From an uncultured Eubacterium sp. (GTDB taxonomy: Bacteria > Bacillota > Clostridia > Oscillospirales > Acutalibacteraceae), in NCBI GenBank assembly GCA_905234995.1, contig CAJOJV010000003.1, forward strand, positions 1-64,000: a stretch of DNA of 64,000 nucleotides. Direction: 5' to 3'. Both the position numbers and the translations under genes were made by a program. Shown here piece by piece: positions 1-64,000 of this stretch. Below the pieces are notes generated by a model. The model was not told where the DNA came from and did no database searches. It saw nothing but the letters and a program-made list of their open reading frames with translations. Numbering within the stretch: position 1 is the stretch's first letter; every line of letters begins with the position of its first letter.

Positions 1-974
1 AACATATAAAACGCGCCCTCAGGCTCAAAGGTTGTTAGCCCGATTTCGTTAAATCTGTTAACTGCATATTTTCTACGCATATCATATTCATCGCGCATTT
101 TTTTAATATCAGCGTCGCCGTTTTTAAGAGCGTCAATAGCAGCATACTGTGCATTCGTAGGCGCGCTCATAATCGCGAACTGATGAAACTTGGTCATCTG
201 CTTTATAATCGGCGCTGGGCCGAGAGCATAGCCAAGCCTCCAACCCGTCATTGAATAGGTTTTTGAAAAGCCGTTAATAACTATCGTTCTTTCCTTCATA
301 CCCTCAAGTGAAGCAATTGAGCAGTGCTCCTCATCACCGTATGTAAGCTCGCTGTAAATCTCATCCGAAAGCACAATGAGGTTATGCTTTATGCAAACGT
401 CGGCAACAGCCTGAAGCTCATCTTTCCTCATAATACCGCCCGTTGGGTTATTCGGATAAGGAAAAACAAGCATTTTAGTATCAGGAGTAATAGCCTTTTC
501 AAGCTCCTCTGCCGTGAGCTTAAACTTGTTTTCGGCATAAGTGGTGAGCGGAATTGCTCTGCCGCCCGAGGTTTCAACAATCGGCTTGTAACATACGAAG
601 GAGGGCTCAACAACAAGCACGTCATCTCCGTTTGAAATGAGCGTTCTTATTGCCATATCAATACCCTCCGAACCACCTACGGTAACGAGCACTTCGGTTT
701 TAGGGTCATATTCAACGTTATATTTGCGGGTATAATACCTGCATATTTCCTCTCTTAAAGGTAGCATACCTGAATTCGAGGTATATCTTGTTAAGCCTTT
801 ATCAAGATAATCAATTGCCACGGAGCGTATGTGCCACGGAGTCAGGAAATCCGGCTCACCCACGCCCAATGAAATAACATTGTCCATTTCCTCGGCAATG
901 GAAAAGAATTTCCTGATGCCGCTTGGCTTAACCTTAACAATGCTTTCATTTAAAAAATCATCATAATTTATCAA
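1..974 (-). CDS. PLP-dependent aminotransferase (class I/II), 3'-truncated by window edge
   Basis: Minus strand reads (TTG)INYDDFLNESIVKVKPSGIRKFFSIAEEMDNVISLGVGEPDF...VFPYPNNPTGG...GFSKTYSMTGWRLGYALGP. PNNPTG and SKTYSMTGWRLGY are aminotransferase motifs. The probable TTG start overlaps the stop of the Lrp gene. Confidence 0.88.
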   Translation of the reverse strand, partial: MINYDDFLNESIVKVKPSGIRKFFSIAEEMDNVISLGVGEPDFLTPWHIRSVAIDYLDKGLTRYTSNSGMLPLREEICRYYTRKYNVEYDPKTEVLVTVGGSEGIDMAIRTLISNGDDVLVVEPSFVCYKPIVETSGGRAIPLTTYAENKFKLTAEELEKAITPDTKMLVFPYPNNPTGGIMRKDELQAVADVCIKHNLIVLSDEIYSELTYGDEEHCSIASLEGMKERTIVINGFSKTYSMTGWRLGYALGPAPIIKQMTKFHQFAIMSAPTNAQYAAIDALKNGDADIKKMRDEYDMRRKYAVNRFNEIGLTTFEPEGAFYM

Positions 975-1450
975 AGGGAAATAGTCCCCCTATCGTCAAT
1001 ATTATCGTCAGCAAGGAAAACGCCCTTTTCCTTATACCTTCTGAGCATAAAGTGAGTTGCGGTTGAAACGACGCCCTCAAGAGGTGAAAGCCTTTTAGCG
1101 ACGAACATTGCAACCTCGTGGAAGGATTTATCCGTTACCATAACAACGAGGTCAATTGAACCGCTCATAAGGAATACGGATTCAACCTCCTCAAGCTGAG
1201 CAATTCTGTGAGCCACCGAGTCAAACCCACGGCTGAACTGCGGCTGAATTTTAAGTTCAATAAGCGCGGTAACGGTCTGCACGTTTGCCTTTTCCTTATC
1301 AATAATCGCCTTATAGCCTTTAATTACACCCGTTTCCTCAAAAAGCTTTATTGCCTCCTCAATCTCAGCCTCGGTTTTTCCGAGCATTGAAGCAAGCTCT
1401 TTGTTTGAAAGGCGTGCATTGTTTTCAAGAAGACCTAATAATCTGTCCAT
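971..1450 (-). CDS. Lrp/AsnC family transcriptional regulator
   Basis: 159 aa; N-terminal HTH (LLGLLENNARLSNKELASMLGKTEAEIEEAI) and C-terminal RAM-like domain; overlaps the aminotransferase gene. Confidence 0.88.
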   Translation of the reverse strand: MDRLLGLLENNARLSNKELASMLGKTEAEIEEAIKLFEETGVIKGYKAIIDKEKANVQTVTALIELKIQPQFSRGFDSVAHRIAQLEEVESVFLMSGSIDLVVMVTDKSFHEVAMFVAKRLSPLEGVVSTATHFMLRRYKEKGVFLADDNIDDRGTISL

Positions 1451-1461
1451 AATTTTGCTCC

Positions 1462-2271
1462 TTACTTAATTTTTATAAGCTTCGGCTTTCTTTCAACGAA
1501 AACCGTCTGATATTCAAAGCCGCAATCCTGCGCCATTTTTAAGCCCTGCTCAATGCCCGAGCCGATTCTTTCGGCAAAATGGCTGTCCGAGCCGAGAGTG
1601 ATATAGTTACCGCCAAGCTCCCTGTATCTTGAAACAACCTTTGCAGCGGGCATAAAGTCCGCAAGCTCCCTGCTAATCTCAGAGGTGTTGATTTCAAGCG
1701 CTTTTTCATTATTTATTAAAAGCTTTAATATGTTATCTATTTTAGCAGAAAATCTGCTTAAATCAACATCAATTTTATATTTTCCCTCAATATAGCGAAG
1801 CGGATAAGTCAAATGAGCAAGCGAATCAAAATTACCCCACTCACAAAGCTGAGTTATTGCATCAATATATTCATCAAGCAATTCATAAACATCAGCGTTA
1901 TTATAATCAATAAAATAATAATCCTGCTTATTTTCAATGTTATGAATTGAGCCAAGCACAAAATCGAATGAAAACTTATTAAGCAGCGCCTCTGCTTCAG
2001 CTTTCCTGTAAATCCCCTGCCCGAGCTCAATACCCGAATATATCTTAAGCTTATCTGAAAGCTTTTCTCTGCAGGCTGCAATATCGGCAAATTGCTTTTC
2101 AAACAGTAAATTGAAATCGGTGCCTTCACCGTCAATATCGCAGTGGTCGGTAATAGTAATAGCCGTTATTCCCTTTTCAATTGCAGATTTGCACATTTTT
2201 TCAACGCTGTGATTGCCGTCAAACGAATGAACGGAGTGCGTGTGCAAATCAAACAAATCAGAATAAATCAT
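1462..2271 (-). CDS. PHP-domain histidinol-phosphatase-like phosphoesterase
   Basis: DLHTHSVHSFDGNHS, ITDHCDID, GSIHN and GSDSHFAERIG are PHP metal-binding motifs. Start moved to MIYSDLFDLHTHS. Confidence 0.85.
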   Translation of the reverse strand: MIYSDLFDLHTHSVHSFDGNHSVEKMCKSAIEKGITAITITDHCDIDGEGTDFNLLFEKQFADIAACREKLSDKLKIYSGIELGQGIYRKAEAEALLNKFSFDFVLGSIHNIENKQDYYFIDYNNADVYELLDEYIDAITQLCEWGNFDSLAHLTYPLRYIEGKYKIDVDLSRFSAKIDNILKLLINNEKALEINTSEISRELADFMPAAKVVSRYRELGGNYITLGSDSHFAERIGSGIEQGLKMAQDCGFEYQTVFVERKPKLIKIK

Positions 2272-2410
2272 AATAATCACCTTTAATGCTTTATATAATA
2301 TCATATTTATATATAAAATAAAACAAAATTATTATTTTTCTTGAAAAAAAATAATCTCTTTGCTATAATCTTTTTGAAATTTTGTATATGTATAACGGAG
2401 GTAATATATA

Positions 2411-2680
2411 ATGAGGGCTGTAATTACAGTAGTCGGCAAGGATATGGTTGGTATTCTTGCAAAGGTTTCAACAATCTGTGCGGATAACGACGTTAATATT
2501 ATTGAGGTAACTCAATCCATTCTTCAAGATATGTTTTGCATGATTATGATGGCTGACGTCAGCGAATGCAAGCTTCCGTTTGCAGAGTTTTCAGACATGC
2601 TTTCCTCGCTCGGCGAAAACGAAGGACTTCAGATTCACGTTATGAACGAGGATATTTTTAATTCCATGCACAGAATATAG
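2411..2680 (+). CDS. ACT domain-containing protein (UPF0237-like)
   Basis: 89 aa; MRAVITVVGKDMVGILAKVSTICADNDVNIIEVTQ is a classic ACT start; RBS aacggagg upstream. Confidence 0.9.
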   Translation: MRAVITVVGKDMVGILAKVSTICADNDVNIIEVTQSILQDMFCMIMMADVSECKLPFAEFSDMLSSLGENEGLQIHVMNEDIFNSMHRI

Positions 2681-2691
2681 GAGCATAAACA

Positions 2692-4047
2692 ATGATTAAT
2701 ACATTTGATATTCTTGAAACCATCAGAATGATTCAGGATGAATGCCTTGATATTAGAACAATCACAATGGGTATTTCACTTCTGGATTGCGCTGATAAGG
2801 ATATAGACAAAGCCTGCGCAAATATTTATGAAAAAATCTGCAGAAAGGCTGAAAGGCTTGTAGAAACGGGCGAAGAAATTGAAAAGCAGTACGGTATTCC
2901 GATTATAAATAAACGCGTTTCAGTAACGCCGATTGCAATGCTTGCGGGTGTCAGCGGCGGAGAGCCCGTAAAATATGCGCTTGCGCTTGAAAAGGCAGCG
3001 CAAACAATCGGAGTAAACTTTATCGGAGGATACTCTGCACTCGTTCAGAAGGGCTTTTCCGCGGGAGATTTGGAGCTGATTAACTCAATTCCGCAGGCGC
3101 TTGCTCAGACTCAGCATCTTTGCTCATCTGTAAATATAGGTTCAACAAAGGCAGGCATAAATCTTGACGCAGTTAAGCTTATGGGTCAGAAGGTAAAAGA
3201 GGCTGCCGAGCTTACAAAGGATGATAACTGCATTGCCGCAGGAAAGCTCGTTGTGTTCTGCAACGCACCTGAGGATAACCCGTTTATGGCGGGCGCATTC
3301 CACGGCGTATCAGAGCCCGACTGCGTAATCAACGTTGGCGTTTCGGGTCCGGGCGTTGTGCGTTCGGCAGTTTCAAAGTATCCCGATTACAGTATTAATG
3401 AAATAGCCGAGCTAATTAAAAAGACTGCGTTTAAAGTTACAAGAATGGGACAGCTCGTCGGCGTTGAGGCTTCTCAAAGACTCGGCGTTCCTTTCGGCAT
3501 AGTTGATTTATCACTTGCTCCTACTCCCGCAGTCGGCGATTCCGTTGCCCATATTCTTGAAGAAATCGGTCTTGAAAAATGCGGAGCTCCCGGCACCACA
3601 GCCTGCCTTGCAATGCTGAATGATGCTGTTAAAAAAGGCGGCGTTATGGCTTCCTCAAGCGTTGGCGGACTTTCAGGCGCGTTCATTCCCGTTTCCGAGG
3701 ACGCAGGTATGATTGACGCTGCAAGATGCGGCGCGCTGACCATTGAAAAGCTTGAGGCAATGACTGCGGTTTGCTCCGTTGGACTTGATATGATTGTAAT
3801 CCCTGGCGATACAACTCCGGAAACAATCAGCGGAATTATCGCTGACGAGGCGGCAATCGGCATGATTAACGGCAAAACTACTGCAGTAAGGGTTATACCT
3901 GCTATAGGAAAAAACATCGGCGATGAGCTTGAATTCGGCGGTCTGCTTGGCTCCGGACCGGTTATGAAGGTTAACGCTAACTCCCCTGCCAAGTTTATAA
4001 ATCGCGGCGGAAAAATTCCTGCTCCGCTTCACAGTCTTAAAAACTAA
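2692..4047 (+). CDS. PFL family protein (UPF0210/DUF711)
   Basis: 451 aa; [31 protein letters not shown]...[15 protein letters not shown]; typical ACT-UPF0210 gene order. Confidence 0.9.
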
Positions 4048-4053
4048 ATGATA

Positions 4054-4090
4054 AAGGGTAAAGGTTAAACGCCTTTACCCTTGATTTTTT
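4054..4090 (+). terminator. intrinsic terminator after UPF0210 gene
   Basis: aagggtaaaggttaaacgcctttacccttgatttttt: 11-bp stem then T run. Confidence 0.8.
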
Positions 4091-4122
4091 GTAAAAACAA
4101 AGGCTCGGAAAACCGAGCCTTA
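4090..4122 (-). terminator. intrinsic terminator for the 4127..4978 gene
   Basis: Minus strand aaggctcggttttccgagcctttgttttt. Confidence 0.75.
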
Positions 4123-4126
4123 ATAA

Positions 4127-4978
4127 TTAGTTGAAAATAATATCAGTGTCATTAAAGGTTAATGGCTCATACTTGCCGTTTTCATAAACGTAGCAAGAAG
4201 CAAGCTTTGTTGAAACTGCAAACGTTTTGCCCGAGCAGCTGAATACATAGCAATCCGCATTATTAACAACAACCATTTTATTATTATAAGTGATTGAAGA
4301 ATTGCTTACGTCAGAGGAATATCCGATAACCTTATAGTTATCATGAATAATCTGCTTAAGGAAGAGCTTTGCATCGGCAATGCTGTAAGCAGGAGAAGTC
4401 GTGATTTCATGAGGATTGGAATAAGCCTCATAATCATAAACCTTAACCTCGTCGCTTGCAGTCGTTTCATCATTAGCGGGCTTAAATACCGGAACATAGC
4501 GGAACCACATAATGATGAAGTATATCATAACCCAGATAAGGAGGATTAAGATAATCATCTTGATAATCTTTTTCTTCTTATTCTCGGTAAGAACAACTTC
4601 TTCCTTTTCGGGAATAGCAATTGGAACGAAAGGTTTGCCCTTCTTTGCCGCCTTCTTTTCAAGCTTAGCGTTCTTTTTATTAATCTTTTTCACATAAGCT
4701 GCATAAGCCTTATCGTTAGCCTTTATAGCTTTAAGCTCGGATTTTGACTTATACTCATCAATAGCAGGAATAACTGCCGGCGTAAAATCAACGCCCTTGG
4801 AGGCAGCTTTCTTGGCGCCCTTTTCATTATCCTTGGTGGTTTTCTTTACGAATTTATCATAATCCTTTGCGTGCTTTTTTGCAGCTTTAGCGGCAGCCTT
4901 CTGAGCAGCCTTTTCAGCCTTTGCGGCTTTCTTGGCAGCCTTAGCTTCCTTCTTCGCAAGCTTTGATTCTTTACTCAA
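4127..4978 (-). CDS. hypothetical membrane protein with Lys/Ala-rich N-terminal repeats and one TM helix
   Basis: 283 aa; KKAAKAEKAAQKAAAKAAKKHAKD...; TM IIKMIILILLIWVMIYFIIMWF; RBS ggaggg upstream of the start. Confidence 0.8.
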   Translation of the reverse strand: MSKESKLAKKEAKAAKKAAKAEKAAQKAAAKAAKKHAKDYDKFVKKTTKDNEKGAKKAASKGVDFTPAVIPAIDEYKSKSELKAIKANDKAYAAYVKKINKKNAKLEKKAAKKGKPFVPIAIPEKEEVVLTENKKKKIIKMIILILLIWVMIYFIIMWFRYVPVFKPANDETTASDEVKVYDYEAYSNPHEITTSPAYSIADAKLFLKQIIHDNYKVIGYSSDVSNSSITYNNKMVVVNNADCYVFSCSGKTFAVSTKLASCYVYENGKYEPLTFNDTDIIFN

Positions 4979-5210
4979 GGCAGAACCCTCCTTATAAAAT
5001 CTGTTATAAGTATAACATTAATAAATTCAAATTTCAACAAAAAAATTAAATTAAATCAGTAAAATTATGAACAATTTGTAAAAAAATCAAATTGTAAAAC
5101 AATATTAGGTAATTAATCAAAATATCTATTCTGTAATAATATATTCATTGATTGTTACAGTTTATTATGTTAAAATAGAAATATCATTCTGGGAAAGGAA
5201 TAACTTACAA

Positions 5211-6536
5211 ATGAAGCTTAAAACTTTTAAAAGAGGCGTTCATCCTTACGGCGGAAAAGAGCTTTCAAAGGATTGCCCCATTGTTAAGCTTGATGCAGAG
5301 GATATTATGGTATATCCGCTCAGCCAGAATCTCGGCGCACCTTCAAAGCCCGTGGTAAGTAAGGGTGACCGCGTGCTTAAGGGTCAGATGATTGCAGAAG
5401 CAGGCGGCTTTATCGGCGCTCCGATTTTCAGCTCCGTTTCGGGAACGGTTAAAGCCATTGAAAAAAGGCTTACTGCTAACGGAAGCAAGGTTGAAAGCAT
5501 CGTTATTGAAAATGACAGACTTGAGGAAACCGTTGAAGGCTTCGGCATTGAAAGAAATCTTGAAGATATGTCTGCCGAGGATATCGTTGAAGCAGTTAAA
5601 AATGCAGGCATAGTGGGTCTCGGCGGCGCAGGCTTCCCCACTTATGTTAAGCTTTCACCAAAAAACAAAAATGATATTGACACAATTATTATTAACGGTG
5701 CGGAATGCGAGCCTTATCTTACCTCAGACTACAGACTGTTGCTGGAAAAGCCTGAAGAAATTTTAAGAGGAATTCAGGCAATTCTTAAAGTATTTCCAAC
5801 CGCAAAGGCAATTATAGGCATTGAGGATAATAAGCCGGACGCAATCGACCTTATGACGAGAATCGCAAGAATTGACGATAAGGTTGACGTTTGCGCGCTT
5901 AAAACAAAGTATCCGCAGGGCGGCGAAAGGCAGCTGATTTATGCCGTAACGGGAAGAAAGATACATTCAAAAATGCTTCCTGCAGATAAGGGCTGCATTG
6001 TGGATAACGTCGGAACGGTATTTGCTATTTATGAAGCAGTATATAAGAATATGCCGCTGATACATAATATCGTTACCGTTACCGGTGAAGCGGTTAATAA
6101 GGCTGCAAACTTTGACGTTCCGCTTGGCGTTAATCACAGATATATACTTGAAACTGCAGGCGGCGCAAAGGAAAACGCAATTAAGTTTATTTCAGGCGGC
6201 CCGATGATGGGCATTGCGATGGGCAATATTGACGTTCCCACTGTCAAGACAACCTCATCAATTCTTGTTTTTGACAAGGATGACGTTGCAGACGCTAAGG
6301 AAACCAATTGCATCCACTGCGGCAGATGCGTTAAGGCTTGCCCGCAGTCCCTTGTTCCCCAGCTTATGGGACAGGCTATGAAAAAGAATAACGTTGCCGA
6401 ATTTGAAAAGCTCGGCGGTATGGAATGCATTGAATGCGGCTCCTGCGCTTACGTTTGCCCTGCAAAGATTCCGCTTACGCAGATGTTTAAGCTCGGCAGA
6501 GTTCAGGTGCGCGAAGCTAACGCCAAAAAGAACTGA
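5211..6536 (+). CDS. rnfC: Electron transport complex subunit RnfC
   Basis: GVHPYGGKELSKD; GLGGAGFPTYVKL; two ferredoxin motifs CIHCGRCVKACP and CIECGSCAYVCPAKIPL. Confidence 0.95.
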   Translation: MKLKTFKRGVHPYGGKELSKDCPIVKLDAEDIMVYPLSQNLGAPSKPVVSKGDRVLKGQMIAEAGGFIGAPIFSSVSGTVKAIEKRLTANGSKVESIVIENDRLEETVEGFGIERNLEDMSAEDIVEAVKNAGIVGLGGAGFPTYVKLSPKNKNDIDTIIINGAECEPYLTSDYRLLLEKPEEILRGIQAILKVFPTAKAIIGIEDNKPDAIDLMTRIARIDDKVDVCALKTKYPQGGERQLIYAVTGRKIHSKMLPADKGCIVDNVGTVFAIYEAVYKNMPLIHNIVTVTGEAVNKAANFDVPLGVNHRYILETAGGAKENAIKFISGGPMMGIAMGNIDVPTVKTTSSILVFDKDDVADAKETNCIHCGRCVKACPQSLVPQLMGQAMKKNNVAEFEKLGGMECIECGSCAYVCPAKIPLTQMFKLGRVQVREANAKKN

Positions 6537-6556
6537 CGAAGGGAGGATAATTTAAT

Positions 6557-7513
6557 ATGTATAACGTTTCAATATCCCCGCACGTCAGGGATAAAAGCTC
6601 AACGCAAAAGATAATGCTTGACGTTGCTATTGCGCTTGTTCCCACGCTTGCATTCGGTATTTTCAAATTCGGGCTTAATTCTCTTATGCTCGTGCTTGTC
6701 AGCGCAATAAGCTGCATTGCTTTTGAAGCAGGCTATGAATATATTGCCAAAAAGCCGATTACCGTTTTTGACGGCAGCGCGCTCGTTACGGGCTTAATCC
6801 TTGCCGTTAACCTTCCGCCTACCGCAACCTGGTGGATGGTAATAATCGGCGCGGCATTTGCAATTATTGTTGTTAAAATGCTGTTCGGCGGCTTGGGTCA
6901 GAACTTTATGAATCCCGCGCTTGCAGGCCGTTGCTTCCTTATGATTTCCTTTACCCAGAGAATGACCGATTTCAATATTGACGGCGTTTCGGGAGCAACA
7001 CCTCTTGCGGCAGTAAGAAATGGCGAGCAAGTTGAGATTATGGATTTGCTTATCGGTAACCACGGCGGCTGTATCGGCGAGGTTTGCGTTATTGCGATTC
7101 TCCTTGGCGCGGCTTACCTTATGATTAAAAGGGTTATCAATCCGAGAGTTCCGATTACATACATTCTTTCAACGATTGCAATAATTGCAATTATACGCCT
7201 TATCCAGGGAGAGGGCTTTGATGCCCATTATCTCTTGGTTCAGCTTCTTTCAGGCGGCTTGCTCGTTGGCGCATTCTTTATGTCTAACGACTATGTAACG
7301 ACTCCGATTACTTATCGCGGTCAGATTTTATTTGCGGTAATTATCGGCTTGCTTACGGCAGTATTCAGAACTCTGAGTTCAACTGCAGAGGGCGTTTCAT
7401 ATGCAATCATAATCGGCAACCTTCTTGTTCCGCTTATTGAAAAAGTTACCGTTCCGCATCCGTTCGGTTGCTCGGAAATTATGAAATTCAGAGGGGGCAG
7501 GAAAAATGGCTAA
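6557..7513 (+). CDS. rnfD: Electron transport complex subunit RnfD
   Basis: SISPHVRDKSSTQKIMLDV; flavinylation motif DGVSGATPL; multiple TM helices. Confidence 0.95.
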   Translation: MYNVSISPHVRDKSSTQKIMLDVAIALVPTLAFGIFKFGLNSLMLVLVSAISCIAFEAGYEYIAKKPITVFDGSALVTGLILAVNLPPTATWWMVIIGAAFAIIVVKMLFGGLGQNFMNPALAGRCFLMISFTQRMTDFNIDGVSGATPLAAVRNGEQVEIMDLLIGNHGGCIGEVCVIAILLGAAYLMIKRVINPRVPITYILSTIAIIAIIRLIQGEGFDAHYLLVQLLSGGLLVGAFFMSNDYVTTPITYRGQILFAVIIGLLTAVFRTLSSTAEGVSYAIIIGNLLVPLIEKVTVPHPFGCSEIMKFRGGRKNG

Positions 7514-8117
7514 AGAAAAATCAAGCGCATTGAAAAATATTATTGTTCTCTTTGTTGTTGCGGTAATTTCGGTTTCAATTCTTGCGGTGCTGAATCAGAT
7601 TACTGCAGAACCGATTGCAGTTGCAGAAGCAAATGCAAAAGCGGCTGTTTATAAAAACGTATATTCTCAGGCAGCTGACGTTGCCGAAATTGAAAATCTT
7701 GAAGCTCTGCTGAATTCATATACTCCTATAAACGCAGATATAACCATTAACGCTGCGCTTGAGGCGAAGGATGACAGCGGAAATACAATCGGACACGTTA
7801 TTGACGCAACCTCGCCTAACGGCTACGGCGGTGACGTGCAGATTGCTATCGGCATTACAAACGACGGCGAAATCACTGCATTTTCAGTAATCTCCGCAAG
7901 CGAAACGCCCGGTCTCGGCGCAAAGGCTTCAGAGGATGAATTTGCCTCACAGTTTACCGGCTTAAAGGCAACTGAAATTGCTTTTTCAAAGACGGGCGCT
8001 AACCGTGATATTAACGAAATTGACGCCATCAGCGGCGCAACGATTACAACTACAGCCGTTACACAGGCTGTTAACGAAGCAATTTCATTTTATAATAATG
8101 TTTTGAAAGGAGAGTGA
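7506..8117 (+). CDS. rnfG: Electron transport complex subunit RnfG
   Basis: N-terminal TM; ASETPGLGAKA; FMN-binding motif DAISGATITTTAV. Confidence 0.95.
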   Translation: MAKEKSSALKNIIVLFVVAVISVSILAVLNQITAEPIAVAEANAKAAVYKNVYSQAADVAEIENLEALLNSYTPINADITINAALEAKDDSGNTIGHVIDATSPNGYGGDVQIAIGITNDGEITAFSVISASETPGLGAKASEDEFASQFTGLKATEIAFSKTGANRDINEIDAISGATITTTAVTQAVNEAISFYNNVLKGE

Positions 8118-8122
8118 GATTT

Positions 8123-8812
8123 ATGAAGGGTATTGCTGAAAGACTTTATAACGGTATCGTAAAAGAAAACCCGACCTTTGTGCTTATGCTCGGAATGTGT
8201 CCCACTCTTGCGGTTACAACGAGCGCCAAAAACGGTCTCGGCATGGGCGCGGCAACGATGGTCGTTTTAATCCTTTCAAACTTTATGATTTCCCTTTTGC
8301 GTAAAATAATTCCCGACGCGGTTCGCGTTCCCGTGTATATCACGATTATCGCGTCTTTCGTAACCGTTATTGAAATGGTTATGCACGCTTACGTTAAATC
8401 GCTTTATGACAGCCTTGGAATATTCATTCCTCTGATCGTTGTTAACTGCATTATTCTCGGCAGAGCCGAGTCTTACGCAAACAAGCACAATCCCCTGCTT
8501 TCAATCTTTGACGGCGTGGGCATCGGTCTCGGCTTCACAATTGGTTTAACCACAATTGGAATCGTGCGCGAGCTTCTCGGCAGCGGCTCAATTTTCGGGT
8601 TGAGAATTATGCCAAGCTCTTACGAGCCTATTTCAATTTTCGTTATGGCTCCCGGCGCTTTCTTTATACTTGCAATGCTTTGCGCAATTCAAAACAAGCT
8701 GAAGCTCAAGGGCGCAAACCGCCACGTAAACAACGACGGCGGGTGCGACGGCGACTGTGCTAACTGCAGTATGAAAGAAATTGAGGAAAAGGAGGCAAAG
8801 AATAATGGCTAA
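8123..8812 (+). CDS. rnfE: Electron transport complex subunit RnfE (RsxE)
   Basis: NPTFVLMLGMCPTLAVTTSAKNGLGMG; Cys-rich C-terminal tail. Confidence 0.95.
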   Translation: MKGIAERLYNGIVKENPTFVLMLGMCPTLAVTTSAKNGLGMGAATMVVLILSNFMISLLRKIIPDAVRVPVYITIIASFVTVIEMVMHAYVKSLYDSLGIFIPLIVVNCIILGRAESYANKHNPLLSIFDGVGIGLGFTIGLTTIGIVRELLGSGSIFGLRIMPSSYEPISIFVMAPGAFFILAMLCAIQNKLKLKGANRHVNNDGGCDGDCANCSMKEIEEKEAKNNG

Positions 8813-9386
8813 TACTTTATTTCTTGTTTTGATTTCAACAGCGCTTATCAACAACGTTGTTCTTTCCCAGTTCCTCGGAATCTGTCCTTTCCTCGGCGTA
8901 TCGAAAAACGTTAAAACAGCGGCAGGCATGGGCGGTGCGGTTATCTTCGTTATTACGCTTTCCTCAATGGTTGCTTCCCTGCTTTACACAAAAATACTTG
9001 TAAAATTCAATCTTACTTATCTGAAAACAATCGTTTTCATTATGGTTATCGCTTTTCTTGTTCAGCTGGTGGAGCTTTTCCTTAAGAAGTTTGTTCCTCC
9101 GCTTTACAAGGCACTCGGTGTATATCTTCCGCTAATCACAACAAACTGTGCGGTTCTCGGCGTAGCGCTTACAAATGTACAGAAGGATTTTAACTTTGTA
9201 ACGAGCCTTGTAGCAGGCTTCGGCACTTCCGTCGGCTTCTGCATTGCAATAGTTATTATGGCGGGTATCAGAGAAAAAACAGAAAAGAATGATTTTCCAA
9301 GCGCATTCAAGGGAACCCCGGCAGTGCTTCTTACCGCCTGCCTGATGTCCATCGCCTTCTACGGATTTGGCGTATTACCGAAATAA
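8805..9386 (+). CDS. rnfA: Electron transport complex subunit RnfA (RsxA)
   Basis: NNVVLSQFLGICPFLGVSKNVKTAAGMG; overlaps rnfE; start at MANTLFLVLIS. Confidence 0.95.
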   Translation: MANTLFLVLISTALINNVVLSQFLGICPFLGVSKNVKTAAGMGGAVIFVITLSSMVASLLYTKILVKFNLTYLKTIVFIMVIAFLVQLVELFLKKFVPPLYKALGVYLPLITTNCAVLGVALTNVQKDFNFVTSLVAGFGTSVGFCIAIVIMAGIREKTEKNDFPSAFKGTPAVLLTACLMSIAFYGFGVLPK

Positions 9387-9401
9387 GGAGGAGTGATGAC
9401 T

Positions 9402-10202
9402 ATGAATACAGCAGAAATTATTACCGCGATTGCGGCACTTGCAATTATCGCTCTTATAATCGGTATTATCCTTTCAATTGCAGAAAAGGTATTCAAGGTT
9501 GAGGTTGATGAAAAGGAAGTTGCCGTCAGGGCTGAACTTCCTGGCTCAAACTGCGGCGGCTGCGGTTTTGCAGGGTGCGACGCACTGGCTGCGGCTATCG
9601 CTAAGGGCGAGGCTCCCGTTACCGGATGCCCCGTAGGCGGAAAACCCGTGGCTGAAAAAATTGCAGCGATTATGGGTCAGGAAGTCGGCGAAATGGAGCG
9701 CAAGGTTGCATATGTTAAATGTGACGGCTTCTGTGAAAACAGAGAAACCGATTATAAATACTTTGGTATTGACGATTGCGTTTACGCTGCAAAGATGCCG
9801 GGTTCAAGCCCGTATGCATGCAAATTCGGTTGCCTCGGCTTTGGCTCCTGTGTTAAGGTTTGCGACCAACAGGCTATCAGAATTATCGATAAAAAAGCTG
9901 TTGTTGATGAGAATCTTTGCATAGCCTGCGGCAAATGCCTCAAGGTTTGCCCTCACAATCTGATTGAGCTTATTCCTGCTGACAGCACTTACAGAGTTCA
10001 GTGCTCATCACAGGCAAGAGGTAAAGAGGTTAAAAACGCCTGCACTTCAGGCTGCATAGGCTGCTCGCTTTGCCAGAAGAATTGCCCGAGTGACGCTATC
10101 ATTTTTGAAAACAATATTGCAAAAATTGATTATTCAAAATGCACCAAATGCGGCACCTGCGCTGAAAAGTGCCCGTCCAAGATTATCAGAATTTATAACT
10201 AA
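9402..10202 (+). CDS. rnfB: Electron transport complex subunit RnfB
   Basis: N-terminal [19 protein letters not shown]; several CxxCxxCxxxC clusters; last gene of rnfCDGEAB. Confidence 0.95.
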
Positions 10203-10205
10203 TGC

Positions 10206-10246
10206 AAAAAGCTCTCGGTTATTTATAACCGAGAGCTTAATTATTA
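10206..10246 (+). terminator. intrinsic terminator of rnf operon
   Basis: aagctctcggttatttataaccgagagctt, 12-bp stem, then taattatt. Confidence 0.75.
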
Positions 10247-10261
10247 TAACAAACGAAATAA

Positions 10262-10388
10262 TAAGTAATGATATGCAGCTTCGCAGTATGATATAATATC
10301 CGTTCCTTCATACACCGCAGGCGTATATCATACGTTCCGATAGGAACGTATATCATTAAAAAACCGTTCCGATAGGAACGGTTTTTTT
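10262..10388. repeat. REP/MITE-like palindromic intergenic repeat cluster
   Basis: atgatatgcagcttcgcagtatgatat...cgcaggcgtatatcat; cgttccgataggaacg occurs twice within ~35 nt, the second copy inside a terminator-like hairpin (aaaaaccgttccgataggaacggttttttt). Confidence 0.6.
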
Positions 10389-10392
10389 CTGG

Positions 10393-10463
10393 AGGCACCA
10401 CCCAGATTTGAACTGGGGATAAAGGCTTTGCAGGCCTCTGCCTTACCCCTTGGCTATGGTGCC
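10393..10463 (-). tRNA. tRNA-Cys (anticodon GCA)
   Basis: GGCACCATAGCCAAGGGGTAAGGCAGAGGCCTGCAAAGCCTTTATCCCCAGTTCAAATCTGGGTGGTGCCT; cloverleaf arms complete; CCA not encoded. Confidence 0.95.
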
Positions 10464-10498
10464 TAATATAATGGGCACTAATGAATAGTGCCCGTTGG

Positions 10499-10571
10499 AG
10501 CGGATTACGAGACTCGAACTCGCCACCTCCACCTTGGCAAGGTGGCGCTCTACCGGATGAGCTAAATCCGC
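10499..10571 (-). tRNA. tRNA-Gly (anticodon GCC)
   Basis: GCGGATTTAGCTCATCCGGTAGAGCGCCACCTTGCCAAGGTGGAGGTGGCGAGTTCGAGTCTCGTAATCCGCT. Confidence 0.95.
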
Positions 10572-10579
10572 AAATATGG

Positions 10580-10652
<73 letters not shown>

Positions 10653-10661
10653 ACACAGTGG

Positions 10662-10735
10662 CGACCCGGAACGGACTTGAACCGTCGACCTCCTGCGTGA
10701 CAGGCAGGCGTTCTAACCAGCTGAACTACCGGGCC
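10662..10735 (-). tRNA. tRNA-Asp (anticodon GTC)
   Basis: GGCCCGGTAGTTCAGCTGGTTAGAACGCCTGCCTGTCACGCAGGAGGTCGACGGTTCAAGTCCGTTCCGGGTCG. Confidence 0.95.
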
Positions 10736-10739
10736 AAAT

Positions 10740-10844
10740 GGTAGGAACAACAGGGCTCTCCTCTCTGGCTATCAAACAGTCCACCGGACTGTTCTCCCAA
10801 TCGGCTCACGATGCGAGCCTCTTGGAGCTCGTTTCTCGCCCTGT
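10740..10844. repeat. tRNA-Val-linked structured element ending in a partial copy of the tRNA-Val 3' end
   Basis: ggtaggaacaacagggctc (10740-10758) matches tRNA-Val 3' end ggtgggaacaacagggctc (10884-10902) at 18/19; acagggc (10750-10756) pairs with gccctgt (10838-10844); internal hairpins acagtccaccggactgt and ggctcacgatgcgagcc. Confidence 0.7.
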
Positions 10845-10881
10845 AAAAAAAACAGCGGTTACACAATTGTGTAACCGCTTC
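10845..10881 (-). terminator. terminator-like hairpin downstream of tRNA-Val
   Basis: Minus strand AAGCGGTTACACAATTGTGTAACCGCTGTTTTTTTT. Confidence 0.8.
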
Positions 10882-10885
10882 GTGG

Positions 10886-10958
10886 TGGGAACAACAGGGC
10901 TCGAACCTGTGACCCTCTGCTTGTAAGGCAGATGCTCTCCCAGCTGAGCTATGCTCCC
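10886..10958 (-). tRNA. tRNA-Val (anticodon TAC)
   Basis: GGGAGCATAGCTCAGCTGGGAGAGCATCTGCCTTACAAGCAGAGGGTCACAGGTTCGAGCCCTGTTGTTCCCA. Confidence 0.95.
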
Positions 10959-11026
10959 ATCTGTTGCGGTTGCAACGAAAATAATAATACTATAATTTAA
11001 TATAATTGTCAACACTTTTTTGAAAT

Positions 11027-11905
11027 TTAATTGGCGTTTTTTATAAGCTCACGGATTTCCTCCGGAGTGAAAATATACACCTTATCGCAGAAATGGCACT
11101 CAACCTTTGTATCCTCTTTACTATCAGCCATATCCTGCAATGCTTCCTTGCCCGTCGTAAGCAGAGCCTTTACTACCCTTTCTCTTGAACAGTTGCATTT
11201 ATATGTGAATTCACTTTCATCAAGCTTTTCAACATTCATTCCCTTCATTGCCCTTTTGGCAATATCATCGGCGGTTAGTCCGCTTTGAAGCATCTGAGTA
11301 ATTGAAGGAATATCAGAAAGCGCTTTTTCAATTGCAGAAATGGTTTCTTCCGGACAACCGGGCAAAAGCTGAATTAAAAATCCGCCTGCACAGCTTACGC
11401 TCAAATCAGGATTAACGAGAACTCCGAGAGCACAAACGGTGGGAGTTTGCTCTGAAACGGCAAAGTAATTTGTTATATCCTCCGCAATCTCTCCGCTGAC
11501 GATTTCCGTTGCGCCGGTAAACGGCTCATTAAGCCCTAAATCCTTAAGAACATAAAGATAACCGCTTGAGCCGACTGCGCCTTTAACGTCAAGCTTGCCC
11601 TTGTCGTTAAGCGGCATTTCAACGATGGGATTCTGAACGTATCCCCTTGCGTTACCGCCACTGTCAGATACGGCAATAAGTGAACCCGTCGGACCGTCGC
11701 CGTTGAAGCGAAGCGTTATTGAATCGTTATCGCCTTTAAGCATTGCGCCCATCATTGAGGCGGCGGTAAGAAGCCTTCCGAGCGCGGCTGATACAACCGC
11801 AGAGGTCTTATGAATACGCTCCATTTCCGCAACCATATCGGTTGAATCGGCAGCAATAACATAGGCACTGCCGTCCTCAGTTATATATCTTACAAGCATT
11901 CCCAT
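11027..11905 (-). CDS. hslO: Redox-regulated chaperone Hsp33
   Basis: 292 aa; C-terminal zinc motif CNCS...CHFC; RYITEDGSAYVIAADST start; TAASMMGAMLKGD. Confidence 0.95.
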   Translation of the reverse strand: MGMLVRYITEDGSAYVIAADSTDMVAEMERIHKTSAVVSAALGRLLTAASMMGAMLKGDNDSITLRFNGDGPTGSLIAVSDSGGNARGYVQNPIVEMPLNDKGKLDVKGAVGSSGYLYVLKDLGLNEPFTGATEIVSGEIAEDITNYFAVSEQTPTVCALGVLVNPDLSVSCAGGFLIQLLPGCPEETISAIEKALSDIPSITQMLQSGLTADDIAKRAMKGMNVEKLDESEFTYKCNCSRERVVKALLTTGKEALQDMADSKEDTKVECHFCDKVYIFTPEEIRELIKNAN

Positions 11906-11908
11906 AAG

Positions 11909-12646
11909 CTAAATCCTTTCACAAACAAAGTATATACGTTCTGACTTTTCATCAGGTGCATTTTTTGTTAAATCATCATATATCTTAACATTCTTGAAAT
12001 ACGGTGCAAGAGCTTCCAACAGCACCTCTGTTTCATAAGCAGTTTCAATAAACTCCTCAGAGTAACGCTTATAGCTGCCGTTATCCTGCAATGCAAAGAT
12101 GTCGAGCAGCATACGCACCTTATTATCCGCTAATAGCTCATTATCCCAGGAGAGAAAATATTCATCCTCATCAAAAACAAAAGTGTTGTCCGCAAGAACA
12201 TAATTATGCTTATAAACGGTGTTAACGTCAAAGATGAAAACGCCGCCGCTTTTCATCGAATCATAAATATTTTTAAAGGTGCTTTTAACGTCCTCAAGGC
12301 ATTCAAGATGATTTACGGAATCAAGGCAGCATATGCAGGCATCAACCGGCTCTGCAAGGCTGAATTCCTGCATTTTAGCTTTAATCAGAGGAACTTTACC
12401 GTTACACTTAAAAGATGCTATTTCAAGCATTTCAGAGCTTAAATCGATTCCGATTACGTCAAAGCCCTTGTCACAAAACAACTTAGAAAAAGTACCCGTA
12501 CCGCAGGCAAGGTCAAGCAGCGTTGCGCCGCGCTTTATATTATAATCAGCAAAAAGGTCAGAAATGTAATCACTTCTGACCTTATAATTGATATTTTCAG
12601 TTAAATCATCGTAAACCTTAGCGAAATAATTATAACTCATCTTCAC
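11909..12646 (-). CDS. Class I SAM-dependent methyltransferase
   Basis: LLDLACGTGTFSKLFCDKGFDVIGIDLSSEML motif I/II. Confidence 0.88.
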   Translation of the reverse strand: MKMSYNYFAKVYDDLTENINYKVRSDYISDLFADYNIKRGATLLDLACGTGTFSKLFCDKGFDVIGIDLSSEMLEIASFKCNGKVPLIKAKMQEFSLAEPVDACICCLDSVNHLECLEDVKSTFKNIYDSMKSGGVFIFDVNTVYKHNYVLADNTFVFDEDEYFLSWDNELLADNKVRMLLDIFALQDNGSYKRYSEEFIETAYETEVLLEALAPYFKNVKIYDDLTKNAPDEKSERIYFVCERI

Positions 12647-12938
12647 TGTTTAATCTTTCAAAAATCTTATCGTAGCCGTCACAGCCGTACTGCAGGCTTC
12701 TGTTAACGCGGCTGATTGTTGCAGTAGAAGCGCCTGTTGCGGCAACGATATCCGTGTAAACGCTTTTCTCGGAAAGCATTTTTGCAACGACAATTCTCTG
12801 AGCGAGAGTCTTTAACTCCTGCACAGTGCACAAATCCTCAAAAAAATCATAGCATTCATCAATATCCTGAAGCTGAAGAACGGCTCTGAAAAGGAAATTG
12901 ATATTATCATTTTCAATTTTTCCGGACATAAATTTCAC
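12630..12938 (-). CDS. TrpR/YerC-YecD family DNA-binding protein
   Basis: 102 aa; LCTVQELKTLAQRIVVAKMLSEKSVYTDIVAATGASTATISRVNRSLQYG. Confidence 0.9.
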   Translation of the reverse strand: MKFMSGKIENDNINFLFRAVLQLQDIDECYDFFEDLCTVQELKTLAQRIVVAKMLSEKSVYTDIVAATGASTATISRVNRSLQYGCDGYDKIFERLNSEDEL

Positions 12939-12984
12939 CTCAAAACATATATTGTATTTAGTTTATCACATTAAAGCCCGAAAG

Positions 12985-13016
12985 TAAAGAAAAATCTCCG
13001 AATAAATCGGAGATTT
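12985..13016 (-). terminator. intrinsic terminator after lysA-like gene
   Basis: Minus strand aaatctccgatttattcggagatttttctt. Confidence 0.75.
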
Positions 13017-13032
13017 AACAATTTGGTAATTT

Positions 13033-14304
13033 TTACGAAAGTAAGTCTTTGTAAATATCAAAGCAATCAAAGGTTGCAAAATAATCCTTAGGAGTTTCTG
13101 CACGCCTGATAAGCTTAACCTCGCCGTTTTCCTTAAGCAGAAGCTCAGCGGATTTCAGCTTGCCGTTATAATTATAGCCCATAGAAAATCCGTGAGCGCC
13201 CGTATCGTGAATGAAAAGAATATCACCCATTTCAATTTCTGGCAGCTTTCTGTCAACGGCAAACTTATCGTTATTCTCGCAGAGAGAGCCGGTAACGTCA
13301 TAAGTATTGGTTAACGGAGCGTTCTCTTTGCCGAGAACAGTGATATGATGATATGCGCCGTACATTGCCGGGCGCATAAGATTAACGGCACAGGCGTCAA
13401 CTCCGATATATTCCTTATAAATATGCTTTTCGTTAATAGCTGTGGTTACAAGCGCACCGAAAGGAGCCATCATATATCTGCCAAGCTCGGTATATATTGC
13501 GATATCGTCCATATCCTCAGGCTTAAGGATTTCATTGTAAACCTTATGAACGCCCTCGCCTATTGCGAAAATATCATTAGGCTCTTCATCAGGAAGATAA
13601 GGAATGCCAATACCGCCCGAAAGATTAATAAACTTTATCTTCACTCCAAGCTCCGTCTTAAGCTTAACGGCAAGTCTGAAAAGAATACCGGCAAGCATCG
13701 GATAATACTCATTTGTAACAGTGTTTGAGCAAAGGAAGGAATGAAGCCCGAATTCCTCAACGCCTTTTTCCTTCATAATCCTGAAAGCTTCAAAAATTTG
13801 CTCCTCGGTCATACCGTATTTAGCGTCGCCCGGATTATCCATTATACCGTTAGACATATGCACAACGCCGCCCGGATTAAAACGGCAGCTCATCTTTTTT
13901 GGAAGTCTGCCGCAGACCTTTTCAACCATCTCAATATGAGTGATATCATCAAGATTAATGATGCCGCCTAAATCACTGCAAAGCTTAAATTCCTCCGGCG
14001 GCGTATCGTTTGATGAGAACATTATATCCTCGCCGACTGCGCCTACAGCCTTTGAAATCATAAGCTCCGTTAATGACGAGCAATCACAGCCGCAGCCGTA
14101 TTCACGCAGAATATTAATCAGAAACGGATTGGGGGTTGCCTTAACCGCAAAAAATTCCTTGTAACCCTCATTCCACGAAAACGCTTTCTTTAAGTTTTCA
14201 ACATTCTGCCTGATTCCCTTTTCATCATAAATATGAAAAGGAGTCGGAAATTCTTTAATAATCTCCTGCGCCTTTTCTTTTGTTAAGAAAGGTGTTTTTG
14301 CCAT
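13033..14304 (-). CDS. Diaminopimelate decarboxylase-like PLP fold type III decarboxylase
   Basis: FFAVKATPNPFLINIL (PLP lysine), CDCSSLTEL, NLSGGIGIPY, ELGRYMMAPFGALVT, DVTGSLCENNDKFA, DTGAHGFSMGYNYNG. Confidence 0.82.
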   Translation of the reverse strand: MAKTPFLTKEKAQEIIKEFPTPFHIYDEKGIRQNVENLKKAFSWNEGYKEFFAVKATPNPFLINILREYGCGCDCSSLTELMISKAVGAVGEDIMFSSNDTPPEEFKLCSDLGGIINLDDITHIEMVEKVCGRLPKKMSCRFNPGGVVHMSNGIMDNPGDAKYGMTEEQIFEAFRIMKEKGVEEFGLHSFLCSNTVTNEYYPMLAGILFRLAVKLKTELGVKIKFINLSGGIGIPYLPDEEPNDIFAIGEGVHKVYNEILKPEDMDDIAIYTELGRYMMAPFGALVTTAINEKHIYKEYIGVDACAVNLMRPAMYGAYHHITVLGKENAPLTNTYDVTGSLCENNDKFAVDRKLPEIEMGDILFIHDTGAHGFSMGYNYNGKLKSAELLLKENGEVKLIRRAETPKDYFATFDCFDIYKDLLS

Positions 14305-14317
14305 ATTTTATCCTCCT

Positions 14318-14905
14318 TTAATTTGCTGATGAAAATGCCTTTTCAATTTCAGCTTTAATTTCATCACTGCCCTGCCCTGTTTCCGAGGAAAACGGAATAT
14401 AGGTGCAAGGATAATCGGCAAGCTCTGTTTCAATTTCCTTTAAGCGAAGATTATATTGTGTTTTTTTCAGTTTATCAGCTTTCGTCAGCGCAACGATATA
14501 TGGTATTTCACTTTGCTTTAAAAATTCAAGCATACCGTAATCGTCAGCAGTCGGCTTATGTCTCATATCAATTAACTGAACAACAAGCGCAATATTTCTC
14601 TCACCCTGAAAATATCCCTCCATAAGCTCCGCAAAACGGGATTTTTCAGCCTTGGAAATCTTTGCATACCCGTAGCCGGGCAAATCAACAAAGCGCTGAT
14701 TATCAACATTATAGAAATTTATTGTGATTGTTTTTCCGGGAACTGCGCTCACACGTGCAAGATTTTTTCTGCCGAAAAGCCTGTTAAGAAGCGAGCTTTT
14801 GCCGACGTTTGATCTGCCCGAAAAAACGACCTCGGGTTTATCGGATTTCGGAAGCTGCGCCGAAATGCCGAATGCCCTGTCAAATTCTGCTTTGTTAAAA
14901 TTCAT
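14318..14905 (-). CDS. engB: Ribosome biogenesis GTP-binding protein YihA/YsxC/EngB
   Basis: FSGRSNVGKSSLLNRLFGRKNLARVSAVPGKT; DLPGYGYAKIS; adjacent to lon/clpX. Confidence 0.95.
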   Translation of the reverse strand: MNFNKAEFDRAFGISAQLPKSDKPEVVFSGRSNVGKSSLLNRLFGRKNLARVSAVPGKTITINFYNVDNQRFVDLPGYGYAKISKAEKSRFAELMEGYFQGERNIALVVQLIDMRHKPTADDYGMLEFLKQSEIPYIVALTKADKLKKTQYNLRLKEIETELADYPCTYIPFSSETGQGSDEIKAEIEKAFSSAN

Positions 14906-14906
14906 A

Positions 14907-17318
14907 TTATTGAGTTATAACCGCCTGGTTTGCAGGCTTATTATCCTTTAATATATTCTTTGTGCTGCTGCCTGCAGTAGGCACATATTCAAGCGCATAA
15001 GGCATAAGCTCTGTGAAGCTTGAAACGGAAATAAAATTAACGTTTGACTTAACCTCTTCTGCAACATCCGCCAAATCCTTAACATTTTCCTCGGGAATAA
15101 TTACAGAGGTGCAGCCCGCCTTATATGCTGCCATTGATTTTTCCTTAAGCCCGCCTATCGGAAGCGCTCTGCCCTTAAGGCTGATTTCACCCGTCATTGC
15201 AATTTCGCGTTTAATCGGAACTGCTGTAAGCTCGGATACGAGCGCAGTCGTTATAGCAAGACCTGCCGACGGACCGTCCTTCGGAATTGCACCCTCGGGA
15301 GCGTGTATATGTATATCCTTATTCTTATAGAATTCGCCGTCGATACCTAAATCATCGGCAATTGAACGAACGTAGGAGACGGAAATCTTTGCGCTTTCCT
15401 TCATCACGTCGCCAAGATTGCCCGTAAGCTCAATCTTGCCCGTTCCGTCTATAACCGAAACCTCAATCGGAAGCAGCGTTCCGCCGACTCTCGTCCAGGC
15501 GAGGCCGTTAACCGTGCCGACAAGATTTTCCTTGCTGATTTTCTCTCTGTTATATTTTTCAACACCGAGATAATCAGCCAGATTTTTAGCGGATATTTTG
15601 CAGCACTTTTCTCCCTCTTCAAGCTTAACGCTTGCCTTTCTGCAAAGAGTGGCGATGCATTTTTCAAGCTTCCTGACTCCGGCTTCGCTTGTGTAAGCCT
15701 CAATCATACGGTAAATCGCATCATCGGAAACTTTCATCTCCTTAGCCGTAAGAAAATGCTTTTTCATTTCCTTTTTAAGCAGATGCTCTTTTGCAATATG
15801 GAATTTTTCCTCAACCGTATATGAACCGAGCTCGATAACCTCCATACGGTCAAGCAGCGGCGCGGGAATGGTTGATAAATCATTAGCAGTTGTGATAAAC
15901 AGCACCTTGCTTAAATCAACCGGGAAATCAATATAATGGTCATTAAAGCTGAAATTCTGCTCAGGGTCAAGCGCTTCAAGAAGCGCAGAAGCAGGGTCAC
16001 CCTTATAATCGTTGCCGACCTTATCAATTTCATCAAGCAGAATAATCGGATTCATAACGCCGCTTTTAATTACGGCATCAATAATTCTGCCGGGCATTGC
16101 GCCGATATAAGTGCGCCTGTGTCCTCTTATTTCAGCCTCATCATGAATACCGCCGAGGGCAACGCGAACGTATTTTCTGTTCATACTTTTTGCAAGGCTT
16201 TTAACAATTGAGGTTTTGCCGACTCCGGGAGGACCTGCAAAGCAGAGTATCTGCCCCGAAAAATCGGGATTGCGCTTGAATACCGCAAGGGATTCAACGA
16301 TTCTTTCCTTAACCTTATCAAGCGAATAATGCTCCTTATCAAGCAGCTTTCTGCTCTTTTCAAGATTAATTGAATCCTTTGTGAACTTGCCAAAGGGTAT
16401 TTCAAGGCATTTATCAAGATACGTTCTGACAACCGTACCCTCATGCGAGCCTGAGGGCATTTTTGCAAGCTTTGAACATTCCTTTAAAAGCTTTTCCTTA
16501 ATTTCATCACTGCAATTAAGCTTTTCAATCTTTTCCCTGTACTCCTCAGCCTCTTCAATCGGATTATCGCTTTCACCGAGAGCCTCGCCGATTACGCGCA
16601 TTTCCTCACGAAGATAATACTCGCGCTGATTTTTATCAATGCTGTCCTGAACCTTTTCGTGGATTTCATTTTCAATTTCAAGAGTTGCATTTTCCTTTGA
16701 AATAATCAGGAAAAGCTTAGCGAGCCTCTGAATAACGGAAAGCTCCTCAAGAATAATCTGCTTATCGGTGAAATCAAAAAAGCAATTAGTGCAGATATAA
16801 TCGCTTAATTTACTGCCGTCGTTAATCGCAAGCACCTTGAGCTTAACGTCATTTGAAATTTTCGGAACAAGCGAAGCGTAATGCTCAAATTCCTCCTTAA
16901 GCACCTTACAGTAAGCCTCTTCCTCGTTCAAATCAATCGCAGGCTGCTCGTGCAGCAGCTCAAGAGAGCCCATAACGAACGGTCTTGACTGAGAAAATGA
17001 AACTATTCTTGCTCTCTGCCTGCCCTCTACAACCACGCGAAGATTATCGGAATTAGGAATTCGCACCATCTGTTTTACTTCGCAGATAACGCCGACTTCA
17101 AATAAATCGTCAATTGTCGGCTCATCGACAGCAGGGTCAATTTGAGAAACAATAAACACCTTCTGGCTTGATTTCATCGCCTCGCGAAGCGCGCTGATGC
17201 TCTTTTTTCTGCCTACGTCAAAATGAAGCACCATCTCGGGAAAAACGACAAGCCCCCTGAGAGGAATAACGGGCATATCAATATATGTATTATTCGTAAT
17301 AATATCTTCCAAGCTCAT
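14907..17318 (-). CDS. lon: ATP-dependent protease Lon
   Basis: N-terminal LON domain; FAGPPGVGKTSIVKSLAKSMNR; IHAPEGAIPKDGPSAGLAI catalytic Ser region. Confidence 0.97.
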   Translation of the reverse strand: MSLEDIITNNTYIDMPVIPLRGLVVFPEMVLHFDVGRKKSISALREAMKSSQKVFIVSQIDPAVDEPTIDDLFEVGVICEVKQMVRIPNSDNLRVVVEGRQRARIVSFSQSRPFVMGSLELLHEQPAIDLNEEEAYCKVLKEEFEHYASLVPKISNDVKLKVLAINDGSKLSDYICTNCFFDFTDKQIILEELSVIQRLAKLFLIISKENATLEIENEIHEKVQDSIDKNQREYYLREEMRVIGEALGESDNPIEEAEEYREKIEKLNCSDEIKEKLLKECSKLAKMPSGSHEGTVVRTYLDKCLEIPFGKFTKDSINLEKSRKLLDKEHYSLDKVKERIVESLAVFKRNPDFSGQILCFAGPPGVGKTSIVKSLAKSMNRKYVRVALGGIHDEAEIRGHRRTYIGAMPGRIIDAVIKSGVMNPIILLDEIDKVGNDYKGDPASALLEALDPEQNFSFNDHYIDFPVDLSKVLFITTANDLSTIPAPLLDRMEVIELGSYTVEEKFHIAKEHLLKKEMKKHFLTAKEMKVSDDAIYRMIEAYTSEAGVRKLEKCIATLCRKASVKLEEGEKCCKISAKNLADYLGVEKYNREKISKENLVGTVNGLAWTRVGGTLLPIEVSVIDGTGKIELTGNLGDVMKESAKISVSYVRSIADDLGIDGEFYKNKDIHIHAPEGAIPKDGPSAGLAITTALVSELTAVPIKREIAMTGEISLKGRALPIGGLKEKSMAAYKAGCTSVIIPEENVKDLADVAEEVKSNVNFISVSSFTELMPYALEYVPTAGSSTKNILKDNKPANQAVITQ

Positions 17319-17387
17319 AATACCACCGTATATTATTAATGCTTTAATCAGCTAAAATATGTTTTATTATATAATATAAATAATTAA

Positions 17388-17412
17388 AAGGCAAGAAAAA
17401 TCTTGCCTTTTA
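17388..17412 (-). terminator. intrinsic terminator after clpX
   Basis: Minus strand aaggcaagatttttcttgccttttaatta. Confidence 0.7.
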
Positions 17413-17416
17413 AAAA

Positions 17417-18697
17417 TTATGCATTCTTTAAATCAGAAGCCTTTAAAATCTTAGCCGTTTTAGAGGGGTTGCGAAGAATTATCGGCTCAGCGCCGTTACG
17501 CACGCAATCCTCGGTAATGATAATTTTTTCAATAGAATAGTCGCTCGGCGTGTTGAACATAAGATTTTTCAGCACGTTTTCAAGCACGCTGCGGAGTCCT
17601 CTTGCGCCGGTATTTCTTTCAAGCGTTATATCAGCAATCGCCGAAAGCGCGTCCTTCTTAAACTCAAGAGCAACATCGTCAAGCTCAAAGAGCTTTGAAT
17701 ACTGCTTAACGATTGAGTTTTTCGGCTCGGTCATAATTCTGACGAGTGCATCCTTATCAAGATTATCAAGCACGGTAATTACGGGAATTCTGCCTATAAG
17801 CTCGGGAATCAAGCCGTATTTCACCAAATCATGCTGAATAGCCTGATGAAGGATTTTTTCCTCTGAAATCTCTTCACTGTCAATATTAGCACCGAAACCC
17901 ATTGCTTTAGAGCCGATACGCTTTGAAATTATCTTATCAATGCCGTCAAAAGCGCCGCCGCAGATAAACAAAATATTGGTTGTGTCAATCTGAATGAATT
18001 CCTGCTGCGGATGCTTTCTGCCGCCTCCCGGAGGTACGTTTGAAACCGTTCCCTCAAGGATTTTCAGAAGCGCCTGCTGAACGCCCTCGCCGCTGACGTC
18101 GCGCGTGATTGAGCGGTTTTCCGATTTACGGGAAATCTTATCAATCTCATCAACGTAAATAATTCCGCGCTGCGCCTTTTCAATATCAAAATCAGCAGCC
18201 TGAATCAAACGGAGCAAAATGTTTTCAACGTCCTCGCCAACGTAGCCTGCCTCAGTCAAAGTCGTTGCGTCGGCAATTGCAAAAGGCACGTTGAGTATTT
18301 TCGCAAGCGTCTGTGCAAGCATCGTTTTACCGACGCCCGTGGGTCCGAGTAAAAGAATATTGCTTTTCTGCAGCTCAACGTCATTGGTTGCATTTGAATA
18401 AATGCGCTTATAATGATTATATACAGCCACGGAAAGCGCTTTCTTAGCTTCGTCCTGACCGATAACGTATTCATCAAGCTTTTTCTTAATCTCAGTCGGC
18501 TTGGGAAGCACGATATCGTTATCGCCCGCGGATTTCTTTTCCTCAGGTGCAGACCGCGCAATAAGGTCATTACAAAGCGCAATGCATTCATCGCAAATAA
18601 ACACTCCGGGACCCTCGATAAGCTTATGCACCATCTGCTCTGACTTACCGCAGAAGGAGCATCTTGCAACCTGACCTCTCATATCGTCTCTTGGCAT
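17417..18697 (-). CDS. clpX: ATP-dependent Clp protease ATP-binding subunit ClpX
   Basis: Zinc finger [47 protein letters not shown]. Confidence 0.97.
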
Positions 18698-18709
18698 AAT
18701 AAACTCCGA

Positions 18710-19291
18710 TTATCTCTTATCAATTACCTTATCAACAAGCCCGTATTCCAGAGCTTCCTGAGCGGTTAACCAATTATCACGGTCCGTATCCCTTGCAAGC
18801 TCCTCAACGGTTTTGCCGCAGTTTGCAGCCATAATAGTGTTAAGCTTCTGCTTAGTTCTGATAATATGATTTGCAGCAATCTCAATTTCGGTTGCCTGAC
18901 CCTTGGTCTGACCGAGCGGCTGATGAATCATAACCTCAGCATTAGGAAGGCAGATTCTCTTGCCCTTAGCGCCGCTTGAAAGCAGGAACGCGCCCATTGA
19001 AGCAGCCATGCCGATGCAGATTGTGGAAACGTCGCACTTAATGTACTGCATCGTATCATAAATCGCCATACCGTCCGTTACGGAGCCGCCGGGGGAATTA
19101 ATGTAAAGGCTGATATCCTTTTCACTGTCCTGTCCCTCAAGGAAAAGCAGCTGCGCAACAACGAGTGAAGCAGTGGTTGCATTAACTTCATCTGAAAGAA
19201 CGATAATTCTGTCATTCAGAAGTCTTGAAAAAATATCCATTGAGCGTTCGCCGTTACCGCTCTGCTCAATAACATAAGGTACTAATGCCAT
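18710..19291 (-). CDS. clpP: ATP-dependent Clp protease proteolytic subunit
   Basis: [46 protein letters not shown]. Confidence 0.97.
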
Positions 19292-19309
19292 CTAAATCAC
19301 AATCCTTAA

Positions 19310-20590
19310 TTATTTGATAACTGCATGATTTACGATTAAATCAACAGCCTTGTTTCTCTTAACGTCCTCACCGAGCTGAGCATCGGAAAGAGCCTTTCTT
19401 ACCTGCTCTGCATCCATACCGTACTGTTCGCCGAGCTTTGCAGCCTCAGCAGCAAGCTCCTCTTCGGTTGCATCAAGCTTTTCTGCCTCAATGATTGCAC
19501 GAAGCGCCATTGAAACCTTAACCTGCTTTTCAGCAGACTCTCTCATCGAAGCCTTAAAGCTTTCGGTATCCTGACCCATATACTGGAGATATGTATTAAG
19601 GTCAATGCCCTGCATCTGAAGTCTGTAAGCATAATCCTGAAGCATTTCATCCTGGCGCTTTGTGAACATAACCTCCGGAATCTCAGCCTCAATGCCTTCA
19701 ACTACTAAATCAAGAAGCTTGTTTTCGGTTTCGGTTTTAGCGTCTGCTTCCTTTTTTTCGGAAATCTGCTTCTTAAGGTCTGCCTTATACTCATCAAGCG
19801 TATCAAACTCTGAAACGTCCTGAGCAAAATCATCATCAAGCTCCGGAAGCTCCTTAGCCTTGATTTCGTGAATCTTGCACTTGAATACTGCTTCCTTGCC
19901 TGCAAGCTCCTCGGTGTATTCCTCGGGGAAGGTTACGTTAACGTCAAATTCCTCGTCAACCTTATGACCTGCTACCTGCTCCTCAAAGCCCGGGATGAAT
20001 GAACCTGAGCCGAGCTCAAGCGGATATTCCGTGCCCTTACCGCCTTCAAAAGCTTCACCGTCAACAAAGCCTTCAAAATCAATCGTAGCAGTGTCGCCAA
20101 TCTCGGCAGCTCTATCCTCAACAACGATGAGGCGGGAGTTTCTTTCCTGAACGGACTTAAGCTCGTTTTCAACATCCTCATCGGTTGCCTCGGTTTCAAT
20201 CTTCTCGATTTCCAAGCCCTTGTAATCGCCGAGCTTAACCTCGGGATAGGTTGTAACCTTCATTTTCAGTTCAACGCCCTCGTCCTTGCTCATAACGGGA
20301 ACCTCAAGGTCATAAGGTGCGTCAACAGCCTCAATGCCTGCCTCATCAAACGCAGCAGTTACAGCCTCGGGATAAACGATATCAAGCGCATCCTCAAAGA
20401 AAACGCCCTCACCGTAGAACTTTTCAATCATACCCTCTGTTGCCTTGCCCTTGCGGAAGCCGGGAAGCTGAATATTTTTTCTTTCCTTCATATAAGCCTG
20501 AGTGCAAGCCTTTTTGAAGGTTTCGCTGTCAATGGTAACCTCAAGCTCATATGTATTAGTGTCAATTTTATTAGCTGATTTAAGTGCCAT
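19310..20590 (-). CDS. tig: Trigger factor
   Basis: 426 aa; IQLPGFRKGKAT signature; FKBP domain; upstream of clpP-clpX-lon. Confidence 0.96.
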   Translation of the reverse strand: MALKSANKIDTNTYELEVTIDSETFKKACTQAYMKERKNIQLPGFRKGKATEGMIEKFYGEGVFFEDALDIVYPEAVTAAFDEAGIEAVDAPYDLEVPVMSKDEGVELKMKVTTYPEVKLGDYKGLEIEKIETEATDEDVENELKSVQERNSRLIVVEDRAAEIGDTATIDFEGFVDGEAFEGGKGTEYPLELGSGSFIPGFEEQVAGHKVDEEFDVNVTFPEEYTEELAGKEAVFKCKIHEIKAKELPELDDDFAQDVSEFDTLDEYKADLKKQISEKKEADAKTETENKLLDLVVEGIEAEIPEVMFTKRQDEMLQDYAYRLQMQGIDLNTYLQYMGQDTESFKASMRESAEKQVKVSMALRAIIEAEKLDATEEELAAEAAKLGEQYGMDAEQVRKALSDAQLGEDVKRNKAVDLIVNHAVIK

Positions 20591-20676
20591 TTTTATAACT
20601 CCTTAAAATTATTTATTATTTAATATTATTGCTGAATACGCATTATAACACATAAAGCCGCAATATGCAAGAAAAA

Positions 20677-21363
20677 TTAATATCTTAAAATTAAATAAGG
20701 AATAAATTTCAATCTGTCACAGGAAATTAATTTGAAGTCAATACCCTCAACGGTATCATCTATTGAATACCGTGCAGCCTCGCCATGCAAATGTCCGTAA
20801 AAGCACTTCGTGATATTATGCTCCTTCAAAACCTCAATTATTTCATCACACCTTGAATTTGAAGTAATAGGCGGATAATGAAGAAAAACAATTTTTTCCT
20901 CCCTTTCGGCGGCATTGAGACTCATTTTAAGCCTTGCCACTTCCCTGTTCAAAACCTTTTCATCAAACTCGTCGTCGCTTTCAAACAGCCATCCGCGTGA
21001 GCCGCAAACCGAAACATTTCCGCAGACGTAAGAATTATTGTGCAAAAAGCGAATCGTTTTAAAACCATTTTCATCAAGAAATTTATTCATCTTAGTTACG
21101 GTATTCCACCAGTAATCGTGATTGCCCTTAATAATTATTTTATTTCCGTTAAGCTTGTTTATAAAATCAAAATCAGCGCGAAGCTCATCAAAATTCATTG
21201 CCCAGCTGATATCGCCCGCAATAATAACATCATCTGCAGGAGAGATGATTTTATTCCAATTATTCTGCAATTTTTCTGTATAATTTTGCCAGCCCTCAAA
21301 GGTATCCATCGGCTTATTGGTTCCGAAGGACAAATGAGTGTCTGCAATAGCAAATAATGACAT
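20677..21363 (-). CDS. Metallophosphoesterase
   Basis: IADTHLSF, IAGDISWAM, IKGNHDYWW, FYGHLHG motifs. Confidence 0.9.
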   Translation of the reverse strand: MSLFAIADTHLSFGTNKPMDTFEGWQNYTEKLQNNWNKIISPADDVIIAGDISWAMNFDELRADFDFINKLNGNKIIIKGNHDYWWNTVTKMNKFLDENGFKTIRFLHNNSYVCGNVSVCGSRGWLFESDDEFDEKVLNREVARLKMSLNAAEREEKIVFLHYPPITSNSRCDEIIEVLKEHNITKCFYGHLHGEAARYSIDDTVEGIDFKLISCDRLKFIPYLILRY

Positions 21364-21416
21364 AATTGCTCCTTTTAGGTTTTTGAATAAATTCAATCAA
21401 AAGCGGAAAAATATAT

Positions 21417-21611
21417 ATGAAGGGAGTGATTCAAACGGACGAAATTAAGGGAATTAAATGCGAGGTTAAAAACTGCGTTTATCACAACACAAAAGATTGC
21501 TGCACCGCAGGTCATATCAAGGTTGGCAACAGTCAGGCGACCAAAACCTCTGACACTAAATGCGAAACCTTTGAATGTCATCAGTCCCCGGGCTCGGATA
21601 TGGGTTGCTGA
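21417..21611 (+). CDS. DUF1540 domain-containing protein
   Basis: 64 aa; IKCEVKNCVYHNTKDCCTAGHIKVG...CETFE with conserved Cys spacing. Confidence 0.85.
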   Translation: MKGVIQTDEIKGIKCEVKNCVYHNTKDCCTAGHIKVGNSQATKTSDTKCETFECHQSPGSDMGC

Positions 21612-21625
21612 ATAATTAAAATTTT

Positions 21626-21660
21626 AACGGCTCTGATCAGCAGAGCCGTTATTTATTTAA
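21626..21660 (+). terminator. intrinsic terminator
   Basis: aacggctctgatcagcagagccgttattta between convergent genes. Confidence 0.7.
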
Positions 21661-23156
21661 TTAATGTTAAGCAGAGAGAAAACCATATCCGCCATATCCT
21701 CTTTATTGCATACGTTTTCAAACCTGATTTGCTTAGATTTAAGCGAAGCAAGAGGAGCAGGCACTGCAGCGCCCGTAACCTTATTAAGCTCTTCAACCAT
21801 ATCAAATTCGTCAAGCTCGGGCGTATTGCCGCCGAGAACTGCGGTTAAAACGCTCTTGGAGAATTTATAAGGCGATGCTGTTGAATCAATTACCGTGGGA
21901 ATATCGTCGCCCGTTGCGGCAACGTAATCGTCATAAACCTTTACTGCAACGGCTGTATGTGTATCGCAAAGATAATTATACTTATCAAAATGCGATTTGA
22001 TTGTGGCGTCAACATCAGCTTCAGAAGCGAAGCCCGCGTCAAATACTGCCTGAATTTTTCCGATTAATTCCTCGGAAACGGTGTATTTGCCGTCAGCTGA
22101 AAGGCTTGACATAAGAGAAGAAACAAGCTTATCATCCTCGCCGCTCATATGATATAAAAGTCTTTCAAGATTTGAGGAAATAAGGATATCCATACTCGGT
22201 GAAGTGGTTGTATAGAAATCCCTGTTTCTGTTATACATTCCGGTTTTGAGGAAATCAGTTAAAACGTTATTTGAGTTAGAAGCGCAGATTAACTTTTTAA
22301 TCGGAACGCCCATCTGCTTAGCATAATAGCCAGCAAGAATATTGCCGAAATTACCCGTGGGAACAACGACGTTGATTTCATCACCCGCGCTGATTTTGCC
22401 CATATTGAGCATATCGCAATACGCAGAGAAATAATAAACAATCTGCGGAACAAGCCTGCCCCAGTTAATGGAGTTTGCAGAGGAGAACATCATATTCTTT
22501 TCAGCAAGAGTCTGCTTGATATCTGCATCTGTAAAGATAGATTTAACTGCGCTCTGAGCATCGTCAAAATTGCCGTTAATTGCACAAACGGCAACATTTT
22601 TACCCTCCTGAGTTGTCATCTGAAGCTTCTGCATAGGTGAAACGCCGTCAACGGGATAGAATACGAGAATTCTTGTTTTATCAACGTCCTTAAAACCCTC
22701 AAGCGCAGCTTTACCCGTGTCGCCCGAGGTGGCAACGAGAATAACGATTTCCTTGCCCTCTGCGGTTTTCTTAGCGGAAACAGTCATAAGATAAGGCAGA
22801 AGCTGAAGCGCCATATCTTTAAAAGCGCAGGTCGGCCCATGCCAGAGCTCAAGAATATTCTTATTGCCGTCAACATTCACGGTGGGAGCAATTGCAGGTG
22901 ATGAAAATTTATCAGCTCTGTAAGCGCCCGAAACGCAGTATTCAAGCTCCTCCTCAGTGAAATCGGTTAAGAATTCACGAAGCACGGTTTTCGCTCTTTC
23001 AGTGTATGGCATAGAAGCCATAGCGGCAATTTTATCAATTGAAAACTCAGGAAGCTCGCAGGGTACGAAAAGGCCGCCCTCATCGCTGATACCCTGAGCA
23101 ATTGCCTGAGCGGATGAAACCCTGATTGATTTATCTCTTGTAGAAGTGTAAAGCAT
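21657..23156 (-). CDS. thrC: Threonine synthase
   Basis: YTSTRDKSIRVSSAQAIAQGISDEGGLFVP; WHGPTCAFKDMALQLLPYLM; ATSGDTGKAALEGF. Confidence 0.95.
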   Translation of the reverse strand: MLYTSTRDKSIRVSSAQAIAQGISDEGGLFVPCELPEFSIDKIAAMASMPYTERAKTVLREFLTDFTEEELEYCVSGAYRADKFSSPAIAPTVNVDGNKNILELWHGPTCAFKDMALQLLPYLMTVSAKKTAEGKEIVILVATSGDTGKAALEGFKDVDKTRILVFYPVDGVSPMQKLQMTTQEGKNVAVCAINGNFDDAQSAVKSIFTDADIKQTLAEKNMMFSSANSINWGRLVPQIVYYFSAYCDMLNMGKISAGDEINVVVPTGNFGNILAGYYAKQMGVPIKKLICASNSNNVLTDFLKTGMYNRNRDFYTTTSPSMDILISSNLERLLYHMSGEDDKLVSSLMSSLSADGKYTVSEELIGKIQAVFDAGFASEADVDATIKSHFDKYNYLCDTHTAVAVKVYDDYVAATGDDIPTVIDSTASPYKFSKSVLTAVLGGNTPELDEFDMVEELNKVTGAAVPAPLASLKSKQIRFENVCNKEDMADMVFSLLNIN

Positions 23157-23192
23157 AATTTATCTCCCGATAACTAAATTTCGCTGTATATT

Positions 23193-23546
23193 TTAATATA
23201 AACTAAATGCATTTTCAAGGTGTTTTATTGATTTAATATCGCCGTTTTTGCAAAAAACCTCCACAACATCAAATCGCGGCTGCAAATCAGTTTCATTCTG
23301 CATTAAATATAACTGCGAGGTTTTTATGATTCTTTCCTGCTTGCGGCTGTCTACAAATTCAAGAGGCTGTGCAATTGATTTTTCACCGCGCATTTTAACC
23401 TCAATAAAGCAAATATAGCCGCCCTTTTTCATAATCAAATCAATCTCGCCGAAGCGGCAGGAATAATTGACGTCAAGCAGCTTGTAGCGCTTCTTCTGCA
23501 GATATTCGCAAGCCTTGATTTCCGCGAGCTTTCCGAGATTATTCAT
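23193..23546 (-). CDS. YraN family protein (UPF0102)
   Basis: LGKLAEIKACEYLQKKRYKLLDVNYSCRFGEIDLIMKKGGYICFIEVKMR. Confidence 0.92.
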   Translation of the reverse strand: MNNLGKLAEIKACEYLQKKRYKLLDVNYSCRFGEIDLIMKKGGYICFIEVKMRGEKSIAQPLEFVDSRKQERIIKTSQLYLMQNETDLQPRFDVVEVFCKNGDIKSIKHLENAFSLY

Positions 23547-24150
23547 TGTTTAAAACCCTCTTGAGAAACGATTTTCTGTGAATATCGCTCACGCCATATT
23601 TTTCAAGCATTTCATAGTGCAGCTTAGTGCCGTAGCCCTTGTGCTTTTCAAACTGATACTGAGGATATTTTTCTGCCATTTCAAGCATATATCTGTCCCT
23701 TGAAACCTTTGCAAGGATTGAAGCCGCAGCTATTGAAGCTGATTTACCGTCGCCCTTAACAATGGTTTCAACGGCAATGTTATCGTCAAGCGGAGGCACT
23801 CTGTTGCCGTCAACAAGCGCGATATCCGGCTTTTGCGATAATCCCTCAACCGCGCGGCGCATTGCAAGATATGTTGCCTGAAGGATATTGATTTTATCAA
23901 TTTCCTTTTCGCTTGCAGTGCCGATTGACCAGCAAACGCATTCCTCAATTATCTTATCGTAAAGCATATCGCGTTTTTTTTCGGAGAGCTTTTTTGAATC
24001 GTTAACGCCCTCAATTATATGTCCCTTAGGAAGTATAACGGCAGCAGCATAAACGGGTCCTGCAAGCGGACCTCTGCCCGCCTCGTCAACGCCGCATATT
24101 ACATTATAGCCCTTTGAAAGAGCCTCATTTTCATATAATAACCAATCCAT
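23539..24150 (-). CDS. rnhB: Ribonuclease HII
   Basis: CGVDEAGRGPLAGPVYAAAVILP; VKGDGKSASIAAASILAKVSRD. Confidence 0.96.
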   Translation of the reverse strand: MDWLLYENEALSKGYNVICGVDEAGRGPLAGPVYAAAVILPKGHIIEGVNDSKKLSEKKRDMLYDKIIEECVCWSIGTASEKEIDKINILQATYLAMRRAVEGLSQKPDIALVDGNRVPPLDDNIAVETIVKGDGKSASIAAASILAKVSRDRYMLEMAEKYPQYQFEKHKGYGTKLHYEMLEKYGVSDIHRKSFLKRVLNNE

Positions 24151-25043
24151 TATTCAGGCAGCTCAAGGCTTATTCTGCCGAGCTTTCCTCCCCTAAATTC
24201 ATCGCAGACAATTGCAGCGGCGCGCTCATAGTTTATCTCGCCGCCTTTTACAAGAAAGCCGCGTTTTTTACCTATCATATCAAGTATTTCCCAGCCCTCG
24301 CAATCTTCAAAACCGCTGATTTTATAGCGCTCCTCAATCATTTCGGGATGGGTTTTATTTAACACGTCAAGTAATCTGCACGCAAGTGCTTCAAGATCCG
24401 TTACTTCATCCTTAACGGAACCGATAAATGCAAGCTTATCGCCTACTGCCGGGTCATCAAACTTTGGCCACAAAACGCCGGGGGTATCAAGAAGCTCAAA
24501 CCCGTTACCGACGTTGAACCACTGATTATTCCTTGTTACGCCTGCTCTGTCAGCAACCACAGCTTTATTCTTACCTGCCATTCGGTTAATGAACGAGGAT
24601 TTGCCCGTGTTAGGAATACCGACAACCATCAGGCGAAGCGATTTACCGCTCATACCCTTTTCCTCGTTACGCTTGATTACAGACGAAAGAGCCTCTTTAC
24701 ACACGGGGAAAAACTGATTAAGCCCCTTCCCCGTTCTGCAATCAACCGCAATGGCATAAATTCCCTGCTTTTTATAATAATCAATCCAGAGCTTAGTTGC
24801 CTTAGCGTCTGCCACATCGCATTTATTGAGCAAAACGATGCGCGGCTTTTTATTTATCATTTCGCCAAGCTCGGGGTTTGAGCTTGAAAGCGGAATACGG
24901 GCGTCTACGATTTCAACCACACCGTCAACAAGATTAAGGCTTTCCTTAATCAGTCTGCGGGTTTTTGCCATATGGCCCGGAAACCACTGAACATATTGTT
25001 TTTGAATATCTGCTTTATATTCTTTAGTATTGCCGTTATTCAT
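24150..25043 (-). CDS. rbgA: Ribosome biogenesis GTPase YlqF/RbgA (circularly permuted)
   Basis: QWFPGHMAKTRR; LNKCDVAD; VVGIPNTGKSSFINRMAGKNKAVV; DTPGVLWPKF. Confidence 0.95.
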   Translation of the reverse strand: MNNGNTKEYKADIQKQYVQWFPGHMAKTRRLIKESLNLVDGVVEIVDARIPLSSSNPELGEMINKKPRIVLLNKCDVADAKATKLWIDYYKKQGIYAIAVDCRTGKGLNQFFPVCKEALSSVIKRNEEKGMSGKSLRLMVVGIPNTGKSSFINRMAGKNKAVVADRAGVTRNNQWFNVGNGFELLDTPGVLWPKFDDPAVGDKLAFIGSVKDEVTDLEALACRLLDVLNKTHPEMIEERYKISGFEDCEGWEILDMIGKKRGFLVKGGEINYERAAAIVCDEFRGGKLGRISLELPE

Positions 25044-25063
25044 TTCTACCCCTTACAATGCTG

Positions 25064-25897
25064 TTAAATATTGCACAAAAATTCATAATTCTTTGAAACA
25101 CATAGATAAACATCAGTCTTTCCTGTATATTTGAATGATGAAGAAAAATCAATGTTGTTATTACTTAATTCATCTTCAAGCAGCTTAATTGTTCGTCTCT
25201 CCCCAGCTCGATTACAGTCATCTAAAATAATTATGAATTGCTTTTCTAAACAGGAAGGTAATATATCAAAAATATCAATTCGAGAATATTCTTGATTATA
25301 ACCATTTGGGGCGTCAATACAAATCAGCTCAAAAGACTTGTTATTAAATTCTTCTTTAAAGTCTTTATATGCATTTACCATGTAGCCGTTCATATCTCTC
25401 TTATAGCAATCCAAAAAATGAAAATTAGTCATATCTGACAAATCAGCACTTCTTTTAAAAAAGCTTGCCCACTCCCTGTTGTGTTCAACAACATGATATT
25501 CAATATTAATTTGTTTTCCGAAATACTTAACATATTCGTTAATTATTTTTGTGGACTGCCCCAACCCTAATTCCAAAATCTTTTCAGGCTGAAGATCGTT
25601 TAACACTCTATATAGAATATAAGCAAAATTGTAACCGATTGCGTAACCGGAAAAAGAAAGCCCAATATTTAACCATTCACTGTTTTTAACAGTATCATGA
25701 AATATATTTGCAAACATTATTTCATCTGCCTTTTTGTTAATTAAGCTGATGTTTTTTTCAGTTTTTTCAATTGATGATTTAATTTTGTATATATTTTCTG
25801 AGTTTCTGTTAACCGTTTCGCTAATGTTTCTATTCGTATTATTTAAGCGCTCAATCATTAAAATGCTCTTATATATCTTTTTTAGCCTATTAAACAT
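25064..25897 (-). CDS. Putative class I SAM methyltransferase-like protein with N-terminal coiled coil
   Basis: 277 aa; coiled-coil-like N-terminus (NNTNRNISETVNRNSENIYKIKSSIEKTEKNISLINKK) then EKILELGLGQSTKIINEYVKYFGKQINIEYHVVEHNREW...ELICIDAPNGYNQEYSRIDIFDILP...FIIILDDCNRAGERR. AT-richer than its neighbours. Confidence 0.65.
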   Translation of the reverse strand: MFNRLKKIYKSILMIERLNNTNRNISETVNRNSENIYKIKSSIEKTEKNISLINKKADEIMFANIFHDTVKNSEWLNIGLSFSGYAIGYNFAYILYRVLNDLQPEKILELGLGQSTKIINEYVKYFGKQINIEYHVVEHNREWASFFKRSADLSDMTNFHFLDCYKRDMNGYMVNAYKDFKEEFNNKSFELICIDAPNGYNQEYSRIDIFDILPSCLEKQFIIILDDCNRAGERRTIKLLEDELSNNNIDFSSSFKYTGKTDVYLCVSKNYEFLCNI

Positions 25898-25939
25898 AGA
25901 AATCACCATTATAAAAATGTTTTTAAACTAAACTTACTT

Positions 25940-25979
25940 TTCTAAAAAAGATAACCGCCTCAAAACTTTGAGGCGGTAA
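25940..25979 (-). terminator. intrinsic terminator after rplS
   Basis: Minus strand accgcctcaaagttttgaggcggttatcttttttag. Confidence 0.8.
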
Positions 25980-25988
25980 AGAATTAAC

Positions 25989-26333
25989 TTAGATATCTTC
26001 CTTAACTTTAGCTGCCTTACCAACTCTATCGCGAAGATAATAAAGCTTAGCGCGGCGAACCTTACCCTTGCGGATAACCTTTACAGAATCAACATTTGAT
26101 GAATGAAGCGGGAATACACGCTCAACACCAACGCCGTAAGAAAGACGGCGAACTGTGAAGGTCTTGGAAACGCCTGAGCCTTTAATTGCAATAACTGTGC
26201 CCTCAAACATCTGAATTCTTTCATTCTTACCCTCGCGGATACGAACGCCAACGCGAACGGTATCACCGATGTTGAATTCAGGAAGAGTTTCCTTAATGCT
26301 GTCCTGTGCGATAATCTGAAGTGCGTCCATCAA
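25989..26333 (-). CDS. rplS: 50S ribosomal protein L19
   Basis: [59 protein letters not shown]. Confidence 0.97.
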
Positions 26334-26339
26334 TATTTC

Positions 26340-26484
26340 CTCCTTTAAAATTTATCAGATGTTCGTAACAATTAATGAAAGAGGACCATCCGCTTAAATG
26401 CCTAAACGCATAGCATTCAACGCGTTGCGGAGCTGCAACGGAATAATGCTTGTATACTATATCATAAGATAAATAAAAATGCAA
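26340..26484 (-). promoter_or_regulatory. Promoter plus structured 5' leader of rplS (candidate L19 leader)
   Basis: Minus strand TTGCAT (26479-26484), 17-nt spacer, TATAGT (26456-26461), then ~110 nt untranslated leader containing the perfect hairpin CGTTGCAGCTCCGCAACG (26423-26440). Confidence 0.5.
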
Positions 26485-26492
26485 GCATTTTT

Positions 26493-27158
26493 TTATTTAA
26501 ACTCATTATATTCTTTATCAAGCAGCCTTATTCTGCTGATACTGCGCCATTCGAAGTCCATATCAATCAACCTGATAATGGTATCAAACAGAAGAGTCGG
26601 GTTAAGGTTTTTCTCAATTCCCGCGGCAAGACGGACGTTTAAAACAATCTCCTCTCCCCTGATTGAAATTGAATATTTATCTATAAACGGCTTTATATTC
26701 GTTTCAACCATAACGCGGCGTTTGCCCTTTTTCGCTTTCTTTTCAGCTAAGATTTCATCCGAATCAAGCACTACCTTGATTTTTGCAAGCGCAGCCTCGT
26801 TATCTGCAAATTCAAATTTATAAACGTAATCTGAAAAAGCAATCTCGGAAGCATCGCGAAAATCATCCAGCACCTCGCGAATTCTGATGCCCGGCGGCAG
26901 CATTTTATTCATACGTTCTCTTATCTCATCATTTGAAATCTCTCCGACGAGGCGGATATCAACGCTTTCGCACAGGCTTTCAACGCCCAGGGAAAGCGGG
27001 AGTGAAAAGCTCATATACGGATGAGGATTAAAGCCCTCCGTAAACCAAAGCGGAATATCAGCCCTTGCAAGCGCGCGCGCCATACAGCGGTTAATATCAA
27101 GATGGCTTATGTATTTACAGCGGTCTGTTTTTGAAAATATCAGTCTAACCTCTCGCAT
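26493..27158 (-). CDS. TIGR03936 family radical SAM-associated protein (DUF2344)
   Basis: MREVRLIFSKTDRCKYISHLDINRCMARALARADIPLWFTEGFNPHPYMSFSLPLSLGVES. Confidence 0.92.
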   Translation of the reverse strand: MREVRLIFSKTDRCKYISHLDINRCMARALARADIPLWFTEGFNPHPYMSFSLPLSLGVESLCESVDIRLVGEISNDEIRERMNKMLPPGIRIREVLDDFRDASEIAFSDYVYKFEFADNEAALAKIKVVLDSDEILAEKKAKKGKRRVMVETNIKPFIDKYSISIRGEEIVLNVRLAAGIEKNLNPTLLFDTIIRLIDMDFEWRSISRIRLLDKEYNEFK

Positions 27159-28986
27159 CGCAATGCCCTCCGTTTAACATATTGGCACCGCAGCCCGCAC
27201 ATTTGATGCGGCAATGCGGAGTGGTTTCGTTATTATGCGCCTTGATATTCTCACGCTCAAGGAATTTTCTTGAAATGCCGTAATCAAGATGATCCCAGGG
27301 AAGCACCTCGCTGAATTCGCGCTTTCGCCTTGTATAGAAAAACGGGTCTATGCCGTTCTTATCAAAGGCGGTAATCCAGGCATCGTAATTGAATTTATCG
27401 CCCCAGGCGTCAAACTTACAGCCGCTTTTCCAGGCATCATATATAACTGAATTGAGGCGCCTGTCTCCTCTTGCAAGCACACCCTCAAGCAAGGAGGTCG
27501 GCGTTTCGTGGAAGGACACCTTGATTTTTTTACTCGGTATTGATTTAAGCAAATGCTCCTGCTTTGCCTTGAGGTTTTCCATAGAATCCTCAGGCTCCCA
27601 CTGAAACGGAGTGTGCGGCTTAGGAATAAAGGAAGCGCAGCTTATTGAAACCTGAACGCCAGTGCCCTTCTGCCTGTTCGGATTATTATAAAATGCGTGT
27701 ATAACCTGCATACCCAAGTCGGCAATGCCCTCAATATCCACCATCGTTTCAGTCGGCAAGCCCATCATAAAATAGAGCTTAACCGAGGTCCAGCCGTTAT
27801 CAAAGGCTTTCGTGCAGGTGTTGAGCACCTCCTCCTCGGTAACGTTTTTATTAATAACGTCACGCAATCTCTGAGTGCCTGCCTCGGGTGCAAAGGTCAA
27901 ACCGCTTTTGCGGACTTTATTAAGCTTTTCCACAAGCTCGTCCGAGAAATTATCGACGCGCAGCGAAGGAAGAGAAAGATTAATTTTGTCTTTAACCGTC
28001 CAGTCAATCAACGAATTCAGCATTTCGTTTACCTGACTGTGGTCAGAGGTTGAGAGCGAGCAAAGCGAAAGCTCATCGTAGCCCGTTGACTCAATCAAAG
28101 CTTTTGACTGTGCGTTTATCGTTTCAACGCTTTTTTCACGAATAGGTCTGTAAATAAACCCTGCCTGGCAAAAACGGCAGCCGCGGATACATCCGCGGAA
28201 GATTTCCTCAACTGCCCTATCGTGCACGATGCTGATAAAAGGCACAACGAATTCCTTCGGATAAAAGCAGGTGTTCATATCGGCAACAACCGATTTCTGT
28301 ACCCTTGACGGCGCACCGCAGAGCGGTTTAAGCTCTTTCAAAGTGCCGTCTTCATTATAAGTGTCTTCATAAAGCGAGGGCACGTAAACGCCTTTTATAT
28401 CCTTAGCCTTTACCAGAAATTCCTGTTTGGATGAGCCTGCCTTTTTGCACTCCTCAAGAAGCGTAAGCAGCTCCATTGTTGACTCCTCGCCGTCTCCGAG
28501 AAAAACGATATCTACGAAATCCACTATAGGCTCGGGATTGCAGGTGCAGGGGCCTCCGCAGCATATAATCGGAGTCAGGCTTTCCCTTTCTTTTGACAGA
28601 AGCGGTAACTGCGCCAAATCAAGCATATTGAGCATATTTGTGTAGCAAAGCTCATACATAAGAGAAAAGCCGATAATATCAAAATCCTTAATATAATCGC
28701 TGCTTTCAAGAGCAAATAACGGAATGTTATTTTGGCGCATTTGCTCTTCCATATCCCCATCGGGAGCAAACACGCGCTCGCACCAATAATTATCCTTTTC
28801 ATTAACCATGGAATAAAGAATTTTCATTCCGAGATGGCTCATTCCGATTTCATATAAATCGGGAAAGCAAAAGGCGTAGCGTAGATCAACCGTTTTGGGA
28901 TTCTTAACAACAGCGTTAAGCTCGCCGCCCGCATAACGTGCCGGCTTCTGAACGTATTGCAACGCCTTTTCAATACATTTTTTCAT
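27145..28986 (-). CDS. TIGR03960 family B12-binding radical SAM protein
   Basis: GCIRGCRFCQAGFIYRPIREKS (CxxxCxxC), GGPCTCNPEP; overlaps the TIGR03936 gene. Confidence 0.93.
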   Translation of the reverse strand: MKKCIEKALQYVQKPARYAGGELNAVVKNPKTVDLRYAFCFPDLYEIGMSHLGMKILYSMVNEKDNYWCERVFAPDGDMEEQMRQNNIPLFALESSDYIKDFDIIGFSLMYELCYTNMLNMLDLAQLPLLSKERESLTPIICCGGPCTCNPEPIVDFVDIVFLGDGEESTMELLTLLEECKKAGSSKQEFLVKAKDIKGVYVPSLYEDTYNEDGTLKELKPLCGAPSRVQKSVVADMNTCFYPKEFVVPFISIVHDRAVEEIFRGCIRGCRFCQAGFIYRPIREKSVETINAQSKALIESTGYDELSLCSLSTSDHSQVNEMLNSLIDWTVKDKINLSLPSLRVDNFSDELVEKLNKVRKSGLTFAPEAGTQRLRDVINKNVTEEEVLNTCTKAFDNGWTSVKLYFMMGLPTETMVDIEGIADLGMQVIHAFYNNPNRQKGTGVQVSISCASFIPKPHTPFQWEPEDSMENLKAKQEHLLKSIPSKKIKVSFHETPTSLLEGVLARGDRRLNSVIYDAWKSGCKFDAWGDKFNYDAWITAFDKNGIDPFFYTRRKREFSEVLPWDHLDYGISRKFLERENIKAHNNETTPHCRIKCAGCGANMLNGGHCDARG

Positions 28987-29501
28987 ACAAACCTCAAATT
29001 AAAAATCAAAAGATAAACAGCAATCAGTATTAAAGAAACTATCTTATACCTGATTAATAAGCCAACGGAAAAAATAAACAATAATATTAAAAATAAAGTT
29101 GAAATATATTTTCCTTTATCCGGCATTAAAAGCAATAGCAGCCTTCCGCCGTCAAGAGGAAAAACGGGAATAATATTCAGTAAAAACAAAAGCAGATTTA
29201 TTTTATCTCTGAAAACGGTAAACAAAAATAGGTTAACAAGAGGACCGCAGAAAAGCATTGCCGCCTCCTGTTTTAACGAAAGCAAGCCGTTATACTTTAT
29301 GCCGAAGCCAAAAAATGAAAGCGATATTTCATAAACCCTTGCCTTAAATGCAACGAGCGCGGCAAGATGACCGAGCTCGTGCAATACGGATAAGATAAGC
29401 AGCTGCAAGGCGCTTTGATAACCGTAAAGAAGCGCAAAGGAAATAACCAAAATGAAAGAAAAATCAATTTTCAGCCTTAAGCACTTGATACGTATTTCCA
29501 A
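28983..29501 (-). CDS. M50 site-2 protease family (SpoIVFB-like) membrane metallopeptidase
   Basis: SVLHELGHLAALVAF (HExxH-type) and IIPVFPLDGGRLLLLL (PxDGG). Confidence 0.85.
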   Translation of the reverse strand: MEIRIKCLRLKIDFSFILVISFALLYGYQSALQLLILSVLHELGHLAALVAFKARVYEISLSFFGFGIKYNGLLSLKQEAAMLFCGPLVNLFLFTVFRDKINLLLFLLNIIPVFPLDGGRLLLLLMPDKGKYISTLFLILLFIFSVGLLIRYKIVSLILIAVYLLIFNLRFV

Positions 29502-29528
29502 AAAATCACCATAAAATTTTACGATGAT

Positions 29529-29951
29529 TTAATCAGCATTATTCTTTCTTTTATCTATATAGGACTGAAGAATTACCGAAGCAGAAACCGCGTCAACGTT
29601 TGCCTTACGTTTTTTGCCCTTAACGTTATTATCCGAAAGATAGCCATGAGCAATTACTGTTGTTAGCCTCTCATCCTGATAATCAACGGGAATATCGCAA
29701 AGCTCGCCGATTACAGCGCCGAGAGCTCGACATTCATCGCAGCGATAGCCATAGCTTCCGTCCATATTTCTCGGAAGCCCGATAACGATAAGCTCAGCCT
29801 TATTCTCCGCAGCTTTTTCGGCAATCAGCTTTGCAAGCTTTGGCTGATAGCTTTCCGCAATAACCTCAAGCGGAGAGGCAAGTATTTCATTTTTATCGCA
29901 TACGGCAAGCCCCGTTCTGGCATCACCGTAATCAACAGACAGAATTATCAT
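29529..29951 (-). CDS. ruvX: Holliday junction resolvase-like YqgF/RuvX
   Basis: ILSVDYGDARTGLAVCDKNEILASPLEVI; VIGLPRNMDGSYG; YQDERLTTVIA. Confidence 0.93.
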   Translation of the reverse strand: MIILSVDYGDARTGLAVCDKNEILASPLEVIAESYQPKLAKLIAEKAAENKAELIVIGLPRNMDGSYGYRCDECRALGAVIGELCDIPVDYQDERLTTVIAHGYLSDNNVKGKKRKANVDAVSASVILQSYIDKRKNNAD

Positions 29952-29993
29952 ATAAACCTCAAAAACGGCATCAAAATGATGCCGTTTAAATTT

Positions 29994-32411
29994 TTAGTTG
30001 CCCTCGGAATCAGATTGCTGAGCAGCCGCAGTTGTTGCAGCGGTTGTGCCTTCTGCCGAATCGGATTCGTCATCCTCTGCTTTTTCAGTAGTTGTGCCTG
30101 AATTTGAAGAGTAAGGCGGGAGATTATTCGGGTCATACCAGCCATAGCCGGCGCCGCTTGAAAACTTTGCAAGCAACCCGTTTGACGGATCATAAGCCTT
30201 TCTGACAATGCCGTCATAATCGGGGAAGGATTTTTCGTTAATGCCCTTTGCATCGTAAATCTCGCCCATAACGGTTTTCCAGATTGTGCCGGACGGATTA
30301 GGAGACAGACGATAAACGATTTCCTTGGGCTGATCATAACCATACCAAACGGCTGCAATATACTCGGGCGTTCCGCCGACGAACCAACGGTCCTTAGAAG
30401 CCGTGGTGGTACCGGTTTTGCCGTAGCACTGAATTGAGGAAAGTTTATAGGAGGTACCCGTGCCCTCAGTCATAACCGTCTGCAAAAGCTTATTCATTAT
30501 CCAAGCAGAGCTTTCGGAAAGAGCGTCCTCCCTCGTCGCCTCTGCATCGGTCTGAATAAGAACGTTACCGAGCGCATCCTCAATCTTATAATAGCAATAA
30601 GGATAATAATAATGACCGCCGTTTCCGAATGCAGCATAAGCCGCAGTCATATCAAGCACCGTTACGCCATAAGTCAGCGAGCCCGTTGCCATGGGAGCAT
30701 AATCGCAGTCTGCAACTGCGTCAAGAGTTGAAATATGGAATTTCTCAGTAATATAATCAAACGAATAATTAACGCCGATTTTATCAAGGGTTTGTGCCGA
30801 AATGGTATTCATTGAATTGGCAAGACCGCGCTGAACCGTTACGTTATTACCGGAATACTTACCGCCCTCGTTAGTCGGCCACGGCTTGCCGTTAACTGTT
30901 TTAAGCGGCTTATCGGGAGTCAGGGTTGACCAGTAAATATTGCAATTATCGTCATTAAGGCTCTTTTCAATTGCGGGACCGTATACGGAAAGAGGCTTAA
31001 TAGTTGAACCCGGCTGACGCTGGGACTGGAACGCTCTGTTAAGTGCAAGACCGCCGGGATACTCGCCTGCTCCGCCTACAAGACCGAGCACTCTGCCCTC
31101 ATAGTTCATAACGACCATCGCGCCCTGAACGGTTTCATCAGGCATACGCTTATAGTTTTCATAAACGTCCTCAAGTGCATTCTGAACGTCAACGTCAACA
31201 GCAGTATAGATTTTAAGACCGCCGCCGTAAAGCAGGTTTTTAGCCTTCTTTTCGGTGTAACCGAGCTTCTGCAAATCAGCAAGAACGGTTTTAATTACGT
31301 AGTCAACATAATATGAATCAATTACGTTTTCATTTGCGGAATCACCGGAATTGGTAATCTGGCTGCCCTGATAGTTTTCGCTGTTTGTGAAAACCATTTC
31401 ATAATCAACAGCCTCGTTATATTCCTCCTCGGTGATTTTACCCTGCTCATACATTTCCTTTAAAATCCAGAGCTGGCGGGTTCTGTTATTATCGGGATGG
31501 CGAAGCGGATTATACTTACTCGGATACTGCGTAATTGCCGCAATACAGGCGCACTCGGCTATATTCAGATTTGAAATATCCTTTCCGAAGTATTTTTCAG
31601 CAGCGGTTTTAACGCCGTAGCAGCCCTCGGAAAGATAAATCGTATTAAGGTAAGCCTCAACGATTTCATCCTTGGAATAATTCTTTTCAAGGTTTAAGGC
31701 TGAAATAATTTCGTTAAATTTACGAACGATTGTAACGTCGTTTTCATCAGTCAGGTTTTTAATAAGCTGCTGAGTGATAGTAGAACCGCCCTGGCCGTTA
31801 TTTGAGCGCTTTACGATAACGCCGATGGTTCGCGTCCAGTCAACGCCCTTATGCTTTTCAAAACGCTTGTCCTCAGTAGTGATGAAAGCGTCCTTCATAT
31901 ACGGGCTCATATCGTCAAGATTAACCCAGATTCGGTTTTCCTCGCCGTGAAGCCTCGTCATCTCAACGAGATTATTATCCTTATCGTAGCAATAGATAAA
32001 AGAGGTCTGGTTCTGCGAATACTTTTCATCGGTTAAGTTAAACACGGGATCGCCGTGAACCATACTGTAGCCGTAAATTGCGATTACGGAAAAGCAAACG
32101 ACTGCAACAACGGCGACTACCATAAGCGCGCCGATTATCACCCTTGCAAGCCTTGATGCAGGAGTGCTGATTTTTTTCTTTTTCTTTTTCTTGGCAGTCT
32201 GAACCGCCGCCTGCGGTTTTTCCTTTGGCGCGGGCTGCTTTCTTGTGCGAACGGCGGGCTTAGCGTCCTTATCCTTAAAGCCGTTTTCGCTGTATGCAGC
32301 AGGCTTGGAAGCTGCAGCCTCTTCCTGCTTTTTCTTGTCCTCGTTATAAACTCTGGCAGAATTATTCATAAAGGATTGCAATAAATCATCATAATCTTTT
32401 GCCACGTTCAT
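29994..32411 (-). CDS. Penicillin-binding protein 1A-type transglycosylase/transpeptidase
   Basis: ~805 aa; FITTEDKRFEKHKGVDWTRTIG and GGSTITQQLIKN (GT51); RQPGSTIKPLSVYGPAIE (SxxK); YGKTGTT (KTG). Confidence 0.93.
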   Translation of the reverse strand: MNVAKDYDDLLQSFMNNSARVYNEDKKKQEEAAASKPAAYSENGFKDKDAKPAVRTRKQPAPKEKPQAAVQTAKKKKKKKISTPASRLARVIIGALMVVAVVAVVCFSVIAIYGYSMVHGDPVFNLTDEKYSQNQTSFIYCYDKDNNLVEMTRLHGEENRIWVNLDDMSPYMKDAFITTEDKRFEKHKGVDWTRTIGVIVKRSNNGQGGSTITQQLIKNLTDENDVTIVRKFNEIISALNLEKNYSKDEIVEAYLNTIYLSEGCYGVKTAAEKYFGKDISNLNIAECACIAAITQYPSKYNPLRHPDNNRTRQLWILKEMYEQGKITEEEYNEAVDYEMVFTNSENYQGSQITNSGDSANENVIDSYYVDYVIKTVLADLQKLGYTEKKAKNLLYGGGLKIYTAVDVDVQNALEDVYENYKRMPDETVQGAMVVMNYEGRVLGLVGGAGEYPGGLALNRAFQSQRQPGSTIKPLSVYGPAIEKSLNDDNCNIYWSTLTPDKPLKTVNGKPWPTNEGGKYSGNNVTVQRGLANSMNTISAQTLDKIGVNYSFDYITEKFHISTLDAVADCDYAPMATGSLTYGVTVLDMTAAYAAFGNGGHYYYPYCYYKIEDALGNVLIQTDAEATREDALSESSAWIMNKLLQTVMTEGTGTSYKLSSIQCYGKTGTTTASKDRWFVGGTPEYIAAVWYGYDQPKEIVYRLSPNPSGTIWKTVMGEIYDAKGINEKSFPDYDGIVRKAYDPSNGLLAKFSSGAGYGWYDPNNLPPYSSNSGTTTEKAEDDESDSAEGTTAATTAAAQQSDSEGN

Positions 32412-32500
32412 ACCTCCCAAACAAGTTATTCGAGCATTAAAATGCTTTATTTAATAATTATACTATATATTTCCAAATAAATAAAGAATTATTTTCCAAA

Positions 32501-33367
32501 TTAATCAGCCTTGATTTTGCGATGCTTGCCGACCGGCACGATGCGCTTATTGATAGAAATGCTGTCATAGGTTTTTTTAACTCTTATAAACGCCCAGAAT
32601 TTCCTTTTACATTTTGGGCAGGAGCACACCATTTTAAAGGATTTGTTGATACATTCAACCTCGCCTATTATTTTGGCAGCGGTTAAGCAATTCGGGCAAT
32701 TAATCTGTTCCTTATAAACGTTATAGTATTCCGAAACAGGTTCTACGATGCAGAAGGGCTTAAACGCAAGCCTGCCGAAAAAGTCCTCGTCACACTCAGT
32801 AATATACTGCTGCATCAGCTTTACATCATAAAGCTTTTTAATGCACTTGGCAGTAACTATGCAATCCTCAAGCGCACGGTGAAGGTTTTCATCCTGAAAA
32901 TCAAGAGCAAGTATTTCGGCACAGTTTGCAAGGCTTATTTGTGAACCCTTTGGCACGTTCAGAAAAAACTGGCAATACTGCTGCGCATCCATATATCTTT
33001 TTATAAAATCAATATTGGTTGTGTGAAAAAACCTGCTGAAATTTGAAACGAGCACGTATAAATCGCTGTTTGACCAGCTCATAAATACCGTATCAGCCGA
33101 GCCTGCCCAGCGTGAAAAATCTCGGATTGCCTCCTCAAAAGGAATCCCCTGCTCCTTCATTTCGGCAATTGAAATATTGGTAAGCTCCTTAACCCTGCCG
33201 GAAAGCCTTCTTGAAAGCTGAGGCTTGATAAGCTGCTTAAAGCTATCCTCAACCGCAAACTGAGAATTGAGCTTAACCGCACCGATTTCGATTATTTCGT
33301 TCATACCCTTCTGAGTTTTATAATCATAAGCATTATTCCACTCAAAATCAAAAATAACGTAATTCAT
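32501..33367 (-). CDS. DEDDh-family 3'-5' exonuclease
   Basis: NYVIFDFEWNNAYD...IIEIGAVKLNSQF...NLHRALEDCIVTAKCIKKLYD; C-terminal zinc-ribbon-like CPNC...CSCPKC. Confidence 0.85.
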   Translation of the reverse strand: MNYVIFDFEWNNAYDYKTQKGMNEIIEIGAVKLNSQFAVEDSFKQLIKPQLSRRLSGRVKELTNISIAEMKEQGIPFEEAIRDFSRWAGSADTVFMSWSNSDLYVLVSNFSRFFHTTNIDFIKRYMDAQQYCQFFLNVPKGSQISLANCAEILALDFQDENLHRALEDCIVTAKCIKKLYDVKLMQQYITECDEDFFGRLAFKPFCIVEPVSEYYNVYKEQINCPNCLTAAKIIGEVECINKSFKMVCSCPKCKRKFWAFIRVKKTYDSISINKRIVPVGKHRKIKAD

Positions 33368-33375
33368 TTATTCTC

Positions 33376-33411
33376 CAAAAAAAATAACCTTGCATAACGC
33401 AAGGTTATTTA
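33376..33411 (-). terminator. intrinsic terminator after secG
   Basis: Minus strand aaataaccttgcgttatgcaaggttatttttttt. Confidence 0.8.
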
Positions 33412-33415
33412 ATCA

Positions 33416-33667
33416 TTAACCGATAAACAGGAAAATCAGGAATGCCGCAAGAACAACGGCGAAGAAACCGATTATGAGCCACTTCGTTAATTTTTCAAGC
33501 TTAGCCTCAATCGTTCTGCCCTTTGATTTTCCGAGGAAGGTTTCAGCACCGCCTGCAATGGCGCCCGAAAGGTTCTGCGAACGGCCCTCCTGCAACAATA
33601 CAACTGCAACAATGATTATTGATGCAATAATTAAAACTGCACCGAAAAGATAATGATACCAAAGCAT
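33416..33667 (-). CDS. secG: Preprotein translocase subunit SecG
   Basis: 83 aa; two TM helices; VVLLQEGRSQNLSGAIAGGAETFLGKSKGRT. Confidence 0.93.
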   Translation of the reverse strand: MLWYHYLFGAVLIIASIIIVAVVLLQEGRSQNLSGAIAGGAETFLGKSKGRTIEAKLEKLTKWLIIGFFAVVLAAFLIFLFIG

Positions 33668-33813
33668 CTTGTAATTCCTCCGTACTTATTCTTTTTAATC
33701 TTATAGATTATAGCACTAAAGGATTATAGCACACAAATTTTTATAATGCAAGAGTTTTTTATCTTTTACGGGCTATTTTTGCGTTAGTATTAGTTTTATT
33801 CAGTTTTAAGCAA

Positions 33814-36060
33814 TCAGAAGGTTATCTGTTCGCCCACGTCGCCTGCGCTCGGTAAAGCGCCCTGCGCAGGGAAATTCTTGGGACGGAAACGCCAAGCCTT
33901 TTCAAACTCGCCCTCCTGATAAATGTGAACGGATTCAACCTTATCCGATTTTTTCTTAAGCGTCATAATATTAACGCCCTGTGTGTTCTTGGTTGTTTTT
34001 GAAAGAACGACCGCCGTATTGATCAACAGCTTTCTCGAATTATTAGCGCAAAGCACGATATCGGTATCCTCAGGCAGATAGAGAGCAGCCGCAAGCGGAT
34101 ACTTTTCGCAATATGCGTTTATCAGTTTTTTACGGTTGGTTTTCGTTTCATAAGCGGAGATATCAACCTTTGCAAGCTTTCCGTTTTCAAAAACAAAAAT
34201 CATATAACCCTTATATTCGCTGACAACGGCAACGTAAGCAACCTCTTCGCCCTCCTCCATATCAAGCTTTGAGGGGAGATATTCGCCGAGAACGGACGCC
34301 TTAGTGTCGTTAAAATCATCGACTTTGGCTTTATAAACCTGATGCTTTGTGGTGAAAACGAGAAGCTCGTCCTTATTTGAGCACTCGGCTTCCTCAAGGA
34401 TGACGTCGCCCTCTTTAACCTTTTGCTCGCCGCTCATACGCAGATTTGCGGTTTTAATCTTTTTAAGATAACCGCCCTGAGAAATAAAGAGAGTAACCGG
34501 GTAATCCTCAACAACAACCAGGGGTTCAGAATAATCCTCAGTGGTTTCAAAAATAATCTCGGATTTTCTGCCCGCGTCGTATTTCTTGATTACCTCTTCA
34601 AGCTCTTTGATGATAATCGTTTTCTTTCTGCGATCGCTTGCAAGGATTTGCTCCAGATCGGCAATTTCGTTTTCAAGGCTTTCAATCTCATTAATGCGCT
34701 TTAAGATATATTCCCTGTTGAGATGGCGCAGCTTGATTTCGGCAACGTACTCAGCCTGAGTTTCATCAATACCGAAGCCAATCATAAGATTCGGCACAAC
34801 GTCTGACTCAGACTCGGTTTCACGAACGATTTTAATCGCCTTGTCAATATCAAGCAAAATCTTTGAAAGACCTTTTAAAAGATGAAGCTGCTTCTTTTTT
34901 TTATTGAGGCTGAAGCTTACGCGCCTTGAAATGCAGTTAAGGCGGAAGCGCACCCACTCGTTAAGGATTTCTTTAACGCCCCTTACGCCGGGCTTACCGT
35001 CAATAAGCACGTTAAAGTTACAGGAGAAGCTGTCCTCAAGCGGGGTCATCTTATAAAGCTTGGTCATCAGCTTATCGGGATCAATTCCTCTTTTAAGGTC
35101 AATCGTAATTCTGAGGCCGTTTAAATCGGTTTCATCCCTGATATCCGAAATTTCCTTAACCTTATTGGTTTTAACAAGCTCAATAATCTTGTCAATTATC
35201 GCCTCTGAGGTGGTGGTTGGCGGGATTTCCGTTATATCGATGCAGTTATAAGATTTATCATAAGCGTATTTTGAACGCACCTTGACCGAGCCTCTGCCGG
35301 TTTCATAAATCTTTTCAAGCTCTGCCTTATCGTAAATAATATATCCGCCGCCTACAAAATCGGGAGCAATAAGCGTGTCCGAAATAACGTGCTCCTTATT
35401 TTTCATAAGGGCAATAGTGGTTTCGCAAAGCTCTTTGAGATTAAAGGAAGCGATTGAGGATGCCATACCCGCGGCAATACCCGTCGTAACGTTCGCAAGA
35501 ATGGTCGGGAAAGTTACGGGAAGCAGTCGCGGCTCCTTCATAGTATTATCGTAATTATCTACGAAATCAACCGTATCCTTATCAATATCGTCAAAAAGCT
35601 CCTTGCAGATAGGCGCAAGCTTCGCCTCAGTGTAACGTGAGGCGGCGTACATCATATTACGGGAATATGCCTTACCGAAGTTACCCTTTGATTCAACGTA
35701 AGGATAAAGCAGGCTTTCATTGCCCTTTGAAAGGCGCACCATAGTTTCATAAATAGAAGCGTCGCCGTGGGGGTTAAGCTGCATCGTTCTGCCGACGATA
35801 TTTGCGCTCTTAATCGTGCCGCCCTTGAGAAGCCCCATATTATACATAGTATATAGCAGCTTCCTGTGAGAGGGCTTAAGTCCGTCAATCTCGGGAATTG
35901 CACGGGAAAGAATAACGCTCATCGCATAGGGCATAAAGTTTGACTTCAGGGTTTCAACGATACGCTCGTCGGTTATCGTGCCGGCACCCTGAATATGAAC
36001 GTTATCCGCAAGCGCGTTTTTATTAGTATTCTCAGGAGCAGTTCTTTTTTTCTTTGCCAT
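33814..36060 (-). CDS. Type IIA DNA topoisomerase subunit A (GyrA/ParC family)
   Basis: 748 aa; SNFMPYAMSVILSRAIPEIDGLKPSHRKLLYTMYNMGL; MQLNPHGDASIYETMVRLSKGN. Confidence 0.9.
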   Translation of the reverse strand: MAKKKRTAPENTNKNALADNVHIQGAGTITDERIVETLKSNFMPYAMSVILSRAIPEIDGLKPSHRKLLYTMYNMGLLKGGTIKSANIVGRTMQLNPHGDASIYETMVRLSKGNESLLYPYVESKGNFGKAYSRNMMYAASRYTEAKLAPICKELFDDIDKDTVDFVDNYDNTMKEPRLLPVTFPTILANVTTGIAAGMASSIASFNLKELCETTIALMKNKEHVISDTLIAPDFVGGGYIIYDKAELEKIYETGRGSVKVRSKYAYDKSYNCIDITEIPPTTTSEAIIDKIIELVKTNKVKEISDIRDETDLNGLRITIDLKRGIDPDKLMTKLYKMTPLEDSFSCNFNVLIDGKPGVRGVKEILNEWVRFRLNCISRRVSFSLNKKKKQLHLLKGLSKILLDIDKAIKIVRETESESDVVPNLMIGFGIDETQAEYVAEIKLRHLNREYILKRINEIESLENEIADLEQILASDRRKKTIIIKELEEVIKKYDAGRKSEIIFETTEDYSEPLVVVEDYPVTLFISQGGYLKKIKTANLRMSGEQKVKEGDVILEEAECSNKDELLVFTTKHQVYKAKVDDFNDTKASVLGEYLPSKLDMEEGEEVAYVAVVSEYKGYMIFVFENGKLAKVDISAYETKTNRKKLINAYCEKYPLAAALYLPEDTDIVLCANNSRKLLINTAVVLSKTTKNTQGVNIMTLKKKSDKVESVHIYQEGEFEKAWRFRPKNFPAQGALPSAGDVGEQITF

Positions 36061-36074
36061 ATTGAAACCCTCCC

Positions 36075-38054
36075 TTAAGATACGTCTGCGGCATCAAGAT
36101 ACAGATAGCCGAAATTTGAAATATAGTCTTTTCTGCCCTCAAGGTCATCGCCGAGGAGCAAATCAAAAATCATTGAGGTTTCCTCCGCATCATCGGGAGT
36201 AACCTTGATAAGGCGCCTCGTTGCGGGATTCATAGTGGTGAGGCTCATCATATCAGCCTCATTTTCACCAAGTCCCTTTGAGCGCTGAACGGTGTATTTC
36301 TGATTACCGATTTCAGCTTTAATATCATCCATTTCCTTTTCGTTATACGCGAAATAGGTCTGGTCCTTGCAGGTTACCTCATAAAGCGGAGATTCGGCAA
36401 TATAAACCTTGCCCGCCTCTATAAGCTTTGGCATAAGGCGATAAATCATTGTCAAAATCAGAGTTCTGATATGGAAGCCGTCAACGTCCGCATCGGTACA
36501 AATCATAATTTTATTCCAGCGAAGCGCATCCATATCAAACATCGAAACATCCTTCGCCGCCTTGCTTTTAACCTCAACGCCGCAACCGAGCACCTTAATC
36601 AAATCAGTGATAATATCGCTCTTAAAAATCTTATCGTAATCGGATTTGAGGCAATTAAGGATTTTACCGCGTACGGGCATAATCGCCTGGAAATTAGCGT
36701 CCCTCGCCTGCTTGCAGGCACCGAGCGCGGAATCACCCTCAACGATAAAGATTTCCCTTTCGTTAACGTCCTTTGAACGGCAGTCAACAAATTTCTGGAT
36801 ACGGTTGGTCATATCCATCTTAGTCTGCAGAGTCGTTTTAAGCGTTTTCCTTGTGTTCTCAGCCTTAACGCGGCTTCTCATATTAATGAGAACCTGCTCC
36901 GCAATTTTCTCCGCATCCATCTTATTTTCAATGAAATAAACCTCAAGCTGCTTGCGGAAGAAATCAGTCATTGCATCCTGAATAAACTTATTCGTGATGG
37001 ATTTCTTGGTCTGATTTTCATAAGAGGTCTGCGTTGAAAATGAGGAAACGACGAAGATGATAATATCCTCAACATCCTGAATATTAATCGTTGAATCCGT
37101 TTTGTTATACTTATTATTTGCTTTCAGATAAGCGTTAATCTGATTAACAAAAGCGCTCTTAAAAGCCTTATCGGGAGCACCGCCGTGCTCAAGAAAGCTT
37201 GAATTATGATAGTATTCCTTACGCTGCGCCTTTAAGGAGAAACAAAGCGCCGCCTTGATTTTCAGCTTATAATCGTTTAAATCCTCACGGTCCCTGCCCT
37301 TACGGTCACATTCCCAGTATTGCGGTGTCGTAATAGCAGTTTCGCCTGCAATTTCGGCAACGTAATCCTTAATGCCGTTCTGATAGCAGAACTCTGTAGT
37401 TTCAAAACGTGAGCCAACCTGATTTTTGAAAATAAAGGTTATGCCGTCGTTAACAACAGCCTGTCTTTTCATAGTATCAAGATAATATGAAACGGGAATG
37501 TTAATATCCGTGAAAACGTCCAAATCGGGCTTCCAGCGAATTCTCGTGCCCGTATCGCGCTTTTCATACTTTTCGGTTTTAAGTCCGCCCTTGTTAATTC
37601 CCTTTTCAAAGTGGAGCTTATAGCAATTACCGTCACGGTGAATTTCCGCATCCATATACTCCGAAGCAAACTGAGTTGCACAAAGACCGAGACCGTTTAA
37701 ACCGAGAGAATATGAATAGTTAGCATCTCCGTTATTATCGTATTTACCGCCCGCATAAAGAGTGCAGAAAAGGAGCTTCCAGTTATACTCCTCCTCAGCT
37801 TTATTATACTCAACGGGTATACCTGCGCCGAAATCCTGAACCTCAACGGAGCCGTCCTCAAAGCGGGTAACAACAATTTTATTTCCCCTGCCCTCGCGCG
37901 CCTCGTCAATTGAGTTACTCATTATTTCAAAAATTGAATGCTGGCAGCCCTCTATACCGTCAGAGCCGAAAATAACCGCAGGGCGTAATCTGACCTGGTC
38001 GGCGCCCTTCAACGCTTTAATACTTTCGTTTCCGTATTCCTTTGCTTTTGCCAT
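36075..38054 (-). CDS. Type IIA DNA topoisomerase subunit B (GyrB/ParE family)
   Basis: MSNSIDEAREGRGNKI GHKL ATPase; EREIFIVEGDSALGACKQARD TOPRIM; CTDADVDGFHIRTL. Confidence 0.9.
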   Translation of the reverse strand: MAKAKEYGNESIKALKGADQVRLRPAVIFGSDGIEGCQHSIFEIMSNSIDEAREGRGNKIVVTRFEDGSVEVQDFGAGIPVEYNKAEEEYNWKLLFCTLYAGGKYDNNGDANYSYSLGLNGLGLCATQFASEYMDAEIHRDGNCYKLHFEKGINKGGLKTEKYEKRDTGTRIRWKPDLDVFTDINIPVSYYLDTMKRQAVVNDGITFIFKNQVGSRFETTEFCYQNGIKDYVAEIAGETAITTPQYWECDRKGRDREDLNDYKLKIKAALCFSLKAQRKEYYHNSSFLEHGGAPDKAFKSAFVNQINAYLKANNKYNKTDSTINIQDVEDIIIFVVSSFSTQTSYENQTKKSITNKFIQDAMTDFFRKQLEVYFIENKMDAEKIAEQVLINMRSRVKAENTRKTLKTTLQTKMDMTNRIQKFVDCRSKDVNEREIFIVEGDSALGACKQARDANFQAIMPVRGKILNCLKSDYDKIFKSDIITDLIKVLGCGVEVKSKAAKDVSMFDMDALRWNKIMICTDADVDGFHIRTLILTMIYRLMPKLIEAGKVYIAESPLYEVTCKDQTYFAYNEKEMDDIKAEIGNQKYTVQRSKGLGENEADMMSLTTMNPATRRLIKVTPDDAEETSMIFDLLLGDDLEGRKDYISNFGYLYLDAADVS

Positions 38055-38224
38055 TTCAGCCTCCAAATAAAAAATGCTTTAATTATTAATAAGCATATCA
38101 ACTCACATTACAAATTACTATTATACAAGATATTGTATTTTTGTCAAGAATTTTCCTATATTATTACAATATAGGGCAAATATGCGACAAAAAAGGCACA
38201 GATAAAGCTCTGCGCCCTAATGCT

Positions 38225-40201
38225 TTATTCAGTTGTATCAACTTCACTTTGATTGTCTTCTGCGTTTTCTGCTTCGTCAGAAATTTCTTGTTCTGATTCA
38301 ACAGCTTCAGTTTCCCCGGAAGCCTCCTCAGAAGCCTCCTCGGGTTCGTCAAGCTTGCCGTTTTCCATAAGCGATTTAAACTCATCGCCCGTGAGCTTTT
38401 CCTTTTCAATAAGCGTTTCTGCAACAAGCTCAAGCTTATCAAAATGCTCCTTAAGGATTTCAACGGTTTTATCGTAAGCCTCGCGCATTAAGCGTTCAAT
38501 TTCAGCGTCAATTCTTGACGAGGTGCGTTCGCTGTAATTAACAACGTGCCCGTAATCCCTGCCGAGGAAAACCTCACCGCTGTCGTTATCAAATACTACG
38601 GGACCGATTTCATCGCTCATACCGTATCTTGCAACCATATCGCGGCAAATCTGAGTTGCTCTCTGCAAATCATTTGAAGCGCCGGTTGAAATATCATTAA
38701 GCGCAAGCGCCTCTGCAACACGACCGCCGAGAAGCGAGATAATGAATTCCAGCATATCCTGACGGGAGGTATAATTCTCCTCCTGAGGCTGATAAGCGGT
38801 ATAGCCGCCTGCACCGAGACCGCGAGGAATAATAGATATTTCCTTAACGGGATCGTGAGTTTCAAGATAATATGAAACTACTGCGTGTCCGGACTCGTGA
38901 TAAGCGGTGAGCTTCTTAGCTTTCTCGGAATACTTATGGGATTTCTTTTCGGTGCCGAGCTCAACGCGTGCTGCAGCGTCCGTCATTTCCGCCATAGTTA
39001 TTGCTTTCTTATGACGTCTTGCCGCAAGCAGAGCCGCCTCGTTAAGCAGGTTTTCCAAGTCAGCGCCCGTATAGCCCATAGCGCTTTTTGCAACGTCCTT
39101 AAGATTAACGTCGGGAGCAAGGGGCTTATTCTTTGCATGAACGCGGAGGATATCCTCCCTGCCCTGCGCATCGGGTCTGTTAACGGTTATCTGCCTGTCA
39201 AATCTGCCGGGACGGAGAAGCGCGGGGTCAAGCACGTCAGGGCGGTTAGTTGCCGCAATAACGATTACGCCGCTGTTGGTGCCGAAGCCGTCCATTTCAA
39301 CAAGAAGCTGATTAAGGGTCTGCTCACGCTCGTCGTTACCGCCGCCCGTGCCTGCACCTCTGTGCCTGCCGACCGCGTCAATTTCATCAATGAAAACGAT
39401 TGCGGGAGCCTTTTTCATTGCCTGCTGGAACAAATCGCGAACGCGGCTTGCGCCTACGCCGACGTACATTTCAACAAAATCAGAGCCCGAAATGGAAAGG
39501 AAGGGTGCGCCCGCCTCGCCGGCAACAGCCTTTGCAAGCAGGGTTTTACCCGTTCCCGGAGGGCCAACGAGAAGCACGCCCTTCGGAATTCGTGCGCCAA
39601 GCTCAGTAAACTTGTTCGGATCCTTAAGGAAATCAACAAGCTCCTCAAGCTCCGCCTTTTCCTCGTCGCAGCCGGCAACGTCCTCAAAGGTTTTCTTATT
39701 ATCATCAGTTAAGGATTTAGTTCTGACCTTACCGAAGCCGAGGGTTCTGCTTGTGTCATTGGAAATAGCGCCGCTCATTCTTCTCATAAAGTAAATGAGA
39801 ATGAAGGCGCCGAGCGCAAGGCTCAGTACTGACGGAAGCAGACTGTAAACCCAGCTTCTTGAGCTGCTTTTTTTATAATTATAGGTTATTTTGTTATCGG
39901 GATGCTCGTCGTTATATTCATTAACGCTGTCCCTGATATCGTCAAGGAAATACGTAACGCTCGGCACGCTGTAATTATGGACGGTTTCGCTGTCGTCAAA
40001 GGTTTTATAAGTAAGCGCTCCGGAAGTTAAATCAAGCTCAAAACTTTGCACCTTATCCTCTTTGAAAAGAGCAACTACGTCACTGTAAACGGCGTCGGAC
40101 TTATTTTGCGACTGACCGAAATACAGAGCCATAACAATCAGCAAGCCTATAAACAGAATATAGAAAATCGCCGATTTCCAATTTTTTGAAAAATTCTTCA
40201 T
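38225..40201 (-). CDS. ftsH: ATP-dependent zinc metalloprotease FtsH
   Basis: [27 protein letters not shown] region; [14 protein letters not shown]; two N-terminal TMs. Confidence 0.97.
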
Positions 40202-41502
40202 TAAATCTTTTCCTCCGTGTGAATATTCACGGTTAAAACAGCTTTTGTTTCACTGCCGAGCTTTACGCGCTCGTCAGTGCAGTAACCGCAAATACCGATA
40301 ACTCCCGCGTCGTCTGCAACAACGGGAATTGAGTTCCTTATTTCAATAGGAACTGCAAGCTCGTTAAAGAGCTTTTTTAAAGTTTTCGTGCAATGCCTGC
40401 CCTCGGGTGAAAGCTTATCCCCCTCTTGCCTTGTGCGGACGGTGACACTGCCGATAATTTTATCATAATCGCAGCAAAAATCAAATGCTTTACTGCCGTT
40501 TTTACAAATTTTTAAATAATCATCAAAAGAAAGTTTACTGATTTCGGCAGCATAATGAGTTTTGCAATTGCTTAATTCTGCAATTCTCAACGTGCTTTTG
40601 TTTGAAACAGCCGTAAAATCATTATCGATTTGAAATCTTGACGGAGCCGCAAGCAAGCTTTTAAGATTACCGATTTTGTAATAGTCATACGGCAACGAGT
40701 TTTCTTTAAGATATTTTGCCAATACTCTGCCGAGGATTGCATCGGGAAGAGTTTTTAAACGATCAATTCTTAACTGATTATCGCTGCAGGCTTTTTCATA
40801 TTCCGCGCTTGCAATGCTTTCAAGATATTCCTCGTCTGCGGCAACAAGCTCCGTTAGTCTTGACGAAGCTGAAATGAAGTCGGGATTAAGCTTCTGCATT
40901 CGCGGAAGAATTTCACTTCTGATGTAGTTACGCGTGTAATCCGTTGAAGCATTAGTGCTGTCAATGCAATAGGCTATGCCGTTTTCTTCAAGATATTTCC
41001 TGATTTCATCAGAGTTTACTTCTATAAGCGGTCTGATTATATTATCTCTCTTCGGCGGAATAGCACACAGCCCGTTTAACGAGCTGCCTCTTGCAATTCT
41101 GAAAAGCAGGGTTTCCGCATTATCGGTTGCATTATGAGCGGTTGCAAGCTTATCACAGGAAAGCGTTTTGAAATACTCATACCGCCTGTTTCTGCTGTAT
41201 TCCTCAACAGAAAGTCCTGCCGCCTTAGCCTCGTCAACGGCGTTAATCCTGAGAATATGAAGCGGGATATTATTTTTTCTGCAGTAATCAATGCAGAAAT
41301 TCATATCCCTTACGCTTTCCTTACCCCTGATTCCGTGCTCAATATGCGCCGCTTCAAGCGTTAAATCAAGCTCGTTCTTAACAGATAAAAGATATTCTGA
41401 AAGCATAACGGAATCAGCGCCGCCCGAAAGAGCAATCAGGATTTTATCGCCTTTTGAGATTAAATTATATTTATCAACAGTTTTGCTGATTTTATTCTTC
41501 AT
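40201..41502 (-). CDS. tilS: tRNA(Ile)-lysidine synthetase
   Basis: [21 protein letters not shown]-loop; [30 protein letters not shown]. Confidence 0.95.
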
Positions 41503-42859
41503 ACTTCTTTTCAACGCTTCTGAAGCGTGTAAATTCCTTGTCAAAGGTCATTTCAATCGTGCCGACTGCGCCGTGGCGGTTTTTGGCAACGATGAGCTCG
41601 GTGAGGTTAGCGTCAATATCATCCTGCTTGTCCTCGTCAACCTCGCCTCTGTAGTAATCCTCGCGGTAAAGGAACATAACGATATCCGCATCCTGCTCAA
41701 TTGAGCCTGATTCACGCAAGTCGGAAAGCTGCGGTCTGTGACTCTTACCCCTGCCTTCAGTGCCTCTTGAAAGCTGAGCGCAGCAGACAACGGGGATATT
41801 CAAATCCTTAGCAAGCATTTTGAGATTTCTCGTAATCTCGGAAACCTCCTGAACGCGGTTTTCCTTACGGACCGAGGACTGAATGAGACCGAGATAGTCA
41901 ATTATGATAATATCAACGTTCTTAAGCCTGCGAACCTTTGATTTAATCTCAGGCACGGTCGTGCTTGAGGAATCGTCAAGATAAAGCTCCGTCTGCATAA
42001 ACTCGCCCGTAGCGTTACCGAGCCTTACCCATTCCTCTTTAGAAAGCTCGCCCGTGCGGAGCTTCTGGCTCGGAATACCGGCTTTTGAAGCAAGAAGCCT
42101 TTCTGCAAGCTGCTCCTTAGTCATTTCAAGGCTGAAGAACACGCATTTCTTGCCGGCGTTAACTGCAACGTTCTGCGCAAGATTAAGCGCAAATGAGGTT
42201 TTACCCATTGCAGGACGAGCGCCAATCAGAATAAAATCCGATTTATTAAGACCCGTTATGTATTTATCAAGCATACCGAAGCCCGAAGGAATTGCTTTAT
42301 ACTCATCCTTATTATCGCCCGTGAGCTTTTCGAGCCTGTCATAAACTCCGTTTACAATAACATCAGACAGCTTACGCGGACCGTTTACGTCCTTTCCCTG
42401 ACGGATATCGTAAATCCTCTGCTCAGCGGAATTAAGCAGCGTTGAAGCGTCCGCCTCTCCGCTTGAAGCCTGATTAATAATATCCTGAGAGGTCTGAATC
42501 AGCGTGCGAAGGAAGTATTGCTCCTCGACAATCTTTGCATAAGTTTCAATATTTGCAGTTGAAGGAACACTGTCACGCAGCGTTAACAGATACTCTCTTC
42601 CTCCCGAGGTATCATAATGCCCCTCTTTTACAAGCACGTCCGCAATAACGACGGGGTCAATTCTTGCGCTTGAGCCCGTGAACATCGTCATCATTGAACC
42701 GAAAATTACTCTGTGCTGAGGAAGATAAAAATAATCTGGTTTTACAATTGTTGCAACCTTCTCCATACAGTCGCCGTCAACAAGAATGCTGCCGAGCACT
42801 GCCTGCTCCGCCTGCAGACTGTAGGGCAAAGGCGTTAATGAATTATTTACATCAGGCAT
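41492..42859 (-). CDS. dnaB: Replicative DNA helicase
   Basis: PYSLQAEQAVLGSILVD; LIGARPAMGKTSFALNLA; LSDLRESGSIEQDADIVMFLYREDYY. Confidence 0.97.
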   Translation of the reverse strand: MPDVNNSLTPLPYSLQAEQAVLGSILVDGDCMEKVATIVKPDYFYLPQHRVIFGSMMTMFTGSSARIDPVVIADVLVKEGHYDTSGGREYLLTLRDSVPSTANIETYAKIVEEQYFLRTLIQTSQDIINQASSGEADASTLLNSAEQRIYDIRQGKDVNGPRKLSDVIVNGVYDRLEKLTGDNKDEYKAIPSGFGMLDKYITGLNKSDFILIGARPAMGKTSFALNLAQNVAVNAGKKCVFFSLEMTKEQLAERLLASKAGIPSQKLRTGELSKEEWVRLGNATGEFMQTELYLDDSSSTTVPEIKSKVRRLKNVDIIIIDYLGLIQSSVRKENRVQEVSEITRNLKMLAKDLNIPVVCCAQLSRGTEGRGKSHRPQLSDLRESGSIEQDADIVMFLYREDYYRGEVDEDKQDDIDANLTELIVAKNRHGAVGTIEMTFDKEFTRFRSVEKKYEE

Positions 42860-42882
42860 TTTAATCACCCATCTTTAGAAAT

Positions 42883-43326
42883 TTATGCTTCCGTAACCTG
42901 AACAAAGATTTTTGCGCTTATGCCCTGATAAACCTTAATCTCTGCCTCATAAGTGCCAAACTGCTTTATATCCTCAACGTTGATTTTTCTTTTATCAACG
43001 TCAAGGCTTAAATCCTTCTTTATCTGCTCTGCAATATCCTTTGAGGTAACGGAGCCGAAAAGCTTTCCGTTTGCACCCGCTCTTGCGGCAACCTTAACCG
43101 TTTTGCCGTCAAGCCTTGCAGCGTCTTCCTCGGCAGCCTTGATTTCCTCTGCCTTGTGGAATTTTTTTGCCTGCTCTTTATTGTTAAAATCGTTCATAGC
43201 GGTTGCATTTGCCTCAACCGCAAGCCCTTTGGGGATAAGGAAATTCCTTGCATATCCGTCAGAAGCATTAACGAGCTCGCCTTTTTTGCCAAGGCTTTTA
43301 ACGTCCTGTTTAAGAATAACTTTCAT
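42883..43326 (-). CDS. rplI: 50S ribosomal protein L9
   Basis: [39 protein letters not shown]. Confidence 0.97.
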
Positions 43327-43353
43327 AGTTTTATCCTGCCTTTCCTCGCAGCC

Positions 43354-45129
43354 TTATATTTCCATAATTATCGGCAAAATCATCGGGCTGCGTTTTGTTT
43401 TTTCATACATCATATGCGAAATCTCGTCACGCAGATGAGTTTTAATTGTGTTCCAATCGTGATACTTAGTGCTATAAGTATCGTAAATAACCTGACTTGC
43501 AAGTCCCTTTGCAGCGTCAATAAGCTCCTCGTTTTCGCGAACGTAAACGAAGCCCCTTGAAACGATATCCGGACCGCTTACAATCATACCGGACTCCGAA
43601 TCAATAGTTGCAACGATAATGATAATACCGTCAGCAGAAAGGTGCTTTCTGTCGCTGAGTACGATATTGCCTACGTCGCCAACGCCTATACCGTCAACGT
43701 ATACCTCGCCGCTTTCAACCTTAGCAAGTTCTTTTAAGCCGCTTTCAGATATCTCAATATGACTGCCGATATCGCCGACAAAGATATTATTCTTTACAAT
43801 ACCCATAGACTGAGCAAGCGCCGCATGCTTTTGCAAGTGCTTCTGCTCGCCGTGAACGGGTACAAAGTATTTCGGCTTAATAATGCCCATCATCAGCTTA
43901 AGCTCCTCCTGACAGGCGTGACCCGAAACGTGAACGTCGTACATATTTTCATATACGACCTCAACGCCTCGCTTCATAAGCTCATTTACGACATTGCCGA
44001 CCATTCTTTCATTGCCCGGAATCGGAGTTGCGGAAATGATTACGTAATCATTCGGTGAAGCAGTAACCTTTCTGTGCTCGCCGTGGGCAATCTTTGTCAG
44101 CGCGCTCATAGGCTCTCCCTGAGAACCCGTTGTGATAATTACAAGCTTATCGTCCGGATAATCGTTAATATTATCAATGCTGATGAGTATATTTCGGGGC
44201 ACCTTAAGATATCCGAGCTCAGAGCCGACCTCAACAAGATTCTCAAGGCTCCTGCCTACAACGGCAACCTTGCGCTTAAGTGCCTTTGCAACGTCAATAA
44301 TCTGCTGAATACGGTGAATATTTGAAGCAAAGGTTGCAACGACTATTCTGCGACCGCCCGCCTTTCTAAAAAGATTCAGGAAGGATTCGCCGACGGTTTT
44401 TTCACTCATCGTATAACCGGGACGCTCGGAGTTTGTTGAATCCTGAAACAGCGCAAGCACGCCCTTAGTGCCGTATTTAGCGAACGTGGGCAAATCAATC
44501 ATATCGCCGTCAACGGGAGTTGTGTCAATCTTAAAGTCGCCCGTGTGAATAACCGTTCCCGCGGGAGTAGATATTGCAAGACCGACGGAATCGGGTATTG
44601 AGTGATTAACGTGAATAAATTCAACCGTGAAGCTGCCGAGCATAATTTTATCTTTAGGATTAATCTCGTTAAGCTTAGCGCCTTCAAGCAGCTTGTGCTC
44701 TTCAAGCTTGCCCTTGATAAGGCCAATTGTAAGCCTCGTTGCATAAATCGGAATGTTAAAGTTTTTTAACAGATAAGGAATACCGCCGATGTGGTCCTCG
44801 TGCCCGTGGGTTACAACAAGCCCCTTTATTCTGCCGATATTCTTTTCAATATAGGTGAAATCGGGGATTACCGAATCAACGCCAAGAAGCTCTGCGCCGG
44901 GAAAAGCAAGACCGCAGTCAACGATAAACATATCGTTTCCGTACTCATACACGGTCATATTCTTGCCAATCTCATTCATACCGCCGAGAAAGGCAACGCG
45001 CACAGACTCCGCCTGCTTAATCTGAGCAGGCCTCGTGCTTTTATCAACCTTACGATAGGTGTAATAGCGCTTCGTGGAATTCCGTTTTCCCGCAGTGCTC
45101 CTATTCTTAGGTGTATTTTGTTTTGCCAT
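43354..45129 (-). CDS. rnj: Ribonuclease J
   Basis: FLGGMNEIGKNMTVYEYGNDMFIVDCGLAFP; VTHGHEDHIGGIPYLL; long Lys-rich N-terminus. Confidence 0.95.
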   Translation of the reverse strand: MAKQNTPKNRSTAGKRNSTKRYYTYRKVDKSTRPAQIKQAESVRVAFLGGMNEIGKNMTVYEYGNDMFIVDCGLAFPGAELLGVDSVIPDFTYIEKNIGRIKGLVVTHGHEDHIGGIPYLLKNFNIPIYATRLTIGLIKGKLEEHKLLEGAKLNEINPKDKIMLGSFTVEFIHVNHSIPDSVGLAISTPAGTVIHTGDFKIDTTPVDGDMIDLPTFAKYGTKGVLALFQDSTNSERPGYTMSEKTVGESFLNLFRKAGGRRIVVATFASNIHRIQQIIDVAKALKRKVAVVGRSLENLVEVGSELGYLKVPRNILISIDNINDYPDDKLVIITTGSQGEPMSALTKIAHGEHRKVTASPNDYVIISATPIPGNERMVGNVVNELMKRGVEVVYENMYDVHVSGHACQEELKLMMGIIKPKYFVPVHGEQKHLQKHAALAQSMGIVKNNIFVGDIGSHIEISESGLKELAKVESGEVYVDGIGVGDVGNIVLSDRKHLSADGIIIIVATIDSESGMIVSGPDIVSRGFVYVRENEELIDAAKGLASQVIYDTYSTKYHDWNTIKTHLRDEISHMMYEKTKRSPMILPIIMEI

Positions 45130-45301
45130 AAAAAAATAAAAACTCCTTTAATAATAAATTTTTCCGTTCTAAAATGTTGAATATATAATATATTATTATT
45201 CTTAACTTGTCAAGCAATTTGAAATTAAGATATATCAATATTGATTATTACCAAAAATAATGCTAAAATATTCCAAACTAATAAAATTCAAGGAATGCTT
45301 T

Positions 45302-45736
45302 ATGAAAAAGGTTGAAATTTATACTGACGGCGCCTGCAGCGGAAACCCGGGCAAAGGCGGCTGGGGCGCAATTCTCGTTTATAATAAGCACGAAAAGGAA
45401 ATCAGCGGGTGTGAAGCGCAGACGACAAATAACAGAATGGAGCTTACCGCCGTAATCAAAGCGCTTGAACTGCTCACGGAGCCCTGCGAAGTTACTTTAA
45501 CTACGGATTCAAAGTACGTTTGCGACGCAATTAATCTGAAATGGGTTTACGGTTGGCAGAAAAACGGCTGGAAAAAAGCAGACAAAAAGCCTGCGTTAAA
45601 TGTTGATTTGTGGGAAACGCTTCTCTCTCTGCTTGAAAGGCACAGCGTTGAATTCATCTGGGTTAAGGGGCACAACGGACATCCTTATAATGAGAGATGC
45701 GATAAATTAGCCGTTGAAGCATACAGCAGCTTATAG
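45302..45736 (+). CDS. rnhA: Ribonuclease HI
   Basis: [56 protein letters not shown]. Confidence 0.96.
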
Positions 45737-45738
45737 TA

Positions 45739-45770
45739 AAAGACCGAAGAAAGCCTTCGGTCTTTTTTTC
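45739..45770 (+). terminator. intrinsic terminator after rnhA
   Basis: aaagaccgaagaaagccttcggtcttttttt. Confidence 0.85.
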
Positions 45771-46070
45771 ATTCAATAACTTCTATCAAAAAGCTTACGG
45801 GGCGAAAGCCGTCGTTGCAGGAAATCATTGCGGATTTCGGATTTTTCATCCATCCGTCATAAAAATTGCCGCCCCCGTGCGCAAGAGTCATAACGAAGGG
45901 AGATATCGAATCCCATGCGCTTTCGCAAAAGCCATCAGGCTTCTGCCAGCCGTTTGCAATAAAAACCTGCCCTAATTTCATTGAGCAGGCGTGCTCAATC
46001 GGGTTTTCATATTCCTTGATTAAATCATCGTAGCGCGCAATTTTCTTAACTGTTATGCGAATTTTTCCAT
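45769..46070 (-). pseudogene. TIGR04076 family protein with apparent 1-nt frameshift at the N-terminus
   Basis: ATG at 46070 gives ATG GAA AAA TTC GCA TAA. Adding one A to the A5 run (46062-46066) gives MEKIRITVKKIARYDDLIKEYENPIEHACSMKLGQVFIANGWQKPDGFCESAWDSISPFVMTLAHGGGNF..., continuous with the 70-aa ORF. Confidence 0.65.
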
Positions 46071-46074
46071 AGGC

Positions 46075-46719
46075 TTACTCTGCCTCGTCGGCTTCAGCCG
46101 CATCGTCAGCAGGAGCCTCTGTCGGCGCCTCAGTTTCTGGAGCCGCTGTGGTTTCATACTGGCTCATAAGCCCGCTTGAAATAACGTATTTTACCTCATA
46201 GGTCATTCCGTAATTAGTTAAGGTTGTAAGAACCTCTTCGTTTAGGAAGGTTGAATCTGCACTTTCATCCTGAACAATAAAGTTTGTGCCCTCATCAAGA
46301 TATTTGATTTCGGAAATCAAATCCTCAATCCCGTTGATTTCCTCGCCCTCAAAGAAGAGATAGCTGCCCTTTACGGTAATAATACCCTCAAATTTATTTT
46401 CATCAGGGGTGTAATACGCAGTGGAGCTCGGAACAGTCGTTGTATCATCCTTAGTTTTTTTGAAATTAATACCTTTAACAAAATAGAAGTACGAGCAGAG
46501 GCAAACAGCAATAACAAGCAATACGCAAACAACAACAGGCGCCTTGCTCTTCTTTTTTTCCTTCTTAAAACGGTGGCGCTCAAGCGTTGCCTCCTCCGTT
46601 TCAATATGCGTTATATCAACGTCAACGTCGTTAGCTGTTTCCTTGTAAGACGCATCCGACGCTTTATGCACAACAAGAGGGCTTTCCAGCCTTTCGTTAT
46701 CGTTAATTTGATTATCCAT
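46075..46719 (-). CDS. hypothetical single-pass membrane protein with acidic Glu/Ala/Thr-rich C-terminus
   Basis: Start at MDNQINDNERL; TM APVVVCVLLVIAVCLCSYFYFV; C-terminal tail TTAAPETEAPTEAPADDAAEADEAE. Confidence 0.8.
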   Translation of the reverse strand: MDNQINDNERLESPLVVHKASDASYKETANDVDVDITHIETEEATLERHRFKKEKKKSKAPVVVCVLLVIAVCLCSYFYFVKGINFKKTKDDTTTVPSSTAYYTPDENKFEGIITVKGSYLFFEGEEINGIEDLISEIKYLDEGTNFIVQDESADSTFLNEEVLTTLTNYGMTYEVKYVISSGLMSQYETTAAPETEAPTEAPADDAAEADEAE

Positions 46720-46835
46720 AGTAATGTCCTCTTTCCGTTTATGAACACATAATAACACAAAACTTAATAATTTTCAATAAATATTGAATTTAAATATTTG
46801 TGTGCTATAATTAAGTTATATTAGGAGTTGATAAA

Positions 46836-47717
46836 ATGAAAATTTTAACCTTTGATATTGGCGGCACAAACATAAAATATGCGCTTTGTAACGAGCAATT
46901 TGAAATCACCGAGGAGCATTCAATTCCAACAATCGCCGAGCAGGGCGGTCAGGTTATCATTAACAGAATCATTGAGATAATCAAGGGCTTTGACGGGCTT
47001 GACAGAGTTGCAATCAGCACTGCAGGTCAGGTTGATAACAAAAACGGAATCGTCGTTTTTTCTACAAACGATATCCCCTATTACACCGGTATGATGGTTA
47101 AAAGAATTGTTGAAAGCAAAACGGGTATTCCGACCTTTCTTGAAAATGATACTAACGCAGCTGCGCTAGGCGAGCTGAAATTCGGCGCTGCAAGAGGCGC
47201 TGAAAGCTTTATTTATCTTAATTTCGGCACGGGTATCGGCGGCGCTATATACATTAACAACGAGCTTTACACCGGCTCAAATTCCTGCGCAGGCGGCTTT
47301 GCACATCTCATTACCCATGCGGGAGGCAGGCAGTGCACCTGCGGCGGCGAGGGCTGCTACAAGCAATACGCTTCCGCAAGAGCGCTTACACAGGCAGTTG
47401 AAAAGGCTACGGGCGAAAATATGAACGGCTTTGAGATTTTCGACAAGGAAAATTTTGAAAATCCCGAAATACGCCACGTTATTGATATTTGGATTGACGA
47501 AATCATTCTTGGCTTAAAGAGCATTATCTATACCTTTAACCCGAGCCTCATTGTGCTTGGTGGCGGCATTATGAGCGAGGATTACATCATTGAGCTGATT
47601 GACCGCAAGATATACAAGCAGCTTATGGAAAACTTCCGCAAGGTAAACATTGTTAATTCAAAGCTCGGAAATCAGGCGGCGCTTCTCGGCGTTGCTTACG
47701 AGGCATCAAATCTATAA
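46836..47717 (+). CDS. ROK family sugar kinase/glucokinase-like protein
   Basis: ILTFDIGGTNIKYALCNE; FLENDTNAAALGE; LNFGTGIGGAIYINNELYTGSN; GGRQCTCGGEGCYKQYAS zinc motif. Confidence 0.93.
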   Translation: MKILTFDIGGTNIKYALCNEQFEITEEHSIPTIAEQGGQVIINRIIEIIKGFDGLDRVAISTAGQVDNKNGIVVFSTNDIPYYTGMMVKRIVESKTGIPTFLENDTNAAALGELKFGAARGAESFIYLNFGTGIGGAIYINNELYTGSNSCAGGFAHLITHAGGRQCTCGGEGCYKQYASARALTQAVEKATGENMNGFEIFDKENFENPEIRHVIDIWIDEIILGLKSIIYTFNPSLIVLGGGIMSEDYIIELIDRKIYKQLMENFRKVNIVNSKLGNQAALLGVAYEASNL

Positions 47718-47725
47718 AAATCGAA

Positions 47726-47757
47726 CGCAGTTGCAAAAAAAGCAACTGCGTTTTTAT
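47726..47757 (+). terminator. intrinsic terminator after ROK gene
   Basis: cgcagttgcaaaaaaagcaactgcgtttttatt. Confidence 0.8.
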
Positions 47758-48716
47758 TATTTGAAGTATTTGATTAATTCATCATATGAAAGACAATTAG
47801 CTGTTCTGAGAAGCTTTTTATAGCGCTCCATATTAACGTCGCTGTGCTCGGTTTCCTTACTCCAGAGGTGGATTGTCCACGCGTCATTTCCGAAAAATGC
47901 AGGAATCAGAACGCCAACCGCCGCCATTTTTACCTTTGAAAGAACGTCCCTGTCATACACTGACTGCAGAAAATACCTGAAAAGAAAATACATTGCAATA
48001 TTTTCACAGGGCTTTGAATTGATAACTGACTTGTCAAAGCTGCAGCTATTAACCTTTTCAGCCCACTCATCATTAATCAGCTCAGGATTTCTGAAAACCT
48101 CGGTAAAATCAAGGCTTTCGCTCCCCTCTTCATAATCGTCCAGCTCCTCTTGAAGCTGCTTTGCGATGCTAAGAAGTTTAGCTATTCTTTGGTTTATCGG
48201 CACTGATTTATCAAGCACAATTTCATAAGCTCTTTTGCGTTCCGAAAGAAGCCTGAAATATAACTCAGCGTCGATATCGTTTAGCACGGGCGGCTCGGCG
48301 TTTATCTCCTGAGCAAAGGAAAAATCCTCCTCAAGCGCCCACATCATATCGCTTGCAACGGGACAGGAAAAGGAAATGCCAAGCTCCCTCGTTCCTCCGA
48401 AATCGTTGATAAATCTCGGGAAGGTGCGGCAGGTGTAGGGCGTATGCTCGCCACCGATTGCAATATGCATATCGCATAAATTCTCGGAATTCAGAAACGG
48501 GCAGCGCTTCTTTTCGGCAAGGCGAAAAATATCGTTGTCGAATTCGTCCTTATCAAGCAGGCTGAATATACGGTTATGTAATTCACCTGACAGAGTTTTA
48601 TAATAAATTAGGCTTTCGGCATCAACGTCAACTTCCCACCCCTGACAGCAGGAATCGGGACACGCTGAGGCTATACATTTAAAGTCCTTATAAAAGGAAG
48701 GGGTTACAATTTTCAT
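47757..48716 (-). CDS. FliB-family (flagellin lysine-N-methylase-like) Cys-rich protein
   Basis: PSFYKDFKCIASACPDSCCQGWEVDVDAESLIYY...RCPFLNSENLCDMHIAIGGEHTPYTCRTFPRF. Confidence 0.75.
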   Translation of the reverse strand: MKIVTPSFYKDFKCIASACPDSCCQGWEVDVDAESLIYYKTLSGELHNRIFSLLDKDEFDNDIFRLAEKKRCPFLNSENLCDMHIAIGGEHTPYTCRTFPRFINDFGGTRELGISFSCPVASDMMWALEEDFSFAQEINAEPPVLNDIDAELYFRLLSERKRAYEIVLDKSVPINQRIAKLLSIAKQLQEELDDYEEGSESLDFTEVFRNPELINDEWAEKVNSCSFDKSVINSKPCENIAMYFLFRYFLQSVYDRDVLSKVKMAAVGVLIPAFFGNDAWTIHLWSKETEHSDVNMERYKKLLRTANCLSYDELIKYFK

Positions 48717-48847
48717 AAAAGTGCTCTTTTCATTTGATGAAATGATTTTAACACATTAATAATGTTTTATCAATATTTTAAAATTACTATTGTCAATTTG
48801 GTAAATTTTAGATATAATTAACTTGAATAACCGAAAGGAGTTATTTT

Positions 48848-50938
48848 ATGGAAAAATATTTAGTTTTATTAACCTTTTTAGGCTCAATTATCGCTTTGCT
48901 CTTTGCGCTTTTCATGGCAAAGAAGGTTCTAAAAGCTAATAAGGGCACTGAAAAAATGGCAAAAATTTCCGCCTCCATCAGCAAGGGCGCCAATGCTTAC
49001 CTTAAAAGGCAGTATTCAGTCGTTCTCTGCTTCTTTGCGGTAATGTTCATCATTCTCTGCGTAATGGCGGCATTCAAGTTTTTAACCTGGTTCGTTCCGT
49101 TCGCATTCATTACGGGCGGCTTTTTCTCAGGCTTATCCGGTTTTATCGGAATGAAAATCGCGACGGCAGCAAACTGCAGAACGGCTAATGCCTGCCGCGA
49201 GGGGCTTAACAAGGGCTTAAGAGTAGCATTCTCTGCAGGCTCGGTTATGGGCTTCACGGTTGTAGGCCTCGGTCTTCTTGACATTTCCGTTTGGTTCTTC
49301 CTGCTTAAATTTGTATTTAAACTTGACCCGAGCGCGATTACGGGCGCAATGCTTACGTTCGGTATGGGTGCTTCATCAATGGCGCTGTTTGCCCGTGTAG
49401 GCGGCGGTATCTTTACCAAGGCTGCCGACGTAGGCGCAGACCTTGTTGGTAAGGTTGAAGCGGGTATTCCTGAGGATGACCCGAGAAACCCCGCCGTTAT
49501 TGCAGATAACGTTGGCGATAACGTTGGCGACGTTGCAGGTATGGGCGCAGACCTTTACGAGTCATACGTTGGCTCCGTTATTTCCGCATCAGCGCTCGGC
49601 GTTTCCGCATTTAACGGCGAATTTAAGCCTATGGCTGTTCCGATGCTTCTTGCGGCAATCGGCATTCTTATGTCCATCATCGGCACCTTCTTCGTTAGAA
49701 CCGGTGAGAACATTGAGCAAAAGGCGCTTCTTAAGGCGCTCAGACGCGGAACTAACCTTTCCGCAATCGGCATCGCAGTTATTGCACTTCCCGTTGTGTA
49801 TCTCGTTCTCGGCAAGGAAAATCTCGGTCTTTACTTCGCTATTCTTTCCGGTCTTGTTGCCGGCGTTCTTATAGGTTTTTCAACCGAGTACTTTACTTCA
49901 GATACTTATAAACCCACTCAGAAGCTTGCTTCAACGTCCGAAACCGGCTCTGCTACTATTATCATCGGCGGTATAGGCCTCGGTATGAAATCAACCGCTG
50001 TTCCGATTGTTATCGTTGCAATCAGCGTGCTTATCAGTTATTTTGTATCCGGCGGCGCTGACAGCTCCGGCATCGGCTTATACGGCATTGCGCTTTCAGC
50101 AGTAGGTATGCTTTCAACGCTCGGCATTACGCTTGCGACTGACGCATACGGTCCCGTTGCAGACAATGCTGGCGGTATAGCAGAAATGGCTGGTCTTGAG
50201 CCTGAGGTAAGGGAAAGAACAGACGCTCTTGACTCGCTCGGTAATACAACCGCAGCAACAGGTAAGGGCTTTGCAATCGGCTCTGCTGCGCTCACGGCGC
50301 TTGCGCTCGTTGCATCATATATTGATAAGGTTAAAACCATTAACCCGTCAATCAGTGAAACAAGTGATTTCAATCTTATGAACCCCGTCGTTCTTATCGG
50401 TTTATTCATCGGTGCATGCCTTCCCTTCGTTTTTGCAGCGTTCACTATGGAATCCGTCGGCAGAGCTGCGCAGAGCATCGTTAAGGAAGTCAGACGCCAG
50501 TTTAAAGAGATTACAGGACTTATGGACGGCAAGGCTGATCCCGACTATGCATCCTGCGTAGACCTTTGCACAAGGTCATCTCTTAAGGAAATGATTCTTC
50601 CGACCATTATTGCAGTTGCAGTTCCAATCGTTGTTGGTTTGGTGCTTGGCTACAAAGGCGTTGTCGGTATGCTTGCAGGCGCAACCGCTTCCGGCTTCCT
50701 GATGGCTGTTTATATGTCTAATTCCGGCGGCGCTTGGGATAACGCCAAGAAGTATATTGAAAGCGGAAAATACGGCGGCAAGGGCAGCGAAAACCACAAG
50801 GCTGCAGTTGTCGGCGACACAGTCGGCGACCCGTTCAAGGATACCTCGGGCCCGTCAATAAACATTCTTATCAAACTGCTTTCAATGGTTTCAATCGTTT
50901 TTGCAGCAGTTGTTGTTAACTTTAGTATTTTCAAATAA
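48848..50938 (+). CDS. hppA: Membrane-bound ion-translocating pyrophosphatase (K+-dependent type)
   Basis: 696 aa; DVGADLVGKVEAGIPEDDPRNPAVIADNVGDNVGDVAGMGADLYESYVGS; GNTTAATGKGFAIGSAALTALAL; NSGGAWDNAKKYIE; GDTVGDPFKDTSGPSINILIKL. Confidence 0.96.
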   Translation: MEKYLVLLTFLGSIIALLFALFMAKKVLKANKGTEKMAKISASISKGANAYLKRQYSVVLCFFAVMFIILCVMAAFKFLTWFVPFAFITGGFFSGLSGFIGMKIATAANCRTANACREGLNKGLRVAFSAGSVMGFTVVGLGLLDISVWFFLLKFVFKLDPSAITGAMLTFGMGASSMALFARVGGGIFTKAADVGADLVGKVEAGIPEDDPRNPAVIADNVGDNVGDVAGMGADLYESYVGSVISASALGVSAFNGEFKPMAVPMLLAAIGILMSIIGTFFVRTGENIEQKALLKALRRGTNLSAIGIAVIALPVVYLVLGKENLGLYFAILSGLVAGVLIGFSTEYFTSDTYKPTQKLASTSETGSATIIIGGIGLGMKSTAVPIVIVAISVLISYFVSGGADSSGIGLYGIALSAVGMLSTLGITLATDAYGPVADNAGGIAEMAGLEPEVRERTDALDSLGNTTAATGKGFAIGSAALTALALVASYIDKVKTINPSISETSDFNLMNPVVLIGLFIGACLPFVFAAFTMESVGRAAQSIVKEVRRQFKEITGLMDGKADPDYASCVDLCTRSSLKEMILPTIIAVAVPIVVGLVLGYKGVVGMLAGATASGFLMAVYMSNSGGAWDNAKKYIESGKYGGKGSENHKAAVVGDTVGDPFKDTSGPSINILIKLLSMVSIVFAAVVVNFSIFK

Positions 50939-50951
50939 TATCAAACATTTA

Positions 50952-50983
50952 AACCCCCAAGCCGAAAGGTTTGGGGGTTATTA
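50952..50983 (+). terminator. intrinsic terminator after hppA
   Basis: aacccccaagccgaaaggtttgggggttatt. Confidence 0.75.
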
Positions 50984-51077
50984 ATGCGCAAAACTGGATT
51001 AATTAGAAAATTTTCACAACTGAACAATATAATAACAGATGTTAAACAAAGCGATGTGTCGAGCCTCGCTTTGATTA

Positions 51078-51329
51078 TGCAAGAGACGGGACTTTCTTGC
51101 AAGACTATCGTTATCCTTTAAACAATGCAGGGTATTGAGCCCTGCATTGTTTGGGACTTTCCTCTCCGGCTATCGAAAAATGAGTTTTAGAGGGAACGGT
51201 CATCCGACCAACGGTGCCCAAAATTTGTTTCGGCTTGAAGCGCCGACAAATTTTGACCGTTCGGCAGTTCTTATTACTCCCTTCATCTCCCACTGGGAGC
51301 GGTCGCAAATGAACCGTTTCAAGTCCCGT
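51078..51329. repeat. tRNA-Leu-linked structured element ending in a partial copy of the tRNA-Leu 3' end
   Basis: tgcaagagacgggactt (51078-51094) matches tgcgagagacgggactt of tRNA-Leu (51378-51394) at 16/17; ttcaagtcccgt (51318-51329) is a 12-nt perfect inverted copy of the T-arm (51386-51397); internal 13-bp hairpin 51120-51152. Confidence 0.7.
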
Positions 51330-51337
51330 TATCAATG

Positions 51338-51376
51338 AAAAAAGCTTAGATACCAAATGGTATCTAAGCTTTTTTG
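51338..51376 (-). terminator. terminator downstream of tRNA-Leu
   Basis: aaaaaagcttagataccaaatggtatctaagctttttt, ~16-bp palindrome with flanking A/T runs. Confidence 0.8.
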
Positions 51377-51377
51377 G

Positions 51378-51459
51378 TGCGAGAGACGGGACTTGAACCC
51401 GTACGAGTCGCCCCACACGCCCCTCAAACGTGCGCGTCTGCCGATTCCGCCACTCTCGC
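51378..51459 (-). tRNA. tRNA-Leu (anticodon GAG)
   Basis: GCGAGAGTGGCGGAATCGGCAGACGCGCACGTTTGAGGGGCGTGTGGGGCGACTCGTACGGGTTCAAGTCCCGTCTCTCGCA; anticodon loop TTGAGGG. Confidence 0.93.
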
Positions 51460-51505
51460 TTGCAACGAAAGTGATTATAGCAGATTAAAAATAGAATGTC
51501 AACAT

Positions 51506-52174
51506 CTATTTAAAAATTTTTAAAATTTCTTTTGGACTATCCAAAAGATAATCGGGTGCAGCCGCTACAAGGCTTTCCCTGCTTCTGAAGCCCCAGCTTA
51601 CGGCAACGCTCGTGCAGCCAAGATTACGGGCTGATTGAATGTCAACGTCGCTGTCCCCTATCCACACGGTTTCAGACGGAGATAACCCGAGTTCATCAAG
51701 CATTGCTTTCGGTACGGTAGGGTCAGGCTTTTTGGGAAGCGCGTCAAGTGCGCCGTGAACGGCATCAAAAGTATTATCACCAAACAAGGCGGAAACCATA
51801 CCCTTTGCGGCAAAATCCGGCTTATTCGTGCACACGGCAAGCTTAACGCCGTTTGCTTTTAAATCTGCAATAACCTCGGGAATGCCGTCATACGCGAAAG
51901 CGTTATCAAGCTTTATTTTATCATATATCGGCTTAAAGCGCTCATACTGCTCGTCAAGCTCCGACTCGCTGAGCTTATTATCAAACGCTCTTTTAACAAG
52001 CAGCCTTGCGCCGTTGCCTACGAAGCGTTTATAATCATCAATACTCCAATTCGGCTCAACACCGTTTTGGCGCAGCAGAATGTTGCACGCCTCAGCCAAA
52101 TCATCAATTGTATTAATCAATGTGCCGTCCAGATCAAAGACGGCACATTTAAATTTATATTTGCATTTATCCAT
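51506..52174 (-). CDS. HAD-IA hydrolase, phosphoglycolate phosphatase-like
   Basis: CAVFDLDGTLINTIDDLAEACN; VCTNKPDF; VWIGDSDVDIQSARNLG. Confidence 0.9.
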   Translation of the reverse strand: MDKCKYKFKCAVFDLDGTLINTIDDLAEACNILLRQNGVEPNWSIDDYKRFVGNGARLLVKRAFDNKLSESELDEQYERFKPIYDKIKLDNAFAYDGIPEVIADLKANGVKLAVCTNKPDFAAKGMVSALFGDNTFDAVHGALDALPKKPDPTVPKAMLDELGLSPSETVWIGDSDVDIQSARNLGCTSVAVSWGFRSRESLVAAAPDYLLDSPKEILKIFK

Positions 52175-53444
52175 ATAAATCCGATAAATCCTCAATTTTA
52201 TTCTTACGCCTGTTTGAAATCAGTTTAGCGCAGATTCCCACAGCGGTAATTCCCACAAGCACGGAAAACTCAATGTATATCCTTTTATTCTTATTACGGC
52301 TTTCTTCAGAAAGATTTCCGCTCTTGACCGAGGTCCAGAGCGTTGCCTGCAGCTCAAGAATATTCTGCGGCAGATTTTCAAAATACTGCGGTGCGGGAAG
52401 CTCATCGGGATAGATAGCCTCACTGCCGTAAATTGAGCTTTCCTCATTTTCAATTACGGTTGTATTCGGGCAGGCGTAATAAATATATTCCGTGTTTTCA
52501 AAGGCAACCTGTGGCTCGTGCATAAAGTTGATGAACGCCTCGGCACCCTCTTTATTCTGAGCGCAGGTCGGAATGCAGAAGGCATCGTAGAATATATTCA
52601 CGCCCTCCTCGGGAAAGCAGAAATCAAGATCCTCATTATTCTCAACCATAAGCTCGTAATCGCCCGCATAGTAAGTTGCAAAGGCGTATTCCCCGCTCTC
52701 CATAAGGTTGAAAACCTCATCCATAACGTAGACGGGATTAACCGCATCCTTCTGCTTTGCAAGAAGCTCTGCGGCGGCAGTCCAGTCCTGCTCGTCAGTT
52801 GTGTTGAAATCCTGCCCGAGCACTGCCTGCGCGATAGCAAAAGCGTCGCGAGAGTTATTGAACATCAGCACCTTATCGCGGTACTGCTCATCCCAGAGAA
52901 CATCCCAGCTCGTGGGCTCCTCATCAACAAGCGCAGTGTTATATATCAACACCGTTGAACCCGTATTGAAGCAAAGCGAATACTTCTGGTCAGGGTCGAA
53001 ATAAAGATTTTTATATTCGTCCGCAATCAATTCGGCGTTAGGAACGTTATCCCAATTTATCGGAAGCAGCAAATCCTCATCAATAAGACGCTGAATCATA
53101 TAGTCGGACGGAGTTATAACGTCATAGGAAACGCCTCCGCCCACAAGCTTTGAATACATATTCTCGTTAGAATCAAAGTTTGTGTAATTAACTCTTGCTC
53201 CCGTAAGGCGTTCAAATTCATATACGACATCCATTGAGCCCTCGGAGCCGTCAGAAATATAATCGCCCCAGTTATAGACGTTAACCGTCGTACCCTGAAG
53301 CCCGAGGCTTTTATAATACTCAAGCTGCTCCTCAGAAAAATACTCGTCCTCATCCTCTTCGTCGGCATTTGCCAAAACCGCAAAGCAGCTGAAAGCGAGG
53401 ATGAAGCAGAAAAGGAATATGAGTGATTTTTTCAAAATTTTCAT
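52167..53444 (-). CDS. potD: Spermidine/putrescine ABC transporter substrate-binding protein, C-terminally anchored
   Basis: Signal peptide; VNVYNWGDYISDGSEGSMDVVYEFERLTGARVNYTNFDSNENMYSKL; C-terminal TM YIEFSVLVGITAVGICAKLISNRRKNK; in potABCD order. Confidence 0.92.
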   Translation of the reverse strand: MKILKKSLIFLFCFILAFSCFAVLANADEEDEDEYFSEEQLEYYKSLGLQGTTVNVYNWGDYISDGSEGSMDVVYEFERLTGARVNYTNFDSNENMYSKLVGGGVSYDVITPSDYMIQRLIDEDLLLPINWDNVPNAELIADEYKNLYFDPDQKYSLCFNTGSTVLIYNTALVDEEPTSWDVLWDEQYRDKVLMFNNSRDAFAIAQAVLGQDFNTTDEQDWTAAAELLAKQKDAVNPVYVMDEVFNLMESGEYAFATYYAGDYELMVENNEDLDFCFPEEGVNIFYDAFCIPTCAQNKEGAEAFINFMHEPQVAFENTEYIYYACPNTTVIENEESSIYGSEAIYPDELPAPQYFENLPQNILELQATLWTSVKSGNLSEESRNKNKRIYIEFSVLVGITAVGICAKLISNRRKNKIEDLSDLYG

Positions 53445-54262
53445 TTCTTCTCACTCTTACCCTTTTGTGCTTTCTGCTGTGCGATATTAAGCATAATAAG
53501 CAGCACGAGAATAACGGCAAAAACGAGCGTTGAAAGTGCATACATATCGGGCTTAACACGTTTCTTTGTTAATGAGAAAATATAAATCGGCAAGGTCTGG
53601 AAACTTGGACCGCTTGTGAAATACGAAATGATGAAATCATCAAGCGAAAGAGTAAAGCTCATAACAAGCCCCGTTATTATGCCGCTTGTGATATTAGGCA
53701 TAACAACCTTAAAGAAAGCAGGAACGGGCTTGCACCCCAAATCAACAGCCGCCTCGTAAATGTTTATATCAAACTGCCTTAATTTCGGAAGCACGTTAAG
53801 AATAACGTAAGGCAGGCAGAAGGTTACGTGAGCAATAAGCAGCGACCAGAAATTAAGTGCGTTTGCCTTTCTGAGCAGATTTGCGGAGAAAACGAAAAGC
53901 AGCATCATTGAAATACCCGTAACGATTTCCGGATTCATCATCGGAATATTTGTTACAGACATAACAACGCTTTTGAGGCGCTTATTTGAATAACTATATA
54001 TACCGACTGCCGCCATCGTGCCAATAACGGTAGAAACGATTGCGCTTGCAACGGCAAGTAAAATCGTGCTTTTCAGAGCAGACATTGCGGCGGAGTTTCT
54101 GAACATCTCGCCCCACCACTTTGTTGAAAACTCACTGAAAATATAGGTGCTCGGCGTTGAATTAAAGGAAAACAGCGCCATAACGACAATCGGAGCATAA
54201 AGGAAAAATATAATTAACGCAATATATATCTTCGCTCCGAAGGAAAGCCTTGATTTAATCAT
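53441..54262 (-). CDS. potC: Spermidine/putrescine ABC transporter permease PotC
   Basis: Six TM helices; YEAAVDLGCKPVPAFFKVVMPNITSGIITG EAA loop; SLDDFIISYFTSGP. Confidence 0.94.
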   Translation of the reverse strand: MIKSRLSFGAKIYIALIIFFLYAPIVVMALFSFNSTPSTYIFSEFSTKWWGEMFRNSAAMSALKSTILLAVASAIVSTVIGTMAAVGIYSYSNKRLKSVVMSVTNIPMMNPEIVTGISMMLLFVFSANLLRKANALNFWSLLIAHVTFCLPYVILNVLPKLRQFDINIYEAAVDLGCKPVPAFFKVVMPNITSGIITGLVMSFTLSLDDFIISYFTSGPSFQTLPIYIFSLTKKRVKPDMYALSTLVFAVILVLLIMLNIAQQKAQKGKSEKK

Positions 54263-55110
54263 ACGATAAGCCCTCCTTCCTTTTCATCGTCTGCGCCGAG
54301 ATAATTCATAATACCGAGGCAAGCAAAGATAAGCACCATCAGAATTAAGGAAAGGCTTGCGCCGAGGTTATAATTATTCGCCTGCTGGAACTGCGTTTCG
54401 ATAATATCGCCGATAAGAACCACCTGTCCGCCGCCGAGCTTCTGGGTGATATAAAAGGTTGAAACGCAGGGCACGAACACCATAGTTATTCCGCTTAGAA
54501 CGCCGGGCAGCGAAAGCGGCATAATAACCTTGCGCATTATCTGCGCCCTACCCGAGCCCAAATCCTGAGCAGCTTCAATAAGTGAAACGTCCATCTTTGT
54601 GAGCACGGAATAAATCGGAAGTATCATATACGGCAGGAAATTATAAACCATACCGAGAATAACGGCTCCCGAGGTGTTAAGCATATGGAGCGGAACAAGC
54701 TCATCATCAACCTCTTTAAGCAGACCGACTGCGGAAAGTATGCTGTTGATAACGCCCGAATCGCCGAGAATAGTCATCCACGAATAGGTGCGGATAAGGA
54801 AATTCATCCACATCGGCAGCATAACGAGAAGCACCATCATCGCCTGAGAATTAGCCTTAAGCTTTGAAATGAAATAAGCGAAGGGATAACCGATGACAAG
54901 GCATATAACCGTGGCAATAACTCCGTAAATAACCGAAAGCAGGATTACGGGAGTATACTGCGGAATAGCCTTGATATAATCAAGCGTGAAAGCACCGGAT
55001 GAATTGGTGAAGGAGTAATACACAACCATAAGCAGCGGCGCAACGATAAACAGCGCCGCCCACAGAATATACGGCTTATCAACGAGCTTTCTTGTAAGGC
55101 TATTCTTCAT
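54259..55110 (-). CDS. potB: Spermidine/putrescine ABC transporter permease PotB
   Basis: [33 protein letters not shown] motif; start moved to [14 protein letters not shown]. Confidence 0.94.
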
Positions 55111-56233
55111 TTTCAGCCTCCCAATCATAATCAGCATCGTTAATGTGGTCAAACTCATCGGAGAAGAAGGAGTAATCGCCGAATTCGCCGCTGTATTCGC
55201 TGCGCTTCATAACGTGAATTGAATCAGCGTCAATATACATTCCTACGGTTTCGCCGACCTTGTGAAATTCAGTGGTCTGAACAAGCCAGATAAAGCCGTT
55301 AACGTTAACGAATATTTCAAAAAATACTCCCTTAAATACAACGTCTGAAACCACGCCTGCAAGAGTATCCTTTGAACCAATCGGGCGGATTTCGATATCC
55401 TCGGGACGAACGACAACCTCAACCTGTTCATTAGGCTCAAAGCCCTTATCAAGGCAATCAAAGGTTACGCCGCCGAATTTAACGACATAATCCTTAATCA
55501 TTGTAGCATCAACGATATTGGATTCGCCGATAAAGTCTGCAACGAACGCGTTAACAGGCTCGTTATATATATCCTCAGGCGTGCCGATTTGCTGAATTAC
55601 GCCCTTGTCCATAACAACCACGCGGTCGCTCATGGAAAGAGCTTCCTCCTGATCGTGAGTAACGTAAATAAAGGTTATGCCGAGGCGCTTCTGAATTGCC
55701 TTCAGCTCCTTCTGCATATCCTGGCGAAGCTTCAAATCGAGCGCGCCGAGAGGCTCATCAAGAAGCAAAACATGGGGTTTATTTGCAAGTGCCCTTGCAA
55801 TTGCAACACGCTGCTGCTGACCGCCCGAAAGGCTGCTGATTGAGCGCTTTTCAAAGCCCTTAAGGTTAACCAGCTCAAGCATTTCGGAAACAGTTTTGCG
55901 GATTTCAGCCTTGTCCATCTTCTGAATTTCAGGGCCGAAAGCAACGTTTTCATACACGTTTAAATGAGAAAAAAGAGCATAACGCTGAAAGATGGTGTTA
56001 ACCTTTCTTTTATGCGGCGGGATATTATTGATAACCTTACCCTCAAACACAACCTCGCCCTCGTCAGGCTCAATAAAGCCCGCAATGCAGCGAAGAGTTG
56101 TTGTTTTGCCGCAGCCGGAAGGACCAAGCAGCGTTATAAACTCTTTTTCGTTAATAGATAAATTCAGTTTATCAAGGACGACATTGTCCCCATACTTCAC
56201 GGTAATATTCCTTAAATCAATTATTTTTTCCAA
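55100..56233 (-). CDS. potA: Spermidine/putrescine ABC transporter ATP-binding protein PotA
   Basis: [53 protein letters not shown]-terminal TOBE domain. Confidence 0.96.
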
Positions 56234-56323
56234 TTATGCACTTCCTCTTTGTAACCCGATTTAATATACTAAATTGTATATTATAGATTACTATATCAAA
56301 ATTAAAGAAAATGTCAATAAATA

Positions 56324-56887
56324 TTAAAATATTTTCTTTATAATTTCTTCTCCGTTCGAAACTTTTTTAACAGTTGAAAGCACCTGTCCGAAATCGCAAA
56401 CCATTGATTTTGTTTTATGCTCGCAGTCGTCCATACCGAAGGGAACAAAATAATAGTTTTTATAATTCATAAGCGCGCCGATATTCTTGGCTGCTCCGCC
56501 CAAAGCGTCGTTTGTTGAAACGCCTATAATTACAGGTCTGTTATTGCGCAAATGGCTTTTTGCAGCCATAGTAACCGAAGTGTCCGCAATTCCGTTTGCA
56601 AGCTTGGCAAGCGTGTTGCCCGTGCAAGGAACTATGCACAATATATCAAAAAGCTTTTTGGGACCTATGGGCTCCGCCTCTTCAATTTTATGGATAATGC
56701 CGTTACCGGTAATCTCGGTAAGCTCACTGCGAAAATGCTCCGCAGTGCCGAAGCGCGTGTCCGTATTATAAGCAATATCGCTCATAATCGGATAAACCTC
56801 ATAGCCGCTTAATACAAGGGCTTTAACCGATTCAATCGCTTTTGAAAAGGTGCAGAAGGAGCCTGTCAGCGCAAAGCCGATTTTCAA
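56324..56887 (-). CDS. dpaB: Dipicolinate synthase subunit B
   Basis: MKIGFALTGSFCTFSKAIESVKALVLSGYEVYPIMS; CIVPCTGNTLAKLANGIADTSVTMAAKSHLRNNRPV. Confidence 0.93.
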   Translation of the reverse strand: MKIGFALTGSFCTFSKAIESVKALVLSGYEVYPIMSDIAYNTDTRFGTAEHFRSELTEITGNGIIHKIEEAEPIGPKKLFDILCIVPCTGNTLAKLANGIADTSVTMAAKSHLRNNRPVIIGVSTNDALGGAAKNIGALMNYKNYYFVPFGMDDCEHKTKSMVCDFGQVLSTVKKVSNGEEIIKKIF

Positions 56888-57612
56888 TTAAATTCCTCCT
56901 CTATTATATCAATAATTGCCTCGCCTATTAATTCTCCCGCTGTCTGAACGGTAAATTTTGACGGCATTCCCCTGCCGTTAAGAACCGTTAAACCGAGGCT
57001 TTTGGCAACGTGATTGTCAACGCCGCCGGGAAACGAGGCCAAGTCAAGGATTATGCAGGACTGCTTAAGCACTTTAAGCTCCGTTTCATTCAAAACGGGA
57101 TGAGGCACAGTGTTAATAATTACGTCAAATGAGCTGCTTTTCTTAAGCTCATCAAAGCCGATATGCCTTGCGCCGTTAAACCTTGCCAGAGCTTCGGAGC
57201 TTTTGCTTCGAGAGCAAACGGTTATAATCGCTCCGTATGCACTGAGAAGCTTATGAAGCGCCGTTCCAATCCTGCCGTATCCGATAATCAGAATATCTGA
57301 ATTAATAAGTGAATAAGGCGTATTTAATTCAAGATAAGACACTGCGCCTTCTGCCGTTAAAAAAGCATTTTTAAGGACGTAGCTTTCATTTTTCATATAG
57401 TCAAAGCCGTATTCGCATATACCGCCCGCGTGAAAACAAAGCCTGCCTTGCATTTCATCAAGCATATACTGCTTTGTCGGCACCGGCAGAATGACAAAAT
57501 CCGAGTTATCGGGATTATCAACGGCGGTATATCCCCTGCTTACAAGAAATTCTTTTGCAAAAGACATTCTTACATCATCCGCATAGGGTATAAAAAACTT
57601 ATCAGGAAGCAT
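56884..57612 (-). CDS. dpaA: Dipicolinate synthase subunit A
   Basis: ILIIGYGRIGTALHKLLSAYGAIITVCSRS; DLASFPGGVD; overlaps dpaB. Confidence 0.9.
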   Translation of the reverse strand: MLPDKFFIPYADDVRMSFAKEFLVSRGYTAVDNPDNSDFVILPVPTKQYMLDEMQGRLCFHAGGICEYGFDYMKNESYVLKNAFLTAEGAVSYLELNTPYSLINSDILIIGYGRIGTALHKLLSAYGAIITVCSRSKSSEALARFNGARHIGFDELKKSSSFDVIINTVPHPVLNETELKVLKQSCIILDLASFPGGVDNHVAKSLGLTVLNGRGMPSKFTVQTAGELIGEAIIDIIEEEFN

Positions 57613-57737
57613 ACTAATTCACCTAAAACCAATATATGCCGAAAAAATTTTGATGTTAATTAACTTTAGTGTTTATTTTTTAATTAAAAAGGTGTATAAT
57701 ATACTGCAATGTTACAGTCAATTGGAGGATTTCTCTC

Positions 57738-59114
57738 TTGAAAACTATAGACGAACTCTTAAAAGAGGTTAAAAACATACACTTTATCGGTATCGGAGGC
57801 GCAGGTATGTGCCCCCTTGCCGAGATATTATTATCGCTCGGCTACAACGTTTCAGGCTCGGATAATAACGATACTGAAACGTTTCGCAAAATTGAAAGCG
57901 AGGGCGCAAAGGTTTACCTCGGCCAGGTTAAGGAAAACATAACCGATGACATTGAGCTTGTTGTTTACACAAACGCAATTCTTAAGGGCAACGAAGAGCT
58001 TGAATATGCTAAAGCTAATTTCCCCACCTTTGAAAGAGCAGAATTGCTTGGCGCAATCAGCAGAGTTTTCACTAACTGCATAGGCATCAGCGGCACGCAC
58101 GGCAAAACCACGACAAGCTCTATGACCACTCAGGCTCTGCTTAAAGCAGGGCTTGACCCGAGCGCCGTTATCGGCGGAAAGCTGCCCGTTATTGACGCAT
58201 ACGGCAGATACGGAAAAAGCCAGAATTTCGTTTGCGAAAGCTGCGAGTTTAACAACACCTTCCTGCATATGAACGCGGATATGGCTGTTATTCTGAATAT
58301 TGACGAGGACCACCTTGATTTCTTCGGAAATCTTAACAATATCAAAAAGAGCTTCCGCGAATTCTGCGATAAAACCACGAGAACGATAATATATAACGGC
58401 GATGATGAAAACACTGTTGATATGCTAAAGGGCATTGAGGGCAAAACGCTCGTTTCCTTCGGCACAAAGGACGGCAACGAATGGATTGCTAAAAATATTT
58501 ACGTTCCCGGCGGCTTTCATATTGAGTACGATATTTATCATTTTGATGAGTTTGTTGCCCACATCTATTTAACCGTTCCGGGCGAGCATAACGTTCTTAA
58601 CTCGCTTGCCGCTTTTGTTGCCTGCTATCTCAGCGGCGCAGAGGTTGATAAGATTTGCGAGGGCTTAAAGGAATTCGGCGGCGCAGGCAGACGCTTTGAG
58701 CGCAAGGGCGAATTCAAAGGCATAACGATTGTTGACGATTATGCCCACCATCCAAAGGAAATTGAGGTTACGCTTAACGCAGCTATGAAGATGGGTTATA
58801 AGCGCGTTTGGGCAGTGCATCAGCCGTTCACCTACAGCAGAACCGCGGCATTGCTTGATGACTTTGCAAGAGTGCTTCAGATCGCTGACAAATGCATCGT
58901 TTCCGAAATTATGGGCAGCCGTGAGGTTAATACTATCGGCATTAAGGCGACGGATTTATCAAGTAAAATTCCCGGCTGCATTCAGATTGACAGCCTCTCG
59001 GATATTGCTGATTACCTTGTGGAGCACTGCAAGGAGGGTGATATGGTTATAACGCTCGGCTGCGGAGACGTTTACAAAGTTTCCCGAATGCTTGTTGAAA
59101 AGCTCAGCGACTAA
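57738..59114 (+). CDS. murC: UDP-N-acetylmuramate--L-alanine ligase
   Basis: NIHFIGIGGAGMCPLAEILLSLGYNVSGSD; GISGTHGKTTTSSM; IVDDYAHHPKEIEVTL. Confidence 0.96.
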   Translation: MKTIDELLKEVKNIHFIGIGGAGMCPLAEILLSLGYNVSGSDNNDTETFRKIESEGAKVYLGQVKENITDDIELVVYTNAILKGNEELEYAKANFPTFERAELLGAISRVFTNCIGISGTHGKTTTSSMTTQALLKAGLDPSAVIGGKLPVIDAYGRYGKSQNFVCESCEFNNTFLHMNADMAVILNIDEDHLDFFGNLNNIKKSFREFCDKTTRTIIYNGDDENTVDMLKGIEGKTLVSFGTKDGNEWIAKNIYVPGGFHIEYDIYHFDEFVAHIYLTVPGEHNVLNSLAAFVACYLSGAEVDKICEGLKEFGGAGRRFERKGEFKGITIVDDYAHHPKEIEVTLNAAMKMGYKRVWAVHQPFTYSRTAALLDDFARVLQIADKCIVSEIMGSREVNTIGIKATDLSSKIPGCIQIDSLSDIADYLVEHCKEGDMVITLGCGDVYKVSRMLVEKLSD

Positions 59115-59123
59115 AATACAGCA

Positions 59124-59163
59124 AAATGGCTATCTCACTTTTTTTGTGAGATAGCCATTTATT
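59124..59163. terminator. bidirectional terminator between convergent genes
   Basis: aaaatggctatctcactttttttgtgagatagccattt, ~15-bp stem. Confidence 0.8.
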
Positions 59164-59168
59164 TCATA

Positions 59169-60128
59169 TTATTCGTTATAATAGTCTAAATCCGAAAGCA
59201 ATTGCAAAAGCTCTGTTTTTAATTCAGCGCTGCAGGCACCGTAAACAAAGGTGTTATTCCTTGTCAGCTTAATATAGAAGAATTCCTCATCCTGAGACGC
59301 ATACATATTTTTACCGTCAATCACCTGTTCGCCGTCAGGCAAAAAGGCGGAATTGTAAAGCAGTCTTGCGTTATGGCTTGTGTTAAGCTGGCAAAAATCA
59401 ATGCGCAAGACATCTGTATTAACAGAATAAGCCTGTTCGATTAATGAACCCATTCCGAACTCATTTTGCAGCCTTTCAAGCGAATTTTCCGCTTCATATC
59501 CTTCGGTCTGCATAATCTTAGCAAATTCATCAGCATTAATGCTTTTCTGTGCAAAAGGCTGAAAATACATTAAAGCGACAGCAATCAGAAATACCGCTAA
59601 GGGAAGCAACAGACCGTAATATGCTTTAGGATTTCGCTTTTGATTTTGCGTGCGCGGTACGTTATCAGCGCTGCCGTTCAATTCAACTATGAACTGAAAT
59701 CTGTTTTTATAAACGGAAATTGCAATAACTGCGCCGACAACGATAAAGATAAAGCCAAAGCATAAAACGAACGCAAAGCTCTTTGTATCAGGCGCGGTAA
59801 CAGCCGTTGATACTGAAGGATTTTCAGGATTGTACTTTATTTCAATATTATCTCCGACAAGCTTCGGTGAATAAGAATTAAAGCTGCTTTCATATAGGAC
59901 ACCGTCTATTTCATATTGGTACGAAATAATATAGACCGTGTCAATCCGTCCTTTTGCGCCCGATTTTTCATAGCTTGTCATATCCACTATTTCCGCCTGC
60001 GCAGACGGCAGCTTTGAGTTTTTGTATTCCTCAGCATACTGATATGTTATATATGCAGAAAGCGCAATGCCTGCAGCAATGCAGATGATTGGCAAAATTA
60101 AAAACTTAACGTATCTTTTGTTTTTCAT
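59169..60128 (-). CDS. DUF3592-like membrane protein
   Basis: 319 aa; TM near N-terminus; YQYEIDGVLYESSFNSYSPKLVGDNIEIKYNPENPSVS typical of DUF3592; additional TMs. Confidence 0.7.
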   Translation of the reverse strand: MKNKRYVKFLILPIICIAAGIALSAYITYQYAEEYKNSKLPSAQAEIVDMTSYEKSGAKGRIDTVYIISYQYEIDGVLYESSFNSYSPKLVGDNIEIKYNPENPSVSTAVTAPDTKSFAFVLCFGFIFIVVGAVIAISVYKNRFQFIVELNGSADNVPRTQNQKRNPKAYYGLLLPLAVFLIAVALMYFQPFAQKSINADEFAKIMQTEGYEAENSLERLQNEFGMGSLIEQAYSVNTDVLRIDFCQLNTSHNARLLYNSAFLPDGEQVIDGKNMYASQDEEFFYIKLTRNNTFVYGACSAELKTELLQLLSDLDYYNE

Positions 60129-60154
60129 ATCAAAACCTTTTTCAAAAGATAAAA

Positions 60155-60814
60155 TTATTTTTTTAGAGCTTTAAGATATTCCTTGGTTTCCCTGTCAACG
60201 CGGAGGCTGTCGCGGATTTTGGATATAGTCATATTATGAATTTCCGCAGTAAGCACGCTGCTTTCAAGCAAAGGCATAGCCTTGCTTTCGTACTTGACAA
60301 AAACTACTGACAGCGCCCAGGCAACAGCCATATTGACGTAATAGTAATCACTCTTAATGCATTTAAGATAATCCAAAACAAGATTAACGTAATCATCGTC
60401 AATATAATAATCCATCAGACAAACGATTGCAAAGCGCATTTCATATTCTTTATCGGAATACATATACTTTTTGAGATATTCAAAAAAATCCGCTTTATAT
60501 TTTTTAATGAACTTAAGCGTTGAGCATACGCAATCGCATACCGCCCAATTATCAATGCAAGGAACAAATTCATTTAATAGTATTAGGCGATGCTCAAAAT
60601 CAAGCTTAGCGTAGCCTATATAAAAGCCGTGGAGCATAACCTCCTCATAATAATCCCAGGCAAAATCATCATCCGTCAGCGACTTACCGAACTTGCGAAG
60701 CTCAGGTATTCTGACGCCGATAATTCTTTCCGGCCCAATATTTGGCACGATTTTTGAATGAAATTGCTTATATTTTAAATCCTGCAGTTTAAACAATTCT
60801 TCTCTTACATTCAT
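60155..60814 (-). CDS. DNA alkylation repair protein (AlkD-like HEAT-repeat)
   Basis: IIGVRIPELRKFGKSL...EEVMLHGFYIGYAKLDF...FVPCIDNWAVCDCVCSTLKF. Confidence 0.9.
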   Translation of the reverse strand: MNVREELFKLQDLKYKQFHSKIVPNIGPERIIGVRIPELRKFGKSLTDDDFAWDYYEEVMLHGFYIGYAKLDFEHRLILLNEFVPCIDNWAVCDCVCSTLKFIKKYKADFFEYLKKYMYSDKEYEMRFAIVCLMDYYIDDDYVNLVLDYLKCIKSDYYYVNMAVAWALSVVFVKYESKAMPLLESSVLTAEIHNMTISKIRDSLRVDRETKEYLKALKK

Positions 60815-60849
60815 ATAATCACCAAAATAAGTGCCCCGATTAAGGGCAC

Positions 60850-61104
60850 TCACCATAATTTATTATCCTCATTAGGGCAAGCCTTATCCCTAAGCGCTGC
60901 CCTAATTTCTACGTAACAGCCGCATTTGCGGCACATCCCCGCAATTAGGAAATCACATTCCCTACAAAGCGAAAGCCTTGAATTATAAAGCGCTTTTTCA
61001 GCCAACAAGGCTTTGTCAACGGTTTCAAGATAATCCGAAACAGATTTAAATGCCGCCTTCTCCCCTGCTTCAAGGAGAAGGCATTTTTTACAAATATGCT
61101 CCAT
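60850..61104 (-). CDS. small Cys-rich protein, DUF6171-like
   Basis: 84 aa; CKKCLLLEAG...LCRECDFLIAGMCRKCGCYVEIRAALRDKACP. Confidence 0.7.
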   Translation of the reverse strand: MEHICKKCLLLEAGEKAAFKSVSDYLETVDKALLAEKALYNSRLSLCRECDFLIAGMCRKCGCYVEIRAALRDKACPNEDNKLW

Positions 61105-62588
61105 TATTCTATAACGAACTTAACAACCGAGCAAGCGGGAATGGTTGCCGTGAAGCCGTCCGAAAGCTTTCTGAAATCGGTAAACTCAACCGTTTTAACA
61201 GCTTCGGCATTTTCAAAATCGTTCTTTTCGTGGCACTCGCCCGTTAGGATTTCCGCTTTGATTGACTTGATTTTTCTGTCTGCAATCTGGCATTTAATCT
61301 TTGAGGATTTTTTTGCCGAGGCATTTGCGATAGTGGAATAAATAACACCGTTTTCATCAACGGAAGCAGACTCAACAAGCTGCGGAAATTCTTTTTTATC
61401 CCATTCTGAATTAATCATTGGAGTTGTTATATATGAACCGATAAGCGTGTTATCCTGATGCTCCTTATACATTTTAAAGACGAAATAGGTTGGCGTTTTA
61501 ACCATCTTTTTTCCGTCTGTCAGGAGAACGGACTGAAGCACGTTTACTGTCTGTGCAATATTTGCCATTTTAACTCTGTCTGAATGCTTATTAAAAATGT
61601 TCAGGGTTACGCCGGCAACAATTGCATCGCGCATTGTGTTTTGCTGATAAAGGAAGCCGGGGTTTGTTCCCGGTTCAACGTCAAACCAGGTGCCCCATTC
61701 ATCAACAATTAAATTCATACGCTTTTGAGGGTCAACGCTGTCCATCATAGCAATATGATTTGAAACGAGCTCCTCCATTCGGTACGCCTTGCAAATCGTT
61801 GAAATATATTCCTTTTCATCAAATTCGGTTGCAGAGCCTTTATGCTCCCAAACGCCTGTGGGAATAGTATAATAATGCAGGGAGATTAAATCAGCCTTGC
61901 CCTTAACCTTATCGGCAACCTTTTTGGTCCAATTATAATCGGCAACGTTAGGTCCGCAGGCAACGCGGGTAATATGAGCGTTTCCGTCATAATCGCGGCA
62001 ATATGTATTATATCTTCTGAAAAGCTCGCCGTAATACTCGGGATTCATATTACCGCCGCAGCCCCAGCTTTCATTACCAACTCCGAGATAATCCAGCTTC
62101 CACGGCTTTTCTGCGCCGTTTCTTTTGCGAAGCTCGCTCATAGGTGAAAGCCCGTCAAAGGTCATATACTCAACCCACTCGCTCATCTCCTGAACCGTGC
62201 CTGAGCCGACGTTTGCATTAACGTAGGTTTCGCAGCCAAGCTGACGGCAAAGCTCAAAATATTCGTGAGTGCCGAAGGAATTATCCTCAACGACGCCGCC
62301 CCAGTGAGTGTTAATCATCTTCTTACGGGTTTCGGGAGCGCCGATACCGTCCTTCCAATGATATTCATCGGCAAAGCAGCCGCCGGGCCAACGAAGCACG
62401 GGAAGCCCCATTTCCTTTAAAGCGCTCACTGCATCCTTACGCATGCCGTTAACGTTGGGAATCTTTGAATCCTTGCCGACGAAAATGCCCTCATAGATGC
62501 ATCTGCCGAGATGCTCAGCAAAATGCCCGTAAATATTCTTATTAATTTTACTGATTTTCTGATTTGGGTTTATGAGATATTTTTCCAT
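61104..62588 (-). CDS. alpha-L-arabinofuranosidase, GH51
   Basis: [58 protein letters not shown] (acid/base Glu); LIVDEWGTW (nucleophile Glu). Confidence 0.94.
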
Positions 62589-62710
62589 AACGCCACTCCG
62601 CTATTTTATTCACAGATAAATTAACATAAGTAAAAACCAATGTCAATAAGAATTGACATATTATTATTTTTAGTTTAGAATATAAACATCATTATATTAA
62701 GAGGCACAAT

Positions 62711-63778
62711 ATGAGAACTGAAAAAGCAATTGAAATAATTATTAATCATAACTGTGACGCACTGCTTTTGCTTAACGAAAGCAATATGCATTACTTCTGC
62801 GGTTTTTCTCCGAGCGAGGGCGCGGTTATTATACTTAAAAGTGGAGACGGTATTCACCTCGTTGATTCAAGATACACAGAAACGGCACAGAATCACGCAA
62901 AGGAAACGGGACTTAAGGTTATAGAGATTAACACACCGTTTGCCGATGAATTTGCCGCTGTCTGCAAAGCGCATAAAATTTGCAGAGTTGCTTTTGAAAA
63001 CGAAACAATCTCTCTGAAACAATATAACGATTACAAAAATGCAAGCGGCTGTGAGTTTATCGGCATTGACGATTCTCTGATGAGAATAAGAAACGTTAAG
63101 AGCAAGGAAGAGCTTGAATATCTCAAGGAGGCAAACAGAATTGCAGAGGCAAGCCTTGCAGAGCTGTTAAACCATATTAAGCCCGGAAAAAGCGAAAAAG
63201 AGCTGCAGGCGTACTTTGACTATTTAATGGCTAAAAACGGCTCGGACGGCTTATCGTTTGATACTATTCTGCTTACCGGCGCTCATACCTCGCTGCCCCA
63301 CGGCGTGCCGAGCAATAAAATAATCAGGAACGAGGATTTCGTTCTTATTGATTTCGGCGCAACTTACAAGGGCTATCATTCGGATATGACGCGCACCTTT
63401 GCCGTAGGCAGCGCAAACGACGAAATGAAGGAAATGTACGAGCTCGTACTAAAAGCTCAGCTTGCGGGAATTGACGCGCTGAAGCCTGGCATTAAATGTG
63501 CCGACGTTTATCAGGCTGCATACGACGTTCTTGATGAAAAGGATATGGCGCAATTTTTCCGCCACGGACTCGGGCACGGAGTCGGGCTTGATATACACGA
63601 GGGCTTTTCATCGTCACCGAGGAGCAAGGATACCTATGAAATCGGAAACGTGACATCAATTGAGCCCGGCATATATCTTCCCGATAAATTCGGAATAAGG
63701 ATTGAAGACGTGTGCATAGTTACCGCAGACGGAAATGAAAATATTTCAACCTTCAGTAAGGAATTTACAATTTTATAA
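62711..63778 (+). CDS. M24 family Xaa-Pro aminopeptidase/dipeptidase
   Basis: LIDFGATYKGYHSDMTRTFAVG; FRHGLGHGVGLDIHEGFSSSPRS; ITSIEPGIYLP-type ending; metal ligands D, D, H, E, E. Confidence 0.94.
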   Translation: MRTEKAIEIIINHNCDALLLLNESNMHYFCGFSPSEGAVIILKSGDGIHLVDSRYTETAQNHAKETGLKVIEINTPFADEFAAVCKAHKICRVAFENETISLKQYNDYKNASGCEFIGIDDSLMRIRNVKSKEELEYLKEANRIAEASLAELLNHIKPGKSEKELQAYFDYLMAKNGSDGLSFDTILLTGAHTSLPHGVPSNKIIRNEDFVLIDFGATYKGYHSDMTRTFAVGSANDEMKEMYELVLKAQLAGIDALKPGIKCADVYQAAYDVLDEKDMAQFFRHGLGHGVGLDIHEGFSSSPRSKDTYEIGNVTSIEPGIYLPDKFGIRIEDVCIVTADGNENISTFSKEFTIL

Positions 63779-63790
63779 ACAGGAATAAGC

Positions 63791-63824
63791 AAAGCCCCTT
63801 CCAAACGGAGGGGGCTTATTTTTT
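63791..63824 (+). terminator. intrinsic terminator after M24 peptidase
   Basis: aaagccccttccaaacggagggggcttatttttt. Confidence 0.8.
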
Positions 63825-63825
63825 C

Positions 63826-63960
63826 GGGAGGGCACGGAGACCCTTCCCTACGATTTTGTCTTTTTGCGGGATGCCGAGGTCGTCATCCCCTACTTTTTTT
63901 GCAGGGCGCCGAGGTTGTCGCCCCCTACATTGTGGGAGGGCACGGAGACCCTCCCCTGCA
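63826..63960. repeat. four imperfect tandem palindromic repeat units
   Basis: gggagggcacggagacccttccctac / gggatgccgaggtcgtcatcccctac / gggcgccgaggttgtcgccccctac / gggagggcacggagaccctcccctgc, separated by short T-rich spacers. Confidence 0.75.
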
Positions 63961-63963
63961 TTT

Positions 63964-64000
63964 TTATCCGAAGATATCGCCGTGATCATCACCGTCGCCA
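63964..64000 (-). CDS. C-terminal fragment of a gene running off the window edge
   Basis: Minus strand GGC GAC GGT GAT GAT CAC GGC GAT ATC TTC GGA TAA = GDGDDHGDIFG*; too short to identify. Confidence 0.35.
   Translation of the reverse strand, partial: GDGDDHGDIFG

Follow-up and report, generated by a model that had tools for sequence, protein, structure and literature searches.

Behind the tRNA-Leu(GAG) gene near 51 kb of the window, the 64,000-nucleotide stretch of DNA that was analysed, the 3' end of the tRNA recurs in both direct and inverted orientation, and this raises the question of what kind of element carries the ends of its own host tRNA. The first-pass annotation had described a tRNA-linked element that acquires or templates its ends from the resident tRNA. 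We find that the region contains a unit inserted behind the tRNA and since damaged, one member of a large family of such tRNA-anchored elements. This family is real and widespread within one bacterial group, and is apparently undescribed so far: literature searches found no description of the element and, at gathering score, Rfam recognised only tRNAs in the window, which holds two such elements. Weak miRNA-type Rfam matches around the Leu hairpins were dismissed as chance.

The tRNA-Leu(GAG) locus

All features of this locus lie on the minus strand and are given in the order in which that strand reads. The host gene, tRNA-Leu(GAG), is called by both ARAGORN and Rfam (51375..51459), and its nt 57-76 are AAGTCCCGTCTCTCGCACCA (51375-51394). 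It is followed by a proximal terminator, a perfect 18-bp hairpin (51338..51375), which separates it from the element. The element opens with a LEFT end, ACGGGACTT, the reverse complement of tRNA-Leu nt 57-65 (51321..51329), directly followed by a conserved GAAAC (51316-51320). The core is then split by a nested repeat of about 110 nt (about 51205..51315), after which come the right-hand core motif CGATAGCCGGAGAGGA (51160..51175), found in this exact form elsewhere almost only behind tRNA genes, a first RIGHT end, AAGTCCC, corresponding to tRNA-Leu nt 57-63 (51153..51159), and a 13-bp terminator-like hairpin (51120..51152). A second right half lies beyond this hairpin, so that the locus holds two of them (51153-51175 and 51078-51110): by its sequence, CGATAGTCTTGCAAGA (CGATAG...GA; 51095..51110) is the remnant of the right-hand core motif of an older unit, and it is followed by a second RIGHT end, AAGTCCCGTCTCTTGCA, matching tRNA-Leu nt 57-73 at 16 of 17 positions (51078..51094), and by a distal terminator-like hairpin (51043..51077).

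The repeats and hairpins in the first-pass annotation are all present. The direct copy of the tRNA-Leu 3' end (51078-51094 against 51378-51394) is 16/17 identical at a spacing of 300 bp, the inverted T-arm copy matches at 12/12 positions (51318-51329), and the two stems are fully paired (13/13 in 51120-51152; 10/10 in 51219-51228 with 51246-51255). However, several of the hairpins belong to other features. The 51219-51255 stem (caaaatttgt) and ctcccactgggag belong to the nested repeat, while the 13-bp hairpin is terminator-like. At the orthologous tRNA-Leu(GAG) locus of a relative (G044, locus L210), the core is intact and the nested repeat absent; the element occupies the same site, flanked on one side by the tRNA and on the other by the 3' end of the adjacent gene, an H+-pyrophosphatase by sequence.

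The nested repeat (GGTTCGTTTGCGACCGCT...CAAAATTTTGGGCACCG) is itself mobile, entering tRNA elements and other sites, once within an apparent reading frame. Besides 51205-51315 of the window, its copies in the same genome (G000) are at C6:48539, C30:25595, C34:28391, C69:3178, C26:1798, C27:89 and C42:2445, with no tRNA ends around those at C6:48539, C30:25595 and C42:2445.

A family of elements with tRNA-specific ends

The general order of an element, of about 100 nt, is tRNA, terminator or short linker, LEFT, a conserved core of about 80 nt, and RIGHT. LEFT is the reverse complement of the element's own tRNA at nt ~57-65, and RIGHT is a direct copy starting at nt 57 and originally running to the CCA. 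An intact member sits behind tRNA-Val(TAC) (10749..10846, minus strand; model R1, E=4e-23), where LEFT (ACAGGGC), the core, the right-hand motif and the start of RIGHT are all preserved, the RIGHT copy of tRNA-Val nt 57-76 being GAGCCCTGTTGTTCCTACCA (10739..10758, minus strand); relatives have an empty site there. Used as a query, the element found 18 places in its own genome, a rumen MAG resembling Oscillospiraceae. When the flanks of all 41 tRNAs of this genome were compared, the layout was shared behind Val, Thr, Glu, Ala, Leu, Ser, Met, Pro, Arg, Gly and Lys tRNAs, each flank carrying its own tRNA's sequence in LEFT and, if preserved, in RIGHT. A direct match to the tRNA's own 3' end scoring at least 12 was found behind 11 of 37 tRNAs, against 0.4% with swapped flanks, and an inverted match to its own T-arm scoring at least 12 behind 7 of 37, against 0.0%. 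Other core types share this layout behind tRNA-Gly, tRNA-Leu(CAA) and tRNA-Lys (C8:45250, C1:1569 and C30:79122 of the same genome).

Beyond this genome, a covariance model, which favours intact copies although degraded ones exist, matched in 61 of 198 relatives, mostly congeners, with up to about 20 matches per genome. The distribution is patchy, as about 30 of 79 congeners have no model match. The 100 copies retrieved represent about 28 tRNA types, and the carriers with a name on record are MAGs from rumen and gut assigned to Oscillospiraceae, Ruminococcaceae and 'Eubacterium sp.'. A search with the core pattern gave 118 matches: in 88, an intact tRNA lies no more than 400 nt upstream, three look like chance (in Flavobacteriaceae, Thermoplasmata and Saprospirales records), and most of the remainder are found at the ends of contigs or follow truncated 3' ends of tRNAs. 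The same pattern had no match in the viral collection searched. At two loci (L181 and L358), the ends of the copies resemble by eye the 3' end of tmRNA (AATTCCCACCGCCTCCACCA), with no tmRNA gene called there by ARAGORN; the resemblance suggests that ssrA may also be a target.

The fit between element ends and host tRNA, first noticed for Leu, extends across about 28 tRNA types (81 copies). LEFT pairs with 6.6 of the seven nt 59-65 of its own tRNA, against 5.0 for shuffled tRNAs (maximum 5.3 in 2000 shuffles), while RIGHT matches its own tRNA at 17.8 of 20 positions, against 11.1. RIGHT begins at nt 57 in every clear case, placing the right junction at C56|R57. Identity between RIGHT and tRNA is 0.93-1.0 at nt 57-65 and falls to 0.77-0.9 at nt 66-76, so displaced 3' ends decay outside the stem. 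The expectation of compensatory changes between the inverted and direct copies was not borne out: none was found, and where RIGHT departs from the tRNA, LEFT usually still fits it at nt 59-65.

Behind tRNAs with G57A58, the LEFT dinucleotide is either the complement TC or GA; with A57A58 tRNAs, GA never occurs and the dinucleotide is TT, apart from one TC (GA form in 36/62 and 0/19, respectively; Fisher p=2e-6). Because of this alternation between exact complement and GA, simple copying of the tRNA is insufficient to account for LEFT. Tandem sheared pairs are possible where GA faces GA, and we therefore infer that a continuous stem matters. LEFT could equally have been inherited within tRNA-specific lineages or templated from the resident tRNA. 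The core sequences indicate that such lineages exist, together with within-genome spread or homogenisation: the nearest core neighbour is of the same tRNA type in 17.6 cases against 3.5 expected (fivefold) and comes from the same genome in 13.2 against 4.6. Moreover, units arranged in tandem at one tRNA may differ clearly in their cores and share the same tRNA ends (L130, L147 and L148), and two copies with LEFT from one tRNA and RIGHT from another (L170 and L177) are best read as recombinants.

Duplications of tRNA 3' ends are standard for ordinary integrated islands, and islands with junctions at the anticodon loop are present here too (L395, L185 and L133). One could speculate that phage or ICE tyrosine integrases made the duplications and that the core is a left-over hairpin that flanked the att site. 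We regard this as very unlikely, as one and the same core, joined at nt 57 and lacking an integrase, recurs at about 28 tRNA types, whereas ordinary islands have a single att specificity and no inverted T-arm copy.

Insertion, fold and the genes between units

Orthologous loci reveal what is inserted. The spacer between tRNA-Val and tRNA-Asp consists only of CAT in one relative (G060; ACCA-CAT-GGCCCGG), and in the genome of the window it holds a unit that ends in a second tRNA-Val end followed by TTT (ACCA-TTT-GGCCCGG). Similarly, two tRNA-Ala genes are separated by TTC in G044, by a unit in the genome of the window and by a degraded unit in G058. The insertion therefore amounts to exactly one unit and an added copy of nt 57-76. 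Thus, of the proposal that the ends are acquired or templated from the resident tRNA, the part concerning RIGHT stands, since RIGHT duplicates the resident nt 57-76, but templating of LEFT was not demonstrated. The terminator stem between tRNA and unit was absent in all seven copies with another tRNA directly downstream; since units in tRNA operons do without it, the terminator is not obligatory for a unit. The left junction in such operons often lies directly behind the CCA. Elsewhere, copies have been lost, interrupted or degraded at orthologous loci.

The exact duplication of nt 57-76, the precise empty sites, the left junction right behind the CCA, and copies that arise and decay are also what a MITE-like non-autonomous transposon would leave. 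Here, a putative transposase would cut the 3' end of the tRNA gene with a 20-nt stagger (C56|R57 on one strand and after the CCA on the other), nt 57-76 would be the target-site duplication, and cargo would arrive by other routes. Indeed, the direct duplication alone is equally explained by such a staggered-cut insertion. We nevertheless consider a transposon unlikely, because it explains neither the complementarity of LEFT to the same tRNA nor the same-type ends on both sides of cargo, and because the Y1 transposases and RAYTs have no link to the element.

LEFT, core and RIGHT can be folded on the tRNA-sense strand into a tRNA-specific stem, P1, bearing two conserved hairpins. Pairing reaches 98.0% in P2 and 99.8% in P3, and numerous double changes give both helices strong covariation. 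P1 is 96.3% paired; because both of its strands mirror the same tRNA, its covariation is partly trivial and we have not taken it as proof of an RNA helix, a problem from which P2 and P3 are free. P2 has 109 G.T against 0 A.C, with a U.G pair kept in nearly all copies, and the mismatches in P1 comprise 17 G.T and 17 A.C, with no G.U excess. In 80 of 82 copies, the better fold is that of the tRNA-sense strand (DNA parameters were intended in this calculation). Given this and the U.G pair of P2, it is the sense strand that folds, either as RNA or as single-stranded DNA.

The strong covariation, the conserved loops and a LEFT that still fits the tRNA after RIGHT has changed could mean that the host selects for an RNA with a function at tRNA loci, such as a regulator or a decoy that uses LEFT to pair with the T-arm of the tRNA. 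This seems to us rather improbable, if less so than integrase-made islands. The elements are patchy, with no match in those roughly 30 congeners, and are lost, interrupted or degraded at orthologous loci; array members kilobases away from the tRNA retain the same fold; the P1 mismatches lack a G.U excess; and terminators usually precede the element.

The reading we favour, with confidence a little short of even, is that cassettes are inserted at the tRNA T-loop (C56|R57), with the folded LEFT-core-RIGHT acting as an integron-like attachment site. The unit would be a cassette made of tRNA nt 57-76, terminator, cargo genes where present, LEFT and core, and it would recombine into the T-loop of a matching tRNA through a recombinase acting in trans. 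The incoming cassette would supply a new 3' end to the tRNA, and the old end would be pushed downstream as RIGHT. The attachment site would be the folded single strand, in which P1 recreates a double-stranded T-arm half-site, as in integron attC or the folded attP of CTXphi. Against the cassette reading stand the finding of no dedicated recombinase, the lack of a gene that recurs beside the units, and the fact that most units carry no cargo. In addition, purine-rich conservation of the kind seen in the core (GAAACGAA / TGAGARGA) is less typical of attC than of structured RNAs or binding sites for proteins.

At several loci, pairs of units with one tRNA's ends bracket genes, although most units are cargo-free, and all units of one array carry ends of the same tRNA. 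At a tRNA-Gln locus (L392), a unit is followed by PDC-M69A/B/C-like genes, a unit of another core type (E2) and then a C5 methylase. The bracketed genes encode an unknown protein and a Phd/ParE toxin-antitoxin pair at L180 (Leu-cag), a metallo-beta-lactamase fold (MBL, metallo-hydrolase) protein at L391 (Trp), a 189-aa protein at L394 (Leu-cag), a 1781-aa protein at L396 (Ser) and a SHOCT protein at L181 (tmRNA-like ends). In L392, the RIGHT that opens the gene segment preserves the whole tRNA 3' end, CCA included, and has a terminator-like hairpin, as would be expected if it had once been a working tRNA end; a terminator-like hairpin follows the pre-cargo RIGHT in L392, L394, L180 and L396. 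Leu-type ends next to unrelated genes, which the first-pass annotation had set against its own proposal, occur in modified form only: tRNA-specific ends can lie 1-6 kb from the tRNA, but within arrays anchored at the same tRNA type.

Some of these segments deserve mention in their own right. In L392 (1534-4201), one tRNA-Gln-specific element precedes the PDC-M69A/B/C-like candidate defence operon and another the start of the C5 cytosine methylase gene. An ABC transporter/two-component module (L395, 1098-6279) and a GH32 gene (L185, 588-1945) each lie between element-bearing tRNA 3' parts that start at the anticodon loop; this is typical of integrase islands, and neither was counted for the cassette reading. 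A defence-type RT beside an element in G048 was rejected as cargo, as it lies upstream of the tRNA. Across all loci, no recurrent gene was found beside the elements, only ordinary flanking genes.

Candidate enzymes and comparison with known systems

Searches for the phage-integrase family in the genome of the window and in element-rich relatives found no dedicated recombinase. The former has three matches (one Xer-like, one phage-type and one fragment), none recognisably intI, and the latter have one to four, with only the Xer-like one in G044, which has 10 elements. The host Xer-like protein is thus the only integrase common to the genomes checked. Matches to this family were fewer in element-rich genomes (1-4, that of the window included) than in element-free ones (3-12; Mann-Whitney p=0.03), a comparison confounded by assembly completeness and by the choice of genomes. 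Y1 transposases occur in 38 of 80 congeners, with none in the element-rich G044 or G048. A TnpB/Cas12 guide-RNA idea, with the guide behind a GTTC motif, was rejected, as there was no PF07282 match in the genome of the window.

A retroelement was also considered, in which an RNA ending in nt 57-76, cut behind the CCA by tRNA 3' processing, would prime on a nicked matching tRNA gene and be reverse-transcribed. The conserved fold on the tRNA-sense strand would suit this, as would a left edge that can coincide with the tRNA processing site and a right tail that would anneal to the target. We give it little credence, however, because RVT_1 had no match in the genome of the window or in the element-rich G002, G007, G031, G006, G044 and G058, and because units at different tRNAs have different terminators.

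Among known systems, REP/RAYT and IS200/IS605 elements come close in that the GGGAG and ensuing perfect hairpin seen here recall the layout of REPs. They differ in that the ends here are tRNA-specific, and the REP/RAYT idea was rejected, as the element is missing from the flanks of the RAYT genes in these genomes. Casposons also produce target-site duplications at tRNA 3' ends; however, they carry TIRs together with cas1, and no more than 4-7 nt of a tRNA fall within their sites (PMC4046053), whereas the duplication here is 20 nt, with no TIR. Islands integrated at tRNA genes, of the ICE, prophage or tycheposon type, likewise keep the tRNA intact and place a second, direct copy of its 3' end at the far junction. 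In contrast, the units described here are of about 100 nt, have no integrase gene by the tRNA and an extra inverted T-arm copy, and share one core at about 28 tRNA types.

The comparisons with CTXphi attP and integron attC rest on established knowledge. As in CTXphi-type attP and other Xer-exploiting elements, two inverted half-sites lie about 80-90 nt apart with internal hairpins between them, and a Xer-like protein is the sole integrase common to the genomes checked; that Xer is used here is conjecture. Unlike in CTXphi, the target is the tRNA T-arm, not dif, and there are no phage genes. With integron cassettes, the elements share a non-coding, imperfect inverted-repeat site folded on one strand, an outer stem formed from two junction half-sites, tandem units, genes between sites and insertion next to a fixed target. 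Many integron cassettes carry defence or toxin-antitoxin genes. The differences are that the target here would be the T-loop of many different tRNAs, that the core is conserved in sequence and most units are empty, that the outer stem is tRNA nt 57-65 with its complement and not the RYYYAAC/GTTRRRY of attC, and that no integron integrase was seen.

On the narrower reading, this is a structured family outside Rfam that inserts at many different tRNAs without breaking them. If the cassette reading is true, it would mean integron-like stockpiling of genes in Clostridia, with the cell's tRNA genes as a panel of attachment sites, and would explain the build-up of small integrase-less gene modules at tRNA loci. 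More tentatively, we propose a tRNA-anchored cassette system unlike integrons, in which any tRNA, and possibly tmRNA, could serve as the attachment site, each cassette would bring a replacement 3' half, specificity would reside in the tRNA-matching stem of a folded site of about 100 nt, a host or novel recombinase would act on it, and arrays would collect defence and accessory genes.
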